Assembly (NCBI GenBank): GCA_022766605.1
Contig: JALEOH010000030.1
Location: 1-64,000, forward strand
Direction: 5' to 3'
Origin: Ezakiella sp.
Lineage (GTDB): Bacteria; Bacillota; Clostridia; Tissierellales; Peptoniphilaceae
Length of the DNA stretch: 64,000 bases
The notes below the pieces were generated by a model. That model saw only the letters and a program-made list of their open reading frames with translations. It did no database searches and was not told the origin of the DNA. Positions 1 through 64,000 of this stretch are shown here, piece after piece. The translations under genes and the position numbers were made by a program. Numbering within the stretch: position 1 is the stretch's first letter; the number at the start of each line of letters is the position of its first letter.

Positions 1-90
1 GTTACATTCTGATAAAATACTAGTAACATATAAAATATATGTGAAATGAGGGATTAAAAATCTCTCGACAAAACATAAGGAGGTTTTTAA

Positions 91-2094
91 ATGAACAAGA
101 AATTATTGGCTATTTTAATAGCTATGGTAATGGCTCTATCATTCTTGGTGGCATGTAATAAAAAGCCAGCTGAAGATACAAAAGAACCAGAAACCACAAC
201 TACAACAGAAGACAATAAGTCTAATGAAGAAGAAAAGCCTGAGGACAAGGCTGAAGAAACCGCTCCAGCAAAAGATGGCGAAGTAGTTCGTAGAATTACA
301 GGAAGCAAGGTTGCTACACTTAATCAACACGTCTACCAAACAAATGCTGAATCGGATATCTTCTTCCTAACACTAGGTGGACTAACGGGAATTTTCTACG
401 ATGAAGAAAGAGATAATTTTAAAATCGTACCAGTTATGGCTGCTGAAATGCCAACCCGTAGTGAAGATGGTCTTCACTGGACATTTAAGCTAAGAGACGA
501 TCTAGCTTGGCCAGATGGAACTAAGATCGATTCAAGCACATATGAATATTCATGGAAGATGCTACTCGATCCAAAGCTAAAGAACCACAGAGGAGCAGAC
601 TCTTTCTTTGGTGAAATGGAAGTTGTAAATGCTAGAAAATACTGGTTAGGATATAGCGAAGACAATATCAAATTTAAGCATCAACAAGAAGAAGTAAAGG
701 CTCTTGAAGAGTTAAAAGCTGAAATCGACGCTATGGCTGATGGCGAAGAAAAGGATAAAAAGCAAGCTGAATACGATGAAAGAGATTCTAAGCTTCAAGC
801 TAATTGGGTTGAAATCAGCGAAGAAGATCTAGCTGAAGGCGGATGCGAATGGGAAGATGTTGGATTGAAGTTCCCAGACCCACTTACAATTGAAATTGAC
901 CTAGCCTATGCAATGCCTGAAGTTGACTTTTGGTTAGGATTCACAGAAGGACCTAAGTCACCAGTTAGAGAAGAAACTTATGAAAAAGGCATGAATGCTG
1001 ATAGAACTGAGACAACTTATGGTACTTCACTCGATACTCTTGACTTCTCAGGTCCATATGTAATGACCGAATGGACAAGAGATCAATATCACGAATATCA
1101 TAGAAATCCAAGCTATCCACTTCCAGAATACTGGACACCAGATGTTATTACTCAAAGAGTTGTAGAAGACGCAAATACTTCTCTTCAACTTTTTGAAAGT
1201 GGTGAAACCGACTCAGTTGGTCTTTCTGGTGCAAACTATACTAAATATGAAGAAGACCCACGTATCGTATTTAACGAAAGAGAAGCCGTATGGTGCATGA
1301 ATGTCAATATGACAAGCAAGGATCCTAATAAGTCATTCTTAACAGATCAAAACTTCAGAAATGCTCTATACTATGGAATCAATCGTGAATCAATTGTAAA
1401 TGATATTTATAAAATTGGTATCCCAATGGCAACTATCGTTGCAACAGTTAGAACAACCGACCCAATTAAGGGAGAAACCTATCGCGAAACCGATGTAGCT
1501 AAGGCTCTAGAACCAGCTAACTATGGGTATGATCCAGAGCTTGCAAAGGAATATTTCGATAAGGCTTATGAAAAATTCGGTAAGCAAATGGTCATGGAAA
1601 TGATGTATTTCGATAACTCTGCTAACATGAAGCTCATGGCAGAATTCCTAGAACAAGAATTTGAAAATCTATTTGGACCAGATAGAATTGACATTCAACT
1701 ACGTGCTGTTCCATGGAACAACTCATATGATAAGATGCAAGCAGGAGACTATGATCTAGGATTTGGTTCATGGGTAGGCGGAATGTTCAATCCTTGGAGC
1801 TCAATGGAAGTTTATACTCAAAGCTTCGGAATTAAGACAGACCAATTCTATTCAGATGAATTCGATGAACTTTATAGAAGAACTGTAAAGGGCGACTTGA
1901 TCTTTAAGCCAGAAGAAAGACTACAAGCTCTTGGCGAAATGGAAAAAATGCTACTTGATGTTAAACCCGTTATTCCGATTTATCAAACAAGATCGGCTGC
2001 CATGTTTGCTGACAGAGTTCACCCGTTAACAGACCGTTGGATTCCAGGTGTTGGATTTGCTCTAAACCAAGCACAATACGATCCACTACCATAA
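91..2094 (+). CDS. oppA: Oligopeptide ABC transporter substrate-binding lipoprotein
   Basis: Extracellular peptide-binding receptor of the Opp importer encoded by the next three genes. Residues 1-22 form a lipoprotein signal (MNKK, hydrophobic core, lipobox LVAC with Cys22), so the mature protein is anchored to the outer face of the membrane. A Glu/Thr/Lys-rich disordered linker covers about residues 24-66, then a family 5 solute-binding fold follows. Odd point: residues about 195-253 are a Glu/Lys-rich, probably coiled-coil insertion, which makes the protein (667 aa) longer than most OppA proteins (about 540-600). The start has a strong AAGGAGG site. It is separated from oppB by a hairpin, which fits the usual higher expression of the receptor than of the permease. 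Family call firm; peptide specificity unknown. Confidence 0.93.
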   Translation: MNKKLLAILIAMVMALSFLVACNKKPAEDTKEPETTTTTEDNKSNEEEKPEDKAEETAPAKDGEVVRRITGSKVATLNQHVYQTNAESDIFFLTLGGLTGIFYDEERDNFKIVPVMAAEMPTRSEDGLHWTFKLRDDLAWPDGTKIDSSTYEYSWKMLLDPKLKNHRGADSFFGEMEVVNARKYWLGYSEDNIKFKHQQEEVKALEELKAEIDAMADGEEKDKKQAEYDERDSKLQANWVEISEEDLAEGGCEWEDVGLKFPDPLTIEIDLAYAMPEVDFWLGFTEGPKSPVREETYEKGMNADRTETTYGTSLDTLDFSGPYVMTEWTRDQYHEYHRNPSYPLPEYWTPDVITQRVVEDANTSLQLFESGETDSVGLSGANYTKYEEDPRIVFNEREAVWCMNVNMTSKDPNKSFLTDQNFRNALYYGINRESIVNDIYKIGIPMATIVATVRTTDPIKGETYRETDVAKALEPANYGYDPELAKEYFDKAYEKFGKQMVMEMMYFDNSANMKLMAEFLEQEFENLFGPDRIDIQLRAVPWNNSYDKMQAGDYDLGFGSWVGGMFNPWSSMEVYTQSFGIKTDQFYSDEFDELYRRTVKGDLIFKPEERLQALGEMEKMLLDVKPVIPIYQTRSAAMFADRVHPLTDRWIPGVGFALNQAQYDPLP

Positions 2095-2102
2095 TAAAAA
2101 TC

Positions 2103-2138
2103 TTCGATGAAGAAGGGGCGCTGCCCCTTCTCTTCGAA
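2103..2138 (+). promoter_or_regulatory. Intra-operon hairpin between oppA and oppB
   Basis: GAAGGGGC (2112-2119) and GCCCCTTC (2123-2130) pair around a 3-nt loop, and outer TTCGA/TCGAA arms (2103-2107, 2134-2138) can extend the stem. No long T run follows, so I read it as an mRNA-stabilising or partial-termination hairpin that keeps the binding protein in excess of the permease, rather than as a full terminator. Confidence 0.65.
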
Positions 2139-2164
2139 TATTTAGAAAGGAGATTAGAGAAAGG

Positions 2165-3112
2165 ATGTTAAGATATACAGCACGAAGATTAGTATTATTA
2201 GCGATTACGCTATTTTTTATTATATCTCTAAGTTTTATAGTTATGCACTCGATGCCAGGCAGTTTTATTACAGATAACAAGTTGCCAGCAGAGGTAAAAA
2301 GAGCGATGGAGGATAAATATCACCTCCATGAACCAATGTACATGCAATATTATTATTTTATGAAAGACTTTATTCGTGGTGATTTTGGTATTAGTATTGT
2401 TATTCAACCTAAGACACCGGTAAATACAGTACTTGCAACTAGAATTCCAGTATCGATGCAGTTAAATATTTTTTCATTGATATTTTCACTGCCAATTGCG
2501 ATGATATTTGGTATATGGGCGGCGATTAGAAAGAATAAGATCGACGACCAGATCATCTCGATATTAATCATATTATTTATTTCGGTTCCAAGCTTTATTT
2601 TTGCATCACTTTTACAATATTATTTTGCATTTAAGCTAGGTTGGTTCCCAATTATTACCACAGCTGAAAAGAATTTATCGTGGACTAAATTCCATTCTAT
2701 GATATTGCCGATACTTGCACTATCATTTGGATCAATTGCAGGGGTTGCCCGTTATACAAGAGCTGAACTTACTGAGGCATTGAACTCAGAATATATGCTA
2801 CTTGCAAAATCAAAGGGGTTAAGCCAGGTTCAAGCAACTACAAGGCATGCTCTTCGCAATTCATTTATTCCACTTGCAAATATTATAATTCCAATGTTTA
2901 CACAAATTTTAGGTGGTTCGCTTGTTATTGAAAAGATTTTTGCAATTCCAGGCATGGGCAATATCATGGTAGATGCTATAAATGCCCACGATTTTCCACT
3001 TGCGATAGGCGTACTATTTTGGTTCTCACTACTTAACTTGGTAACAATACTAATTATCGACTTGAGTTATGGAATAATAGACCCAAGAATAAGATTAGGA
3101 GGTAGAGATTAA
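2165..3112 (+). CDS. oppB: Oligopeptide ABC transporter permease, OppB type
   Basis: One of the two membrane-spanning subunits of the Opp importer. It has the usual OppB layout: an N-terminal MLRYTARRL followed by a first membrane helix (about residues 10-29), an extracytoplasmic segment, then five more helices. The EAA coupling loop that contacts the ATPase lies near residues 195-225 (sequence around EYMLLAKSKGLS and HALRNSF). Length 315 aa is normal. An AAAGGAG lies 12 nt upstream and a weaker GAAAGG directly abuts the ATG. It ends one base into oppC (shared A at 3112), so the permeases are translationally coupled. Confidence 0.93.
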   Translation: MLRYTARRLVLLAITLFFIISLSFIVMHSMPGSFITDNKLPAEVKRAMEDKYHLHEPMYMQYYYFMKDFIRGDFGISIVIQPKTPVNTVLATRIPVSMQLNIFSLIFSLPIAMIFGIWAAIRKNKIDDQIISILIILFISVPSFIFASLLQYYFAFKLGWFPIITTAEKNLSWTKFHSMILPILALSFGSIAGVARYTRAELTEALNSEYMLLAKSKGLSQVQATTRHALRNSFIPLANIIIPMFTQILGGSLVIEKIFAIPGMGNIMVDAINAHDFPLAIGVLFWFSLLNLVTILIIDLSYGIIDPRIRLGGRD

Positions 3113-4281
3113 TGGCTGACAATAAGAATATTCCAAATTTGGATCCAAATCTCGACATCCCAAAGGATAAATTTAAATATGTCCAAATGGACGAAAGACT
3201 TCATGACGAGGCTATAAAAGGTGAGGCTATTGGTTTCTTTAAAGATGCTATGATTCGCTTTAGAAAGAATAAGGCCGCACTTATAAGCTTTTTTATCATT
3301 GCATTTTTAGCATTTATGGCGATATTTGGGCCTATGTTTAATGACTTTGCATTTGACCAACAAAATGTTAAGATGACTTATATGACTCCAAGAATATCGT
3401 GGCTAAGCGGCATTAAATTCTTTGCTGGTACTAAGACCAAAGAGGTAAAGGAGCCCTCAATTCAAGAAAAATATGCCGATTCATTTATCGAAGAAGTCAG
3501 CAGACGTGAAATCAAAGGCCATCAAATGGTCACCATTAGATATGACCTTTATAAGCAAACTGAAAAAGAAAATCCAAAGCTTGATCCAAAGCCAACCGAC
3601 ACTTATTATTGGTTCGGAAGCGATGCTCTTGGTCGTGACCTATTTACAAGACTTTGGAGAGGACTTAGAGTTTCATTCATGATTTCTATTATAGCGATGT
3701 TTGTAAATATCTTAGTGGGTATTATTTATGGTGCAGTCTCTGGATATTATGGCGGTTGGATTGACCTTATGATGCAAAGAATAATCGAGATATTGGGAGG
3801 AGTTCCATATCTTGTTATCGTTATATTATTCGTGCTATATTTTGGTCCTGGTATTGTACCGCTTGCAATAGCAATGTGTATGACAGGATGGATTGGCATG
3901 AGCCGTATGATTCGTGCGCAATTCTTAAAGTATAAAGAGATGGAATATGTTTTAGCTTCACGTACACTTGGAGCAAATGACCGTACTCTAATATTTAGAC
4001 ATATACTTCCAAATGCTATTGGTATTATTATTACCATGGCAGCACTTGAAATTCCATCTGCAATATTTAGTGAATCATTCTTAGCTTATATTGGACTTGG
4101 AATTCAAGCACCAGAAAGTTCAATTGGTGTCTTGCTCTCAGATGGACAAAAAGTTTTGCTTGAAAGTCCACATTTGACAGTTTTCCCAGCACTTGTAATT
4201 TCGGTTATGATGATCGCATTTAACTTGATGGGCAATGGATTAAGAGATGCATTTGACCCAACATTGCGTGGAATTGAATAG
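3112..4281 (+). CDS. oppC: Oligopeptide ABC transporter permease, OppC type
   Basis: Second permease subunit, pairing with OppB to form the channel. A cytoplasmic N-terminal stretch of about 50 residues precedes the first helix (about 56-75). A long extracytoplasmic insertion (about 80-165) follows and ends in the family motif FGSDALGRDLFTRL. Five further helices and an EAA loop (LASRTLGANDRTLIFRH) complete the domain. At 389 aa it is longer than typical OppC (about 300), the extra length lying in the N-terminal and first external loop. GGAGGTAG before the start overlaps the oppB end, so expression should be coupled. Confidence 0.92.
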   Translation: MADNKNIPNLDPNLDIPKDKFKYVQMDERLHDEAIKGEAIGFFKDAMIRFRKNKAALISFFIIAFLAFMAIFGPMFNDFAFDQQNVKMTYMTPRISWLSGIKFFAGTKTKEVKEPSIQEKYADSFIEEVSRREIKGHQMVTIRYDLYKQTEKENPKLDPKPTDTYYWFGSDALGRDLFTRLWRGLRVSFMISIIAMFVNILVGIIYGAVSGYYGGWIDLMMQRIIEILGGVPYLVIVILFVLYFGPGIVPLAIAMCMTGWIGMSRMIRAQFLKYKEMEYVLASRTLGANDRTLIFRHILPNAIGIIITMAALEIPSAIFSESFLAYIGLGIQAPESSIGVLLSDGQKVLLESPHLTVFPALVISVMMIAFNLMGNGLRDAFDPTLRGIE

Positions 4282-4290
4282 GAGGATAAG

Positions 4291-6291
4291 ATGACAGTAG
4301 AAAATAAAAAATTACTAGAAGTAAAGGATCTCTATGTTACTTTTAACACTTATTCGGGCAAAGTCCATGCTGTTCGTGGAGTTAATTTCGATGTTGACGC
4401 TGGTGAAACTCTTGCAATAGTCGGTGAGAGCGGAAGCGGTAAGTCGGTTACAGCTCGTACTGTTATGAGAATACTTGCAAAGAATGCTACAGTTGAAAGA
4501 GGAGAGGTTCTATATAAAGGTGAAGATATATTAAAATTACCAGAACGTGAGATGGCAAAACTTCGCGGCGACCAAATCGCGATGATATTCCAAGATCCAT
4601 TAAGCTCTCTCGATCCCGTTATGAGAGTTGGTAAGCAAATCACTGAGGCTACAAGATTAAAATATGGCACCAAGGGAGGAGAGGCAAAGGAAAAGGCAAT
4701 TGAGCTTATGAAAGCCGTTGGCATTCCAAATGCCGAGGTGAGATACACTCAATATCCATTCCAATTTTCGGGTGGTATGAGGCAAAGAATTGTTATTGCA
4801 ACGGCACTTGCTTGCGACCCTGAGCTATTAATTTGTGACGAACCAACGACGGCACTTGACGTTACTGTTCAAGCTAAGATACTTGAGCTAATAAAGGAAA
4901 TTCAAAAGGAAAGAAATATTGGCGTAATTTTCATTACCCACGACCTTGGTGTTGTTGCAAATCTAGCTGATAGGGTTGCGGTAATGTATGCTGGAAAGGT
5001 AGTTGAAACAGGTACGGTTTATGAGATATTTGAACAGCCAAAGCATCCATATACCATGGCTTTATTGTCGGCTATGCCTGATCTTGAAACGGACTCTAAT
5101 TATGAGCTATATACTATTCCAGGAGCTCCACCAAATATGCTCTATCCGCCAGTTGGAGATGCATTTGCTCCTCGTAACCAATTTGCTATGCAAATAGATT
5201 TGGAAGAACATCCACCATTCTTTGATGTATCGGAAACTCACAAAGCTGCAACATGGTTATTGCACCCAGATGCACCAGATGTAAGCATTGAAGCTTTCCA
5301 AAATAGAGTAAAGGTAGGGGGCGAGCATGTTGTAAAGCATATTGCTACCAAGAATGAACAGCCGATACTTTCAGTTAAAAATCTAAAGCAATATTTCCAC
5401 TCTGGAAGAGGCAAAAATAAATTTACAGTTAAAGCAATTGACGATGTAAGCTTTGATATATATAAGGGAGAAAGCTTTGGTCTAGTAGGTGAGTCTGGCT
5501 GCGGGAAGACCACAACAGGAAGAACCATTATTAGACTTTATAAGCCAACCTCTGGAGAGATTATCTATAAGGGAGAAAATATTTCTGGAAAACTCGATAA
5601 GGAGCAAAAGAGAATGGTCCATCAATCGATGTCTATGATATTCCAAGATCCCATTGCATCTATCAACCCAAGAATGACTGTTAAGGAAATAATTGGAGAG
5701 GGCTTGAGGATTAACAATCTAGCTGCTAATGAACACGAGCTAAATGAGCTAGTCTATCAAATGCTTGAGACAGTCGGACTTACAAGAGAGCATGCCAATA
5801 GATATCCACATGAATTTTCGGGTGGTCAAAGACAAAGAATTGGCGTTGCTCGTGCACTTATAACAAATCCAGATTTTGTTATAGCTGATGAACCAGTATC
5901 TGCACTTGACGTAAGTATTCAAGCTCAAGTTTTGAATCTATTAAATTCACTTAAGAAGAAGCTAGACTTGACTGTTTTGTTCATCGCACACGACTTGTCT
6001 GTTGTAAAATACTTCTCTGACCGTATCGGAGTCATGTATTATGGAAGATTGGTTGAACTTGCTCCTAGTGAAGAACTCTATTTAAATCCAATCCATCCTT
6101 ATACAAGGAGCTTGCTATCGTCAATTCCTATTCCCGATCCAAGAGTCGAGAAAGAAAGAAAGCATATATACTACGATCCATCGATGCACGACTATTCAAC
6201 AAGTGCTCCGACATGGAACGAAATTAAGCCAGGCCACTTTGTATTAGCAAATGAAGCTGAAATGGCTGAATATAGAAAAATTTTAAAATAA
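4291..6291 (+). CDS. Oligopeptide ABC transporter, fused OppD-OppF double ATPase
   Basis: Both energy-coupling ATPases of the Opp importer in one 666-residue polypeptide. Module 1 (about residues 6-265): Walker A GESGSGKS at 45-52, signature FSGGMRQR near 160, Walker B LLICDEPT near 180. It is followed by an oligopeptide/dipeptide C-terminal extension. Module 2 (about 352-655): Walker A GESGCGKT at 400-407, signature FSGGQRQR near 509, Walker B FVIADEP near 530, again with a C-terminal extension. All catalytic motifs are intact in both halves. In most Firmicutes these are two genes (oppD, oppF); here the halves are joined by a linker of about 70 residues. The unit ends at a strong terminator. 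Confidence 0.92.
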   Translation: MTVENKKLLEVKDLYVTFNTYSGKVHAVRGVNFDVDAGETLAIVGESGSGKSVTARTVMRILAKNATVERGEVLYKGEDILKLPEREMAKLRGDQIAMIFQDPLSSLDPVMRVGKQITEATRLKYGTKGGEAKEKAIELMKAVGIPNAEVRYTQYPFQFSGGMRQRIVIATALACDPELLICDEPTTALDVTVQAKILELIKEIQKERNIGVIFITHDLGVVANLADRVAVMYAGKVVETGTVYEIFEQPKHPYTMALLSAMPDLETDSNYELYTIPGAPPNMLYPPVGDAFAPRNQFAMQIDLEEHPPFFDVSETHKAATWLLHPDAPDVSIEAFQNRVKVGGEHVVKHIATKNEQPILSVKNLKQYFHSGRGKNKFTVKAIDDVSFDIYKGESFGLVGESGCGKTTTGRTIIRLYKPTSGEIIYKGENISGKLDKEQKRMVHQSMSMIFQDPIASINPRMTVKEIIGEGLRINNLAANEHELNELVYQMLETVGLTREHANRYPHEFSGGQRQRIGVARALITNPDFVIADEPVSALDVSIQAQVLNLLNSLKKKLDLTVLFIAHDLSVVKYFSDRIGVMYYGRLVELAPSEELYLNPIHPYTRSLLSSIPIPDPRVEKERKHIYYDPSMHDYSTSAPTWNEIKPGHFVLANEAEMAEYRKILK

Positions 6292-6292
6292 T

Positions 6293-6322
6293 CTAAGGGG
6301 AGTATTAGCTCCCCTTAGTATT
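6293..6322 (+). terminator. Terminator of the opp operon
   Basis: CTAAGGGGAG (6293-6302) and CTCCCCTTAG (6309-6318) form a perfect 10-bp stem with a 6-nt loop directly after the opp ATPase stop. The following tract (TATTTACATT) is only moderately T-rich. Confidence 0.8.
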
Positions 6323-6351
6323 TACATTAACTATTACTATTTATTTATAAT
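6321..6351 (+). promoter_or_regulatory. Candidate promoter of the TraX/McrBC-like island
   Basis: TATAAT at 6346-6351 with TTTACA at 6321-6326 (19-nt spacing, longer than ideal) lies between the opp terminator and the TraX-like gene. The region is very AT-rich, so chance matches are possible. Confidence 0.35.
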
Positions 6352-6373
6352 ATTTGCATATTTAAGAGGAATT

Positions 6374-7150
6374 ATGAATTATAATATTTCAAAACCAAAA
6401 GCACCACCGAAAAAATATTTGGATTATAAATTATTATTTATAATCTCGATTGTAATAACTATAATAGCTCTCTTTTCAAAAATATTTGTGCATGATGCAG
6501 TAATCTATAGAGAGCTGAGTATTGTGGACAATGAGAAAATATCATTTTTAATTAATATTTTAGGCAATAAAATTTTTGCTCTTATATTGGAATTCATTGG
6601 CAGACTATCAGTTCCGCTAATTTTATTTTTGCTCTTTTTAGACTATAAAAAAGAAGGACCAAATAGCAACAGGTTTATTTTAATATTAATTTTTTCAATC
6701 GGTCTTCATCTTATCTTTACATGGTTCAATTTTAATATAATTAATTTAAAGACTATTTTTATCTCTCTAAGTGAATATATGATTATACCATTGGCATTGA
6801 TTTATTTTTATATATGGGATTTACTTAAGAGAAATAAAATGGTTACTCCAATAAGATTTTTTTTGACTATAGCCTTCATAGTGGCTTCAATTTTATTAAA
6901 AATAGAAAATAATATATTGTTAGCATTATTTGCGGCATGTTTGATTTATTTTGAGCCTGTAAGATTACATCAGGCAATTTTTGGCGCGCTATCACTTTTT
7001 CCTAGCTTTTCAGGGATATTAATTGGTTTATTTATTTATTTTTATGACGAATATTATAATAAGAGAAGATATTTTGATTTGTTGTGGATAATTTATCCTA
7101 TTATCGCAATTGTATTTAAACTATTAAGGGATTTAATTTTATCTAAATAA
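6374..7150 (+). CDS. TraX-like integral membrane protein
   Basis: A 258-residue, very hydrophobic protein with about seven to eight predicted membrane helices. The resemblance to the TraX family (named after the F-plasmid pilin acetylation protein, with many chromosomal relatives of unknown role) rests on two features. One is a central IGRLSVPLILFLL segment like the family's IGR-x-FP-x-FAFL. The other is a C-terminal FYDEYYNKRR...IIYPI segment like the family's YN-G-R...FYPxH. Both are imperfect, so this is a family suggestion only. It starts with AAGAGGAATT before ATG, and its stop is 9 nt before the McrB-like ATPase, so it is probably co-transcribed with that gene. Its part in the island is unknown. 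Confidence 0.5.
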   Translation: MNYNISKPKAPPKKYLDYKLLFIISIVITIIALFSKIFVHDAVIYRELSIVDNEKISFLINILGNKIFALILEFIGRLSVPLILFLLFLDYKKEGPNSNRFILILIFSIGLHLIFTWFNFNIINLKTIFISLSEYMIIPLALIYFYIWDLLKRNKMVTPIRFFLTIAFIVASILLKIENNILLALFAACLIYFEPVRLHQAIFGALSLFPSFSGILIGLFIYFYDEYYNKRRYFDLLWIIYPIIAIVFKLLRDLILSK

Positions 7151-7159
7151 GGAGGTAGT

Positions 7160-9631
7160 ATGGACATTTCATATTATGAAGGTAAAGATTTATTGGGCTG
7201 GATATATTATAACGAAAATTATTCGCATGGAGATTATTCAAATGTTATAAATAGAGTATGTTATGTATATCCTAGATATATTTTAGAAGAGGATGGGCTA
7301 GTTCCAATTCCACCGTCGGATTTTCCAAACTTGGGTAGTTTCGAGGTTAGAATTCAAGGTGGCTATTCATCGGAGGATATAGTTGATAAACTATCTCATT
7401 TAGTAAAGGTTAGGATTAATAATGCACCTGAGATCGACAAAAATCAACAAAATAATTTATATAGATTAAAATACAATCCGCAATATGGCGAGGATGTAAG
7501 CGATGTATGGCTTGAAAAATTTGAAGGGGATAGTTTTTATCAAATAATAAAGATGGATTTTGATTTTGAAGAATTTGATAAGACTAGAAAAATTGATTTT
7601 TTCTTAGATGATATTTATTCAAAATACATTATTATACAAAATAGAGAAGGCTTTTATGGTCCTTTTGATTATTTTATAGAAAATGATAGCATAGAACTCT
7701 TAGGCACGTCAAAATATGGATATAGAATTAAACATGTAGAGACAAGTGCAATTGAAGAAAATATATTAAAAGTTGGTGACAAGCTCGACAAGGGGGTTGA
7801 ACTAGTCGGTGCGGAATACTTTGACAGTATAGAGTCGATTAAAGATGGTATAGATTTTATCAGCGATGATGTTTTAATAGAGAGTGTGGTGTCTGTTTTT
7901 GACGATCATAATGAGGTCGGAAAGGCGGATATTCGTGCTTTAAAAAAGAGCTTGATGGATGATTTATATCAAAATGAATATCCGGAGATTGACGATGCAA
8001 GGCTAGCCAGATTAAAAAATCTCGTAAGAAATTCGGACAAGAGTGAGGATTTTTTAGTTAGAATAGCTCAGTATATGATGGAGGATAATAAGAGCAAGGA
8101 CTATGTTATAAGATTGATCTTAGACAATAGATTTGATGAAATCGAAGAGAGAATGCAATTATTTGTCGAGGTCAGGGAGGCTCTTTTAGATTTAAATAAT
8201 AAGAGAGACGAGGCAGAGAAGAAATTAAATGAGCTAAAAAATGAGGTGGATAATGCTCATGATTATTTGGCTCGTGAGCATCAAAATATGATTGAGGAAT
8301 TTGAGTCCCAAATCAATGCTCTAGAGATTAAAAAAAGAGAATTAGAAGAGAAAATCGGCATATTGGATGAAAATGCTGATTTAGTGAATTTAAATAATGA
8401 ACTTAAGGAAAAGATTGCGGCTGAAGAGGCAAGAATTGAGAAGATAAAGGAAAATAAAGAAGCACTTTACAAGGAATTGCAGGAGGGCATGCTTGATTTT
8501 CAAAGCGCTGGAAAAATGATGGGCAGAAAATTACGCGAGGATGGAATGAGAGATTTCTTATCTACTGTACAAGGACTTAAAAATTTTGATGAGGATGAGC
8601 CGACTCCACCGACTGTTGCCGAGTTTACCAGTCGCGAAGAATTGGTGTACTATATCTACTACAGAATGAATCAAGTATATAATCACACCATTTCAAAAAA
8701 TATGATAATCAACTTGCTTGCATTATTTGCAAGTGGATTTATTACAAATTTTACCGGCCTAAGCGGAAGCGGGAAGACCTCGACTGTCATAAATTTTGCG
8801 AGAGCACTTGGACTTAGTGAGGACAATGGAAGGTTTGTAAGAGTAAATATCGACCCTGATATTAGAAGCATAAGGGATTTAATTGGCTTTTATAATCCTC
8901 AAAGCTCTGAAATGGTTGCCAATAATGTAAGACTTATGAGATTATTAGATGAGGATAAATATCCCAATTTACCAAAGATGGTTTTATTGGACAATGCAAA
9001 TCTATCGGTGCCAGAGCATTATTTATCAACATTTTTGGAATATGATCCTAATCAATTAAATTATATTAATTTGGGAGCTGGCAAAGAAATTAAAATTACT
9101 GATAATTTAAGACTATATACAACACTTCAAGATGACCATACAAGTCTTGAATTATCCGATAGATATTACGATAAGACCTCTACGGTTGAAGTTTATCTTG
9201 AGCCAAAGGTCTTTTACCAAAGGCCAAAGGAAGAATATGGGGATCGTGGGGTAGTTAGTATGGATTCCATTATGGAATTTGGTGTAAAAGGCGATATTAG
9301 CTCGGAAGTCGATGCTAAATTGGCAACATTTTTAAGCTACTTCAAGAGATTCGGATATAGAATAAGTGGAAGGACTATAGAAAAAACTAGAAATTATATT
9401 GCTAGCACGAGCGAGCTTATGTATTCCAATACAATTGGGTCCAAGTTTTTACCACTAGAGCTTGCCATTATGCAATTTATTATGCCTGGCAAATTAATTG
9501 CAGGAACTAGCAAAAGGTTGATAGAAAATCTTTTGAGTGAAACCAAAAATATGCCTTTACTTGAAGAGAGATTAAACAAAATTAAAACTAGGCTTGAAAA
9601 TTTTGCTGTAGAATCTTCGGTTGGATTTTAG
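7160..9631 (+). CDS. McrB-type AAA+ ATPase with N-terminal region and coiled coil
   Basis: A motor-type ATPase that probably works with the nuclease encoded next, as McrB does with McrC. Residues 1 to about 330 are an unrecognised N-terminal region, a strongly charged coiled coil spans about 335-450, and the AAA+ domain covers about 505-800. Walker A is GLSGSGKT (533-540). The following VNIDPDIRSIRDLIGFYNP matches the McrB-family segment normally containing QP-W-(D/T)-x(2-4)-DL-(I/L)-G-(Y/F)-x-NP. Several catalytic positions differ from the family: Walker B reads VLLDNANL (608-615) instead of LLDEMNL, the sensor-1 Asn is Gln657, and the usual DR finger is Asp-Lys672. Shares a probable transcript with the flanking genes. 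Target and cofactor (GTP or ATP) are unknown. Confidence 0.75.
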   Translation: MDISYYEGKDLLGWIYYNENYSHGDYSNVINRVCYVYPRYILEEDGLVPIPPSDFPNLGSFEVRIQGGYSSEDIVDKLSHLVKVRINNAPEIDKNQQNNLYRLKYNPQYGEDVSDVWLEKFEGDSFYQIIKMDFDFEEFDKTRKIDFFLDDIYSKYIIIQNREGFYGPFDYFIENDSIELLGTSKYGYRIKHVETSAIEENILKVGDKLDKGVELVGAEYFDSIESIKDGIDFISDDVLIESVVSVFDDHNEVGKADIRALKKSLMDDLYQNEYPEIDDARLARLKNLVRNSDKSEDFLVRIAQYMMEDNKSKDYVIRLILDNRFDEIEERMQLFVEVREALLDLNNKRDEAEKKLNELKNEVDNAHDYLAREHQNMIEEFESQINALEIKKRELEEKIGILDENADLVNLNNELKEKIAAEEARIEKIKENKEALYKELQEGMLDFQSAGKMMGRKLREDGMRDFLSTVQGLKNFDEDEPTPPTVAEFTSREELVYYIYYRMNQVYNHTISKNMIINLLALFASGFITNFTGLSGSGKTSTVINFARALGLSEDNGRFVRVNIDPDIRSIRDLIGFYNPQSSEMVANNVRLMRLLDEDKYPNLPKMVLLDNANLSVPEHYLSTFLEYDPNQLNYINLGAGKEIKITDNLRLYTTLQDDHTSLELSDRYYDKTSTVEVYLEPKVFYQRPKEEYGDRGVVSMDSIMEFGVKGDISSEVDAKLATFLSYFKRFGYRISGRTIEKTRNYIASTSELMYSNTIGSKFLPLELAIMQFIMPGKLIAGTSKRLIENLLSETKNMPLLEERLNKIKTRLENFAVESSVGF

Positions 9632-9642
9632 GAGGGATTGCC

Positions 9643-11325
9643 ATTAACTGTTATCTACACTTACAATGTCACAATCCCAAATCCGAGGTTAGTGTAACTC
9701 TTGGAGATAGTTATAGAGGAGATGAATATGCCAAGGGAGTAGTATTTGAAAATGGATACTATTCTATGAATCTAGTCGTTTATTCACTTTCGGAGATTAA
9801 AGAGGGCGAGGTATATATAGACGAGCAATTGGTTGGAGAGCTGGAATTAATCGATTGCCAAAGCGATAGATCGGAATATAAGATTATATATAAGGGCATA
9901 GGAAATAAGGATAAAGGCTATCCATTTTTGATGATGCTTGACACGATAAGACTTAATGTAAGACTTATTTTTGAGGATGATTCGGAGTTAACCTTATCGA
10001 GTGCAAGAGTACTTGTAACGACTAAGAATATTGCTGACCAAAAGAATATAGATGAGATGATATACTATATAATTGGCACTAAGGGATTGTCTAATGACAT
10101 GTCAAGCTCATATAATGAAAATTCTATTACACTAAATAATTTAAATAGATATCTTGCAAGATTTTTACGGCTATATAATAATTATAGACAATTTTATGAG
10201 GTGGGAGTCGCTGCTGGCAATTACAAGAATAATATCGAGCATAAACCATGCAGGAATTGTTTTATAGGAGGTACTAGGACTCGTGAATATAGAATAGATG
10301 AGGAGAGAGAAGCTATTATGAATTTTATATATGAGTTATACTCCTATTCTATTAAAATTCATCACGAGATTATACAGCTTACAAAACAAAATGAAATCAA
10401 ATACAATCGTCTTTTGGATTCCATTCCAGAGGGATATTCAGCACCTGTAATTGTAATTTACCATCTTAGAATTGAGACGGCATTTAACAGTTGTGCAAAG
10501 CTTGCCAGCAATATATCAAAGATGAAATCTATCCTTATTAGAAATGGTTTTCATAAGGATAGAGTTAATAAAAAAGTGATTTTGCGAGAACATTTTATTA
10601 ATCCAATCTTCTGGGAATATATGAATAAGTGGAAGAATGCCCGAAAAATGAATATAAAATATCATGAATTTTATTTTAGTATAGATTCACTTGATAAACT
10701 ATATGAATATTATTGTTTGGCTCGCATTTTAGAAGGCATGAGGGCAATGGGATATCGACCAGGTGAGTTGCGTGATGCTCAATTTTATTATGAATCTAAA
10801 AATGATATATTCCAAAATGAAGTGCATTTATTTAATACATTTTATCGCGAAAAAGATGGCATTAAACTAACTCTATATTTTCAGCCGCTTATTTATAGGC
10901 ATAGCGACAATAATAAGATCGGATTAATAAGGACGACTGGCGGAGATAGTAATTTTACCAATTTTAACAAAACGGGAGAATATTATTCTCCGGATTTTAT
11001 TTTAAAATTTGAAGGAAAATCTACTAAATATCTAATATTAGACGCCAAATATCAAACTAGAAATACAATATTAAGAGGGCACATGGATCAGATTATATCA
11101 AAGTATTTTACTCAGATAAGATCGATCGATGGCAAAAGGGATCAGATGGTTTATGTATTGCAAGGTCGTGTGGATGGCGATACTGATAATTGGGCATATG
11201 AAAATGTCGATCAAATAAGCGATAATTTTTATTCGGATTTTGGAATCTTCCAATTTAGTCCTGACGTAAATAAAAATACCGATCTAATGAAATTAATTGC
11301 CAGATTAGAGCAGGAAGTAAAATAA
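9643..11325 (+). CDS. DUF2357 / PD-(D/E)XK nuclease, McrC-like (5' end unresolved)
   Basis: Probable effector nuclease partnered with the upstream ATPase. Numbered from the first in-frame ATG (9766), an N-terminal DUF2357-like region covers about 1-280. The nuclease core has SPDF (Asp410) and, 15 residues later, LDAKY (Asp426, Lys428), the PD-x(n)-DxK metal site; the C-terminal half resembles the PDDEXK_7 (former DUF524) family. A CRNC pair lies near residue 165. The start is unusual: the frame stays open for 43 codons upstream of ATG 9766 with no ATG/GTG/TTG, and ATG 9766 has no ribosome site. A perfect AGGAGG (9630-9635) is 7 nt before an in-frame ATT (9643). I use ATT 9643 provisionally; a frameshift from TTG 9638 is the alternative. 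Confidence 0.65.
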   Translation: MNCYLHLQCHNPKSEVSVTLGDSYRGDEYAKGVVFENGYYSMNLVVYSLSEIKEGEVYIDEQLVGELELIDCQSDRSEYKIIYKGIGNKDKGYPFLMMLDTIRLNVRLIFEDDSELTLSSARVLVTTKNIADQKNIDEMIYYIIGTKGLSNDMSSSYNENSITLNNLNRYLARFLRLYNNYRQFYEVGVAAGNYKNNIEHKPCRNCFIGGTRTREYRIDEEREAIMNFIYELYSYSIKIHHEIIQLTKQNEIKYNRLLDSIPEGYSAPVIVIYHLRIETAFNSCAKLASNISKMKSILIRNGFHKDRVNKKVILREHFINPIFWEYMNKWKNARKMNIKYHEFYFSIDSLDKLYEYYCLARILEGMRAMGYRPGELRDAQFYYESKNDIFQNEVHLFNTFYREKDGIKLTLYFQPLIYRHSDNNKIGLIRTTGGDSNFTNFNKTGEYYSPDFILKFEGKSTKYLILDAKYQTRNTILRGHMDQIISKYFTQIRSIDGKRDQMVYVLQGRVDGDTDNWAYENVDQISDNFYSDFGIFQFSPDVNKNTDLMKLIARLEQEVK

Positions 11326-11362
11326 TATTTTTTTAATATTTATAATTAGTGATAAATTTTGC

Positions 11363-11391
11363 TTGACATCAATAAAAAAATATTGTACAAT
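11363..11391 (+). promoter_or_regulatory. Promoter of the pyr operon
   Basis: Consensus-like TTGACA (11363-11368), exactly 17 nt, TACAAT (11386-11391). It is placed after the nuclease gene and before a leader with two terminator hairpins, so it drives pyrB and the genes downstream. Confidence 0.85.
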
Positions 11392-11410
11392 TGATTAGAT
11401 AAAGAAAAAA

Positions 11411-11452
11411 TCCACCGAGGGTGGGAGCCATCCTTGAGATGGCCTTTTTTTT
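11411..11452 (+). terminator. pyr leader: putative PyrR-type site and first attenuator hairpin
   Basis: GCCATC (11427-11432) and GATGGC (11438-11443) form a stem followed by a C and eight T residues (11445-11452), a clear intrinsic terminator only about 50 nt after the transcription start. Directly upstream, TCCACCGAGGGT (11411-11422) agrees at 9 of 12 positions with TCCAGAGAGGCT, a B. subtilis PyrR-loop sequence recalled from memory. It also folds as CCACC/GGTGG around GAG. The terminator is seen directly; control by PyrR and UMP is inference. Confidence 0.7.
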
Positions 11453-11457
11453 GGAAG

Positions 11458-11502
11458 TCTCGCTTGGGCTTTCGCTTATTGCGAGCGCCAGCGAGATTTT
11501 TT
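11458..11502 (+). terminator. pyr leader: second terminator hairpin
   Basis: TCTCGCT (11458-11464) pairs with AGCGAGA (11490-11496), with inner complementary CGC/GCG and GCT/AGC blocks, followed by six T residues (11497-11502). It ends about 21 nt before the pyrB start, so transcription of the operon must read through it. Confidence 0.75.
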
Positions 11503-11523
11503 ATATTTGTGAAGGAGGAATAA

Positions 11524-12450
11524 ATGCTTAAAGGAAGAAATTTTATAGATCCTACTGATTTTACTATCGAGGAACTTGATGAGGTTATGAATTTAGCACA
11601 AGATATTAAAGAAGATCAGGACTCTTATATAGATGTATGTAGGGGTAAGATCTTAGCGACGCTTTTCTATGAGCCCAGCACGAGGACACGCTTTTCATTT
11701 GAGGCCGCAATGTTAAGACTTGGCGGCAAGGTGGTTGGTTTCTCGGAGCCGGGCTCTAGTTCTGTTCAGAAAGGGGAAAGTCTTAGAGATACTATTAGAA
11801 CAGTTGGTTGCTATAGCGACATAATTACAATGAGACACCCAAAAGAGGGTGCTCCTAATTATGCAATAGACTATAGCTATGTTCCATTTATAAATGCAGG
11901 AGACGGCGGTCACCAACATCCAACTCAAACTTTAACCGATTTATTCACGATTCGCGAATCAAAAGGAAGACTTGACGATATGGTAATTGGTCTTTGTGGA
12001 GATTTAAAATTTGGCCGCACTGTTCACTCGTTATTAAAGGCTATGAGTGAGCATAAGAATATCCGCTTTGTTTTAATTAGCCCTGAAGAACTTCAAATTC
12101 CAAAATATATTAAGAATATGATGGATAAAAAGGGAATCGAATATAAAGAAGTAGAAAGACTTGAGGATGTGATAGATGAGCTTGATATTTTATATATGAC
12201 ACGTGTTCAAAAAGAGAGATTCTTCAACGAAGCCGATTATATAAGACTGAAGGATTCATATATATTAGACGAAGAAAAATTAAAAAATGCAAAGAGTGAT
12301 CTTGCAATACTCCATCCACTTCCAAGGGTAAATGAAATAGCTTATGAGGTCGATGACGATCCAAGAGCATGGTACTTTAAGCAAGTTAAAAATGGTATGT
12401 ATGTGCGCATGGCACTTATTATGAAATTGTTGGGGGTAGAGAAATGTTAA
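11524..12450 (+). CDS. pyrB: Aspartate carbamoyltransferase catalytic chain
   Basis: Condenses carbamoyl phosphate with L-aspartate to carbamoyl-aspartate, the committed step of pyrimidine synthesis. The carbamoyl-phosphate loop S52-T53-R54-T55-R56 followed by FSFEAA is intact, as are the HPTQT motif near residue 137 and the C-terminal HPLPRV. Length (308 aa) is normal. GAAGGAGG precedes the ATG. It overlaps pyrI by 7 nt, so the catalytic and regulatory chains are coupled, as expected for an E. coli-like dodecameric, allosteric enzyme. The operon lacks carAB and pyrC within the window. Confidence 0.96.
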
Positions 12451-12881
12451 GTATCAATTCAATTAAAAAAGGTATAGTAATAGATCATATTCATGCAGGA
12501 CTAGGTCTTAGAATTTTTGATTATTTAGGACTTAGAAATGCCGATTATACCGTTGCTCTTATCATGAATGTAGATAGTGGCAGGATGGGCAAAAAAGACA
12601 TTATTAAGATTGAAAATGTAATCGACCTTGACTTGTCAGCACTTGGATTTATTGATCCAGATATTACAGTAAATATCATTGAGGATGAAAAAATAGTTGA
12701 AAAAATCAACTTAACTCTACCTGAAAAGGTAAAAGATGTGATCAAATGTAAGAATCCAAGATGTATTACGAGCATCGAGCGTGGAATTTCTCATGAATTT
12801 AGATTAGTTGATCGCGATAAGGGCATTTATGCTTGCAATTATTGCGACCACGAAGTAGCTAAAGACGATGTCTATAGATAG
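12444..12881 (+). CDS. pyrI: Aspartate carbamoyltransferase regulatory chain
   Basis: Regulatory subunit that binds nucleotides and couples to PyrB. The N-terminal nucleotide-binding domain (about residues 1-97) includes the family start [10 protein letters not shown]. The C-terminal zinc domain has Cys102-x4-Cys107 and Cys131-x2-Cys134, all four ligands present. Length 145 aa is normal. The start lies inside the pyrB end and the stop lies 14 nt inside pyrF. B. subtilis-type organisms lack PyrI, so its presence points to a Clostridia-like lineage. Confidence 0.95.
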
Positions 12882-13707
12882 ACTATATAAGAGAGTTAGT
12901 GAGGTAGGGCCAATATGTGTAGGGCTTGACCCCAATCTATCTCACATGCCTGCATTTACCTCTTCACTAAATGTGGAAGAGGCAATATTTAAATATAATA
13001 AAGCCATAATTGACTCGACAAAGGATTTGGTTGCAGTCTACAAACCACAAGCCGCCTATTATGAAAGTGCAGGTCTTGATGGATTAAAGGCATATAAAAG
13101 GACTCTTGAATATTTGAGATCAAATGATTGCTTGATTATAAATGATGTAAAGAGATCAGATATTTCTTCAACTGCAGCCGCTTATGCCAAAGCATATTTT
13201 AGTGGTGATTATGAGGGAGATTTTCTCACACTAAATCCATATATGGGCTTGGATTCTATTGAACCATATATGGAATATGTAGAAAAGCACAATAAGGGAT
13301 TATTTGTAATTATAAAGACTTCAAATCCAGGTAGCAAGGACTTTGAGGAGTTGATGGTGGAAGATATGCCCTTATATAATCATATTGCCGACAGGATTAG
13401 AGAGATGGACGGCAATAGCGTAGGAACAAGTGGATATCGAAAGATTGGCTACGTAATTGGAGCAACTTCTAAAGAAAGCGGTGAAGGCTCGCGTATTCGT
13501 GATAGATATGGCGATGTATTCTTCCTAGTGCCAGGATATGGAGCTCAAGGCGGTGGGCGTGAGGATGCTCTAGAATTGCTAAACGATAGAAATGGCGGAG
13601 TTATAAATTCATCTCGTGGCATTATTCGTGCATTTGAAAGTAGCGATGAGGATTTTGAGACGGCAACGAGAAAAGCGGTGTTAAAGATGGTAGAGGATTT
13701 TAGATGA
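12868..13707 (+). CDS. pyrF: Orotidine 5'-phosphate decarboxylase (type 2)
   Basis: Decarboxylates OMP to UMP, the last step of the pathway. The catalytic Asp-x-Lys-x-x-Asp motif is seen as NDVKRSDI (about residues 92-99), and the phosphate-gripper [10 protein letters not shown] sits near residue 218. The 279-aa length and motif spacing match the longer type 2 (mycobacterial/clostridial) subfamily rather than the 230-aa type 1. It starts 14 nt inside pyrI with no clear ribosome site of its own, and its stop overlaps the pyrK start as ATGA. Confidence 0.95.
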
Positions 13708-14423
13708 GCTATAAATTTTATAAAATAGAAGAGATAAATCATCTTAATGAAGAAGTATTTACTCTAAGATTTAGTGGTAAGTTTGATGGAGTGCCTGGTC
13801 AATTTTACATGATTAAATTAAATAAAAATACCGATCCACTACTTGCACGCCCAATATCGATTTCAGACATTGGAGATGATTATATAGTATTTTTAATTCA
13901 AATCATGGGAAGAGGCACTAAAGAGATGAGCAATTTAAGAGTTGGAGATAGCCTTGGATTATTGGGGCCTCTTGGAACGGGCTTTAATATTGATAGTAGT
14001 AAGAAAGTGGCATTATTAGCAGGAACTGCAGGAATTGCACCCATGCTTTATCTATCAAAGTCGCTTCCACACAAGCCGGATTTATATGTGGGATATCGTT
14101 CGGGAGAATATTATACTGAGGAATTTAAATCAAGCATAAATAAAATATATATTGCAACAGAAGATGGATCAGTAGGGCATAAGGGATATGCACTTGATAT
14201 ACTTGATGCAAGTAAATACGATAAGATATATGTATGTGGACCGATGCCGATGATTAGAGCAACAGTTAGTAAATTTCCAAATGCAAATATTGAGGTGAGC
14301 CTTGAAGCTCATATGGGATGCGGTATAGGAGCATGTTTGAGTTGCGATTGCAAGACCAGAAGCGGAGCAATAAGAATATGTATGGAAGGGCCAGTTATAG
14401 ATGCTAAGGAGTTAAAGCTATGA
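13704..14423 (+). CDS. pyrK: Dihydroorotate dehydrogenase electron-transfer subunit
   Basis: Iron-sulfur flavoprotein that passes electrons from dihydroorotate, via PyrD, to NAD+. It has an FAD-binding barrel (about residues 1-95, with ARPISISD), an NAD-binding domain ([12 protein letters not shown] near 110) and a C-terminal [2Fe-2S] cysteine cluster C-x4-C-x2-C ([10 protein letters not shown]) with a later ICMEGP cysteine. An extra cysteine (CDC) sits in the cluster loop. It overlaps both pyrF and pyrD by 4 nt (ATGA), consistent with equal synthesis of the two dehydrogenase subunits. Confidence 0.95.
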
Positions 14424-15322
14424 GTAGACTTGAAGTGAATTTTTTAAATAGAATTCTAAAAAATCCGATCTTAACGGCAAGCGGTACTTTTGGTTATGGA
14501 ATTGAATTTCAAAAGTATATGGATGTAAGTCGCTTGGGAGGAATAATATCAAAGGGACTTACCTTAAATCCAAAGGACGGAAATACTGGCATTAGAATAC
14601 ATGAAACAGCATCTGGAATTATGAATTCAATAGGATTGCAAAATCCTGGAGTAGAGCATTTTATCGACCATGAATTGCCTATTATGAGAAAACTAAATGA
14701 CTATGTTATAGCAAATCTTGGTGGCAATAGCCTTTCTGAATATAAAGAGGGAGCAAAAATGCTCGATCAGACGGAGGTCGATGCAATTGAGCTAAATATA
14801 TCTTGCCCAAATGTGAAGGAGGGTGGAATGGCATTTGGCATAGTTTGCGAAGATGCTAGACTTGTTACAAGTGAGGTAAGAAAGATCACGACCAAGCCGC
14901 TTATAGTTAAGATGAGTCCGAATGCATACGAGCTTGTGAGAATGGCTCGCGAGCTTGAAGAGGCAGGGGCAGATGCTTTGTCACTGGTAAATACTTTTAA
15001 TGCACTTGCTATTGATGTTGAAAAAAGAAAGCCAATATTTGATAATATCACAGCTGGGCTTTCTGGGCCTGCAATTAAGCCGATAGCTTTAAGAATGGTA
15101 AGGGAGGTGGCAAGAGCTGTTAGCATACCAGTAATTGGTATTGGCGGCATAATGAGCGCCAAAGATGCACTTGAATTTATTATGGCAGGAGCAACTTTAG
15201 TCGAGCTTGGCACTCTTAATCTCATAAATCCAAGCGGTGCAATAGATGTAATAGATGGCATAGACGATTATATGAATAGACATGGTATTGACGATTTATC
15301 TGAAATTAGAGGGATAATATAG
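14420..15322 (+). CDS. pyrD: Dihydroorotate dehydrogenase 1B, catalytic subunit
   Basis: FMN enzyme oxidising dihydroorotate to orotate with NAD+ through PyrK. The family 1B active-site cysteine lies in [13 protein letters not shown] near residue 130. The FMN phosphate-binding loops GIGGIMS and GTLNL are at the C-terminal side. Length 300 aa is normal and the start overlaps the pyrK stop by 4 nt. The NAD-linked form suits an organism without a quinone respiratory chain. Confidence 0.95.
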
Positions 15323-15333
15323 AGGGAGGAAAT

Positions 15334-15909
15334 ATGGATATTAAAGAGTTGATGATTAAAAGACATGCATTACTGGAAGGACATTTTTGTCTTTCTAGTG
15401 GCAAGCATAGCGATCAATATTTTCAATGTGCAAAGGCGACTGAGTTTGCAGAAGATGCAAACTTAATTGCAAATAAAATTGCAGAAAAACTAAATGAAAA
15501 CAATGTAGGGCCCGATGTTGTTGTTGGCCCTGCTATGGGTGGGATAATAATCGGATATGAACTAGCAAGAGTGCTTGGAGTTCGTTCGATATTTACCGAA
15601 AGAGTAGATGGCAAGATGACTTTTAGACGCGGATTTACAATAAAAAAAGGCGAAAAGGTGTTGATATGCGAAGATGTTGTTACAACTGGCAAGAGCAGTA
15701 TGGAGACAGCAAAGGCAATTGAAGAGCTTGGCGGAGAGGTACTTGGCATTGCATCAATAGTGGACAGGACAGTTAGCCACGATGAGCTAGAGCTTCCATT
15801 ATATTCTGCTATAAAGATGGAAGCTGTGCTATATGATCCAGAGGGCTGTCCACTTTGTAAGTCAGGAGTGCCAGTCGAAAAGCCCGGTAGTAGATTTTTA
15901 AAGAAATAA
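15334..15909 (+). CDS. pyrE: Orotate phosphoribosyltransferase
   Basis: Makes OMP from orotate and PRPP. The PRPP-binding motif is intact (LICEDVVTTGKSS near residues 110-122) and the flexible catalytic loop FTERVDGKMTFRRGF lies near 88-102. 191 aa is normal for the clostridial subfamily with a C-terminal CPLCKSG segment. GAGGGAGG precedes the ATG, and the last stop base is shared with the following AcpS-NnrD start. Confidence 0.95.
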   Translation: MDIKELMIKRHALLEGHFCLSSGKHSDQYFQCAKATEFAEDANLIANKIAEKLNENNVGPDVVVGPAMGGIIIGYELARVLGVRSIFTERVDGKMTFRRGFTIKKGEKVLICEDVVTTGKSSMETAKAIEELGGEVLGIASIVDRTVSHDELELPLYSAIKMEAVLYDPEGCPLCKSGVPVEKPGSRFLKK

Positions 15910-17009
15910 TGATTGGAATAGATATAGTTAAAGTTTCGCGATTTCAAGACCTTATCGATAGACGAGGTCTTGATTTTGCACAAAAGATGTTAAATACAAG
16001 TAGCAATGACGTCGATTCGCTTGCTGCTATTTTTGCTGCTAAGGAGGCACTTGGCAAGGCTTTAAAAACAGGCATCAATAGAGATATTTTAAAAAATGCA
16101 AAGCTTATACGCGAGCCTAGCGGGGCTCCTACTATATATTATAATAAAAAACTTTATGAGCTTTCTATTTCACATGATGCAGGCATTGCGGTTGCAGTTG
16201 TAAGTGGATCGGGAAGATATGAGATGGATGAGAAAATACAATCCTTAATAAAGTCCAGGGATCAATATGGAAATAAATCTAGTTTTGGACGGCTTGCAAT
16301 AGTTGCGGGCTCTAAAAAAATGACAGGAGCAGCTGCTTTATCGGCTAATGCCGCCATGAGAACGGGAGTTGGATATACTTATTTATATGTGCCAGAAGAG
16401 CTTATTTCAATTATGCAGCTTAAGACCACTGAGGTCATTGTAGATGATATAAAAAATTTTTATGAGGATATTAAATTAAACGCTATTGCAATAGGCCCAG
16501 GAATCGGTTATGATAGAGATAGAGAGATGATAAATATATTTAATATCTGCAACAAAAACAATATTCCGATATTGGTCGATGCAGATGGATTTTATTATCT
16601 AAAAAAATATAATTTAAAAGCCAATATAATTACTCCCCACGAAATGGAGGCTGCGAGACTTTTGGATGAAGATATTAGCTTTATAAAAGCAAATAGAGAA
16701 CAATCAGCAATAAAATTAAGCAAAAAATACAATGTGATTACTCTATTAAAAGGTAAAGATAGCATTATTACTGATGGAAAAGAAGTATTTATAAATCAAA
16801 CTGGAAATAGTGGATTGGCAAGTGCTGGAACAGGAGATGTATTATCTGGAATAATATCGAGTCTATTGGCGCAAGGATATGATGCAATAGATGCAGCTCG
16901 CTTAGGCTCTTATATTCATGGAAGAGCGGCAGAGATTTATGCAGAAGAAAAATCAGAGCATTCTTTAATAGCATCTGATATAATAGATTATATGGGTTAT
17001 ATTTTTTAG
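15909..17009 (+). CDS. AcpS-NnrD fusion: holo-ACP synthase plus NAD(P)H-hydrate dehydratase
   Basis: Residues 1 to about 108 are an AcpS domain, which moves phosphopantetheine from CoA to acyl carrier protein. GIDIV carries metal-ligand Asp5, FAAKEA carries Glu46, and a SISHD motif is near residue 90. About 12 residues between these acids are missing relative to B. subtilis AcpS. Residues about 115-366 are the ribokinase-like NnrD domain that dehydrates damaged NAD(P)H hydrates: AGSKKMTGAAALSA, DADGFY, TPHEMEAARLL and AGTGDVLSGI (catalytic Asp) are all visible. The usual epimerase half (NnrE) is absent. In Firmicutes these are commonly adjacent genes; one reading frame joins them here without a stop. 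The gene is coupled to pyrE. Confidence 0.9.
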   Translation: MIGIDIVKVSRFQDLIDRRGLDFAQKMLNTSSNDVDSLAAIFAAKEALGKALKTGINRDILKNAKLIREPSGAPTIYYNKKLYELSISHDAGIAVAVVSGSGRYEMDEKIQSLIKSRDQYGNKSSFGRLAIVAGSKKMTGAAALSANAAMRTGVGYTYLYVPEELISIMQLKTTEVIVDDIKNFYEDIKLNAIAIGPGIGYDRDREMINIFNICNKNNIPILVDADGFYYLKKYNLKANIITPHEMEAARLLDEDISFIKANREQSAIKLSKKYNVITLLKGKDSIITDGKEVFINQTGNSGLASAGTGDVLSGIISSLLAQGYDAIDAARLGSYIHGRAAEIYAEEKSEHSLIASDIIDYMGYIF

Positions 17010-17017
17010 GAGGAATT

Positions 17018-17677
17018 ATGCTAAAATATGGAAAATATTTTTCAGCAGCAGCCATCGTGCTTGCAATATATGTGATAGCAATGCTGATTTTTAAAATACC
17101 AATTGATCCAATTATGGGTTCAATTGTAGCTGGAGCAATTGTTTTAATCATGAGCTCAAGCGATCTAAGAAAAATCAGATCACAATTTCAAGAGATGAGA
17201 AGTCAAGTTGCGGAGTATATCGCTGACAAAGATGCAAAAAAATTCATCGAAAATCATAGTAATTTTATCGACAATGCAAATGACGAGGCGGTTAAGAATA
17301 TGGCAATGCTAAATTTAGGTGGTGCCTATGCGGACATAGGGGAATTCGACAAGGCTAGAGAAATAATTGAGGAAATCGACATGAAAGCTTTTGGAAAAAA
17401 GAATTTAAACAATGCCACAGTTAATATAATTATACTAAAATATAGGATTGGCGATTGGGATGAGGGAGATGCTGATTATGATAGAGCCTTTAATGATAAA
17501 TTGCCAAGTGGAATATTGTATGAGATAGTAGATGTGCTAAGGCATAGGAACAATGAGGATTCACTAAGGAGGCTTTCTGATATGAATCTTAAAGAAGAGA
17601 ATAAAGCATATGGAAATTTGATTTCTACTGCAAAGATGTTATTAGCAAAGGGGATAGATCAAGATGTGCGGATTTAG
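17018..17677 (+). CDS. Membrane-anchored TPR-like protein of unknown function
   Basis: I do not recognise a named family. Two predicted membrane helices (about residues 8-24 and 29-47) are followed by a soluble, helix-rich region. Segments such as AMLNLGGAYADIGEFDKAREIIEEI look like a tetratricopeptide repeat, so a scaffold or protein-binding role is plausible. The start has AGGAGGAATT before ATG. The last 14 nt overlap asnB, so it is part of the long pyr-to-pepF unit. No catalytic motif is visible. Confidence 0.7.
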   Translation: MLKYGKYFSAAAIVLAIYVIAMLIFKIPIDPIMGSIVAGAIVLIMSSSDLRKIRSQFQEMRSQVAEYIADKDAKKFIENHSNFIDNANDEAVKNMAMLNLGGAYADIGEFDKAREIIEEIDMKAFGKKNLNNATVNIIILKYRIGDWDEGDADYDRAFNDKLPSGILYEIVDVLRHRNNEDSLRRLSDMNLKEENKAYGNLISTAKMLLAKGIDQDVRI

Positions 17678-19490
17678 TGGTATTGTTGGAAAAAATTTTA
17701 TTTCGGATAATATAAATAGCATGACTTCTGCGATAAAGCATCGTGGACCGTCTAATACTTCTTATTTCAATAAAGAAAATATCTCGTTGGGCTTTGTTAG
17801 ACTCTCTATAATCGATTTAAATGATAGGAGCAATCAGCCGATGATTGACGAGAATACTGGGGTTGTAATTGTATTTAATGGCGAGATATATAATTATAAA
17901 GAGCTTAGAAATGAGCTTAAGAGTGGATATGAATTTACCACTGAATCTGACACTGAGGTGGTTTTAAAAAGCTATTTAAACTGGGGAGAGGACTTTGTAA
18001 ATCATCTAAGAGGAATGTTTGCAATAGCTATTGTAGATGGGAAAAAACTCGTTTTGGCAAGGGATCATTTTGGTATAAAGCCGCTATATTATGGATATTC
18101 TGATAATAATCTTTATTTCTCGTCAGAATTAAAGGGAATACTTGCAAATAGAGAATTTAATAGAGAATTAAATACTGATGAATTATTTTCTTATCTGGAA
18201 TTACAACATATGGCAGGCGATAGCACTTTTGTTAAAAATATTAATAGACTACCATATGGTTCTATTGGGGTGATTGAGGATGTTGAGGCTACTCGCGAAA
18301 TAAAGATAAAAAAATATTTTAAATTTGAATTTACGGATGATGATTTGATTGAAGACGAGAAAGAAGCAGTAAATGAAATAAAAAAAGCACTTGTTAATTC
18401 GGTCAATCTACACAAAAATGCAGATGTGGATCTTGGATGTTTTTTAAGTGGAGGAATAGATAGTTCACTTATAACCGCTCTTAGCATGCCTAAGACCAGT
18501 TTTAGCGTTGGATTTAGCGATGAAAATGGCAAATTCGATGAAAGTGGTGAGGCTAGGGCACTTTCAAAGATTTTGGGTATTGAAAATAGAACGAAGATCA
18601 TTACTGAAAAAGAGGTCTTGGAAAATCTAAGGGATATAGTTTACTATTTGGATGAGCCACAAGCTAATCTCTCATCTATTCCACTTTATTTCTTATCAGA
18701 GCTTGCAAGACGTGAGGTAACTGTTGTATTAAGCGGGGAGGGATCTGATGAGATATTTGGAGGATATGAGAGTTATTTAGAAAATGGCAGTTTGGCAAAG
18801 TATCAGAAATTACCCAAATCCATAAGAAAATTAGCAGCTGGATTATCCAATATTCTTCCCAATTCTGGTTTAAAAAGAAAATTGAAAAAGGGTTCCCTAG
18901 ATGAAAGCGATATATTTATCGGAGAGGCCAATATTGCAAGTCGCGATGATATTGAAGAAATATTGGATAAAAAATATCTTTCTGGATATAATCCACGTGA
19001 ATTGACAAAAGTTTATTTTAACGACAATAGTATTTTAAGAGCAAAGCAGCTTGTGGATTTAAATTTCTTTATGCAAAAAGATATACTACTAAAAGGCGAT
19101 AGGATGAGCATGGCTCACAGTTTGGAGTTAAGAGTGCCATTTTTAGATCTTGAAGTTTGGAATGTTGCAAGAAGACTATCCGATGATTTGAAGATTAGAG
19201 GAAATGTTACGAAATTTGCATTGAGAGAAGCAGCAAGAGACGTGCTACCTGAAGAGTGGTACAACAGACCTAAGAAGGGCTTCCCAGTCCCTATGAGGCA
19301 TTGGTTAAGGCGAGAGGATTTTTATAATGAATTTAAGGAAGTGCTAACTAGCAGTGAAGCGGGCATATTCTTTAATAGAGAAAAATTAGTTCAATTGCTA
19401 GACGAGCATTATGAAGGAAAAAATAGGCATCATAGAAAGCTTTATAGCTATTATGTATTTTTATTGTGGTATGAAAGGAGTTTTAAATGA
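17664..19490 (+). CDS. asnB: Asparagine synthase (glutamine-hydrolysing)
   Basis: Makes asparagine from aspartate, glutamine and ATP. The protein begins MCGFSGIVG, so after Met removal Cys2 is the amidotransferase nucleophile, which fixes the start. The glutaminase domain covers about residues 2-200. The synthetase domain has the PP-loop LSGGIDSSL near 265 and the later SLELRVPFLD segment. Length 608 aa is normal. The start lies within the previous gene and the stop overlaps pepF by 4 nt. Aspartate use links it loosely to PyrB. Confidence 0.94.
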   Translation: MCGFSGIVGKNFISDNINSMTSAIKHRGPSNTSYFNKENISLGFVRLSIIDLNDRSNQPMIDENTGVVIVFNGEIYNYKELRNELKSGYEFTTESDTEVVLKSYLNWGEDFVNHLRGMFAIAIVDGKKLVLARDHFGIKPLYYGYSDNNLYFSSELKGILANREFNRELNTDELFSYLELQHMAGDSTFVKNINRLPYGSIGVIEDVEATREIKIKKYFKFEFTDDDLIEDEKEAVNEIKKALVNSVNLHKNADVDLGCFLSGGIDSSLITALSMPKTSFSVGFSDENGKFDESGEARALSKILGIENRTKIITEKEVLENLRDIVYYLDEPQANLSSIPLYFLSELARREVTVVLSGEGSDEIFGGYESYLENGSLAKYQKLPKSIRKLAAGLSNILPNSGLKRKLKKGSLDESDIFIGEANIASRDDIEEILDKKYLSGYNPRELTKVYFNDNSILRAKQLVDLNFFMQKDILLKGDRMSMAHSLELRVPFLDLEVWNVARRLSDDLKIRGNVTKFALREAARDVLPEEWYNRPKKGFPVPMRHWLRREDFYNEFKEVLTSSEAGIFFNREKLVQLLDEHYEGKNRHHRKLYSYYVFLLWYERSFK

Positions 19491-21250
19491 AAAGAAGCGA
19501 AGTAGCAAAAGAATTAACATGGGATTTAAGCGATCTTGTAAGTTCAAAAGACGATTTTAAATCAAAGTATGATGAGGTTTTAGAGCTAAATAAAAGCTTA
19601 AAATCTCTTAAAGGCACAATTAAGGATGAAAAAGCAATCCATAATTATACTAAAGAGCTCAATCAACTTATGGAAAAGTTTGAAGTTCTAAGTTCATATG
19701 CAGAATTTTGTTATTGTGTCGATGGCAATGATGAAGAGGCATTTAAAATTGTAACTGAAGTGGATAAGCTTGCTAATGAGATTACTCTTACCATAACTGA
19801 TTTGGAAAATGAATTGATGTCCTTAGACGATGATATAATTAGCTTGGCTATGGAAAATTCCGAAGATGCCTTTGTGTATCTTAGAAGTATATTAAAATCG
19901 AAAAAGAGGAAATTATCTGATGATGTTGAAAATGCTCTAGTTGGTTTTAAGGATGTGTGGAGAGCTCCAAATAGATTATATGATACTATAAAGGCAAGTG
20001 ATATTCGATTCCCACAATTTTCTGCAGATGGAAAGGAATATCCAATGACTTTTGGATATTTCGAGGAGAGATATGAATCTAATAAAAGTACCGAGTTAAG
20101 ACGTAAGGCTCATGAAGTTTTTTACAACACCATGAGAAATTATCAATCGACGCTTGCAGAAAATTACAATACTCATCTTAAAATAGATAAGGCAATGAGT
20201 AAATTGCGTGGATTTGATTCTGTATTTGACTATTTACTCGATAAGCAAGATGTAACTCGTGAATCATATGAGCGTCATGTAGATGCTATAAAAAATGAGC
20301 TTCCAATAGTTATGAGAAAATATGCAAAGAAGATAAAAGAAAAATATAAATTAGATAAGATGACCTCGGCTGATTTAAAAGCACCGCTATTTTATGAGAT
20401 GGAAAAAGAGGTGAGCATCGATGAAGCAAAGGATATATTAAAAGAAGGTCTTGCAATACTTGGAGATGATTATGTTAAAGAAACTTTAAAATATATAAAT
20501 AATCGTTGGATTGACTTTGCAGAAAATGAAGGCAAGGCCACAGGAGCTTTTTGCGCCGACGTGCACGGAGTTCACTCATATGTTTTAATATCATGGACTG
20601 GAGCGATGGAAGACGCTTTTGTACTTGCACATGAGCTAGGACATGCTGGACATGGAAGATATACTATGAGAAATAATTCGATTTTAAATAGCTCGTCTTC
20701 GCTATACACCGTTGAATGTCCATCTACTATGAATGAGATGCTTCTTGCAAATAATTTTATAAAAAAAGCAGAAGATGAAGATATGAAAAACTGGGTCTAT
20801 TCTCAAATGATTGAAAGAACTTATTATCACAATTTCGTAACTCATGGAATTGAGGCAATATTCCAAAGAGAAGTTCTAAGAATTATCGACAAAGGTGACA
20901 GTGTAAATGCAAGTATTTTAAATGAATTATTTGGAAATATATTAAGGGAGTTCTGGGGAGATGAAGTTGAAATCATTGATGGAGCTGAGTTGACTTGGAC
21001 AAGGCAGCCTCATTACTTCATGGGTCTATATCCATTCACTTATCAAGCAGGACTATCCATTGCAACAAATGTCTTTTTAAAGATAAGGCAAGGCGATGAA
21101 AATATAATAGGCGAATATAAAGAAGTCTTAAAATCAGGTGGTAAATATCTTCCAAAAGAATGGGCAGCGCATCTTGGAGTTGACATAGAAGGGGATTTTA
21201 TTTCAAAGACCATCGACTATATTGGAGAGCTTGTAGACAGCATTAAATAA
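19487..21250 (+). CDS. pepF: Oligoendopeptidase F (M3B zinc metallopeptidase)
   Basis: Cytoplasmic peptidase that cuts medium-length peptides, fitting the Opp importer upstream. The zinc motif H382-E383-L-G-H386 (HELGHAGH) is intact, and the third ligand lies in the STMNEML segment about 27 residues downstream. The N-terminal half is the helical PepF lid domain. 587 aa is normal. It overlaps asnB by 4 nt and is the last gene before a strong terminator, closing a transcription unit of about 10 kb that begins at pyrB. Confidence 0.94.
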   Translation: MKRSEVAKELTWDLSDLVSSKDDFKSKYDEVLELNKSLKSLKGTIKDEKAIHNYTKELNQLMEKFEVLSSYAEFCYCVDGNDEEAFKIVTEVDKLANEITLTITDLENELMSLDDDIISLAMENSEDAFVYLRSILKSKKRKLSDDVENALVGFKDVWRAPNRLYDTIKASDIRFPQFSADGKEYPMTFGYFEERYESNKSTELRRKAHEVFYNTMRNYQSTLAENYNTHLKIDKAMSKLRGFDSVFDYLLDKQDVTRESYERHVDAIKNELPIVMRKYAKKIKEKYKLDKMTSADLKAPLFYEMEKEVSIDEAKDILKEGLAILGDDYVKETLKYINNRWIDFAENEGKATGAFCADVHGVHSYVLISWTGAMEDAFVLAHELGHAGHGRYTMRNNSILNSSSSLYTVECPSTMNEMLLANNFIKKAEDEDMKNWVYSQMIERTYYHNFVTHGIEAIFQREVLRIIDKGDSVNASILNELFGNILREFWGDEVEIIDGAELTWTRQPHYFMGLYPFTYQAGLSIATNVFLKIRQGDENIIGEYKEVLKSGGKYLPKEWAAHLGVDIEGDFISKTIDYIGELVDSIK

Positions 21251-21254
21251 TATT

Positions 21255-21277
21255 GGGACGCATGCGTCCCTTTTTTT
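21255..21277 (+). terminator. Terminator of the pyrB-pepF unit
   Basis: GGGACGCATGCGTCCC (21255-21270) is a perfect 16-nt palindrome followed by seven T residues, 4 nt after the pepF stop. Confidence 0.93.
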
Positions 21278-21317
21278 GTAAAATTTTCAAAACTTGCAGT
21301 AAAATCCCACTAAAGGC

Positions 21318-21346
21318 TTGAAACCAACAGCAAAATGTGCTATGAT
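21318..21346 (+). promoter_or_regulatory. Promoter of fhs
   Basis: TTGAAA (21318-21323), 17 nt, TATGAT (21341-21346) preceded by TGC, an extended -10. It gives an fhs leader of about 115 nt. Confidence 0.75.
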
Positions 21347-21392
21347 TTAATTGGATAAATTTTTCAAATAAATATAGCTCGATATGGTTATT

Positions 21393-21462
21393 CGATTGAT
21401 CTAATCGGGTATATATTTACATGTAAAGCGATTAGGCAAAGCCTAATCTTATTAAAGGAGGG
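21393..21462 (+). promoter_or_regulatory. fhs leader with mutually exclusive hairpins
   Basis: CTAATCG (21401-21407) can pair with CGATTAG (21429-21435). The same second strand, CGATTAGGC (21429-21437), can instead pair through GATTAGGC with GCCTAATC (21441-21448) around an AAA loop. CGATT (21393-21397) offers a further partner for AATCG. The distal hairpin ends 7 nt before AGGAGGG (21456-21462). No T run follows, so if it acts as a switch it probably acts on translation. No known riboswitch consensus was recognised. Confidence 0.5.
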
Positions 21463-21467
21463 TAATT

Positions 21468-23138
21468 TTGAAGACAGACGTACAAATCGCTCAAGAAGCA
21501 AAAATGAAGAATATCAAAGAAATCGCAGAAGGACTTGGAATTGATAGCGAAGATTTAATTCAATATGGTCACTACAAAGCTAAGATTGAACCAGTAGTTT
21601 ATGAAAGATTGAAGGATAAGCCAGATGGAAAACTAATTCTTGTAACAGCAATAAACCCAACTCCAGCAGGAGAAGGAAAGACAACAGTTAATATTGGTCT
21701 TTCAATGGGATTAAATAAGATTGGCAAAAAGGCTATTTCAGCATTGAGAGAACCATCACTAGGACCTGCTTTTGGTGTTAAGGGTGGAGCTGCAGGTGGC
21801 GGATACGCTCAAGTTGTTCCAATGGAAGATATCAATCTACACTTTACAGGTGACTTCCACGCAATTACATCTGCAAATAATTTAATCGCTGCACTTTTAG
21901 ATAATCATATTCATCAAGGCAATGAACAAAAAATAGACGTAAGAAGAATAGTTTGGAAAAGAGTAGTCGACATGAACGACAGAGCTCTTAGAAATATTGT
22001 CGTTGGACTTGGTGGAGTAAGCAATGGTTATCCGAGACAAGATGGATTTGATATTACAGTTGCTAGTGAAATCATGGCAATTCTATGCTTATCAACAAGC
22101 CTTGATGACTTTAGAGAAAGAGTTTCAAGAGTAGTTATTGCATATAGAAGAGATAAGAGCCCAGTATTTTTAAAGGATATTGGAGGAGAAGGTGCAGTAA
22201 CACTATTGATGAAGGATGCAATTCTACCAAACTTAGTTCAAACTCTTGAAAATACACCAGCAATGCTTCACGGTGGACCATTTGCTAATATTGCTCATGG
22301 CTGCAACTCGATTTTAGCTACAAAATATTCTTTGAAGTTAGCTGATTATGTTGTAACTGAAGCTGGATTCGGTGCTGACCTAGGTGCTGAAAAATTCTTC
22401 GACATCAAGTGCAGATATGGCAATTTAAATCCAAGCGCTGCAGTAATTGTTGCAACAATCCGCGCTCTAAAACACCACGGAGGAGCAAAGAAAGAAGAAT
22501 ATGGAGTTGAAAATCTCGACTATCTAAAGAAGGGATTTGCAAATCTAGAAAAGCATATTGAAAATATTGCAAAGTTTGGAGTACCAGCTGTTGTTGCAAT
22601 AAATAAATTCCCAACAGATACTGATGCAGAAGTAAAACTTCTAAAGGAACTATGCGAAGCAAAGGGCGTAAAGTGCATCTTGACAGAAGTATTTGCCAAG
22701 GGTGGAGAAGGTGCAGTTGAACTTGCTCATGAAGTAGTTCGTGTATGTGAAGAAGAAAAGAGCAACTTTAAACCATTATATGAATTAGATCTAAGCATCG
22801 AAGAAAAAATTGAAAAGATTGCAAAAGAAGTATATGGTGCTGGTTCAGTACACTTCACAAAGGCTGCAAAGACAGCAATTAAACAAATTACAGACAATGG
22901 AATGGCAAATGTTCCAGTATGTATGGCTAAGACCCAATATTCACTATCAGATGACCAAACACTACTCGGTCGCCCAGAAGGATTTGAACTAACAATTCGT
23001 GAAGTTAGAATATCAAATGGTGCAGGTTTTGTAGTAGCAATTACTGGAGATATCATGACAATGCCAGGACTTCCAAAAGTTCCAGCAGCAAATAATATGG
23101 ATATTAAGCCAGATGGAGAAATCGTAGGTCTATTCTAA
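21468..23138 (+). CDS. fhs: Formate-tetrahydrofolate ligase
   Basis: ATP-dependent formation of 10-formyl-THF from formate, feeding purine and one-carbon metabolism. The P-loop is in [14 protein letters not shown] (about residues 60-73), and the family segments [21 protein letters not shown] and LTGDF-like [11 protein letters not shown] follow. 556 aa is normal. Start is TTG with AGGAGGG five nt upstream; no in-frame ATG lies upstream near a ribosome site. Codon use is noticeably more biased than in neighbouring genes, suggesting high expression. It has its own promoter and structured leader. Confidence 0.95.
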
Positions 23139-23149
23139 TAAAAGAGATA

Positions 23150-23194
23150 TGGTATAATATTGTCTAACTATTTAAGTTAGACAATTTAGACAAT
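23150..23194 (+). promoter_or_regulatory. Extended -10 promoter overlapping a 10-bp inverted repeat
   Basis: TGG-TATAAT (23150-23158) is followed directly by ATTGTCTAAC (23159-23168), 7 nt, GTTAGACAAT (23176-23185) and a third half-site TTTAGACAAT (23185-23194). The repeat covers the expected transcription start, so it could be an operator (possibly of one of the two regulators just downstream) or a leader hairpin. No T run follows. Confidence 0.6.
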
Positions 23195-23219
23195 AATTTA
23201 TTTTAATAAGGAGGAAAAT

Positions 23220-23522
23220 ATGACATATAATTCTAGATTGAAGAGCGAACAAACTGATGCTTTTTTTGAAGCAGTACTCGCTTTAGAAAACATGGAAGAA
23301 TGCTACAGATTCTTTGAGGACATCTGCACAATTAAGGAAATTCAAGCTATTTCTCAAAGACTTGAGGTTGCAAAGCAACTTCGTGAAAACAAGACTTATA
23401 ATGAAATCGAAGCTGAAACTGGTGCATCGACTGCAACAATTAGCAGAATCAATCGTGCACTAAACTATGGAGCTGATGGATACAATCTTGTATTCAAGAA
23501 ATTAGGACTATCTAAGGAATAA
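23220..23522 (+). CDS. YerC/YecD-family TrpR-like DNA-binding regulator
   Basis: A 100-residue protein of the TrpR-like family found in Firmicutes. The helix-turn-helix is visible as ETGASTATISRINRALNYG (about residues 62-80), preceded by the family segment FFEDICTIKEIQAISQRLEVAKQL. Some Firmicutes members are thought to control tryptophan or histidine genes, but no target can be named here. It starts with AAGGAGG and has its own promoter with an inverted repeat that might be its operator. The DtxR-like gene follows after one base. Confidence 0.88.
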   Translation: MTYNSRLKSEQTDAFFEAVLALENMEECYRFFEDICTIKEIQAISQRLEVAKQLRENKTYNEIEAETGASTATISRINRALNYGADGYNLVFKKLGLSKE

Positions 23523-23523
23523 T

Positions 23524-23883
23524 ATGGCGAACGAATCCCAGGAAATGTATTTAAAGACGATTTTGCTACTTCATCTTAAGAATAAACCGGCTAGGAGTAT
23601 AGATGTTGCTAATGAACTGGGATATTCAAAGGCTAGTGTATCTCGTGCACTTGGTCTGCTAAAAGATGAAGGCTATGTAACTGTTGAACAAGGAGGTACA
23701 ATAGTCTTTACTGATGAAGGTAGAGCAAAGGCACTAGATGTCTATGACAGATATGTATTTTTAAGAGATGCTCTTTTGCGACTAGGTGTCGATGAAGAAA
23801 CAGCTCATGAAGATGCATGTAAGATGGAGCATGTCGTAAGTGATATAACCTTAAAGAAGTTAAAGGACTTCGTCCTATCATAA
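23524..23883 (+). CDS. Short DtxR/MntR-like regulator with altered metal site
   Basis: A 119-residue winged-helix protein: HTH about residues 20-50 (VANELGYSKASVSRALGLLK) and a dimerisation helix region with EDACKMEHVVSD near 95-106, as in MntR. It stops where the MntR dimerisation domain ends, with no SH3-like third domain. Compared with MntR from memory, the N-terminal ligand pair (D8, E11) reads M8 and K11 in SQEMYLKTIL, and the His77 position is not His. E and H of MEHVVS remain. Metal sensing may therefore be lost or changed. The likely ribosome site AAGGA lies in the end of the preceding gene. Confidence 0.82.
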   Translation: MANESQEMYLKTILLLHLKNKPARSIDVANELGYSKASVSRALGLLKDEGYVTVEQGGTIVFTDEGRAKALDVYDRYVFLRDALLRLGVDEETAHEDACKMEHVVSDITLKKLKDFVLS

Positions 23884-23896
23884 TTAATTAATTTTT

Positions 23897-23925
23897 ATAG
23901 CCTAGGAAATCCTAGGCTATTTTAT
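23897..23925 (+). terminator. Terminator after the regulator pair
   Basis: ATAGCCTAGG (23897-23906) and CCTAGGCTAT (23911-23920) form a 10-bp stem with loop AAAT, followed by TTTTATAC. Confidence 0.8.
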
Positions 23926-23929
23926 ACAT

Positions 23930-23958
23930 AAAAAAATATCCCGATTGAAATCAGGATA
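23930..23958 (-). terminator. Terminator of the penicillin-binding protein gene
   Basis: On the minus strand TATCC and GGATA (23954-23958 and 23937-23941) with an inner GAT/ATC pair form a hairpin just past the stop, followed by a run of seven T (A residues 23930-23936 on the plus strand). Confidence 0.75.
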
Positions 23959-23963
23959 TATTT

Positions 23964-26900
23964 TTAATTAAAGACATCTATTGTCTCCGATTGAGAATCA
24001 CCAGTATTATCTGTATTCTCTTCGTCCTCCTTAGGCTTTACCTGAGGAGGTTGCGGTTTATCATTGTTATTTTCATTATCTTCATCCTTGTCATCTTTAT
24101 TACTTGGATTAAAGATATCACCAGAGCTTGTATTTGTATTGCTCTCACCGAATGGATCCTCGCTTGGAGAGAATATATCTATTGTCTCCTCTGGTTCAGT
24201 GTTCTCTGCATTGTGGATATCGCAAGTCTCGGTTGGAACGCGATATTGCATATCCGATGGAATTACTCCACCATTTAACTCAGGGTCATATGGAGGAGTG
24301 GTCTGGATCATTACTCTTTCCTCACAAAGATCTTCTGGGCAAAATTCATTTGCAAGCTTTCCTGATTCAGTACAAATCTTAACTTTTACGTGTACATCAC
24401 AGGTTTCGGTTGGAACGGTTCCTGGAGCAAAGATTTCAGTTCTAACTTGGTTACCACGTGGATCTTGCGCACAAAATTCTCCTGGAAGCTTGCCTGAAGT
24501 TATACATACGCTTTTTCTTACAATGCCTTCGGGTTCTTTAAATTCACTAACTGGACTTAGATTTTCGTGTATCCTACTCATTACATATTGCCACAATTGA
24601 GCAGCAATCATCGAGTTTTTAGTCATAGTAATCTTTGGACTATCACTTCCAATCCAAGTGCCCGCAACTAAGTGATCGGTAAATCCGCAGAACCATAAGT
24701 CAGCGGTATTTTGAGTTGTACCGGTTTTACCAGCGACGACTTGATTTGGAATTTTAGCCGAGCTTCCAAGACCATTTGTAACAACGGTTCTTAAAATATC
24801 TTTCATAATATAAGCCGTTTCGGGCTTTGCAACTTGAACTGGAGTTGGAGAATATTCCAATAGAATATTTCCATCTTTGTCAAGAACTTTGGTATATGAA
24901 GTTGGTTTTAGATATTTGCCCTCATTTGCAATTGAACCAAAGGCGGCTGTAAGTCTTAGAGGGGTAATGCCTCTAGTAGATCCTCCAAGGGCAATTGAGG
25001 CGGCATATTCATCATTGACTTTAGGGTTTTCACTTGCAGTAATAAAATCATCTCGTTCTGGATGTTCAGTATTGATTATGCCCATTCTTTCAAGATATGG
25101 CAGCACTCTTTTTACGCCAACTGAATTTAACACTTTTACTGCCGATACATTGATCGATTGTTCAACCGCATATCTTAAACTGTGTATACCCTTGTAACCT
25201 GAGTACCAGTTGTTTGGCCAAACTTTGCCACCAACTATATAAGGCACATCGTCGATTGCTGAGGCAGCTGTAAATCCATTTTCCAGTGCAGGAAGATATA
25301 CTCCTACGGGCTTAAAGGTAGAGCCAGGTTGCCTCGAGCTTTGAGTTGCACGATTGAGGAATCTATTGCCATCCACGTCACGCCCACCAATCATGGCGTG
25401 AATATGACCTGTGTGGTAGTCTAAGACTATCATTGCCGATTGTGGTTGTGGAACTCCTTTGCGATTTCTTGAAACTTGTGAACCATTTATTAGAAGATAT
25501 TCTCCACTAGTCTTAAATAGATCTTTATTTTTATCAATCGCGACCTTGTCAATGACTAAAAAGCCATCTTTTACATTAAAATCATTTCTCTCAATGGGTA
25601 GGCCTGCAACTTCGTGACTAACTAGAGTCTTTTGATTATCAATTGTATAATAATCCATGACATCTATATATCCTGGATAGGCTTTTAATTTCTTAGTCTT
25701 TAGTAGAAGATCTCCAGCATCATTATATTGCCACTCGCCAGGTGCAAGATAGATATCTTCTGTATCGTTCCATAGTAGATTTTCCTTAGCTAGGTAGATG
25801 AAATTTCCATTATCATCAACTAGATTATTATATTGGTCGGGTTTTATATCTACAAGCAGAGGGGCTCTTGCATTGTCAATATTACCAAGTAGTATTTGGA
25901 CGAAGTTCTCATATGCCTCTTCCATTATTTTTTGATAGCCTACATTAATAGTGGAATAGATTTTAATTCCACCATAGAATAGAGTTTCTTGAGCTTGTTC
26001 TTTACTCCAACCGTATTTATCCATAAGGTCCTCGACTACTTGAGTTTGAACATAGTCCATAAAATAGTTGGTAATATCAGTCGTCTTTTGTTCACCGGGT
26101 TTAATTAGCGTCTTCATATCCACTTCCATTGCCTCTTTATATTGAGAATCAGTGATATAACCGACTTCATTCATTCTTTTTAAAACTATTTTTGCACGAT
26201 TTTCATTTTTGTCATTAAAGACGAGAATATAATTTTGACCTAGAAGCTCTGTTTGACCAACTTTATACATGGTCTCAGAGTTATAGTCATTAGTAAGCAC
26301 TCTAAAATAAGGAGGATAAGAGGTGGGACTTTTTACAATTGCAGCAAGCATTGCACATTCTGCAAGATTAAGCTCATCAACTGATTTAGAAAAATAGGTT
26401 TGAGCAGCCTCCTCAACTCCATAAGCATTTTGTCCAAGCGAGATTCTATTTAAATAGGCTTCGATGATTTGCTCTTTGGAAAGCCTTTTTTCAATGTCAA
26501 CGGCCATTACTATTTCGGTAAGTTTTCTTTGAAGTTTTCTCTCTCCAGAAAGGAAAGTATTTTTAACTAACTGTTGGGTAATAGTACTTCCTCCGCGCAT
26601 TCTTCCACCAGTTGTAAAGGAATCTCTAATACTAGCTAATATCCCTATTGGGTCAAAGCCAATATGCTCATAAAATCTTTCATCTTCCATTGCTACAAAA
26701 GCATTTATTAAATTCTTTGGCATTTTTTCTATACCAACCATGGTGCGGTATTCTGCAGACTGCACCTTTTCTATCAAATTGCCATTTTGATCATAAATTG
26801 TAGAGGTCTGGTTGAGATCACTATTGATAAGCGTGGTGTCAACTGTTGGAACCTCTTGCATTATCTTAACAGCCGACAAGCCCAGTATGGTGAATAATAC

Positions 26901-26978
26901 TATTAATGCAATCAATAATGTATAAAATATATATCCAATGAGCTTTAGCGGCGTCAGCGGTCGATTTCTGTGCGACAT
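23964..26978 (-). CDS. Class A penicillin-binding protein (PBP1A type)
   Basis: Bifunctional peptidoglycan polymerase and cross-linker at the outer membrane face. One N-terminal membrane anchor lies at about residues 12-35. The GT51 glycosyltransferase has EDERFYEHIGFD and GGSTITQQLVKN. The transpeptidase has S-T-F-K in QPGSTFKPVGVY (near residue 570), and KTGTT. The C-terminal 180 residues carry cysteine-rich repeats of the form SGKLPGEFC and PTETCD-x-H (CDVH, CDIH), then an acidic Asn/Asp/Glu/Lys/Pro-rich tail of about 70 residues ending IDVFN. The length (1004 aa) exceeds the usual 700-850 because of this tail. The start follows AAGGGAG. Confidence 0.94.
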   Translation of the reverse strand: MSHRNRPLTPLKLIGYIFYTLLIALIVLFTILGLSAVKIMQEVPTVDTTLINSDLNQTSTIYDQNGNLIEKVQSAEYRTMVGIEKMPKNLINAFVAMEDERFYEHIGFDPIGILASIRDSFTTGGRMRGGSTITQQLVKNTFLSGERKLQRKLTEIVMAVDIEKRLSKEQIIEAYLNRISLGQNAYGVEEAAQTYFSKSVDELNLAECAMLAAIVKSPTSYPPYFRVLTNDYNSETMYKVGQTELLGQNYILVFNDKNENRAKIVLKRMNEVGYITDSQYKEAMEVDMKTLIKPGEQKTTDITNYFMDYVQTQVVEDLMDKYGWSKEQAQETLFYGGIKIYSTINVGYQKIMEEAYENFVQILLGNIDNARAPLLVDIKPDQYNNLVDDNGNFIYLAKENLLWNDTEDIYLAPGEWQYNDAGDLLLKTKKLKAYPGYIDVMDYYTIDNQKTLVSHEVAGLPIERNDFNVKDGFLVIDKVAIDKNKDLFKTSGEYLLINGSQVSRNRKGVPQPQSAMIVLDYHTGHIHAMIGGRDVDGNRFLNRATQSSRQPGSTFKPVGVYLPALENGFTAASAIDDVPYIVGGKVWPNNWYSGYKGIHSLRYAVEQSINVSAVKVLNSVGVKRVLPYLERMGIINTEHPERDDFITASENPKVNDEYAASIALGGSTRGITPLRLTAAFGSIANEGKYLKPTSYTKVLDKDGNILLEYSPTPVQVAKPETAYIMKDILRTVVTNGLGSSAKIPNQVVAGKTGTTQNTADLWFCGFTDHLVAGTWIGSDSPKITMTKNSMIAAQLWQYVMSRIHENLSPVSEFKEPEGIVRKSVCITSGKLPGEFCAQDPRGNQVRTEIFAPGTVPTETCDVHVKVKICTESGKLANEFCPEDLCEERVMIQTTPPYDPELNGGVIPSDMQYRVPTETCDIHNAENTEPEETIDIFSPSEDPFGESNTNTSSGDIFNPSNKDDKDEDNENNNDKPQPPQVKPKEDEENTDNTGDSQSETIDVFN

Positions 26979-27021
26979 AATTTTCTCCCTTCTTTACGGA
27001 TGTCCCTTAAGAATATACTTA

Positions 27022-27050
27022 ATTATATCATATTTTACTGATAAAGACAA
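27022..27050 (-). promoter_or_regulatory. Promoter of the penicillin-binding protein gene
   Basis: On the minus strand, TTGTCT (27050-27045), 17 nt, TGA-TATAAT (-10 at 27027-27022), an extended -10 promoter about 45 nt before the start. Confidence 0.7.
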
Positions 27051-27091
27051 AATAATAGTATTTCTACTATATTTCTCTAATATAAAAATAA

Positions 27092-27121
27092 AAATAGCCT
27101 GGCATAGCCAAACTATTTTTG
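27092..27121 (-). terminator. Terminator of the small lipoprotein gene
   Basis: Minus-strand AATAG-TT-TGGC-TAT-GCCA-GG-CTATT hairpin immediately after the stop, followed by TTTATTTTTAT. Confidence 0.75.
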
Positions 27122-27124
27122 CTT

Positions 27125-27631
27125 TTAATTTATTCCAAGAGGACCCTCTGCGAATGAAATTTTTTTATCTGTAATTTTGATCTTATATTCATAATTACGA
27201 CTTAGCTCATTATCGCCAGTGAAATTAACTGTATAATTGATTTTATAATATTCTCCATCTTGTTTTAATGAATTTAATTTAAAATCAGCTTTTTTATAGC
27301 CGCTTAAATAATATACTGGATTGGGCAATTCTCTACTACGCATGATTTGATCGAGCATATCATCTGTAAAATAATTTTTAAGACCATCTACATAGTCTAT
27401 ATATTTTTTGTTATCATGCTCTATTTCTCTCACTTCATTTTCTTCTAGGCCAAGATAGCTTTCCTCCTTAAAAAATGGATCGATATCCCCTTTAGTTTCA
27501 TTAATTAATTCAACTTGTTTATAAAATTCGGTAAAGCCATCCGATACAATTTTTTCTATTTTATTTCCATTGCAAGCACTAAATAATAATGCTATCGTAA
27601 GTAGCAAAGTGGCATATATCCTTTTATTCAT
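27125..27631 (-). CDS. Small secreted lipoprotein of unknown function
   Basis: A 168-residue protein starting MNKRIYATLL with a lipoprotein signal and lipobox FSAC (Cys20), so it should be membrane-anchored outside the cell. I place the start at 27631 because GGAGGTAATT precedes this ATG; an in-frame ATG seven codons upstream has no ribosome site. The mature part is mixed alpha/beta, ending in a beta-rich segment (YKINYTVNFTGDNELSRNYEYKI-like, seen in pieces), reminiscent of DUF4878/NTF2-like folds, but that is weak. It has its own promoter and terminator, so it is monocistronic. Confidence 0.75.
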   Translation of the reverse strand: MNKRIYATLLLTIALLFSACNGNKIEKIVSDGFTEFYKQVELINETKGDIDPFFKEESYLGLEENEVREIEHDNKKYIDYVDGLKNYFTDDMLDQIMRSRELPNPVYYLSGYKKADFKLNSLKQDGEYYKINYTVNFTGDNELSRNYEYKIKITDKKISFAEGPLGIN

Positions 27632-27652
27632 AATTACCTCCAATATTAACAT

Positions 27653-28003
27653 TTAGAACTTTATTGCTAAACAATAATTAAGTTGTTGATATAGAATATC
27701 ATATAATTATCAAATTGTCAAATATAATGTAACACATTTAAAAATGGCAAATTACATAATAACTCAATAAATAATAATCAATATTGATTAGATTCAAATA
27801 AATGTATTGTCTATATATCGTTACGCACTAAAAAAATAAAATATTATATTTATAAGCTTATAAAATAATTGTGCATGACAATGTGTGAATATCTAGATTT
27901 ATGATTTCAACATGTCGTATTTTTTTGACTTAACTATATTCGACAAAGAAAAAAAATTATGATATAATAAGTTTGTACGAGATCTGTTTTGAAGGAGGAT
28001 AAT
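27653..28003 (+). other. Divergent intergenic region with two promoters and palindromes
   Basis: About 350 nt without a gene. It holds the minus-strand promoter of the lipoprotein (TTGACA at 27721-27716, 17 nt, TATTCT at 27698-27693) and the plus-strand promoter of ireB (TCGACA 27940-27945, 17 nt, TGA-TATAAT with -10 at 27963-27968). In between is very AT-rich DNA with short perfect palindromes (ATCAATATTGAT near 27778, and ATAAGCTTAT near 27856). No convincing small ORF or RNA fold was seen. Confidence 0.6.
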
Positions 28004-28255
28004 GTGGATTTTGATAAGACTATGAAGTTTGAAGCTCGCAATGAAAATAAATTATCTGCAAGAGAAATATTAGAAAGTGTTTATAATGCCCTTGGTGAAA
28101 AGGGCTATGATCCTGTAAATCAAATTATCGGATATATATTATCAGGTGATCCAACTTATATTACTAGTCACAATGGAGCTAGATCACTTATTACAAGAAT
28201 TGAAAGAGACGAGCTTTTAGAAGAAGTTATAAAGGAATATTTAAATCTTGACTAA
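28004..28255 (+). CDS. ireB: IreB-family regulatory phosphoprotein (UPF0297)
   Basis: An 83-residue protein of the IreB family, a substrate of the Ser/Thr kinase IreK that affects cephalosporin tolerance in Enterococcus. The family hallmarks are clear: a KTMKF start region with the phosphorylatable Thr, [19 protein letters not shown], and [23 protein letters not shown]. The true start is GTG 28004, five nt after AAGGAGG. A longer reading from TTG 27989 would run through the ribosome site itself. It heads the conserved ireB-ruvX-DUF1292 cluster. Confidence 0.92.
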
Positions 28256-28664
28256 AGCAGTTATGGCACTTGATATTGGTGATGCATCAATTGGCATTGC
28301 TATATCAGATACACTCCTATCATGTGCATTTCCACTCTCTACAATTAAAAGAAAGTCTAAAGAGGATGATATTAAAAAATTAGAGGAAATTGTATCTAGT
28401 CGAGATATAGATAAGTTGGTGGTTGGATTGCCACTTGACATAGAGGGTAATATTGGCCCACAGGCTAAGAAAGTAAGGAAGTTTGCTAATTATATTAAAA
28501 AGAGTCTTGACATTGATATAGAATATATTGATGAGAGATTTACTACTAAAATGGCAAATCAAACGATGTATGCCATGGGCGTTAAGGATGGAAAGAAAAA
28601 GGGTATAGAGGATGCACTAGCAGCATCATATATATTGGAAATATATCTTAAAAAGATTAAATAA
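28248..28664 (+). CDS. ruvX: RuvX/YqgF Holliday-junction resolvase-like nuclease
   Basis: RNase H-fold protein of the YqgF/RuvX family, implicated in pre-16S rRNA end processing and possibly junction resolution. First acidic motif [16 protein letters not shown], second in YIDERFTT (residues about 95-102), third in [12 protein letters not shown], so all catalytic acids are present. 138 aa is normal. The start is TTG 28248, overlapping ireB by 8 nt with AAAGGAA about 10 nt upstream; ATG 28263 is possible but has no ribosome site. Confidence 0.92.
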
Positions 28665-28674
28665 AGGGGAATTT

Positions 28675-28929
28675 ATGCCAGAGACATTGGCTTTATTTGA
28701 TGAGCTTGGAAGTCCGCGTGATTTTTTAGTTCAAGAAAGATTTTATGTAGAAGGTCAAGAATATATTGCTATAAGTAAAAGGGATGAACTTGCCGTTGAT
28801 CCTATATTTTTGCGTGTGGAAATAGATAATTCTGGCAATGAAATCTATCTACAACCTCTTAATGAAGAGATCAAAACAGTTTTATCAGTTTATAATGACA
28901 ATAATGCAAAATTAAATTTATTAAATTAA
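28675..28929 (+). CDS. DUF1292 protein (YrzB-like)
   Basis: An 84-residue acidic protein with the DUF1292 pattern: LFDELGSPRDFLVQERFYVEGQEYIAI near the N-terminus and an alternating beta segment after it. Function unknown. It sits directly after ireB and ruvX, an arrangement conserved in many Firmicutes, which supports the family call. AAGGGGAATTT before ATG. Confidence 0.85.
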   Translation: MPETLALFDELGSPRDFLVQERFYVEGQEYIAISKRDELAVDPIFLRVEIDNSGNEIYLQPLNEEIKTVLSVYNDNNAKLNLLN

Positions 28930-28940
28930 AAGGAGAGATA

Positions 28941-30593
28941 ATGTCTAAAGGATTAAAGATTATTCCACTAGGAGGTCTGCAGGAGATTGGTAAGAATATT
29001 ACCGCTTTTGAATATGAAGATGAAATAATAGTAGTCGACTGCGGGATGACCTTTCCTGGTGATGAAATGCTTGGGGTAGATATAGTTATCCCAGATGTAA
29101 GTTATTTGGTGGAAAATGCAAATAAGGTTAAGGCATTTTTCATAACTCATGGTCATGAGGATCACATTGGAGCTATTCCATATGTTTTAAATAGGGTAAA
29201 TGCACCTATTTATTCATTAAAGTTAACAAATGCTCTAATTAAAAATAAAATAAAAGAATTTAGTCTAGATCTAGAACTAAATGATGTCAATTATGGAGAT
29301 GTAATTACAGTGGGGCCATTTAAAGTGGAATTTATTGCTATCACACACTCGATTCCAGATGCAGCTTCACTTGCAATTCACACTCCGGTGGGAACAGTCT
29401 TCCATACAGGGGATTTTAAAATCGACTTTACTCCAATTGACGGAGTTAAACCTGATCTTAGCCGTATAGCTGAGATTGGTCAAAAGGGAGTAGCCCTTTT
29501 ACTTGCTGATTCAACCAATGTAGAACGCTCGGGATTTAATGAAAGTGAAGCAACGATTGGTGAAACTTTAAATGAATTATTCCAAGATGTCGATGGTAGA
29601 ATACTCGTTGCCACTTTTGCATCTAATGTACATCGTGTGCAACAGATAATAAATGCTGCTGAAAAGCACGATCGTTTTGTTGCATTAAGTGGTAGATCCA
29701 TGTTAAATGTCGCAAATACTGCTATGGAGCTTGGATATCTGCATTGCAAGGAGAAGACATTGGTCGATATAAATCAGATCCATCAATATCCACCAGAAAA
29801 AGTTTGTTTGATAATGACCGGTTCTCAAGGTGAGCCTATGAGTGCACTTACTAGAATTGCAAATGATGAACATAGAAAGATTAAGCTTACCAACAAAGAT
29901 ACTATAATTATTTCGGCTAATCCAATTCCTGGAAATGAAAAGGCGATAACCGGAGTTATAAATAAGCTAATGGAAAAAGATGCAAATGTAATTTATTCAG
30001 CACTTGCTCCAGTGCATGTTTCAGGACATGCTTGCGCAGAGGAATTAAAGATAATGCATAGCCTTGTTAAGCCGAAGTATTTTATGCCTGTTCATGGCGA
30101 GGTTAAGCATCAAAAAACTCATGCAAAACTTGCCGAGGATCTTGGAATGAATAGTAAGAATATCTTTGTTCAAGAAAATGGCGATGTTATGGAGCTTACA
30201 AAGAGAAGCTTTAAGAAGATCGATCATATTGATAATGAGGATGTATTGGTAGATGGTCTTGGAGTCGGAGATGTTGGAAATGTAGTTTTAAGAGATAGAA
30301 AGCATCTTTCAGAAGATGGTTTAATAGTCGTCACTCTAACCATGAGTGCAGATGATGGAAGGATACTCGCCGGTCCCGATATAATAAGTCGTGGATTTGT
30401 CTATGTTAAAGAAAATGAAGATATTATGGAGTCGCTACTTCAAAAGTTAAGGCAGATTGTAAATACTCTTCGCGAGAAGGGCATAGATGATTGGAATACG
30501 ATGAAAACAACTATTAGAGATGAGTTAAGGAGATTTTTACTCGATAAGATCGGTAGAAATCCAATGATATTAACCATCTTTACGGAAGTTTAG
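28941..30593 (+). CDS. rnj: Ribonuclease J
   Basis: Endo- and 5'-3' exoribonuclease central to mRNA decay and rRNA maturation in Gram-positives. The metallo-beta-lactamase motif HGHEDHIGA is at about residues 73-81, followed by later metal ligands (HTGDFK) and the beta-CASP segment with TGSQGEPMSAL and SANPIPGNE. The C-terminal domain carries SRGFVYVKE. 550 aa is normal. GGAGAG precedes the ATG; it follows DUF1292 after 11 nt and may share its transcript. Confidence 0.95.
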   Translation: MSKGLKIIPLGGLQEIGKNITAFEYEDEIIVVDCGMTFPGDEMLGVDIVIPDVSYLVENANKVKAFFITHGHEDHIGAIPYVLNRVNAPIYSLKLTNALIKNKIKEFSLDLELNDVNYGDVITVGPFKVEFIAITHSIPDAASLAIHTPVGTVFHTGDFKIDFTPIDGVKPDLSRIAEIGQKGVALLLADSTNVERSGFNESEATIGETLNELFQDVDGRILVATFASNVHRVQQIINAAEKHDRFVALSGRSMLNVANTAMELGYLHCKEKTLVDINQIHQYPPEKVCLIMTGSQGEPMSALTRIANDEHRKIKLTNKDTIIISANPIPGNEKAITGVINKLMEKDANVIYSALAPVHVSGHACAEELKIMHSLVKPKYFMPVHGEVKHQKTHAKLAEDLGMNSKNIFVQENGDVMELTKRSFKKIDHIDNEDVLVDGLGVGDVGNVVLRDRKHLSEDGLIVVTLTMSADDGRILAGPDIISRGFVYVKENEDIMESLLQKLRQIVNTLREKGIDDWNTMKTTIRDELRRFLLDKIGRNPMILTIFTEV

Positions 30594-30599
30594 ATATTC

Positions 30600-30629
30600 T
30601 TGAGCTAGCTCATTGATATAAATTAAAAT
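30600..30629 (+). promoter_or_regulatory. Palindrome overlapping a candidate queT promoter
   Basis: TGAGCTAGCTCA (30601-30612) is a perfect 12-nt palindrome lying on a possible -35 (TTGAGC 30600-30605) with TAAAAT at 30624-30629 (18 nt). The short region does not match a preQ1 riboswitch consensus that I can recognise. Confidence 0.4.
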
Positions 30630-30646
30630 AAGAGAGGAAAATAATT

Positions 30647-31138
30647 ATGAGATTTGACACTAAATATGTGACCAAGGCTGCACTCATAGCGGCGATGTAT
30701 GTGGTCCTTATACTTGTTCAGATGATTCCGGCAGCTTCTTTTACATTTGGAGCTGTGCAATTGAGACTTGCTGAGGGGCTGACACTGCTTCCATTTGTAG
30801 AGGCTGCAGCCATTCCAGGAGTATTTTTGGGTTGCTTAATAAGCAATATTATACTAGCTGGTGTATCGGGACTTGGTCTTGTGGATGTTATAGGAGGATC
30901 TCTTGTAACACTTGCAGCTGCATATTTAACTAGTAAGGCTAAGAATAAATATCTAGCAGCTGTGCCACCTGTATTATTAAATGGACTCATCGTGAGCATT
31001 TGGGTAAGTTATTATACCAATATGCCATATGGCATTACCGTTCTTGGAATTGCTGGGGGAGAAGCCCTGAGTGTATTTTTATTTGGCGGATTAGTGCTAT
31101 ATGTCTATGAACGTTCAAAGATTTTTAGGAGGTTCTAA
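30647..31138 (+). CDS. queT: QueT-family queuosine precursor transporter
   Basis: A 163-residue membrane S-component of an energy-coupling factor (ECF) transporter, predicted to import queuine or a queuosine precursor. Five to six helices. The family segments FTFGAVQLRLAEGLTLLPF and IPGVFLGCLISNI are clear. The ECF ATPases and T-component are not in the window. It starts after GAGAGG. The last base is shared with the mltG ATG, so it heads a tightly packed unit. Confidence 0.88.
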   Translation: MRFDTKYVTKAALIAAMYVVLILVQMIPAASFTFGAVQLRLAEGLTLLPFVEAAAIPGVFLGCLISNIILAGVSGLGLVDVIGGSLVTLAAAYLTSKAKNKYLAAVPPVLLNGLIVSIWVSYYTNMPYGITVLGIAGGEALSVFLFGGLVLYVYERSKIFRRF

Positions 31139-32175
31139 TGAACAAAAATGCAAAATGGATAGTTACTATACTTGCTATATTACTTGTAGTTGGCATAGTC
31201 TATTTTGGGGTAAAATCATATTTTGCAAAGATGTATAAGCCTATGGATAAAAAGGATACATCAATCATAAATGTAGAGATTCCAGAGGGAAGCTCGTTGT
31301 CAACTGTTGCGGAGATACTTCACTATGAGGGCTTAATTCGCAATGGAACTTTTTTTAAATCCAGAGTAGAGGAATTAGGTCATGAAAATGATATTCAATC
31401 GGGTGAATTCGCTTTGTCAAAATCTATGTCGGTAAATGATATTATCGAAGAAATAACAAGAAAACCTGAGGAAGTTGTATTAGAGGGGACTAAACTCGTA
31501 ATCCCCGAGGGATTTGAAAGAAAATTAATAGCCCAGAGGATTGAGGAGATGGGGCTTGGATCTAAAGAGGCCTTTATGCTGGCAAGTGAAGATAAATCTA
31601 AATATGAAGAAGAATTTCCATTTTTAAAGGAATTAAGTGCAGGTCAATCACTTGAGGGATATTTATTTCCAGCAACCTATAATATACTTCCAGATACAAG
31701 TGAAGAAGATATAGTTAGGCAAATGCTTGGTGCATTTAAGCTGAGAATGGATGCAAACTTTCCCGAAGGTAGTTATAATAATCTTAGCTTTAATGAAATC
31801 ATCACTCTTGCATCTATTATAGAAAGAGAGATAAAGGTCGATGATGAAAGACCAATTGCAGCTTCGGTTTTTTATAATAGAATAAATCAAGGCATGAGAC
31901 TACAATCATGTGCTACTGTTCAATTTATTTTAGGAGAGAGAAAGCCTGTTTTATCGGAAGCAGAAACCAAAATAGATTCACCATTTAACACTTATATCAA
32001 CGATGGACTTCCACCAAGTCCAATAGCAAGCCCTGGAATGAAATCTATTATGGCAACTATAAATCCTGCTCAAACTGACTATCTATTTTTTGTTAAGACG
32101 GGAGAGGATGGTAGCCATACTTTTACCAAGACATATGAGGAACATTTAAAGAGCAAGGAGAATATGATAAGATGA
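31138..32175 (+). CDS. mltG: Endolytic peptidoglycan transglycosylase MltG (YceG-like)
   Basis: Membrane-anchored lytic transglycosylase that cuts nascent glycan chains. One N-terminal helix (about residues 8-27), a LysM-like part with VEIPEGSSLSTVAEIL, and the catalytic domain with ASIIEREIKVDDERP (catalytic Glu). The terminal motif is NTYINDGLPPSPIASPG. 345 aa is normal. It overlaps the U32 gene by 4 nt. mltG upstream of U32 genes and udk matches the B. subtilis yrrL-udk neighbourhood. Confidence 0.94.
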   Translation: MNKNAKWIVTILAILLVVGIVYFGVKSYFAKMYKPMDKKDTSIINVEIPEGSSLSTVAEILHYEGLIRNGTFFKSRVEELGHENDIQSGEFALSKSMSVNDIIEEITRKPEEVVLEGTKLVIPEGFERKLIAQRIEEMGLGSKEAFMLASEDKSKYEEEFPFLKELSAGQSLEGYLFPATYNILPDTSEEDIVRQMLGAFKLRMDANFPEGSYNNLSFNEIITLASIIEREIKVDDERPIAASVFYNRINQGMRLQSCATVQFILGERKPVLSEAETKIDSPFNTYINDGLPPSPIASPGMKSIMATINPAQTDYLFFVKTGEDGSHTFTKTYEEHLKSKENMIR

Positions 32176-33380
32176 TAGAGTTGCTTGCACCAGCTGGAGA
32201 CCTAAATAGATTAAAAATTGCAATAGATTATGGTGCAGATGCCATCTACCTTGGTGGAATGAGCTTTGGGTTGAGAAAGGGCGCCACCAATTTTACTAGA
32301 GAAGAGATGATTGAAGGCGTTAAATATGCACATGAGCGCAATAAAAAAGTATATGTCACTTTAAATATTATTCCGCACGAAGGCGACACCGATGGAATTG
32401 AAGAATACATTGTTTTTTTAGAAGATATCGGAGTGGATGCTGTAATAGTCAGTGATCCTGGTATATTTAATAAAGTCAAAAAATATAGTAATTTAGAAAT
32501 CCATATCTCAACGCAAGGCTCAGTTACCAATGCTGCCACTGCAAACTTCTGGTATGAATTAGGTGCTAAGAGAATAGTGCTAGCTCGTGAATTAAGCCTT
32601 GATGAGATAAAAAAGATACGCGAAAATATCCCAGATGATATGGATCTTGAGGCATTTTGCCATGGAGCGATGTGCATGAGTTATTCGGGTAGATGCTTGA
32701 TATCTAGCTATATGACCGGGCGAGATGCCAATCTTGGAGATTGCGCACATCCATGTCGATATAAATATTATCTAATGGAAGAAAAAAGGCCTGGAGAATA
32801 TTTTCCTATTGAAGAGACCGAGGGCGGAACTTATCTTATGAATTCTCGTGATCTTAAGACCATAACTTTTATCGATAAATTAATCGAAGCTGGTATTTAT
32901 TCTCTTAAGATCGAAGGCAGGATTAAGAGCGCATTTTATATTGCAACTATACTTCGTGCATATAGATCGGCAATAGATGCATATATGGCTGATCCAGAAA
33001 ATTATAAATTTGATGAAATATGGGATAGGGAAGTTTTGATGACTAGCCACAGGCCATTTACTGATGGATTTTTCTTTGGAAATCCTGGAGGTGAGGGACA
33101 ATTTAGCAAGTCCTCTGCATATACCTCAATGAGTCAATATAAAGGGGATGTCGTAAAGAGTGAGGATGGAAGGCTGTATATCAATCTCAAAAATGGAATA
33201 AATGAAGGAGATGAGCTAGAGATGATTGGTCCTAAGAGCTCATGCGATTTAAAGGTTTGCGATTTAAGAGATGAAAAGTTCAAGCAAGTTGAAAGAGCCA
33301 ATATTCCAAATAGTATTTATTCTATAAAATACGATGGAGAAGCAGAGAATAATTTTTTTATTAGAAAGGTTGTTAAATAG
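32172..33380 (+). CDS. Peptidase U32 family protein, TrhP-like
   Basis: Member of the U32 group; its relatives TrhP (E. coli YegQ, B. subtilis YrrN/YrrO) take part in 5-hydroxyuridine formation in tRNA. ELLAPAGD near the N-terminus and the cysteine segment FCHGAMCMSYSGRCLISSY plus GDCAHPCRY are characteristic. 402 aa. Only one U32 copy lies here, whereas B. subtilis has two in tandem plus trmR. The tRNA role is from relatives and from the gene neighbourhood, not shown by the sequence. The stop shares one base with the udk GTG start. Confidence 0.88.
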   Translation: MIELLAPAGDLNRLKIAIDYGADAIYLGGMSFGLRKGATNFTREEMIEGVKYAHERNKKVYVTLNIIPHEGDTDGIEEYIVFLEDIGVDAVIVSDPGIFNKVKKYSNLEIHISTQGSVTNAATANFWYELGAKRIVLARELSLDEIKKIRENIPDDMDLEAFCHGAMCMSYSGRCLISSYMTGRDANLGDCAHPCRYKYYLMEEKRPGEYFPIEETEGGTYLMNSRDLKTITFIDKLIEAGIYSLKIEGRIKSAFYIATILRAYRSAIDAYMADPENYKFDEIWDREVLMTSHRPFTDGFFFGNPGGEGQFSKSSAYTSMSQYKGDVVKSEDGRLYINLKNGINEGDELEMIGPKSSCDLKVCDLRDEKFKQVERANIPNSIYSIKYDGEAENNFFIRKVVK

Positions 33381-34003
33381 TGAGAAGACCACTTATAATT
33401 GGAATTGCAGGAGGATCGGGCAGCGGAAAGAGTACTGTTGCCAATAAGATTATAAATAGCATTAAAGGAATAGAAAGTGCAATAATAAATGAGGATGACT
33501 ATCATAAGAAAAATTCAAAACTCTCTTTTGAGGAAAAGAAAGCTATTAACTATGATCATCCCGATTCATTTGAACATGAATTGCTAGCAAGCCATTTAAA
33601 GGAGCTTTTGATTGGCAGTTCGGTAGAAATTCCCAAATTTGATTTTAATATATATGACAGGCTGGAGGAGTGTGAGAAGATCGACGCCAAGGATGTTATA
33701 ATAGTTGAGGGATTATTTATATTATATGACAAAAGAGTACGCGACTTACTTGATATAAAAGTATATGTCGATACTGATGCTGATGTAAGATTGATTCGTC
33801 GTATTTTACGTGATACGAGAGAAAGAGTTCGTGAACTAGATTCTATAATACTTCAATATATGACAAGTACAAGATCTAGTCATATCAATTTTGTTGAGCC
33901 AAGCAAGAAATTTGCCGATATCATTATCCCTGAGGGTGGGGACAATAAAGTCGCCATCGATATTTTGTCGTCTACAATTAAATCACGTCTAGGAGAAATT
34001 TGA
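33380..34003 (+). CDS. udk: Uridine kinase
   Basis: Phosphorylates uridine and cytidine to the monophosphates, the salvage counterpart of the pyr operon. P-loop GIAGGSGSGKST at residues 8-19, IVEGLFILYD and the DTRERVREL segment are typical. 207 aa is normal. Start GTG overlaps the preceding TAG stop (TAGTG), and the stop overlaps the next ATG as TGATG, so translation is coupled at both ends. Confidence 0.94.
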   Translation: MRRPLIIGIAGGSGSGKSTVANKIINSIKGIESAIINEDDYHKKNSKLSFEEKKAINYDHPDSFEHELLASHLKELLIGSSVEIPKFDFNIYDRLEECEKIDAKDVIIVEGLFILYDKRVRDLLDIKVYVDTDADVRLIRRILRDTRERVRELDSIILQYMTSTRSSHINFVEPSKKFADIIIPEGGDNKVAIDILSSTIKSRLGEI

Positions 34004-35280
34004 TGGATATAAAATATACTCAAGCTCTTAGGTTATATCTAAATACAGTTGGAGTGAGTAATGGTCTTAATCCAGCTGTTTTTTTGCATAAAATCGAAAA
34101 TGCGCCGATAGTTGGATATGAGGATGGGAATGCCATTAAAGAGGTGGATGGCTTAAAAATACTATTGATAGAAAATTTCAAAAATGAAAAGTATTTGATG
34201 AAGCTTGAGGATAAAATAGGTCCGTTTTTATATATGGTAGACGAGGAGGAGCTTTCCTCAAGTGATGCCAGTGGAATTATTAGAGATGCCATTAGAATGC
34301 GAGCGACAGATATTCATATAGAGCCGAAAAAATCTGGATTTGACATAAGATTTAGAATTGATGGAATACTTCGTGATACAAATTATCAAAATATCAATTA
34401 CAATCGCTTAGTAAATTCGATTAAGGTAATGAGTGGAATGGACGTGATTAATAAGGAAATACAAGATGGCTCAATTGAGATGGATGCTATTGCAATTAGA
34501 GTCAACAGCGTTCCAAGTATTTATGGCGAGAAGCTAGCACTTCGACTTCTTAATTCTAGCGGATTGGAGCTTGATTTAAAAATGCTTGGGATGGATGATA
34601 ATACAATAAAAGCATATGATAAAATAATAAATAAAGAAGGATTAAATCTCGTTTGTGGGCCGACTGGTAGCGGTAAAAATACAACTTTGCATGCCGCACT
34701 TAAAAGACTACCTCTAGATATTAAAAATGCTATTAGCATTGAAGATCCAGTAGAATATCGTGAAAAAAATATGACCCAACTTGAGGTTGATCCTCTTAAA
34801 AATAGAGATTTCAACAATCTTTTGCGCGCATCGCTCCGTCAAGATCCCGATATACTTTATATTGGAGAGATAAGAGATGAGCTTACAGCACAGGTTGCTT
34901 TACGCTCAGCTATTACAGGGCATACGGTTTTTTCCACTCTTCATACAAAAAGTAAAGAGGCAACGATTGATCGCCTGCTTGACCTAGGAGTTGGGATGAA
35001 TATGATTAAAGATGGTCTTAAATCTATAATCTCTCAAAGACTAGTTCCTAGACTTTGTGATGAGTGCAAAGAAGAGAGAGATGGACATTTTATAGCTAAA
35101 GGATGTGATAAATGCTATGGCGGATATCGTGGAAGGATTGCAATATTCGATGTAAATATTATAAAGGCAGAGGATGGTATTGCATTTGAAAATATCACTA
35201 ATTTTACTACATCGCTAAAAAGACTATATGATGATGGTTTTATTGATTTAAAAGCTTTTGAGGTAGAAGATGATATATAG
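34003..35280 (+). CDS. GspE/PilB-type secretion ATPase with non-canonical Walker A
   Basis: Relative of the assembly ATPases of type IV pili, type II secretion and competence (ComGA). The N-terminal region is short (about 80 residues), followed by the ATPase: RATDIHIEP, Walker A GPTGSGKN (219-226), Walker B ILYIGEIRD, and the His box STLHT. A zinc-binding CDEC...CDKC set lies near residues 350-372. The normal Ser/Thr after the Walker Lys is Asn226, which may weaken Mg-ATP binding. I chose ATG 34003 (AGGAGA, TGATG overlap with udk) over TTG 34000. Only the PilC-like gene follows; no pilins, prepilin peptidase or PilT are nearby. Confidence 0.87.
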   Translation: MDIKYTQALRLYLNTVGVSNGLNPAVFLHKIENAPIVGYEDGNAIKEVDGLKILLIENFKNEKYLMKLEDKIGPFLYMVDEEELSSSDASGIIRDAIRMRATDIHIEPKKSGFDIRFRIDGILRDTNYQNINYNRLVNSIKVMSGMDVINKEIQDGSIEMDAIAIRVNSVPSIYGEKLALRLLNSSGLELDLKMLGMDDNTIKAYDKIINKEGLNLVCGPTGSGKNTTLHAALKRLPLDIKNAISIEDPVEYREKNMTQLEVDPLKNRDFNNLLRASLRQDPDILYIGEIRDELTAQVALRSAITGHTVFSTLHTKSKEATIDRLLDLGVGMNMIKDGLKSIISQRLVPRLCDECKEERDGHFIAKGCDKCYGGYRGRIAIFDVNIIKAEDGIAFENITNFTTSLKRLYDDGFIDLKAFEVEDDI

Positions 35281-36394
35281 ATATATTAAGGAATCTAATG
35301 GACTTCAAATGGGCTTTACAACTTCAAGAGATACTGATGAAGATTATATTAAGATAAGTCCATTATTTAGCAGTGATAAGCGATACTATTTTTTGGATGC
35401 TCTTCGTATTTTACTTATGGAAGGATATGATATTTATAGCTCGATTAGTATAATGGCGAATTCTAACGAATATAAAAAAGAAAGAGTATTATTAAATAAA
35501 ATAAAGACAGATATGGAAAATGGAGTAAAATTTTCCAAGTCCCTTGAGTTAAACACCGATTTACCATCTTATTATATCAATTTTATTAGGGCGTCGGAGA
35601 GCTCGGGAAATATTTATAGCGCAATTTCAAAAGGCAACGAGGCTATTAAAAGATCGAGAGATCTTAAAGACAAGCTTTTATCTGGACTTAGCTATCCAAT
35701 ATTCTTAGCTACAATGTCTTTAATCATGCTGGTAGTTATTGCCAACTTTGTTCTGCCATCTTTTGGAAGGATGTTTGAAGGATTTGGCGGTGATTTGCCA
35801 AGTATAACCAAGATTGCAATTGGAATTGGAAGTTTTATATCAAATAATTTCATAAAATTATTTTCTATCATAATTGCAATTGCAATAGTATATTTTATTT
35901 TCAATTCTTTCAGTCCAAGATTTTCATATATGATTAGCTATTATAAATACAATATTTCTCCATTCAAAGAGATAAGAAGGGATTTATTTTTAGAATTTTT
36001 CTTTAGGCAATTTGAAATAATATATGATCAAGTTTTTAATGCAGGAGAAAGCCTTGGTATAATTGCAAAAAGCGAGAGTGATCTCTATCTTAGAGACAAG
36101 CTTATTTATGCATGGAATAGATTAAGTGAAGGATATGAACTTAAAGATGCTTTAAGCTCAACGGGATTATTTAGTGAGATTGCCTTAGCGAGTATAGAAA
36201 GCATTAAAAAGACAGGACTAGCAGGTCAAATTGCAGGCGAGATGGCAAATAGCTATAAAGAAAGTTATGACAATAGATTAAATGATATAATAAAATGGTC
36301 GGGCCCGATAGTTACTATTTTAGTGGGACTGATACTCATTATAATGGTACTTGGAATTATGTTACCGATGTTTGATTTATCAAATATTATTTAA
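35270..36394 (+). CDS. PilC/GspF-type inner-membrane secretion protein
   Basis: Polytopic platform protein that partners the ATPase just upstream (11-nt overlap). Two T2SSF domains are visible: the first about residues 35-160 with DLPSYYINFIRASESSGN, the second about 225-345 with GLFSEIALASIESIKKTG. There are three membrane helices (about 140-160, 190-210 and 345-370). 374 aa is normal. No major or minor pilins follow; the unit ends here and a new promoter precedes the VanW gene. Confidence 0.87.
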   Translation: MIYRYIKESNGLQMGFTTSRDTDEDYIKISPLFSSDKRYYFLDALRILLMEGYDIYSSISIMANSNEYKKERVLLNKIKTDMENGVKFSKSLELNTDLPSYYINFIRASESSGNIYSAISKGNEAIKRSRDLKDKLLSGLSYPIFLATMSLIMLVVIANFVLPSFGRMFEGFGGDLPSITKIAIGIGSFISNNFIKLFSIIIAIAIVYFIFNSFSPRFSYMISYYKYNISPFKEIRRDLFLEFFFRQFEIIYDQVFNAGESLGIIAKSESDLYLRDKLIYAWNRLSEGYELKDALSSTGLFSEIALASIESIKKTGLAGQIAGEMANSYKESYDNRLNDIIKWSGPIVTILVGLILIIMVLGIMLPMFDLSNII

Positions 36395-36450
36395 AATATA
36401 TAAATGTAATTGTATTTTAATATAAATCCTTAATATTTCATCCTATAATG

Positions 36451-36459
36451 TGGTATAAT
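36451..36459 (+). promoter_or_regulatory. Extended -10 promoter of the VanW-family gene
   Basis: TGG-TATAAT (36451-36459) 20 nt before the start codon. No good -35 is visible at 17 nt; the extended -10 may compensate. Confidence 0.55.
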
Positions 36460-36479
36460 ATAGGATAAGGAGGGAAATT

Positions 36480-37946
36480 ATGAAGAAAATTTATTACTGG
36501 CTTATTGCGGCTCTTGTGATTTTGCTTTTATTTGGAGGATATTTTATTTATAAAGATCAGAAAATTAAAGCTATTAAAGAAAAAGAGCATGAAGAATATA
36601 TTGCCAATTTGTTAAATAGCAATATTATTTACGATGGTATAAGCTTTGAAGGCATGGATCTTTCCGGTATGAGTTATAGTGATGCTGAACTTTTAATTGA
36701 AAATAAAAAGCAGGAAAGACTTAGCCAAAAATTCTATCTTAAATTCCCTAGTTTTAGTGAAGGATATCCGCTTGTTGATCTTGGATACAATTTAGATGCA
36801 AATGATGCTATAAAGTCAATTAGATCTTTTGCAAAAGAGGGGACAAAAGAAGAGAGAATAGAAGAGATTGAAAATTTAAGAAAAAATGGTGTAAATTATA
36901 GTTTCTATAAGAGTTTAGACGAAGACAAGTTAAGGACATTTGTCGACTCACTTGATATTAAACTTGGAGATGAACCAGTTGAGCCTAGACTTGAATTTAC
37001 TGATACTGGCTTTAATATTATAGATGGCAAAGATGGAGTAGTGTTAAATAAAGAAAAGCTATATCAGGATTTAAAATCGGCTCTTATTGGCGATAAAAAT
37101 GAATTAGTGGTTGAAGGCGAAATTACTAGCCCGAAGATTTCAAATGAGCTTCTTCATAGAATCAATGGAAGAATTGGCATCTACTCAACTGACATGGGCC
37201 TTGGTACCAAGGGGAGAAATGAAAATATTAAACTCTCGTGCAGTTTGATAAATAATCTAGTGGTAATGCCTGGAGAGGAGATTTCATTTAATGAAAAGAT
37301 GGGAGATATAACCGCACAAAATGGATATAAGATGGCTTCAACTATAGTTGGAGGTAAGTATGTAGATTCACTTGGAGGCGGTATTTGTCAAACCTCGACC
37401 ACATTATATAATGCCCTTGTAAGGTCTGATACTACGGTTATCGAACGCCATCCGCACACTATTGCAGCCCCATATGTACCGGTGGGCGAGGATGGAGCAG
37501 TGTGGGTTGGTTCAAAAGATCTTAAATTTAGAAATGACTGGGATTTTCCAATTTTAATTAAAGCTTATATAGATACAAATCATATCATAGTTGAAATATA
37601 TGGTGATAAAAATATCAAAGATTATAGCGTAATCATGCAATCAGAAATTACTGAGACCATTCCTGCCACGACTTATGAAGAAGAGGATCCCGAGCTTGAG
37701 GCTGGTAAAAAAGAAGTGGTTAGGAAAGCGCGCAATGGAATGAGAGCTCAATCATATAAAGTATATAAAAAAGATGGCCAGGTTATAAAAACCGTGCCAT
37801 ATTGGAAGAGCTATTACCCAAAACAAGATGGCCTTGTAAAAGTGGGAACTAAGCCAACCGAAAATGGTGGAGAGAATCCAGCAGAAGTTCCAAATGAGGA
37901 AGCACCAACAGAGGAAATAACTACAATTGATTTATTTAGTGAGTAG
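36480..37946 (+). CDS. VanW-family protein with peptidoglycan-binding-like domain
   Basis: A 488-residue protein exported or anchored by an N-terminal membrane helix (about residues 6-24). Next is a region like the putative peptidoglycan-binding domain that precedes VanW in YoaR-type proteins (about 40-235), then the VanW domain (about 235-375). The VanW domain contains MPGEEISFNEKMG, GGKYVDSLGGGICQTSTTLYNAL and RHPHTIAAPYVP. A short basic segment and an acidic Pro/Glu/Thr tail end the protein. VanW function is unknown; cell-wall location is likely. AAGGAGGG precedes the ATG. The 3' end overlaps the convergent lipoprotein gene by 11 nt. Confidence 0.9.
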   Translation: MKKIYYWLIAALVILLLFGGYFIYKDQKIKAIKEKEHEEYIANLLNSNIIYDGISFEGMDLSGMSYSDAELLIENKKQERLSQKFYLKFPSFSEGYPLVDLGYNLDANDAIKSIRSFAKEGTKEERIEEIENLRKNGVNYSFYKSLDEDKLRTFVDSLDIKLGDEPVEPRLEFTDTGFNIIDGKDGVVLNKEKLYQDLKSALIGDKNELVVEGEITSPKISNELLHRINGRIGIYSTDMGLGTKGRNENIKLSCSLINNLVVMPGEEISFNEKMGDITAQNGYKMASTIVGGKYVDSLGGGICQTSTTLYNALVRSDTTVIERHPHTIAAPYVPVGEDGAVWVGSKDLKFRNDWDFPILIKAYIDTNHIIVEIYGDKNIKDYSVIMQSEITETIPATTYEEEDPELEAGKKEVVRKARNGMRAQSYKVYKKDGQVIKTVPYWKSYYPKQDGLVKVGTKPTENGGENPAEVPNEEAPTEEITTIDLFSE

Positions 37947-39426
37947 ATATAATATCATTTATTCTCAATTTCCAAATCATTTTATTTCTTTCGAATAAAA
38001 GTAGTTCTTGATCATTATTTATAAATAAATTTGTATCTGGAAAGATGATAATTTCTTTTAATATATCGTTTGTGTAAGTCGATAGCTTGATTAGGCTGTC
38101 GACTTTTTCTTTTATTAATATGCTATTGTCATTAAATTTATCAATTTCACTTATATTGGATGAGTGAATGGTTGAATTGAGTCCAGACAAGAGAGAGTAT
38201 TTAATCAAATCAACTCTGTTGATATTTTTATTATCCTTTAGATAATATATTCCATCACTTGTAATAATAGGATGGCTACCATTGCCAATGAAGACTGATC
38301 TGCTTTTATCATCAAATCGTATTATCTCAGAATCTTCACCACGCATAAGTTCGATTACAAAATCATCATAATAGGCATTGATGGATAAGATTTTTTTATT
38401 GGTGCTAAATTTAAGTTGATATTTGCCATCGATAAATTGATAAATATTGTAGCTCTCTTTTTTATAATCATTTTTTGATTTTATTAATATAAATGAACCA
38501 GATCCATGAGATGACATATCAAGAAGTTCTCCAGCTGGGAGAGCTATGGCATCAACCGAATTGTTAAATCTATGATTTTTGATTAAAAAAATAGATTCTG
38601 GAACAGCTTTAGAATATATAAATAATTCGTCATTTATAATATCTCTTGCACTTAGATTGATGGCATTTAGCTTGAGTTTTAGTTGACTCTTGGTGTTTTT
38701 GGGTATATTATAACAGTATAGATTATCGTCAGAATATAAAAATTCGTCTTCACTAATAAAGTCTATTATATCTCCATTTGAGATTTTATTTGATGTAGCT
38801 TTTTTTGTGTAGTCGATTATATTTTTGTCACTATCGTCTACAACAAATTCCATGTCTACAATTTCATCTGTGAAATTTAAGAAATGTAGTTGCCACATGA
38901 GTTTACCATTGCTTGGATTTTTTTTAAGCGAGATATCATGAGGATATGGAGAAAGAGTCAGATTCTCCTTTACAACCAAGTCGATGACTTGATCCTTGCT
39001 AAGATTAGTCGATATGAAGTCGAAATCAGCATTTATTATTAAATCATATTCATCTTTTATAAATGGATTAAGACCTCTTATTGTAATATTGAATTTTGGT
39101 CTTCTTATTTTTTTATTAAATCGTTGACTTGCGTGTAATTTTAGTATAATATCATTGCCAGAGATATTGATATCTGAGACCTCAATTTCACTTCTATTGC
39201 AAAGCGGTAATTTTGCGATTAACTCGAGGTCGCCATAGTCTTTTAAACTAAGTGACCAATCGAGCTTAGTCTCGGAAAAATCATCTGTATATGAAAAATT
39301 ATCCATTTGATATTGAAGAGGAATGGATTTTATGCCAGAAGCTGGTTCGTCTTTTACAAGTATATCACAAGCTGATAAATTTAGGATTGATATAATAATT
39401 AAAATTAATTTTATAAATTTTTTCAT
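37936..39426 (-). CDS. Lipoprotein with beta-propeller-like C-terminal half
   Basis: I do not recognise a named family. Residues 1-19 form a lipoprotein signal with lipobox LSAC (MKKFIKLIL... start), so it is anchored outside. The N-terminal half has beta-sandwich-like strands. From about residue 250 onward, repeated short strands with patterns such as GIYYLKD, FVIELMRGED and ILIKEKVDS suggest a beta-propeller. 496 aa. Start ATG is preceded by a weak GGTGAT. It is convergent with, and slightly overlaps, the VanW gene without a terminator between them. Confidence 0.72.
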   Translation of the reverse strand: MKKFIKLILIIISILNLSACDILVKDEPASGIKSIPLQYQMDNFSYTDDFSETKLDWSLSLKDYGDLELIAKLPLCNRSEIEVSDINISGNDIILKLHASQRFNKKIRRPKFNITIRGLNPFIKDEYDLIINADFDFISTNLSKDQVIDLVVKENLTLSPYPHDISLKKNPSNGKLMWQLHFLNFTDEIVDMEFVVDDSDKNIIDYTKKATSNKISNGDIIDFISEDEFLYSDDNLYCYNIPKNTKSQLKLKLNAINLSARDIINDELFIYSKAVPESIFLIKNHRFNNSVDAIALPAGELLDMSSHGSGSFILIKSKNDYKKESYNIYQFIDGKYQLKFSTNKKILSINAYYDDFVIELMRGEDSEIIRFDDKSRSVFIGNGSHPIITSDGIYYLKDNKNINRVDLIKYSLLSGLNSTIHSSNISEIDKFNDNSILIKEKVDSLIKLSTYTNDILKEIIIFPDTNLFINNDQELLLFERNKMIWKLRINDIISTH

Positions 39427-39480
39427 TTAATCACCATATTTATTTTATCTTAATTCTAAGGAAAATACAAGGAGGAAGTT

Positions 39481-41442
39481 TTGAAATTTAAATTACATTC
39501 AACATATAAGCCAACAGGAGATCAACCTGAGGCAATAGAAAAAATAGTAGAGGGGATCAATAACAATTTAAGATATCAGACACTTAAGGGAGTTACAGGC
39601 TCGGGCAAGACCTTTACTATGGCCAATATAATAGAAAGAGTTCAAAAACCAACTCTTGTAATTGCACATAATAAGACGCTTGCCTACCAATTATGTACAG
39701 AACTTCGTGAGTTTTTTCCAGAAAATGCAGTAGAATATTTTGTAAGTTATTATGACTATTACCAGCCGGAGGCCTATGTTCCGTCGACTGACACATATAT
39801 CGCGAAAGACTCTGCGATTAACGACGAGATAGATAAGTTGAGGCACTCTGCGACGGCGGCTTTATTTGAAAGACGGGATGTTATTATAGTGGCATCTGTT
39901 AGCTGTATTTATGGTTTGGGAGATCCAGAGGATTATCTTTCACTTATGGTTAGTCTTCGCCCAGGCATGATTAAAGATAGAGATAAAGTCATTGAAGAGC
40001 TAATATCTATACAATTTATTAGAAACGATATCAACTTTGAACGTGGAACTTTTAGAGTAAGAGGGGATGTGCTAGATATTTTCCCTGCAAGTGAGAGCGA
40101 ACATTCTATTAGAGTAGAATTTTTTGGAGATGAGATAGATAGGATAACTGAGGTAAATCCACTTACTGGCGAAGTTATTGGCACACTTAATCATGCGAGT
40201 ATTTTCCCAGCATCGCACTTTGCGACATCTAAATCTAAAATAGATCGAGCGATAATTACCATTGAAGAAGAATTGGAACACAGACTAAAGGAGCTTAGAG
40301 ATCAAGATCATCTTCTTTATGCAGAAAGACTTGAGCAAAGGACGCGATATGACCTTGAAATGCTTAAAGAAATTGGATTTTGCTCGGGCATAGAAAACTA
40401 TTCAAGGCATTTATCGGGTCGTGCACCAGGAAGCAGGCCATATACATTGATCGACTATTTTCCTGATGATTTCATGATAATAACAGATGAGAGCCATGTT
40501 ACAATTCCCCAGATAAGAGGTATGTTTGCAGGGGATAAGAGTCGTAAGGAGACCTTGGTGCAATATGGATTTAGATTGCCTTCGGCACTTGATAATAGAC
40601 CGCTTAATTTTAATGAATTTGAGAAGTTGATAAAAAATATATTATTTGTCTCGGCAACCCCAGGCCCATATGAGAAAGAAAAATCGGAAAATATAGCAGA
40701 GCAAGTATTAAGGCCGACAGGACTACTTGATCCAAAGATCATAGTCCATCCGATTAGCAATCAAATAGACGATTTAATTGAGCGAATTAGAGATAGAGTG
40801 GCTAAAAAAGAAAGAGTATTAATAACAACTCTTACCAAGAAGATGGCGGAGGATTTGACCGATTATTTAGAAAATGTTGGTATAAAAGTATGCTATATGC
40901 ACTCGGATACCGAGACATTGGATCGCATGCAGATTATTCGCGATCTTAGAATGGGCGAGAAAGACGTATTGGTCGGGATAAACCTATTAAGAGAAGGACT
41001 AGATCTTCCAGAGGTTAGTTTGGTTGCGATATTAGATGCGGACAAAGAAGGGTTTTTAAGGTCGGAGACATCTTTGATTCAAACGGTTGGTCGTGCTGCT
41101 AGAAATGTAAATGGAGAGGTTGTAATGTATGCAGATCATATTACAGATAGTATGCAAAAGACCATTGACGAGACCAATAGACGCCGTGAAATACAGGCAA
41201 AATACAATGAAGAGCATGGTATAATTCCAAAGAGTATAGTAAAAGACGTTCGCGAAGTTATTGGAATTATGAAAGAAAAAGGCATTAAAAAAGAAGAAGT
41301 CGAGGAATTAACCCGAGATGAAATTTTAGAAATTATTAAAGAATATAAGTCAAAGATGCTCGAGGCAGCTGAAAAATTGGAGTTTGAAACCGCTGCTGAG
41401 CTTCGCGATGAGATGAAAAAATGGCAAGATAAATTAAGATGA
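39481..41442 (+). CDS. uvrB: Excinuclease ABC subunit B
   Basis: Damage-verifying helicase-like subunit of nucleotide excision repair. Walker [11 protein letters not shown] is at about residues 38-47, and the beta-hairpin region [12 protein letters not shown], the helicase motifs ([15 protein letters not shown]) and a C-terminal UVR motif ([17 protein letters not shown]-like) are all present. 653 aa is normal. Start is TTG with CAAGGAGG 6-8 nt upstream. uvrA follows after 20 nt, so the two are probably co-transcribed. Confidence 0.96.
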
Positions 41443-41462
41443 TATAGAAATGGAGAAATAAT

Positions 41463-44288
41463 ATGAATGATTATATTGAGATTAGAGGGGCTCATGAAAA
41501 TAATTTAAAGCATATAGATTTAAAAATCCCTCGTGGAAAGTTGACTGTTATAACTGGCCTTTCAGGCTCGGGCAAGAGTTCACTTGCCTTCGATACGATT
41601 TATGCCGAAGGGCAAAGAAGATATGTAGAAAGCCTATCGAGCTATGCAAGGATGTTTCTTGGCAATATGACAAAGCCTGCTGTTGACTATATTGGAGGCC
41701 TTAGCCCATCGATATCGATTGACCAAAAGACAACCAACAGAAATCCCAGGTCAACTGTAGGCACGGTTACAGAGATTTACGATTATTATAGACTTTTATA
41801 TGCAAAGATTGGTAAAGTTTACTGCCCAAGCTGTGGAAAGCTCATAGAAAAGCAGTCAATCGATCAAATGATCGATAAGATTATGAGCTATCCCGAAGGC
41901 GAAAGGATGATGATAGTAGCTCCTGTCGTGCGTGGCAAAAAAGGAGAGCATAAGCAAGTCATAGATAATATAAAAAAAGATGGATTTGTTCGCGTCTTTA
42001 TAGACGGAGAAATATATGATATTGAATCGGTGCCAAAGCTTGAGAAGAATAAAAAGCATACCATAGCAGTAGTTGTAGATAGAATAATTAGACGTGATGG
42101 CATAGAAAAGAGATTGGTCGACTCAATGGAGACTGCTCTTAAAATTGGACATGGCTTTGTTACTGTTGACACCGAACATGGCTCTGAGTCTTTTAGCGAG
42201 AATTTTTCATGTATGGATTGCGGAATTGCAATTGAAGAAGTTTCAACAAGATTATTTTCATTTAACTCGCCTTTTGGCATGTGTGAAACATGCAATGGGC
42301 TTGGTTTTTTTCAGACAATAAATCCCGATCTAATAATTACCAATGATGAATTGTCGATCAAGCAAGGGGCAATTGCAAGCTATGGTTCCAATGATATGGA
42401 TTCCTACTACATGAAAATATTTGCAGAGATTGCAAAGAGATGGAATTTTTCCATGAATGAGCCGATAAAAAATGCTCCAAAAGGATTCATAGATGAATTG
42501 CTATATGGAACTGATTATAATTTAAAATTCAGTTTTAAATCGGGCTTTGATCGATCAGGTCGTGCAAAGACAGTTATAAGAAGCTGGGAGGGAGTAATAA
42601 AAAATCTACAAGAGAGATATGACACCTCCACCTCCGATTGGGTCAAAGAGACTATTGGTGAATATATCGAAGAGGTGCCTTGTAAGTCTTGCGGTGGTAA
42701 GAGACTCAATAAAGATGCTCTTTCGGTAAAAATAGGTGGACTTAATATTGCCGAGCTAACCGATCTTGACATAGGTAAGGAGTTGGAGTTTTTTAACAAA
42801 CTAGAAAGTGAGCTAACGGATTATGATAAAAAGATTGCAGAGGAAATATTAAAGGAAATAAAAGAAAGACTGGGTTTTTTAAATGCCGTTGGATTAAGCT
42901 ATCTTACTCTATCGCGCATGGCAGGATCGCTCTCAGGTGGAGAAAGTCAAAGAATTAGACTTGCCACTCAAATAGGCTCTAAGCTTGTTGGAGTAACATA
43001 TGTACTTGACGAGCCGTCTATTGGACTTCATCAAAGGGATAATGATATGTTATTAAAGACTTTAAGGGAACTTACTGATATTGGAAATACTGTGCTTGTA
43101 GTTGAGCATGATGAGGATACGATGAGAATGGCGGATTATATCGTAGACATTGGACCTGGAGCTGGTGTGCATGGGGGAGAGGTTGTTGCTTGCGGCACAC
43201 CTGAGGAGATAATGGCAAATAAAAACAGTATTACAGGGCAATATCTTTCCGGAAAAAGGAAGATAGAAGTACCAAAGACTAGGCGTAAGCCAACTGGGCA
43301 AATTAAGATAAAAAATGCACATGAAAATAATTTAAAACACATAGACGTTGATATTCCAACAGGAGTAATAACCGCGGTAACTGGAGTTAGCGGATCGGGG
43401 AAGAGCTCGCTTATAAATGAAATTCTATATAAAAATTTAGCAAGAGAGCTCAATCGTGCAAAGACCAAGCCTGGTAAATCAGATGGCATTAGCAATATAG
43501 AATTATTAGACAAGGTCGTCCAAATCGATCAGTCACCTATTGGAAGGACACCAAGGTCAAACCCTGCCACTTATACAGGGGTCTTTGACATGATAAGAGA
43601 TGTATTTGCAATGACCAATGCTGCAAAAGAGAGAGGATATCTTAAAGGTCGCTTTTCATTTAATGTAAAAGGTGGGCGTTGTGAAGCCTGCAAAGGAGAT
43701 GGCATTATAAAAGTAGAGATGCATTTCTTACCCGATGTATATGTGCCTTGTGAAGTATGTAAGGGCAAAAGATATAATCGCGAAACTCTAGAAGTGACTT
43801 ATAAGGATAAAAATATATCAGATGTATTGGAGATGACAGTAAGCGAGGCACTTGAATTTTTTAATGTGCATCAAAATATAGTTAGAAAGCTTCAAACTCT
43901 TGAGGATGTTGGGCTAGGATATATCAAGCTTGGTCAAAGCTCGACAGGATTGTCAGGAGGAGAGGCTCAAAGGGTGAAGCTTGCAACCGAATTATCTAAA
44001 AGAGCAACTGGAAAGACCATCTATATACTCGATGAGCCTACTACAGGGCTTCACTCGGAGGATGTATCTAAGCTTATAAAAGTCCTTGATAAGCTTGCGG
44101 AAGGCGGCAATACAATAGTTGTAATAGAGCATAATCTCGATGTAATTAAATGTGCTGATTATGTAATTGACTTAGGGCCTGAAGGAGGAGATGGAGGTGG
44201 CGAGGTTGTTGCTACTGGCACTCCTGAAGAGGTTGCTAAGAAAAAGAAAAGTTATACAGGACAATTTTTAAAAAAAGTATTGAAATAG
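41463..44288 (+). CDS. uvrA: Excinuclease ABC subunit A
   Basis: Damage-recognising ABC-type ATPase of nucleotide excision repair. Two ABC modules: the first Walker [10 protein letters not shown] near residue 31, the second GVSGSGKSS near 640. The signatures are LSGGESQR and LSGGEAQR. Zinc ligands are seen in CPSCGKL, in CMDCG/CETCNG and in [16 protein letters not shown]. 941 aa is normal. All motifs are intact. Confidence 0.97.
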
Positions 44289-44345
44289 ATTAACTGGAAA
44301 ATGTGAATATATTTAAGTTCAATTGTAAAAAAAATATGGAAGAAA

Positions 44346-44374
44346 TTTCAAAAAACATGATTTTGTGGTATAAT
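44346..44374 (+). promoter_or_regulatory. Promoter of the 5-formyl-THF cyclo-ligase gene
   Basis: TTTCAA (44346-44351), 17 nt, TGG-TATAAT (-10 at 44369-44374), 17 nt before the start codon. Confidence 0.65.
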
Positions 44375-44391
44375 ATGAATTGAGGTGAAGT

Positions 44392-44958
44392 ATGGATAAG
44401 AAACAAATTAGAAAAGAAGTACTCCAGGAGCGTGATCAATTTGACGCTGAGAAACGCTATGAATATGATGAGGAGATATTAACCCGACTTCTGTCTATGA
44501 AGGCATATAGAGATGCACATACCATTATGAGCTTCGTTAGTTATAAGAGTGAAGTTGACACTCATGATTTTATCAAGGAGTCCTTGAGAAGAGGTAAGAG
44601 AGTTGCAGTGCCAGTAATCGATTGGGATAAGAGGATTTTAATTGCGAGTGAATTAAAGAGCTTTAATGAATTGGAAGTAGGTTCTTATGGAATCTTAGAG
44701 CCTACCAAAGAGTTTGTTAGACCGCTTGACCCTAGCTTTATCGATTTTGTAGTAGTGCCAGGAGCTGTTTTTGACAGAAGCGGCAATCGCATTGGCTATG
44801 GTGGTGGATATTATGATAAATTACTCCCCACTCTTAAGAGCGATGCACTCAAAGTCGGAATTGCATATAGCTTTCAGATAAGGGAAAATTTACCTGTTGA
44901 GAAGCATGATATTAAAATCGACATGCTTGTCACGAATGATTTAACTATTAAATTTTAG
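44392..44958 (+). CDS. 5-formyltetrahydrofolate cyclo-ligase
   Basis: Converts 5-formyl-THF to 5,10-methenyl-THF with ATP. The N-terminal KKQIRKEVLQERD and the phosphate/folate loop GNRIGYGGGYYDKLL (about residues 128-142) identify the family. 188 aa is normal. TGAGGTGAAG precedes the ATG. The CofE-like glutamate ligase follows after 8 nt, which suggests a shared folate theme. Confidence 0.92.
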   Translation: MDKKQIRKEVLQERDQFDAEKRYEYDEEILTRLLSMKAYRDAHTIMSFVSYKSEVDTHDFIKESLRRGKRVAVPVIDWDKRILIASELKSFNELEVGSYGILEPTKEFVRPLDPSFIDFVVVPGAVFDRSGNRIGYGGGYYDKLLPTLKSDALKVGIAYSFQIRENLPVEKHDIKIDMLVTNDLTIKF

Positions 44959-44966
44959 GAGGTATT

Positions 44967-46157
44967 ATGTCAAGATTTATTGGAACAGTTGCCCGTGGAA
45001 TTAGAACTAAGATTATAAAATCGGGAGATGATTTACCAGAAATCGTTTTAAATTCTGTAATGGATGCAGTTTCATCTGAGAATATTCCACTACACGATAA
45101 AGATATTATAGGCGTTACCGAAGCGGTTGTTGCAAGAGCGCAAGGCAACTATGCAACCACTGAGCAAATAGGAAAAGATATAAAAGCTAAATTAGGTGGT
45201 GGTCATATTGGACTTATCCACCCAATTTTAAGTCGCAATAGATTCTCAGTTTGTTTAAAGGGAATTGCAAAGGGCGCAAAGAAAATAACACTAATGTTAA
45301 GTTATCCTGCTGATGAGGTGGGCAATCATATTTTAAGTTTTGAACAATTAGACAAAGCTGGCATATACGATTATAGTAAATTAATTACCGAAGAAGAATA
45401 TACTAAAACTTTTGGAAAAAATTATCATCCATTTACCCATGTAGACTATGTTGAATATTATCATGATTTAATTGAGGCTGAAGGTTGCGAATGTGAAATA
45501 ATATTCTCAAATGTTCCAACCGATATATTAAAATATACCAATAATGTTCTTGCATGTGACATACACTCTCGCGTGCGCACCAAAAAGGCTTTAGAACGTG
45601 CTGGAGCAAATGTACTTTCAATTGCAGATATTCTAAATTCACCAGTTGATGGCAGTGGTTACAATGAAGACTTCGGCTTACTTGGTGCCAATAAGTCAAC
45701 TGAAGACAAAGTAAAACTATTTCCAAGACAATCATTTGAATTTGCCAAGGAATTACAAAAAAAATTCATGGAAAGAACTGGCAAAAAAATCGAGGTCTTA
45801 GTCTACGGAGATGGTGCTTTTAAAGATTCAATTGGTCAAATATGGGAACTTGCTGACCCAGTGGTAAGCCCTGGTTATACTGATGGACTAGAAGGTGTGC
45901 CAAATGAATTAAAACTAAAATATCTTGCGGACAATGATTTTAAAGATCTTAAAGGAGACGATCTTAATAAAGCAATTATTGAAAAAATAAAGCAAAAGGA
46001 CGAACAGGAGCTAAGCGAAAACAATCGTCTTGGAACAACTCCAAGAAAATTAACTGATCTAATTGGAAGCCTTTGTGACTTAACAAGTGGATCTGGCGAT
46101 AAGGGAACTCCAATAATATTAATTCAAGGCTATTTCGATAATCTAGCAAGCGAATAA
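44967..46157 (+). CDS. CofE-like gamma-glutamyl ligase (F420_ligase family)
   Basis: Family of coenzyme F420-0:L-glutamate ligase. GTVARGIRTKIIKSGDDL near the N-terminus, IGVTEAVVARAQGN, and LACDIHSRVRTKKALERAGANV agree with the family. The C-terminal half is extended (396 aa versus about 250 for archaeal CofE). No F420 synthesis genes are visible and this type of bacterium is not known to make F420. Some CofE homologues (FolC2) add glutamate to folate instead. The upstream neighbour is a folate enzyme, so folate glutamylation is my favoured but unproven role. Confidence 0.75.
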   Translation: MSRFIGTVARGIRTKIIKSGDDLPEIVLNSVMDAVSSENIPLHDKDIIGVTEAVVARAQGNYATTEQIGKDIKAKLGGGHIGLIHPILSRNRFSVCLKGIAKGAKKITLMLSYPADEVGNHILSFEQLDKAGIYDYSKLITEEEYTKTFGKNYHPFTHVDYVEYYHDLIEAEGCECEIIFSNVPTDILKYTNNVLACDIHSRVRTKKALERAGANVLSIADILNSPVDGSGYNEDFGLLGANKSTEDKVKLFPRQSFEFAKELQKKFMERTGKKIEVLVYGDGAFKDSIGQIWELADPVVSPGYTDGLEGVPNELKLKYLADNDFKDLKGDDLNKAIIEKIKQKDEQELSENNRLGTTPRKLTDLIGSLCDLTSGSGDKGTPIILIQGYFDNLASE

Positions 46158-46176
46158 GTTTTATAGTGGTATCTTT

Positions 46177-46202
46177 AGGGCGGGGTAACTCGCCCTTTTA
46201 TT
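46177..46202 (+). terminator. Terminator after the CofE-like gene
   Basis: AGGGCG (46177-46182) and CGCCCT (46191-46196) with an 8-nt loop, then TTTATTAT. It lies upstream of the AlkD-like gene's chosen start. Confidence 0.75.
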
Positions 46203-46216
46203 ATAGGGGGGATATT

Positions 46217-46906
46217 GTGAATGAATATGAACTAAAGATATATAATCTACTCTTAGAAAATCAAGATGAAAAATATGGAGACTTTAACTCGAAAATTATA
46301 AATATAGATCGAAACAAAATAATAGGAGTGCGCATGCCAATAATTAGGAAAATTTCAAAAGAAATTTTAAAGGATAAGGATTTCGTCGATGGATTTTTAG
46401 AGATTAAAAAACACGAATATTATGAATTAGATCTGATGCATATGTTATTAATTGTGGGTCTAAAAGATTATAATAGAGTAATAAGCGAGCTGGATTCATT
46501 TTTGCCACATGTGAATACTTGGGCAATAACCGATAGTGCTAGCCCCAAAGTGTTTTTAAAGCACAAGGATGAGCTTGTAAAAAAAATTGATGATTGGATA
46601 AGTTCGGCTCATCCCTTTAAGATAAGATATGGAATAATATTATTAATGAAATTATATTTAGAAGACGATTTTAAAATAGAATATATGAATAAAGTCCGCG
46701 ATATAAAAAGTGACGATTACTATGTAAATATGGCAAGGGCATGGTATATTGCAGAGGCAGTAGCAAAACAACGAGATTATGCAATTCATTTACTGGAAAG
46801 TAAGTCTCTAGATAAATTCACTCAAAATAAGGCCATAAGTAAAGCAAGGGATAGTTATAAGGTTAGTAAAGAGGATAAAGATTATCTGAAAAATCTAAGA
46901 AAATAA
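46217..46906 (+). CDS. AlkD-like DNA alkylation repair protein
   Basis: HEAT-repeat DNA glycosylase family (AlkC/AlkD) that removes alkylated bases. Family-like segments are IIGVRMPIIRKISKEI (about residues 34-49), a HLLxxHVNTWAITDS region, and repeated amphipathic helices. 229 aa from GTG 46217, preceded by AGGGGGGAT. An in-frame GTG further upstream (46166) would translate through the terminator hairpin and is rejected. Substrate not determined. Confidence 0.85.
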   Translation: MNEYELKIYNLLLENQDEKYGDFNSKIINIDRNKIIGVRMPIIRKISKEILKDKDFVDGFLEIKKHEYYELDLMHMLLIVGLKDYNRVISELDSFLPHVNTWAITDSASPKVFLKHKDELVKKIDDWISSAHPFKIRYGIILLMKLYLEDDFKIEYMNKVRDIKSDDYYVNMARAWYIAEAVAKQRDYAIHLLESKSLDKFTQNKAISKARDSYKVSKEDKDYLKNLRK

Positions 46907-46987
46907 ATGATTTAGTACTTGATATATTGTTTTTAAAATATATATGAAGAAAGCTAAGAAAGATGGATCTATAAGTCAATATTAATT

Positions 46988-47024
46988 AAAAAGACTGCGG
47001 TTTATTAATACAGCAGTCTTTTTA
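46988..47024 (+). terminator. Terminator after the AlkD-like gene (bidirectional)
   Basis: AAAAAGACTGC (46988-46998) pairs with GCAGTCTTTTT (47013-47023), giving a T run on both strands. It can also end the metK transcript coming from the minus strand. Confidence 0.85.
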
Positions 47025-47063
47025 ATATAGAGGTTTGAATGTTAAAAAATCTTGGATTATAGG

Positions 47064-47198
47064 CTAAATAAAGCCTTCTTTTTTTATTAATATTAGCATT
47101 AATATTGAGCCTATTAAGAGCAGAGTGCCAACTATTAGCGCTCGTCTTAACATCTCATCTTTAAATAATGCCTTTACTTCTTGCCAAAAGTCTTTCAT
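47064..47198 (-). CDS. 44-residue membrane protein translationally coupled to metK
   Basis: A small ORF whose ATG (47198-47196) overlaps the metK stop as TAATG. The product begins [16 protein letters not shown], then basic LRR, and one strong membrane helix (about residues 20-38, ALIVGTLLLIGSILMLIL), ending KKEGFI. The stop is TAG at 47066-47064. Layout (amphipathic charged N-terminus, single helix, short basic tail) is that of a genuine small membrane protein. No named family is recognised. A terminator lies about 40 nt beyond the stop. Confidence 0.65.
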   Translation of the reverse strand: MKDFWQEVKALFKDEMLRRALIVGTLLLIGSILMLILIKKEGFI

Positions 47199-48370
47199 TA
47201 GGCTTTTAGCGCTTCTATTTTATCGAGCTTTTCCCAAGGAAGATCAAGCTCATTATGTCCGAAATGCCCGTAGTTGGTTACTTGAGCATATATTGGGCGA
47301 AGTAGATCGAAGTGTTCGATTATTGCTGCTGGACGAAGGTCAAAGTTGTTTTTTACCTTTTCAACAATTTTTTCAATATCGATTTTTTCTGTTCCAAAGC
47401 AATCGATATCAATAGAGGTTGGTCTTGCTACTCCAATTGCATAGGAGAGGGCTACCTCGCATTTATCTGCAAGCCCTGCAGCTACTATATTTTTGGCAAC
47501 ATATCTTGCTGCATAAGCTGCTGTGCGGTCTACCTTTGTGGGGTCTTTTCCGCTAAATGCACCACCACCGTGGCGAGCATATCCTCCGTATGTGTCAACT
47601 ATTATCTTTCTTCCAGTTAAGCCTACATCTGACTTGGGGCCTCCGACTACGAATCTTCCTGTGGGATTTATGAAATATTTGGTATTTTTATCTACTAGTT
47701 CACTTGGTATTATAAAGTCTATTACTTCTTTTTTTACATCGCGTCTTAATTCTTCGATGTTAATAGTTGGAAGATGTTGTGTGGAAAGAACTATATTTGA
47801 AATTCTAACTGGCTTGTCGTCATGATATTCCACGGTAACTTGGCTTTTGCCATCTGGTAATACATATGGCAATATGCCTTTTTTTCTAACTTCAGATAAT
47901 CTTTTTGTTAGTTTGTGTGCAAGATTGATTGCAAGTGGCATATATTCATCGGTCTCATTTGATGCATATCCATACATCATGCCTTGGTCTCCTGCACCAA
48001 CTTGATCATATTTATCATTCGATTTATTTTTAACTTCATATGAATCGGAGACTCCCATAGCGATGTCGGGGCTTTGCTCCTCAAGGGAAGTTAATATTCC
48101 ACAGTTTTCAGCATCGAAGCCGTATTTGCCTCTTGTATATCCAATTGATTCTAAAACTCCACGAACAATCGATGGAATATCTACATAACACTTAGTGGTA
48201 ATTTGCCCACTGACAATGATATAACCGGTTGATGCCATCGTTTCACATGCTACACGCGCATCTTTATCTTTTGCAATTATTGCATCTAAAATGGAATCGG
48301 AAATTTTATCACAGACTTTGTCTGGATGTCCTTCGGTTACACTTTCACTTGTATGAAATCTTATATTCAT
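47198..48370 (-). CDS. metK: S-adenosylmethionine synthetase
   Basis: Makes SAM from methionine and [20 protein letters not shown] at the N-terminus, [12 protein letters not shown] near residue 112, and the [18 protein letters not shown] loop are intact. 390 aa is normal. The start is ATG 48370 ([10 protein letters not shown]) with AAAGGAG upstream; an ATG five codons earlier overlaps that ribosome site and is rejected. Controlled by the SAM-I riboswitch in its leader, so expression should fall when SAM is plentiful. Confidence 0.96.
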
Positions 48371-48388
48371 TAATTCTCCTTTCATAAT

Positions 48389-48410
48389 AAAAAAAGCTCT
48401 AAAACAGAGC
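48389..48410 (-). terminator. SAM riboswitch expression-platform terminator
   Basis: On the minus strand GCTCT (48410-48406), loop, AGAGC (48400-48396), then seven T residues. The antiterminator alternative pairs CTCTGT next to this stem with ACAGAG in the aptamer. Confidence 0.88.
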
Positions 48411-48419
48411 TAACCAATA

Positions 48420-48511
48420 CTCATCTTTCAGATAACTCTGTAGGATTTAGCACCTAACCCATTAGGTTGCCGGGCTTCACAGGGCCTATTCCCTCCGCCT
48501 CTCTTGATGAG
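48420..48511 (-). promoter_or_regulatory. SAM-I (S-box) riboswitch aptamer
   Basis: On the minus strand the aptamer is closed by CTCATC (48511-48506) and GATGAG (48425-48420). Within it are the S-box hallmarks AAGAGAGGCGGAGGGA, GGCCCTGTGAAGCCC and CGGCAACC, and a GGTGCTAAATCCTAC segment. It lies between the promoter and metK, and is followed by a mutually exclusive antiterminator/terminator, so SAM binding should stop transcription. Confidence 0.97.
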
Positions 48512-48518
48512 TAAAGCT

Positions 48519-48547
48519 ATTATAGCACATAATTTCATTCTTGTCAA
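48519..48547 (-). promoter_or_regulatory. Promoter of metK
   Basis: Minus strand TTGACA (48547-48542), 17 nt, TATAAT (48524-48519) preceded by TGC: near-consensus with an extended -10. The -35 directly abuts the antiporter terminator. Confidence 0.9.
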
Positions 48548-48548
48548 G

Positions 48549-48581
48549 CAAAAAGAGCGGTTATTTTATACAACCCGCTCT
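48549..48581 (-). terminator. Terminator overlapping the antiporter 3' end
   Basis: On the minus strand AAGAGCGG (within the last codons of the antiporter gene) pairs with CCGCTCTT just past its stop, followed by T residues. The 5' arm is therefore coding sequence. Confidence 0.8.
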
Positions 48582-49730
48582 TTTTAGTGCAATTTTTGCA
48601 ACCATTGGTCCAATTAATTCATAGATTATAGTTGCTCCAAGTATTATTGTTCTTATCATGGCTCCGTGTGGATCTGGTATTATATTGCTTGCAATTAAAC
48701 TTAGTCCAATTGCTACGCCAGCTTGTGGCACGAGAGTCAGTCCCAAATTATTTTGAACTTCTTTAGAAAATCCGGTAATCCTAGTTGAGATATAAGCTGC
48801 ACCCATCTTTCCAATAACTCTAAATATCACATACCCAATTCCAATCAATCCTACATGAGTTAATCCATCAATGCTTAAATCCGCTCCGCTTAATACGAAA
48901 AAGCAGACGAAAATAGGCGGGGTGATTTGATTTATTAGCTGCTGATATCTCCTGCTTACTTTTCCCATGTTGGCAATTACAATACCGGTTACCATAAGAG
49001 TTAGAAGTCCAGATATATTTAATTTTAGTGTAAGGGCGGTTAATCCCAAAACAACTGCCAAGGTAAAGTTAAGCGTCTCCTCGTCGTTCTTTAATTTCTT
49101 TGAGATTAAAATATAAAGAATAGCACTGATAAATCCAATTATAATAGCTAGAAAAATTTCTTTTAGTGGTATCAGTAGCATATTGGTTATATTTAGAGCG
49201 GCTCCGGATAACATAGAAGTTGCAATTGATGAAGCTACACCAAATGCCATTATACATACGGCATCGTCAAGTGCAACAACTGGTACAAGTACATCTACTA
49301 GCTCCCCTCGCGCTTGATATTGTCTAATTACCATAAGGGTTGCTGCGGGTGCTGTTGCCGAGGCAATTGAGCCTATGGTTAGTGCAAATGCAAAATCGGT
49401 TTTAAATATCAACATCATGGCAAGAGTTACCATCAAAAAGGCGCCTAATGCTTCAAATATGGTTACTAATAGTATCTTAGATCCAATTTTTTTAATGCTA
49501 TTTATATTCATTTCACTTCCAACGCTAAATGCGATAAAGGAGAGGGCAACTTGACTTATTATCTCTAAGGAATCAACTCCACTTTGTGGAATTATTTTTA
49601 ATACAGAAGGGCCTATTAAGATGCCCGCAATTAAATAGCCCGTAACATCAGGGAATTTTAATAGCCCTAGTATACGCGCCATAACAAGCCCACCTATTAT
49701 GAGGGCGGCTACATAAAATATTAATTCCAT
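48561..49730 (-). CDS. Cation/proton antiporter (CPA2 type)
   Basis: A 389-residue membrane protein with about 12 helices of the Na+/H+ exchanger superfamily. GYLIAGILIGPSVLKIIP in helix 2 and a central ASATAPAATLMVIRQ and VVALDDAVCIMAFG (candidate ion-binding Asp-Asp) segment support the call. It has no C-terminal TrkA/RCK domain. Downstream of a PII-like gene (11 nt gap), which may encode its cytosolic regulator. Ion (Na+ or K+) cannot be decided. Confidence 0.88.
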   Translation of the reverse strand: MELIFYVAALIIGGLVMARILGLLKFPDVTGYLIAGILIGPSVLKIIPQSGVDSLEIISQVALSFIAFSVGSEMNINSIKKIGSKILLVTIFEALGAFLMVTLAMMLIFKTDFAFALTIGSIASATAPAATLMVIRQYQARGELVDVLVPVVALDDAVCIMAFGVASSIATSMLSGAALNITNMLLIPLKEIFLAIIIGFISAILYILISKKLKNDEETLNFTLAVVLGLTALTLKLNISGLLTLMVTGIVIANMGKVSRRYQQLINQITPPIFVCFFVLSGADLSIDGLTHVGLIGIGYVIFRVIGKMGAAYISTRITGFSKEVQNNLGLTLVPQAGVAIGLSLIASNIIPDPHGAMIRTIILGATIIYELIGPMVAKIALKRAGCIK

Positions 49731-49741
49731 ATATTATGCCT

Positions 49742-50077
49742 CTATTTGGTTAAGCCTTCAAAACTTGTAACGTCGACTGTAAACATAATTCCAACATTTT
49801 CAAGATTAATATCTCCAACGACTTTTCTTACACAGTTTTTTGCGATTTCCAATCTCTCTTCATCTAACACCAAAAATATCGTCTTATTATATGGTCTTCC
49901 TTGATTTAAGAATAATCTAAAATAATTCATGCCAAGCTCGGGTGTATATTCCGCTTGACTAGCAGCAAGTCCTTGAGTATCGACTATGGTGCCGCCTGTT
50001 ATATTTGCCTTTCCGAATTCTTTTAAAAGATCGTGAAAATGGCTCTCATGATTTAAAATTATAAATAATGCTTTCAT
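49742..50077 (-). CDS. PII-like signalling protein
   Basis: A 111-residue protein with the PII/CutA-type ferredoxin-like pattern. It opens with KALFIILNHE, then ANITGGTIVDTQGLAAS with the glycine-rich turn before the T-loop position, then TIFLVLDEERLEIAKNCVRKVVGD. It lacks the classic GlnB Tyr51 loop sequence and is better called PII-like. It precedes the antiporter in one unit with AAGGAGGAG before the ATG. By analogy with PII-like partners of transporters it may sense a nucleotide or ion state; the ligand is unknown. Confidence 0.72.
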   Translation of the reverse strand: MKALFIILNHESHFHDLLKEFGKANITGGTIVDTQGLAASQAEYTPELGMNYFRLFLNQGRPYNKTIFLVLDEERLEIAKNCVRKVVGDINLENVGIMFTVDVTSFEGLTK

Positions 50078-50094
50078 AAACTCCTCCTTAATCT

Positions 50095-50123
50095 ATTATA
50101 CTCCGATTTGAGAAAAAAGTCAT
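50095..50123 (-). promoter_or_regulatory. Promoter of the PII-like/antiporter unit
   Basis: Minus strand ATGACT (50123-50118), 17 nt, TATAAT (50100-50095), about 18 nt before the start. Confidence 0.6.
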
Positions 50124-50179
50124 CTTTTTTAAAAATAAATGATGAAAAATTAGCCAAAATGAGTTATAATAAATATAGG

Positions 50180-50208
50180 TTGACAATGCGAACGCCGTGT
50201 TGTATAAT
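50180..50208 (+). promoter_or_regulatory. Promoter of guaB
   Basis: TTGACA (50180-50185), 17 nt, TATAAT (50203-50208): both elements are consensus. Confidence 0.92.
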
Positions 50209-50221
50209 TATTTAAATTTAG

Positions 50222-51688
<1,467 letters not shown>

Positions 51689-51692
51689 TTAT

Positions 51693-51722
51693 AAGGCCAT
51701 CAAATGATGGCCTTTATTTTTT
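51693..51722 (+). terminator. Terminator of guaB
   Basis: AAGGCCATC (51693-51701), AAAT, GATGGCCTT (51706-51714), then ATTTTTTTT. Confidence 0.92.
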
Positions 51723-51742
51723 TGCGATTTATAAAAAACTGC

Positions 51743-51835
51743 TTGACATTATAAAAAACATATGGTATCATATAAATTATAAACGAATTTATGAATATTA
51801 ATATGTGTTGACACTTGTACACATATTAATATCAT
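51743..51835 (+). promoter_or_regulatory. Tandem promoters and 14-bp palindrome before the metal ATPase
   Basis: P1: TTGACA (51743-51748), 17 nt, TATCAT (51766-51771). P2: TTGACA (51808-51813), 16 nt, TATCAT (51830-51835). P2 lies in a perfect inverted repeat ATATTAATATGTGT (51795-51808) / ACACATATTAATAT (51819-51832), so a dimeric repressor bound there would cover P2 and block P1. ArsR- or CopY-type metal control is inferred from the downstream gene. Confidence 0.7.
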
Positions 51836-51856
51836 AATATTTAATTAGGAGGAATT

Positions 51857-53941
51857 ATGACTAAATTCAAAATAAAAGGTCAAATGTGCCCTGTGTGCGC
51901 AAAAAAAATTGAGGATGAAATAAGAAATAATAGCTCGATAAAAGAATTGAACTTTGACCTAAATAGCCGTTTAATTAGCGCTAGTGGAGATAATGTGGTT
52001 CAAATAGTTACCGAGGCAGTAAAAAAATATGAGCCAAGTGCCGAGGCTGTGCTTGATGAGGGCGATGCGGAAGAGGAATCTGACCGAAGGCAGGCTTCGC
52101 AAAATTGCAGTGATAAATGTTGCAATCATGCGGAAGCCAAAATATCTTCAAGACATGGTGAAAAGAGTTTTAATATAGCTAATTTTGATGATCTTACTTT
52201 GGTAATGGGAACATTGCTGGTTGGAATTAGCTTTTTATTTGGTAGCTCAAGGATAAAATTGAGTCTTGCAATACTTGGAGCACTGACTGCTGGATATCCA
52301 GTTATTAGAGATGGACTAAAGGTAGTCTTTCGTGGCGGCGGACTTGACGAGAGATTTTTAATGACTATATCTTGTTTGGGTGCTATTATAATTGGCGAGC
52401 CATTCGAGGGTGCTGCAGTTATGATATTATATAGAACTGGGGAATTAATAACGGATATTGCACTTAAAAGAGCAAATAAATCTTTGGAAGATCTTGTAAT
52501 AAATACGGATACCAATGCTAGAATCATTGGCGAAGATGGAATTAGTAAATTATTAGACGCAAAAGAGGTGGAGGTTGGAACAAGGATTATAGTTCATCCG
52601 CATGAGATAATTCCACTTGATTCAGTTGCGTTTCATGATATTGTTGTCGACAATTCTTCTTTTACGGGGGAATCTGATCCTATTAGAATTAAGAAAGGAG
52701 AATTAGTTTCTGCAGGAGCGATATTATTATATGATTCCTGTGAACTTATTACTCATAGTGATTATGAGCACTCTTCAATTTTTAGAATGAATAAACTACT
52801 TGAAAAGGCGAGGGCATCTAAGTCAAAACAAGAAAAGTTTTTAACGGTTTTTGCAAGATATTACACGCCGGTAGTAGTAATGGCGGCTGCAATAATTGCA
52901 GTAGTACCAAGTATCACGGGAGCTCCGTTTAAGGATGCGATATATAAGTCGTTGTCTTTTTTGGTAACGAGTTGTCCATGTGCGTTAGTACTTGGAGTTC
53001 CGCTTAGCTATGCAGTTGGCGTTGGTGCTTTAAGTAGTAAGGGGATTCTAATAAAAGGATCCGAGAATATAGATACTTTATCACATGTAAAATATTTTGC
53101 AATGGATAAGACAGGGACTGTTACTGAGAATAGATTGAGTATTGAGAAATTCAACAATTATTCTAAATTCGATGATGATTATATAATGAATTTAATGGCA
53201 ATTGGCGAAAAGCATTCCAAGCATCCAATTGCTCAGGCTTTTAAGAAAGAAAATGTGGACGATCCCGAAAATTATATGGAAATAGCTGGAAGTGGCATTG
53301 ACTTTTCGTATGCTAATTGTGATTACAAGATTAGATCAGGGGAAATAGATGGAGAGATTGCATTATCTAATAATGGTAATGAGATTGCTACATTTATTTT
53401 GGCGGAGAAGATAAAAAAAGATGCAAAGCTTGCGATAGATGAGCTGAAAGATTTGAATGTAGATCCTATTATTGTATCCGGAGATAAAGAATCCAAAGTT
53501 CAATATGTGGCGGATTTGATTGGAGTAAGCCACTATAAATCGGAATATAAGCCGGAGGATAAATTAATGTTCATAGAAGAAATGAAAAAGAAAGGAAAAA
53601 TTGCATTTGTTGGCGATGGCATAAATGATGCACCAGTCCTTAAAGCTTCGGATGTTGGCATTAGCATGGGTCTTATGGGAAGTGATTCTGCTATTGAATC
53701 AAGCGATGTTGTTATCACAGATGATTCATTTAGAAAGAGCATTAGGCTGATTAAAGATGCTAGGATAATCATGTTCAATGTAAAATTTATTATTGGATTT
53801 GTGCTTGCTATAAAATTATTCACACTTATAGCCATCTATTTGGGATATGCAGGAATGTATTTAGCAGTATTTGCCGATGTGGGCTTGAGTTTATTATCAG
53901 TTGGCATCGCACTACTAAATTTAAGAATAAAAAAAGAATAA
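51857..53941 (+). CDS. P1B-type heavy-metal-exporting ATPase (Zn/Cd/Pb type)
   Basis: Metal-transporting P-type ATPase. It has an N-terminal ferredoxin-like metal-binding domain with CPVC (residues 11-14), a cysteine/histidine-rich linker (CSDKCCNH, near 83-90), membrane helices, the actuator loop with TGES, the intramembrane CPC (SCPCALVLGVPLS, near 375), DKTGTVTE (phosphorylated Asp), and GDGINDAPVL. CPC plus no second His-rich domain suits the P1B-2 (ZntA/CadA) group, but Cu cannot be excluded. 694 aa. AGGAGGAATT precedes the ATG. Preceded by an operator-like palindrome, so metal induction is likely. Confidence 0.92.
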   Translation: MTKFKIKGQMCPVCAKKIEDEIRNNSSIKELNFDLNSRLISASGDNVVQIVTEAVKKYEPSAEAVLDEGDAEEESDRRQASQNCSDKCCNHAEAKISSRHGEKSFNIANFDDLTLVMGTLLVGISFLFGSSRIKLSLAILGALTAGYPVIRDGLKVVFRGGGLDERFLMTISCLGAIIIGEPFEGAAVMILYRTGELITDIALKRANKSLEDLVINTDTNARIIGEDGISKLLDAKEVEVGTRIIVHPHEIIPLDSVAFHDIVVDNSSFTGESDPIRIKKGELVSAGAILLYDSCELITHSDYEHSSIFRMNKLLEKARASKSKQEKFLTVFARYYTPVVVMAAAIIAVVPSITGAPFKDAIYKSLSFLVTSCPCALVLGVPLSYAVGVGALSSKGILIKGSENIDTLSHVKYFAMDKTGTVTENRLSIEKFNNYSKFDDDYIMNLMAIGEKHSKHPIAQAFKKENVDDPENYMEIAGSGIDFSYANCDYKIRSGEIDGEIALSNNGNEIATFILAEKIKKDAKLAIDELKDLNVDPIIVSGDKESKVQYVADLIGVSHYKSEYKPEDKLMFIEEMKKKGKIAFVGDGINDAPVLKASDVGISMGLMGSDSAIESSDVVITDDSFRKSIRLIKDARIIMFNVKFIIGFVLAIKLFTLIAIYLGYAGMYLAVFADVGLSLLSVGIALLNLRIKKE

Positions 53942-53953
53942 AATATTTAAATT

Positions 53954-53979
53954 CACCCGCGAGTACTTGCTTGCGGGTG
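53954..53979 (+). terminator. Hairpin after the metal ATPase gene
   Basis: CACCCGC (53954-53960) and GCGGGTG (53973-53979) with a partly paired loop. No T run follows, because the map promoter -35 starts on the next base. Termination may be weak or Rho-aided. Confidence 0.6.
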
Positions 53980-54008
53980 TTGATTTTATAAAAAAAATAT
54001 AGTAAAAT
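53980..54008 (+). promoter_or_regulatory. Promoter of map
   Basis: TTGATT (53980-53985), 17 nt, TAAAAT (54003-54008), directly abutting the preceding hairpin. Confidence 0.6.
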
Positions 54009-54037
54009 TGTCTGGTGGAGATTAGAGAGGAGATAAT

Positions 54038-54796
54038 ATGATATCGATTAAGACGAAGCAAATGATAGATGGAATGAAGAGATCTGGTAGACTACTTCGA
54101 TCAGTTCACGAAGAATTAGCAAAGCATGTTGAAGCTGGAATAACCACTATGGAACTTAATAAGATTGCAGAAGATTTTATAAGAAGTCATGGTGGAATTC
54201 CCAGTCAGATAGGATATCAAGGCTTTCCATATGCTACATGCATTAGCGTCAATGACGAGATATGCCACGGCTTTCCGAGTAAATATAAATTAAAGGAAGG
54301 TGATATCTTAACCATAGATATGGTCGTTGACTTAGATGGATATCTATCCGACTCAGCATGGAGTTATGCAGTTGGAAATATCAGTGACGAGGCAAGGACG
54401 CTCATGGAGGTAACGGAAGCTAGCTTGATGAAAGCAATAGAGCTAGTAAAGCCCGGAGCATATTTTGGAGATATTGGAAAATTTATAGAAGAATATGTAA
54501 GTGGATTTGGATTTCAACCCGTACGTGATTTTATTGGTCATGGTATTGGTAGAAAGATTCATGAGGATCCGCAGGTATTTCATTACAATACGGGTAGACG
54601 TGGCGCAATGATGAGAGAAGGGATGGTTTTTACTATTGAGCCTATGATTAATGTAGGCACATGGCAAATGAAGATGGACGACAATGGTTGGACATCAAGG
54701 ACAAGAGACGGCGAACTTTCTTGCCAATATGAACATACACTTGCAGTTACAAAGGATGGCGTTATGATATTGACCAATGAGGGATTGAATGACTAA
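54038..54796 (+). CDS. map: Methionine aminopeptidase, type I
   Basis: Removes initiator methionine from new proteins. The His in ICHGFPS, the metal ligands Asp in TIDMVVDLDGYLSDSAW, His in GHGIGRKIHEDP, and Glu in FTIEPMI and YEHTLAVT are all present. 252 aa is normal for a type I enzyme without the zinc-finger extension. AGAGGAGAT precedes the ATG. The stop lies 8 nt inside the MATE gene, so they are coupled. Confidence 0.95.
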   Translation: MISIKTKQMIDGMKRSGRLLRSVHEELAKHVEAGITTMELNKIAEDFIRSHGGIPSQIGYQGFPYATCISVNDEICHGFPSKYKLKEGDILTIDMVVDLDGYLSDSAWSYAVGNISDEARTLMEVTEASLMKAIELVKPGAYFGDIGKFIEEYVSGFGFQPVRDFIGHGIGRKIHEDPQVFHYNTGRRGAMMREGMVFTIEPMINVGTWQMKMDDNGWTSRTRDGELSCQYEHTLAVTKDGVMILTNEGLND

Positions 54797-56135
54797 TCCG
54801 TGGCAAAAAAATCTAATAGAAGGTCCTATTGCTAAAGGACTTTTAAAGCTTGCTCTACCACTTATGGGAACAAGCTTTTTAACAATGATATATAATTTAA
54901 CCGACCTTTATTGGGTTGGAACAATTGGAACCGAGGCTGTTGCAGCTGTTGGAATAGGTGGAACTTTTTGGTGGATGGCAAACTCTCTTGCTCTTATTTG
55001 TAATGTTGGGCTTGCAGTAACAGTAAGTCAAAACTATGGTAGACAAGATATTAAAAGAGCAAAGGAATATATAAATTCGGGAGTTAAGCTTAGTATCATA
55101 ATTGCATGTTCATATGCCTTTTTTATAGGCTTTTTTAATAAGCAATTCGTTACTTTTTTTAATATAGAAGACGCTTTAACATATGAGAGCACTATCACTT
55201 ATCTAAGTACACTTGCAATTGGATATGTGTCGCTTATAATGAATCCAGTATTTGCAGTAGTTATAAATGCTGAGGGCGATAGTAGACTGACTTTTAAAGT
55301 TTCTTTAATTGGCGTTGTAACAAATATGATCCTAGATCCAGTTTTTATTCTTGGATTTAAGTGGGGAGTTTTTGGTGCTGCTCTTGCAACAACTATGAGC
55401 CAAATACTCGTAAGTATAATATATATTTATTTAGGAAAAAAATATTCTCTTTTATATGCCATGGTAGATTATAAGGAATCGTGGAAAAAAGAGGATGTAA
55501 AGGAAATACTGAAGTTGGGGGTTCCACCTGCAGCTCAGTCAGGCGTACAATGCTTTATAACAATGTATATAGCAAGAATGATAGCGGGATTTGGGCCAGC
55601 AGCAGTTGCAGCTCAATCCATCGGGAGCAATATCGAGGGCATATGTTGGCTTACCGCCGAGGGATATTCTACGGCAAATGCCACATATATAGGGCAAAAC
55701 TATGGTGCTAAGAAATATGATAGGGTTAATAAGGCCTTCTTCACATCGGTCGGACTGATGTTTATGGTAGGACTATTCAGCAATATCTTACTTTTCTTTG
55801 GAAGATTTCCAATTATAAAAATCTTCTTGCATGAAGAATTGGCCATTGCAATTGGAGCTGATTATCTAAAGATATTGAGCTTCTCTCAAATATTTAGTGC
55901 AATTGAAATTGCGAATGCTGGTGCATTTAATGGAATTTCAATGACAACCCCTCCAAGTATAATCGGAATAGTTGGAAATCTTTTAAGAATTCCATTTGCC
56001 TATATATTAATTGGCTTCTTCGGCATCAATGGTATTTGGATGGCCATATCACTTTCATCAATATTAAAGGGAATTGTATCATTCTGTTATTTCTTAGTAG
56101 CTAAGGAAAAGCGATTAAATGCAAGTCACGTGTAA
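54789..56135 (+). CDS. MATE-family multidrug/organic cation efflux protein
   Basis: Na+- or H+-driven exporter with 12 predicted membrane helices in two homologous halves. GPIAKGLLKLALPLMGTS at the start, the TDLYWVG segment in helix 1-2, the NAEGDSR loop and the matching NAGAFNGISM segment in the second half support it. 448 aa is normal. Overlaps map (8 nt) and the DUF1667 gene (17 nt). Confidence 0.92.
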   Translation: MTNPWQKNLIEGPIAKGLLKLALPLMGTSFLTMIYNLTDLYWVGTIGTEAVAAVGIGGTFWWMANSLALICNVGLAVTVSQNYGRQDIKRAKEYINSGVKLSIIIACSYAFFIGFFNKQFVTFFNIEDALTYESTITYLSTLAIGYVSLIMNPVFAVVINAEGDSRLTFKVSLIGVVTNMILDPVFILGFKWGVFGAALATTMSQILVSIIYIYLGKKYSLLYAMVDYKESWKKEDVKEILKLGVPPAAQSGVQCFITMYIARMIAGFGPAAVAAQSIGSNIEGICWLTAEGYSTANATYIGQNYGAKKYDRVNKAFFTSVGLMFMVGLFSNILLFFGRFPIIKIFLHEELAIAIGADYLKILSFSQIFSAIEIANAGAFNGISMTTPPSIIGIVGNLLRIPFAYILIGFFGINGIWMAISLSSILKGIVSFCYFLVAKEKRLNASHV

Positions 56136-56463
56136 AAATTGTCCAATAGCTTGCCTTTTGACCATTAAGGATGGCAAAGTAACCGGTAATAGATGTTCAA
56201 GAGGCCTTAGTTACGGAAAAGATATGCAGGAAGATGAAGGAAAATCTTATTTTTTTACTAAAATACGAATAAAAAATGCTCCAGTGGGGCATCTATCTAT
56301 TAAAAGTGATATTAAAATCGATGACAAGGAAAAAGAAAAATTACAAGGCTTAATTTCAAATATGGTCATATATGCACCAGTTGAGGCAGGTCAACTCGTA
56401 ATATACAATCTTGGAGAAAGCGGTGTAAGTTTTTTAGCGCAAAGGAGAGTAAGAGAATTATGA
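56119..56463 (+). CDS. DUF1667 cysteine-motif protein
   Basis: A 114-residue protein with the DUF1667 N-terminal motif C-x2-C-x3-C (CKNCPIAC) and a fourth Cys in GNRCSRG. It is possibly an iron-sulfur or zinc site. DUF1667 genes usually sit next to glycerol-3-phosphate dehydrogenase (glpA-like) genes; none is near here. The start is 17 nt inside the MATE gene and its end overlaps the PPIase start by 4 nt (ATGA). Function unknown. Confidence 0.82.
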
Positions 56464-57209
56464 AGAGATTAAATAATATATTAGTTATTATGTTTGCGAT
56501 GCTATTATTGATCGCTTGCAATAAGTCGACTGATAATAAAAATGCGGATAATAATGGAGATGATAAAATGAGATTGGAGGATTATAGTATGATTTCACAA
56601 GAGACAAGAGACAGTATGATTCAGTTACAAGAGCCAGAAAAGGGCGAAGAAATCGCTTTATTAAATACTAATAAAGGTAAGATTTATATCAGATTATTCC
56701 CGAAGGAAGCGCCTAAGACTGTTGAGAATTTTGTAACTCATATAAAAAATGGATATTATGATGGAGTAACTTTCCACAGAGTAATAGATGAGTTTATGAT
56801 TCAAGGCGGAGATCCCGATGGAACTGGTATGGGTGGGGAAAGTATTTGGGGAGAAAGCTTCGAAGATGAATTTTCACCTAATTTAGCCAATATCAGAGGT
56901 GCACTCTCTATGGCAAATGCTGGTCCAAATACCAATGGAAGTCAGTTTTTTATAGTTCAAAATACCAAGCTTCAAGATAAATTAGTTTCGCAAATTGATC
57001 AAGCACTTACTCAAGGCTATCCGAAAAATTTTGCAGAAGCATATAAAGCACTTGGAGGCACACCATTTTTAGATGGAAGACATACTGTATTTGGACAGGT
57101 AATAAGTGGTATGGATGTGGTTGATGCAATTGCCAAAGTGGAAAAAGATGCAAGCGATAAGCCAGTTGAAGCGGTTGTAATTGAAAAAGCAGAAATAATC
57201 AAATATTAA
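56460..57209 (+). CDS. Cyclophilin-type peptidyl-prolyl isomerase lipoprotein
   Basis: Extracytoplasmic foldase anchored by a lipoprotein signal (MKRLNNIL... lipobox LIAC, Cys20). After a short charged linker, the cyclophilin domain (about residues 62-247) has [22 protein letters not shown], the [15 protein letters not shown] loop and [15 protein letters not shown]. The catalytic Arg (FHRV) and Gln (MIQGG) are intact. 249 aa. Followed by a terminator; last gene of the map-MATE-DUF1667 unit. Confidence 0.93.
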
Positions 57210-57217
57210 ATTAAGTC

Positions 57218-57250
57218 AAGATAGATTTTATCATTAAGATCTATCTTTTT
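57218..57250 (+). terminator. Terminator after the cyclophilin gene
   Basis: AAGATAGAT (57218-57226) and ATCTATCTT (57239-57247) with a 12-nt loop, then TTT. Confidence 0.85.
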
Positions 57251-57340
57251 ATTATTGCTAGCAAAATTGATCATCTTCTTTACAGTTTACAAAACATAAA
57301 AAATATGTGCGTAGATAGATTTTTGTTTTAAAGATGAGTT

Positions 57341-57434
57341 CATTGTGGTATATTAAAAATATAATTTATTTAGAAGAGGCAAATTCATATTTGTCTCTTT
57401 TAAATTGGACAATAGTTGATTTTTGTGGTAAAAT
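57341..57434 (+). promoter_or_regulatory. hflX upstream region: two promoters flanking a terminator-like hairpin
   Basis: An upstream -10 TGG-TATATT (57347-57355) is followed by a hairpin AAGAG-G-CAAAT / ATTTG-T-CTCTT (57374-57399) with TTTTAAATT after it. Then comes a second promoter TTGGAC (57405-57410), 18 nt, TAAAAT (57429-57434, preceded by TGG). The hairpin could attenuate transcripts from the first promoter. Confidence 0.55.
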
Positions 57435-57450
57435 TAAAGTCGGTGATAAA

Positions 57451-58656
57451 GTGATCGAAGGCAATAGAATCATGCTTATATCAATGGGCGAGATGGAAGA
57501 TGAATTTAAAGAAAAAGAGAACCTTGAGCTTATTAAAAGCGCAGGGGGTTTTGTCGTGTCAAAAGGCTTCCAAAATAGCCGCATGATCAATCCAAAGACA
57601 TATTTTGGAAAGGGAAAACTTGATTATTTTAAAAATATCGCCGATGAACTAGAGGTCGATACTATTGTAATTGGAGAGGAAATTAGTCCATCTCAGCTAT
57701 CCAATTTAGTTAGTTTTTTTGACAGACAAGTTGTAGATAGAAATATGCTCATCCTTGAATTGTTTAGACAAAGGGCAAAGACTTCCTTCGGTAAATTGCA
57801 GGTAGAGCTTGCCAATAAAGAGTATATGTATCCAAGACTTGCTGGCGCAAATAAAAATATGGATAGACAATCTGGCGTCCAAGGCATGAGAGGTGCAGGT
57901 GAGCAAAAGCTTGAGCTTGATCGTAGGCGACTAAGGGCCTCGATTGATTCATTAAAAGAAGAGCTAAGAAAACAAAGACAGGTAGAGGAAACCAAAGCCA
58001 AGAGAAGAAAAGATTCCATTGTGCCGATCGTGTCTCTTATTGGATATTCTAACACTGGCAAATCCACAATAATGAATAAAATATTAGAATATAGCAATAA
58101 GAGCGAAGGAGCGGTATATGCTGATGATAGACTCTTTGCAACGCTAGATACATCTGCAAGGCTTGTTAATCTTCCGCATGGTGGAAAATTTATTCTAACA
58201 GATACTGTCGGACTTATATCTAATCTCCCGCATCAGCTAATAGAGGCGTTTTCTTCGACGCTTGAAGAGATTAAGGATGCCGATCTGCTCATTCATGTAA
58301 TGGATGCATCGAGCGACAATCTAATAGTAGAAAAAGAGACCACAAATAATTTGATCGAAGAGCTTAGCATTGGAGAAAAGAGAATATTAAATGTCTTTAA
58401 TAAGGTTGATAAAGCTCATTATTTAGGTGAGGTTCCTGATGAATCTCTTATTATTTCGGCATTTAAAGATGAAGATATATACAAATTACTGACAAAAATT
58501 GAAGAGTTACTTTATGGCAAAGTGGAATTGATTGAGAAATTCTTTTTATATAGTGACTACGGAGGCTTAGATAATTTTATTGAGGATAACCACGTGGTAA
58601 GTGTTATTCATGAGGAAGAGGGTACTAGGGTAAGAGCGTATGTCTACGAAAAATAA
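57451..58656 (+). CDS. hflX: GTPase HflX
   Basis: Ribosome-associated GTPase (splitting or rescue of stalled ribosomes). The N-terminal HflX domain has PKTYFGKGKLDYF, followed by the coiled-coil-like LELDRRRLRASIDSLKEEL region. The G domain has GYSNTGKST (G1), DTVGLI (G3) and NKVD (G4). I place the start at GTG 57451 (about 401 aa), because the only upstream ATG (57334) has no ribosome site and would lie upstream of the proximal promoter and hairpin. GGTGAT 3 nt upstream is a weak ribosome site, so the exact start is uncertain; the longer 440-aa reading is the alternative. Confidence 0.88.
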   Translation: MIEGNRIMLISMGEMEDEFKEKENLELIKSAGGFVVSKGFQNSRMINPKTYFGKGKLDYFKNIADELEVDTIVIGEEISPSQLSNLVSFFDRQVVDRNMLILELFRQRAKTSFGKLQVELANKEYMYPRLAGANKNMDRQSGVQGMRGAGEQKLELDRRRLRASIDSLKEELRKQRQVEETKAKRRKDSIVPIVSLIGYSNTGKSTIMNKILEYSNKSEGAVYADDRLFATLDTSARLVNLPHGGKFILTDTVGLISNLPHQLIEAFSSTLEEIKDADLLIHVMDASSDNLIVEKETTNNLIEELSIGEKRILNVFNKVDKAHYLGEVPDESLIISAFKDEDIYKLLTKIEELLYGKVELIEKFFLYSDYGGLDNFIEDNHVVSVIHEEEGTRVRAYVYEK

Positions 58657-59275
58657 TATCAAGTCATTTAAATCTTTTGAGACCAAGGCTCCATATGAAA
58701 TCGAGATAAAAAAATCTGTTTTTATAACTGAGGCCAAGATGGTGTTATCGACTGATGAGGCGAGTGAATTTATTGACTATATTAGAAAAAAGCATCCCAA
58801 GGCCACGCATAATGTTATAGCATATAGAATAAGTCATGGTGGATTGCAGGAAAAAGCCGATGACGATGGAGAGCCTGCAGGAACTTCTGCAATGCCCATT
58901 TTAAATGCTATAAAATATAATGATCTTACAAATGTGGTTGTGGTTGTAACTAGATATTTTGGAGGAATTAAACTCGGTGCTGGTGGTCTTTCAAGGGCGT
59001 ATATGAGTGCAACTACAGGAGCAATTGAAGCATCAGGAATTAGAGAATTTAAAGAATATCAAAATTTTAAGATATCGCTCACTTACGATTTATATGATAT
59101 AGTTTTAAATTATTTAAATAACAATAAAATCAAGATCTTATCAAATGAATTTAAGGAGAAAGTTGAGATTCAATTAACGGTTCCAATTGAAGACTATGAG
59201 GAGCTTTATAAATATTTAATAAATCTAACCTCTGCAAGAGCGCAGATTGAAAAAGGGGATGTGGTGCTAAGATGA
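58640..59275 (+). CDS. YigZ/IMPACT-family protein
   Basis: A 211-residue protein of the YigZ/IMPACT family. HNVIAYRISHGGLQEKADDDGEPAGTSAMPIL and the GGIKLGAGGLSRAY segment are diagnostic. The C-terminal DUF1949 domain covers about 135-211. Biochemical role is unsettled. It starts 17 nt inside hflX and ends overlapping nadE by 4 nt, so it belongs to a coupled hflX-yigZ-nadE unit. Confidence 0.9.
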   Translation: MSTKNNIKSFKSFETKAPYEIEIKKSVFITEAKMVLSTDEASEFIDYIRKKHPKATHNVIAYRISHGGLQEKADDDGEPAGTSAMPILNAIKYNDLTNVVVVVTRYFGGIKLGAGGLSRAYMSATTGAIEASGIREFKEYQNFKISLTYDLYDIVLNYLNNNKIKILSNEFKEKVEIQLTVPIEDYEELYKYLINLTSARAQIEKGDVVLR

Positions 59276-59997
59276 TTAAGGATGTAAAAGCTGAAATAGA
59301 AAAAATCAGAGACTTTCTCGTGGAATATGCTAAAATGGCAGGAGCAGATGGATATGTTCTTGGCATATCTGGGGGATTAGATTCATCAGTATTATTTAAG
59401 ATACTTGAATCTACAGATCTAAATATAGTTGCAATTATGATGCCTATAAATTCAATGGTTGATGATGAAAAAGACGCCAAGGAATTGATTAGTGGCACAG
59501 ATAAGGATATATTAAAAATTGACCTAAGCTCCGTATATGAAGAGATGCTAAAGGTTTTGCCACCTAGTAAGCATAGTCTAAGTTATGCAAATATTAAGCC
59601 AAGACTGAGGATGACAACTCTATATCAAGTTGCACAATCAAGAAATTTATTGGTCGCAGGCGCAAGCAATAAAAGCGAATATATGACAGGATACTTTACT
59701 AAGCATGGAGATAGTGGGGTAGATGTATTGCCACTTGTCGACTATTATAAGCATGAGATTTATGAGATGGGAAGATTTTTAAATTTACCAAATAATATTT
59801 TAAAAAAACCGCCATCAGCCGGCCTTTTTAAAGGGCAAACTGATGAGGATGAAATAGGATTAAGCTATGATGAAATAGATTCTGGACTAAGCGATCTAGA
59901 AAATGGAAATCCCAAAATAAATAATAAATTATTAGGGATGGTCTTAAAGAGTGAACACAAAAGACATGTCCCTAAAAAATATGAAAGAGAGGAATAA
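59272..59997 (+). CDS. nadE: NH3-dependent NAD+ synthetase
   Basis: Amidates deamido-NAD with ammonia and ATP. PP-loop ISGGLDSSVLF near residues 31-41, LVAGASNKSEYMTGYFTKHGD, and DVLPLVDYYKHE match the family. 241 aa; no glutaminase domain, so free ammonia is used. yebC follows after 2 nt. Salvage role of this gene is standard. NnrD in the pyr unit repairs the same cofactor. Confidence 0.93.
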   Translation: MIKDVKAEIEKIRDFLVEYAKMAGADGYVLGISGGLDSSVLFKILESTDLNIVAIMMPINSMVDDEKDAKELISGTDKDILKIDLSSVYEEMLKVLPPSKHSLSYANIKPRLRMTTLYQVAQSRNLLVAGASNKSEYMTGYFTKHGDSGVDVLPLVDYYKHEIYEMGRFLNLPNNILKKPPSAGLFKGQTDEDEIGLSYDEIDSGLSDLENGNPKINNKLLGMVLKSEHKRHVPKKYEREE

Positions 59998-59999
59998 AT

Positions 60000-60725
60000 A
60001 TGTCAGGACATTCAAAATGGAATAATATAAAGAATAAAAAAGGCAAAGAAGATGCCAAGAGAGCACAAGAATTTACTAAGATTGCAAAATATATAATGGT
60101 TGCAGCTAAAAATGGTGGATCAAATCCCGAATTTAATCCATCTTTGAAGACGGCGGTAGAAAAGGCAAAGGCTATTAATATGCCAAATGATAATATAGAA
60201 CGTGCAATAAAAAAGGGAGCCGGTGAGCTTGAGGGAGTAAATTACGAAGAGATCACATATGAAGGATATGGAGTTGCAGGAGCTGCGATAATCGCTCATT
60301 GCCTGACAGATAATCGCAATCGCACAGCTGCCGATGTACGTCATATTTTCGATAAGCATGGTGGCAATCTTGGAACGACAGGATCAGTTGGATATATGTT
60401 TAATATGCTTGGATATATTGTGGTTGAAACAAGTGAAAATGATGATGTGGACGATATAATGATGAGAGCTATTGAACTTGGCGCAAGCGATGTTACAAAT
60501 GATGAAAATATAGTTGAGATTTTTACCGACCCTAAGGATCTTGAGACCGTTTATAGTGGATTAAATAATGCTGGACTTAATATAATTGAGCATGATACTT
60601 CATATTTTGCAGATAATGAAATAACTCTCTCAGATGAAGATCTTGCCAAAATGGAGAGATTAGTTGACGCTCTTGAAGAAAATGACGATGTTCAAGAGGT
60701 CTATCACAATGTCGAAAATCTATAA
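60000..60725 (+). CDS. yebC: YebC/PmpR-family protein
   Basis: A 241-residue protein of the YebC family, long called transcriptional regulators; some members act in translation of proline-rich stretches. The MSGHSKWNNIKNKKGKEDAKR start is perfectly typical, as are NMPNDNIERAIKKGAGE and GGNLGTTGSVGYMF. AGAGGAATAA precedes the ATG. The final 17 nt overlap the next gene. Confidence 0.94.
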   Translation: MSGHSKWNNIKNKKGKEDAKRAQEFTKIAKYIMVAAKNGGSNPEFNPSLKTAVEKAKAINMPNDNIERAIKKGAGELEGVNYEEITYEGYGVAGAAIIAHCLTDNRNRTAADVRHIFDKHGGNLGTTGSVGYMFNMLGYIVVETSENDDVDDIMMRAIELGASDVTNDENIVEIFTDPKDLETVYSGLNNAGLNIIEHDTSYFADNEITLSDEDLAKMERLVDALEENDDVQEVYHNVENL

Positions 60726-61365
60726 ATTAAATATTTTTACAAAAATACTGTTTGTTTTATCGGCAACAGTATTTTTGCTTATAAATTCCATTTTTACAAT
60801 TGGATTTTTTAAGCCAATATACAGCCATATATATGATAGGACCGACATTGGGGGAAATACAGGTTTTAGCAAAGAGATGTATCTTAAAGAGATTGATAAT
60901 TATAGGTCGTATTTAATATCTAACAACGATGATGCATTGTTAAATCCACCGAGATATAATAAAGATGATCTAGCACATATGGTAGATGTTAGAAAATTAT
61001 TTCAATTAGGAAAAATAATTTCTATATTTGGATTAATAATTATAATTGCTATAATAATTTATGCAGTTAAGAGAAATGCCATATGTGAGCTTATAAAATT
61101 AGCTAAGTGGATTTTAATTATTCCGATTTTTGTATTGCCATTTTTACTAATGGATTTCGATGCTCTTTGGATCAAATTTCATGAAATATTTTTTACTAAT
61201 GACTTGTGGCTCATGGATCCCGATGTATCTCTTATGATAAATCTATTGCCGGGTGAGATATTTAATGCAATATCAATAGCAACAGTAGTATTTTATTATT
61301 TTTCTTCGATGATTTTGGTCTTAATTTTAAAATTTTTATCAAGGAGGAAAGATGAAATTAAATAA
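60709..61365 (+). CDS. TIGR01906/DUF1461-type integral membrane protein
   Basis: A 218-residue protein with about four membrane helices and a large external loop containing the family-like YRSYLISNNDDALLNPPRYNKDDLAHMVDVRKLF segment (seen in parts). Family known as TIGR01906 or DUF1461, function unknown. I choose ATG 60709 (MSKIYKLN), with AGAGG 9 nt upstream, over an in-frame ATG 15 codons earlier that has no ribosome site. Its end overlaps deoC by 14 nt. Confidence 0.82.
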   Translation: MSKIYKLNIFTKILFVLSATVFLLINSIFTIGFFKPIYSHIYDRTDIGGNTGFSKEMYLKEIDNYRSYLISNNDDALLNPPRYNKDDLAHMVDVRKLFQLGKIISIFGLIIIIAIIIYAVKRNAICELIKLAKWILIIPIFVLPFLLMDFDALWIKFHEIFFTNDLWLMDPDVSLMINLLPGEIFNAISIATVVFYYFSSMILVLILKFLSRRKDEIK

Positions 61366-62008
61366 ATATTTTGATCATACCAATTTAAAAGCAAATGCAA
61401 CTTTTTGCGACATAGAAAAGCTTTGTAAAGAAGCATTGCAATATGATTTTTACAGCGTCTGCGTGAATCCGTCTAGAATTGAGATTGCAAAGAATTTTCT
61501 TGATAATAGCGATGTAAAAATTGCAACGGTGATTGGATTTCCACTTGGAGCATTGACCACAGAATCAAAGATATTTGAAGCAAGAGATGCGATTGCTAAA
61601 GGCACCGATGAGATCGATATGGTTGTAAATATTGGAAAAATCAAAGATAGGGATTTCGATTATATTGAAAAAGAAATAAGTTCAATTAAAAATGCAATTG
61701 GTGAGCATTTATTAAAAGTAATCATTGAGACCGCCCTATTAGATGAGAAGGAAATAATTGAAATGACAAATATAGTAATAGAATCTGGTGCTGATTATAT
61801 TAAAACTTCAACTGGTTTCTCAACAAGAGGTGCGAGTTTGCGTGATATTGAGATCATGAAAGGCATTGCTCAAAATAAAATAGGCATTAAAGCATCTGGA
61901 GGAATATCAACACTTGAATTAACCAAAAAATTGATAAAAGAAGGAGCGACTAGAATAGGTGCAAGCAAGTCAGTATTGATAATGAAAGAAAACCAATTAG
62001 ATAAATAG
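61352..62008 (+). CDS. deoC: Deoxyribose-phosphate aldolase
   Basis: Splits 2-deoxyribose-5-phosphate to glyceraldehyde-3-phosphate and acetaldehyde, in nucleoside catabolism. The start region FDHTNLKANATF, the VIGFPLGALTTESK segment, Lys in VIIETALL, and the Schiff-base Lys in DYIKTSTGF are present. 218 aa is normal. AAGGAGGAA precedes the ATG. Confidence 0.95.
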   Translation: MKLNKYFDHTNLKANATFCDIEKLCKEALQYDFYSVCVNPSRIEIAKNFLDNSDVKIATVIGFPLGALTTESKIFEARDAIAKGTDEIDMVVNIGKIKDRDFDYIEKEISSIKNAIGEHLLKVIIETALLDEKEIIEMTNIVIESGADYIKTSTGFSTRGASLRDIEIMKGIAQNKIGIKASGGISTLELTKKLIKEGATRIGASKSVLIMKENQLDK

Positions 62009-62045
62009 TAACGAAGTTAAAAGATTTGTCAAGCATTTTCAGCGA

Positions 62046-62081
62046 AATAAGTCGGGAATATAGTCCCGACTTATTTTTTTA
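62046..62081 (+). terminator. Terminator after deoC
   Basis: AAATAAGTCGGGA (62046-62058 region) and TCCCGACTTATTT form a long stem with an ATATAG loop, running into a T-rich tract. Confidence 0.93.
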
Positions 62082-62140
62082 TTTTATTTTTATTTTAATT
62101 ATATTTCACAAGTGGTGGAAATAATACTTACTATATATTA

Positions 62141-62190
62141 AAATGGAGACAGGTGGAGGAAAGTGGCAAATAGTGTCACAAAGTGGAGAG
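62141..62190 (+). promoter_or_regulatory. MraZ operator: five 10-bp direct repeats
   Basis: Five consecutive decamers share a (A/G)TG(G/T)N core at the same position: AAATGGAGAC, AGGTGGAGGA, AAGTGGCAAA, TAGTGTCACA, AAGTGGAGAG. This 10-bp period and core match known MraZ operators (AAAGTG-type or TGGGN repeats). The last unit supplies the mraZ ribosome site, so bound MraZ could also cover translation signals. Autoregulation is inferred from relatives. Confidence 0.85.
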
Positions 62191-62191
62191 A

Positions 62192-62626
62192 ATGTTAATA
62201 GGAGAATTTAACCACAACATTGATGAAAAGGGAAGATTGACAATTCCCTCGAAGATGCGCCACGAGCTAGGTGAAAACTTTATTATCACAAAAGGGCTTG
62301 ACGGGTGCTTGTTTGCGTACTCCATAAATGAATGGGCTAATTTTGAAGATAAATTATCCGTCCTTCCATCTGGTCGCAAGGAGACGCGTGAGATTCAAAG
62401 ATTTTTCTTCTCAGGTGCAAGTGATGTCAGCTTCGATAAACAAGGCCGTGTGCTTATCCCGCAAAATTTGAGAGATCATGCTGGATTATCAAAAGAAGTG
62501 GTAATTGCAGGTGTAAGCAAGAGACTTGAAATATGGGATAAAGAGAAATGGGATAATTTAGATGAGGATAGTGAAAAATCCATCGAAGATATTGCTGAAG
62601 AGTTCGGAAAGTTAGGTATATACTGA
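62192..62626 (+). CDS. mraZ: Transcriptional regulator MraZ
   Basis: First gene of the division and cell-wall (dcw) cluster; DNA-binding repressor made of two AbrB-like halves. LIGEFNHNIDEKGRLTIPSKMR and FDKQGRVLIPQNLR (the paired D-x-K/Q-GR motifs) are typical. 144 aa from ATG 62192 (MLIGEF). An in-frame GTG at 62183 lies inside the last operator repeat and is rejected. Stop overlaps rsmH as TGATG. Confidence 0.94.
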   Translation: MLIGEFNHNIDEKGRLTIPSKMRHELGENFIITKGLDGCLFAYSINEWANFEDKLSVLPSGRKETREIQRFFFSGASDVSFDKQGRVLIPQNLRDHAGLSKEVVIAGVSKRLEIWDKEKWDNLDEDSEKSIEDIAEEFGKLGIY

Positions 62627-63558
62627 TGGAATTTACACATGTTCCTGTACTAAAAGATGAAGTGATCAAAGCTCTTAAAATCGAAGCTGATGGTCTATAT
62701 TTAGATGGCACATTGGGCGGTGGCGGTCATAGCGAGGAAATTTTAAAAAGACTGGTTGGTGGAAGACTAATCGCCATTGATCAGGACGAAGAGGCAATAG
62801 ATTTTGCAAAAAAAAGATTAGAGACCTATGCTGATAAGCTTAAAGTAGTAAAAGGGAATTTCAGAAACATGAAGGAGCTTATGATGCCGCTAGGAGCCTT
62901 TGGTTTCAATGGAATTCTATTGGATATTGGAGTTAGCTCATATCAATTAGACGAGGGTGAACGCGGATTTACTTTTAGGGAAGACTCTCCACTTGATATG
63001 AGAATGGATAAAAAACAAAATTTAAATGCTCAAGTCGTTCTAAATGAATATGCACAGGACGAACTTACCAAAATATTTTTGGATTATGGTGAGGAGCGCT
63101 ATTCAAGACGAATTGCTAGAAAAATAGTGGAAGAGAGAAAATTAAGGCCGATTAAAATGAGTTCTGATTTAGTAAAAATCATCTCGGAATCAATTCCACA
63201 TGAGGGAAAGAAGAGTGAATTAAAGAGCATAATGAGAATATTTCAAGCGGTAAGGATTGAAGTAAACGATGAATTAAATGCACTTAAAGATGCAATTCCA
63301 CAGGCTTTGGATTTGCTAAGGCCAAGTGGTAGACTTGCGATAATAACATTTCATTCATTAGAGGACAGAATAGTTAAGCAAGCTTTTAATTATGAGGCAT
63401 TGGATTGCATTTGTGATCCTTCGATGCCAATATGTACATGCGATAAAAAAGTGACTGGAAAGATAATAAATAAAAAGCCAATCATTGCCAGTGCGAGAGA
63501 ATTAAAGGAAAATCCTAGAGCCAAGAGTGCAAAGCTCAGGATTATTGAGAAGGTTTAG
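62626..63558 (+). CDS. rsmH: 16S rRNA m4C1402 methyltransferase
   Basis: SAM-dependent N4-methyltransferase of 16S rRNA C1402, formerly mraW. HVPVLKDEVIKAL, YLDGTLGGGGHSEEIL (SAM loop), LLDIGVSSYQLDEGERGFTF, and LRPSGRLAIITFHSLEDRIVK segments are diagnostic. 310 aa is normal. The start overlaps mraZ by one base. Followed after 8 nt by the FtsL-like gene. Confidence 0.96.
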   Translation: MEFTHVPVLKDEVIKALKIEADGLYLDGTLGGGGHSEEILKRLVGGRLIAIDQDEEAIDFAKKRLETYADKLKVVKGNFRNMKELMMPLGAFGFNGILLDIGVSSYQLDEGERGFTFREDSPLDMRMDKKQNLNAQVVLNEYAQDELTKIFLDYGEERYSRRIARKIVEERKLRPIKMSSDLVKIISESIPHEGKKSELKSIMRIFQAVRIEVNDELNALKDAIPQALDLLRPSGRLAIITFHSLEDRIVKQAFNYEALDCICDPSMPICTCDKKVTGKIINKKPIIASARELKENPRAKSAKLRIIEKV

Positions 63559-63566
63559 GAGGAGAT

Positions 63567-64000
63567 ATGTCGAATTTAGCTTATAAAATTGAAGTGGAAG
63601 AAACTAGGGTTGTTAAAACTACTCGGAATAAAAAAACTAGCAACAATAAAAAGACAAATACTAAGCCCAAGAGTATGCTTAATATAGTTGCACTACAAAT
63701 CGCCTCACTTGTTATACTATCAGCTTTTATTGCTATTATGACATTAAATGATTATTCAAGACTTTCGCAAGTCAAAGATAATATTGAAAGGCAAAAAAGA
63801 ATAAATGCAAGTCTTCAAAAGGAGATAAGCCTACTTGAATCGAAAGTCGAAGAGGTATTTGGTTCTAAAAAAATTGAAGAAATTGCATCTGAGAGATTGG
63901 GAATGATTTATCCTACTGAAGAAAATAGAATATATATAAATTCTAAAGAACAGGAATTTGTTAGAAAGAAGCCGGAACAATCAGTTGGCTTATTGGGAAA
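63567..64000 (+). CDS. ftsL: FtsL-like cell-division protein (3' end outside window)
   Basis: Partial ORF, 144 codons visible, open to the window edge. An N-terminal Lys/Thr/Asn-rich cytoplasmic part (residues 1-38), one membrane helix (about 39-62, with VALQIASLVILSAFIAIM) and a coiled-coil region (KDNIERQKRINASLQKEISLLESK in parts) followed by IEEIASERLGMIYP, typical of FtsL/DivIC bitopic septum proteins. GGAGGAGAT precedes ATG 63567. Its position after rsmH is the standard site for ftsL. Confidence 0.85.
   Translation, partial: MSNLAYKIEVEETRVVKTTRNKKTSNNKKTNTKPKSMLNIVALQIASLVILSAFIAIMTLNDYSRLSQVKDNIERQKRINASLQKEISLLESKVEEVFGSKKIEEIASERLGMIYPTEENRIYINSKEQEFVRKKPEQSVGLLG

Follow-up and report, generated by a model that had tools for sequence, protein, structure and literature searches.

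Holo-acyl carrier protein (ACP) synthase (AcpS) of Bacillus subtilis (1f7l/1f80) and Bacillus anthracis (3hyk) stands unfused, and the same is true of the NAD(P)H-hydrate dehydratase (NnrD) of B. subtilis (YxkO; 1kyh/3rph), while in the bifunctional NnrE-NnrD proteins (YjeF; TM0922 of Thermotoga maritima), the dehydratase half follows an N-terminal epimerase. The ligands of YxkO and TM0922 are treated in PMC10148737. In a 2018 paper (PMC5938422), acpS was described as a neighbour of yjeF in seven phyla; the reason was left open, with NADPH use in lipid synthesis suggested for the clustering. An association with alanine racemase could not be assigned there to either the epimerase or the dehydratase, because these two are nearly always fused. 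In the window, the 64,000-nucleotide stretch of Ezakiella sp. DNA analyzed here, AcpS and NnrD were encoded in one polypeptide. This fusion had the fold and the D/K/E/K/H positions in common with the AcpS enzymes, the domain, GxGD motif, and fold in common with YxkO, and the dehydratase half in common with TM0922. On the other hand, it differed from all of them in that its AcpS was joined to NnrD, and its NnrD was preceded by an AcpS domain in the place where TM0922-type proteins carry the epimerase. No description of an AcpS-NnrD fusion, and no paper naming both AcpS and NnrD, was found among the open-access papers searched (domain databases may list the architecture). To judge from its sequence, the fusion is a genuine enzyme whose component domains are unremarkable and which occurs widely across the order Tissierellales. 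It is probably a bifunctional housekeeping enzyme, holo-ACP synthase plus NAD(P)H-hydrate dehydratase, that arose in Tissierellales from acpS and nnrE-nnrD.

The fusion gene (15909..17009, + strand, as are its parts and the gene directly upstream) ran uninterrupted from ATG to TAG and encoded 366 residues. In Pfam profile searches, ACPS (PF01648) matched residues 2-95 (E 2.6e-10; 40.8 bits versus a cut-off of 25) and Carb_kinase/NnrD (PF01256) matched residues 130-361 (E 6.5e-51; 173.6 bits versus a cut-off of 27). The AcpS half scored 50.1 bits with the NCBIfam AcpS equivalog TIGR00516, below the cut-off of 59.8, and is therefore filed in PF01648 and not under that equivalog. In the Pfam search, no part of the frame matched the YjeF_N epimerase domain (PF03853), which distinguishes the protein from bifunctional NnrE-NnrD. 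The initial annotation, which had placed AcpS and NnrD in a single 366-residue frame and had described the NnrE half as absent, was thus correct on both points, and the absence extended to the genome level: PF03853 was not found by profile search in any of the six Ezakiella genomes (control positive in 13 of 14 genomes). A frame or assembly error joining two genes has a negligible probability and is refuted by the unbroken frame in relatives, which was found in 56 of 61 genomes (the window genome, G000, and 60 relatives) and also in named isolates. Upstream of the fusion lay a four-gene run with Pfam matches to OMPdecase, DHODB Fe-S, DHO_dh, and phosphoribosyltransferase, constituting a pyr cluster; the stop codon of the phosphoribosyltransferase gene (15334..15909), which by its position would be pyrE, shared one base with the ATG of the fusion. 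Genes for a 219-residue protein, asparagine synthase, and an M3 peptidase followed downstream, the first of which (17018-17677) gave only a sub-threshold Pfam match (RPN7).

In the AcpS half (residues 1-100; 15909..16208), Asp5 (15921..15923), Glu46 (16044..16046), and Lys50 were conserved in all 56 fusions, Lys45 in 55 (Tyr in G003), and His89 of the SISH motif (16173..16175) also in 55 (Asn in G039). We take Asp5 and Glu46 to be the metal-ligand positions of AcpS, and the following Lys and the His of SxSH to be further signature positions. The two presumed ligands were separated by 40 residues in all six Ezakiella genomes and by 44-48 in the other 50 fusions, a difference of 4-8 residues; compared with B. 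anthracis AcpS (3hyk), the stretch was 9 residues shorter net (a 10-residue gap minus a 1-residue insertion in the alignment), so that the shortening proposed in the initial annotation was real, but its size of approximately 12 residues was not. The site of the Ezakiella-specific deletion, residues 29-34 (15993..16010), formed, in the structural model, a loop that connects helix 21-28 to helix 35-51, and the Ezakiella AcpS half would have been trimmed of one short helix. A second shortening, between Glu46 and His89 (39-43 residues versus 48-55 in the rest), was common to other members of the family. Since the structure comparison with the model of the whole protein (pLDDT 87.8) barely probed the AcpS half, this half was modelled alone (residues 1-108; pLDDT 93.7). 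The best match was the AcpS-CoA complex 1f7l (Z 14.5, rmsd 1.9, 101 aligned), and structures of AcpS enzymes bound to CoA and to 3',5'-ADP were among the matches. The conserved catalytic residues and the predicted fold suggest that the AcpS half is a holo-ACP synthase, which would move 4'-phosphopantetheine from CoA onto ACP.

A candidate target was present in Ezakiella. The fusion gave the only PF01648 match in the window genome, that is, the only phosphopantetheinyl transferase domain detected, and no PF01648 match besides the fusion was obtained by profile search in G000-G003. The single PP-binding match of the window genome contained a DSL motif and adjoined a PlsX-family gene (plsX), and a PP-binding protein was found in all six Ezakiella genomes, as were DegV-type proteins; a PlsC-type acyltransferase was detected in five of the six (not in G002, which is 71% complete). 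None of the six gave a match to ketoacyl synthase (control positive in 14 of 14) or to the FabA/FabZ family (control positive in 9 of 14). The lack of these matches together with the retention of PP-binding proteins suggests that Ezakiella appears to rely on imported fatty acids. The Ezakiella AcpS half would most likely serve the ACP encoded beside plsX, and holo-ACP would then function in phospholipid assembly from imported fatty acids, by a pathway modelled on known enzymology. Alternatively, the Ezakiella AcpS half may be decaying and no longer load ACP, with the NnrD half alone remaining active. The Ezakiella-specific deletion, the score below the TIGR00516 cut-off, and the lack of ketoacyl synthase and FabZ matches are in line with decay, as is the fusion of the Ezakiella genome G003 (L002:1501-2628), in which Tyr replaced Lys45 and the AcpS half gave no PF01648 match; the substitution and missing match in G003, taken with the TIGR00516 score, make a loss of AcpS function possible in some members. 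However, the Asp, the Glu, Lys50, and His89 were conserved in all six Ezakiella genomes, the AcpS fold was predicted with confidence, and PP-binding proteins were retained throughout (also in G003) with no second PF01648 match in G000-G003, so that decay is quite unlikely.

The NnrD half comprised residues 106-366 (16224..17006), of which residues 106-362 matched the TIGR00196 NnrD model (186.9 bits versus a cut-off of 129.85). In its GTGD motif (residues 307-310; 16827..16838), Gly307, Gly309, and Asp310 were invariant in an alignment of 14 sequences (A1). Residues 106-366 of the whole-protein model were superimposable on TM0922 (2ax3) with Z 34.9 and rmsd 1.9 over 255 aligned residues, and the match to B. 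subtilis NnrD (3rph) had Z 33.1. These similarities point to an ADP/ATP-dependent NAD(P)H-hydrate dehydratase, and the C-terminal half would regenerate NAD(P)H from S-NAD(P)H-hydrate. NnrD-like matches were also noted in 27 of 50,697 phage records (for example, PV036440.1:1866-2666); the best 5 of the 27 covered the NnrD part only, with 35-38% identity at best among the matches listed.

The fused fraction of 56/61, which is given for this core sample only, included all six Ezakiella genomes and was obtained by genome search and frame reading. The five unfused genomes differed from one another: G009 had a lone AcpS frame of 114 residues (L092:1501-1845), followed directly by a frame that presumably encodes a MazF-type protein, and NnrD was not found in this genome; G010 had AcpS and NnrD as two separate adjoining frames (L093:1474-2683); neither domain was found in G044; AcpS was separate and NnrE was fused to NnrD in G049; and AcpS, NnrD, and NnrE occupied three separate frames in G054. 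In a wider sample of the order, 240 of 249 genomes matched the fusion alignment. The 80 loci retained from named records comprised 6 fused loci, 8 with a separate AcpS frame directly upstream, and 2 with AcpS elsewhere in the locus; no AcpS frame was found within the locus in the other 64. The fused records were five named isolates, Ezakiella coagulans, Peptoniphilus lacydonensis, Anaerococcus jeddahensis, Anaerococcus marasmi, and Tissierella simiarum, and a Thermohalobacteraceae MAG. The same fusion was therefore confirmed in relatives and is a feature of the order, not the oddity of one genome that the initial annotation had implied. Candidate fusions in WOR-1, Omnitrophota, and Elusimicrobia were rejected because the tblastn matches spanned two separate frames: in these loci (L128, L136, L139, L143, and L170), the acpS-nnrD order was the same and no epimerase lay between, but AcpS ended in a stop codon, unlike the single-frame fusion of Tissierellales.

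The gene order of the phylum suggested how the fusion may have originated. Of 28 NnrE-NnrD loci in the phylum, taken as the best-scoring ones and not at random, 27 had an AcpS frame directly upstream on the same strand; no AcpS frame was found at the remaining locus (L057). The view that AcpS and NnrD are usually separate neighbours is therefore valid for the phylum, but not for the order. The epimerase family PF03853 was found in 29 of the 61 genomes of the order, in a frame of its own in all except G049. Starting from an ancestral arrangement with acpS next to nnrE-nnrD, AcpS would have joined the dehydratase within Tissierellales, and the epimerase would have moved to another locus or been lost. 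In an NnrD tree of 90 of 92 rows (L047 and L049 were dropped at trimming), built by a quick method without bootstrap, the fused state was clustered, with 4 changes versus a mean of 27.5 in shuffles. Ezakiella and G007/G014 were placed apart from the other fusions in the free tree with low support; a single clade uniting G010 with every fused row was not rejected (p-AU 0.843), and the constrained tree had a higher likelihood. NnrD of G010 grouped among the fused NnrDs (SH-aLRT 80-92 on the enclosing branches), and the two frames of this genome are therefore read as the probable result of a later division of the fusion. Among the 61 genomes, G010 was the only one with two adjacent open reading frames, the arrangement that had been proposed as a sign of a frame error in the window, and it does not bear out that proposal. 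The tree is consistent with a single origin of the fusion and a subsequent split in G010, but is no proof of it.

Fatty acid synthesis genes varied among the fused genomes. A full-length ketoacyl synthase match (PF00109) was present in 30 of the 56 and absent in 26, counted per genome and not per event of loss and with some genomes incomplete (G002, 71%; G015, 81%); weak PF00109 matches at model positions ~160-206 were interpreted as probable thiolases. Twenty-five of the 26 also lacked a FabZ match (G019 had one), and all 26 kept a PP-binding domain among the matches listed; conversely, G037 had ketoacyl synthase and no FabZ match. The presence of the fusion in these 26 genomes indicates that it can be kept without fatty acid elongation, and on this gene content, fatty acid synthesis would not be a requirement for its retention. 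The proposal that AcpS and NnrD stay together since NADPH-hungry fatty acid synthesis needs NAD(P)H repair, as suggested in PMC5938422, is compatible with the 30 genomes that have the synthase; in spite of this, it is weakened by the 26 that keep the fusion and PP-binding domains without it, and we consider it very unlikely as an explanation of the fusion.

Separation of the epimerase from the dehydratase in Tissierellales also bears on the alanine racemase association. In genomes with a separate epimerase (loci L207-L234 and L235-L261), alanine racemase was located within ~5 kb at 16 of 27 AcpS-NnrD loci and at 0 of 28 epimerase loci, and no racemase was found within the flanks at the other 11 AcpS-NnrD loci. 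The 28 epimerase loci leave out G049, in which NnrE is fused to NnrD, and the 27 AcpS-NnrD loci leave out G054 and include, among the 16 positives, the split pair of G010; flanks were shortened at five loci of the epimerase set and at four of the AcpS-NnrD set. The racemase model was built from 8 neighbour frames, all from fusion loci, and 4 of the 16 positive loci supplied seeds (G041, G051, G037, and G023), while 12 did not. These results show that alanine racemase is not necessarily associated with the epimerase, and the published association of yjeF with alanine racemase could conceivably belong to the dehydratase/AcpS side. The simplest cause of this pattern is an inherited old order acpS-nnr-alr, which the epimerase left. 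Near the epimerase, a scan of 36 of 44 frames at 12 loci (L060-L071; first 25 of 51 families) revealed the PLP-dependent beta-eliminating lyase, Orn/Arg decarboxylase, and class IV aminotransferase, each once among the matches listed, which fits the published vitamin B6 link of the epimerase rather than the reading of the racemase on the dehydratase side. The biotin-ligase family was also observed in at least 3, and BioY in at least 2, of the 36 frames flanking the epimerase.

NnrD crystals have bound CoA-like ligands, and this observation, together with the CoA and 3',5'-ADP complexes among the structural matches of the AcpS half and the persistence of the fusion across the order, including the 26 genomes without full-length ketoacyl synthase, favors a coupling of the two halves, in which the dehydratase is regulated or scaffolded through the binding of CoA, 3',5'-ADP, or ACP to the AcpS half, or the influence runs in the opposite direction. 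However, the halves were split in G010 and NnrD was not found in G009, so that coupling is not indispensable, and we regard it as unlikely. Similarly improbable is the reading of the fusion as a sign that ACP activation is directly linked in function to NAD(P)H repair, independently of fatty acid synthesis, with CoA or 3',5'-ADP (the by-product of AcpS) tuning the dehydratase or the AcpS assembly scaffolding it. In the preferred reading, that of a bifunctional housekeeping enzyme, AcpS and NnrD would stay joined because they are expressed together, not because they share a reaction. Neighbourhood does not prove function; Tissierellales, on the other hand, naturally separate the variables, with AcpS fused to the dehydratase, the epimerase located elsewhere, and fatty acid synthesis undetected in some members. 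Both questions raised in PMC5938422 can thus be tested on a single protein and a single group of genomes, and the value of the fusion lies in the natural experiment that it offers on the co-occurrence of acpS with genes for NAD(P)H repair.
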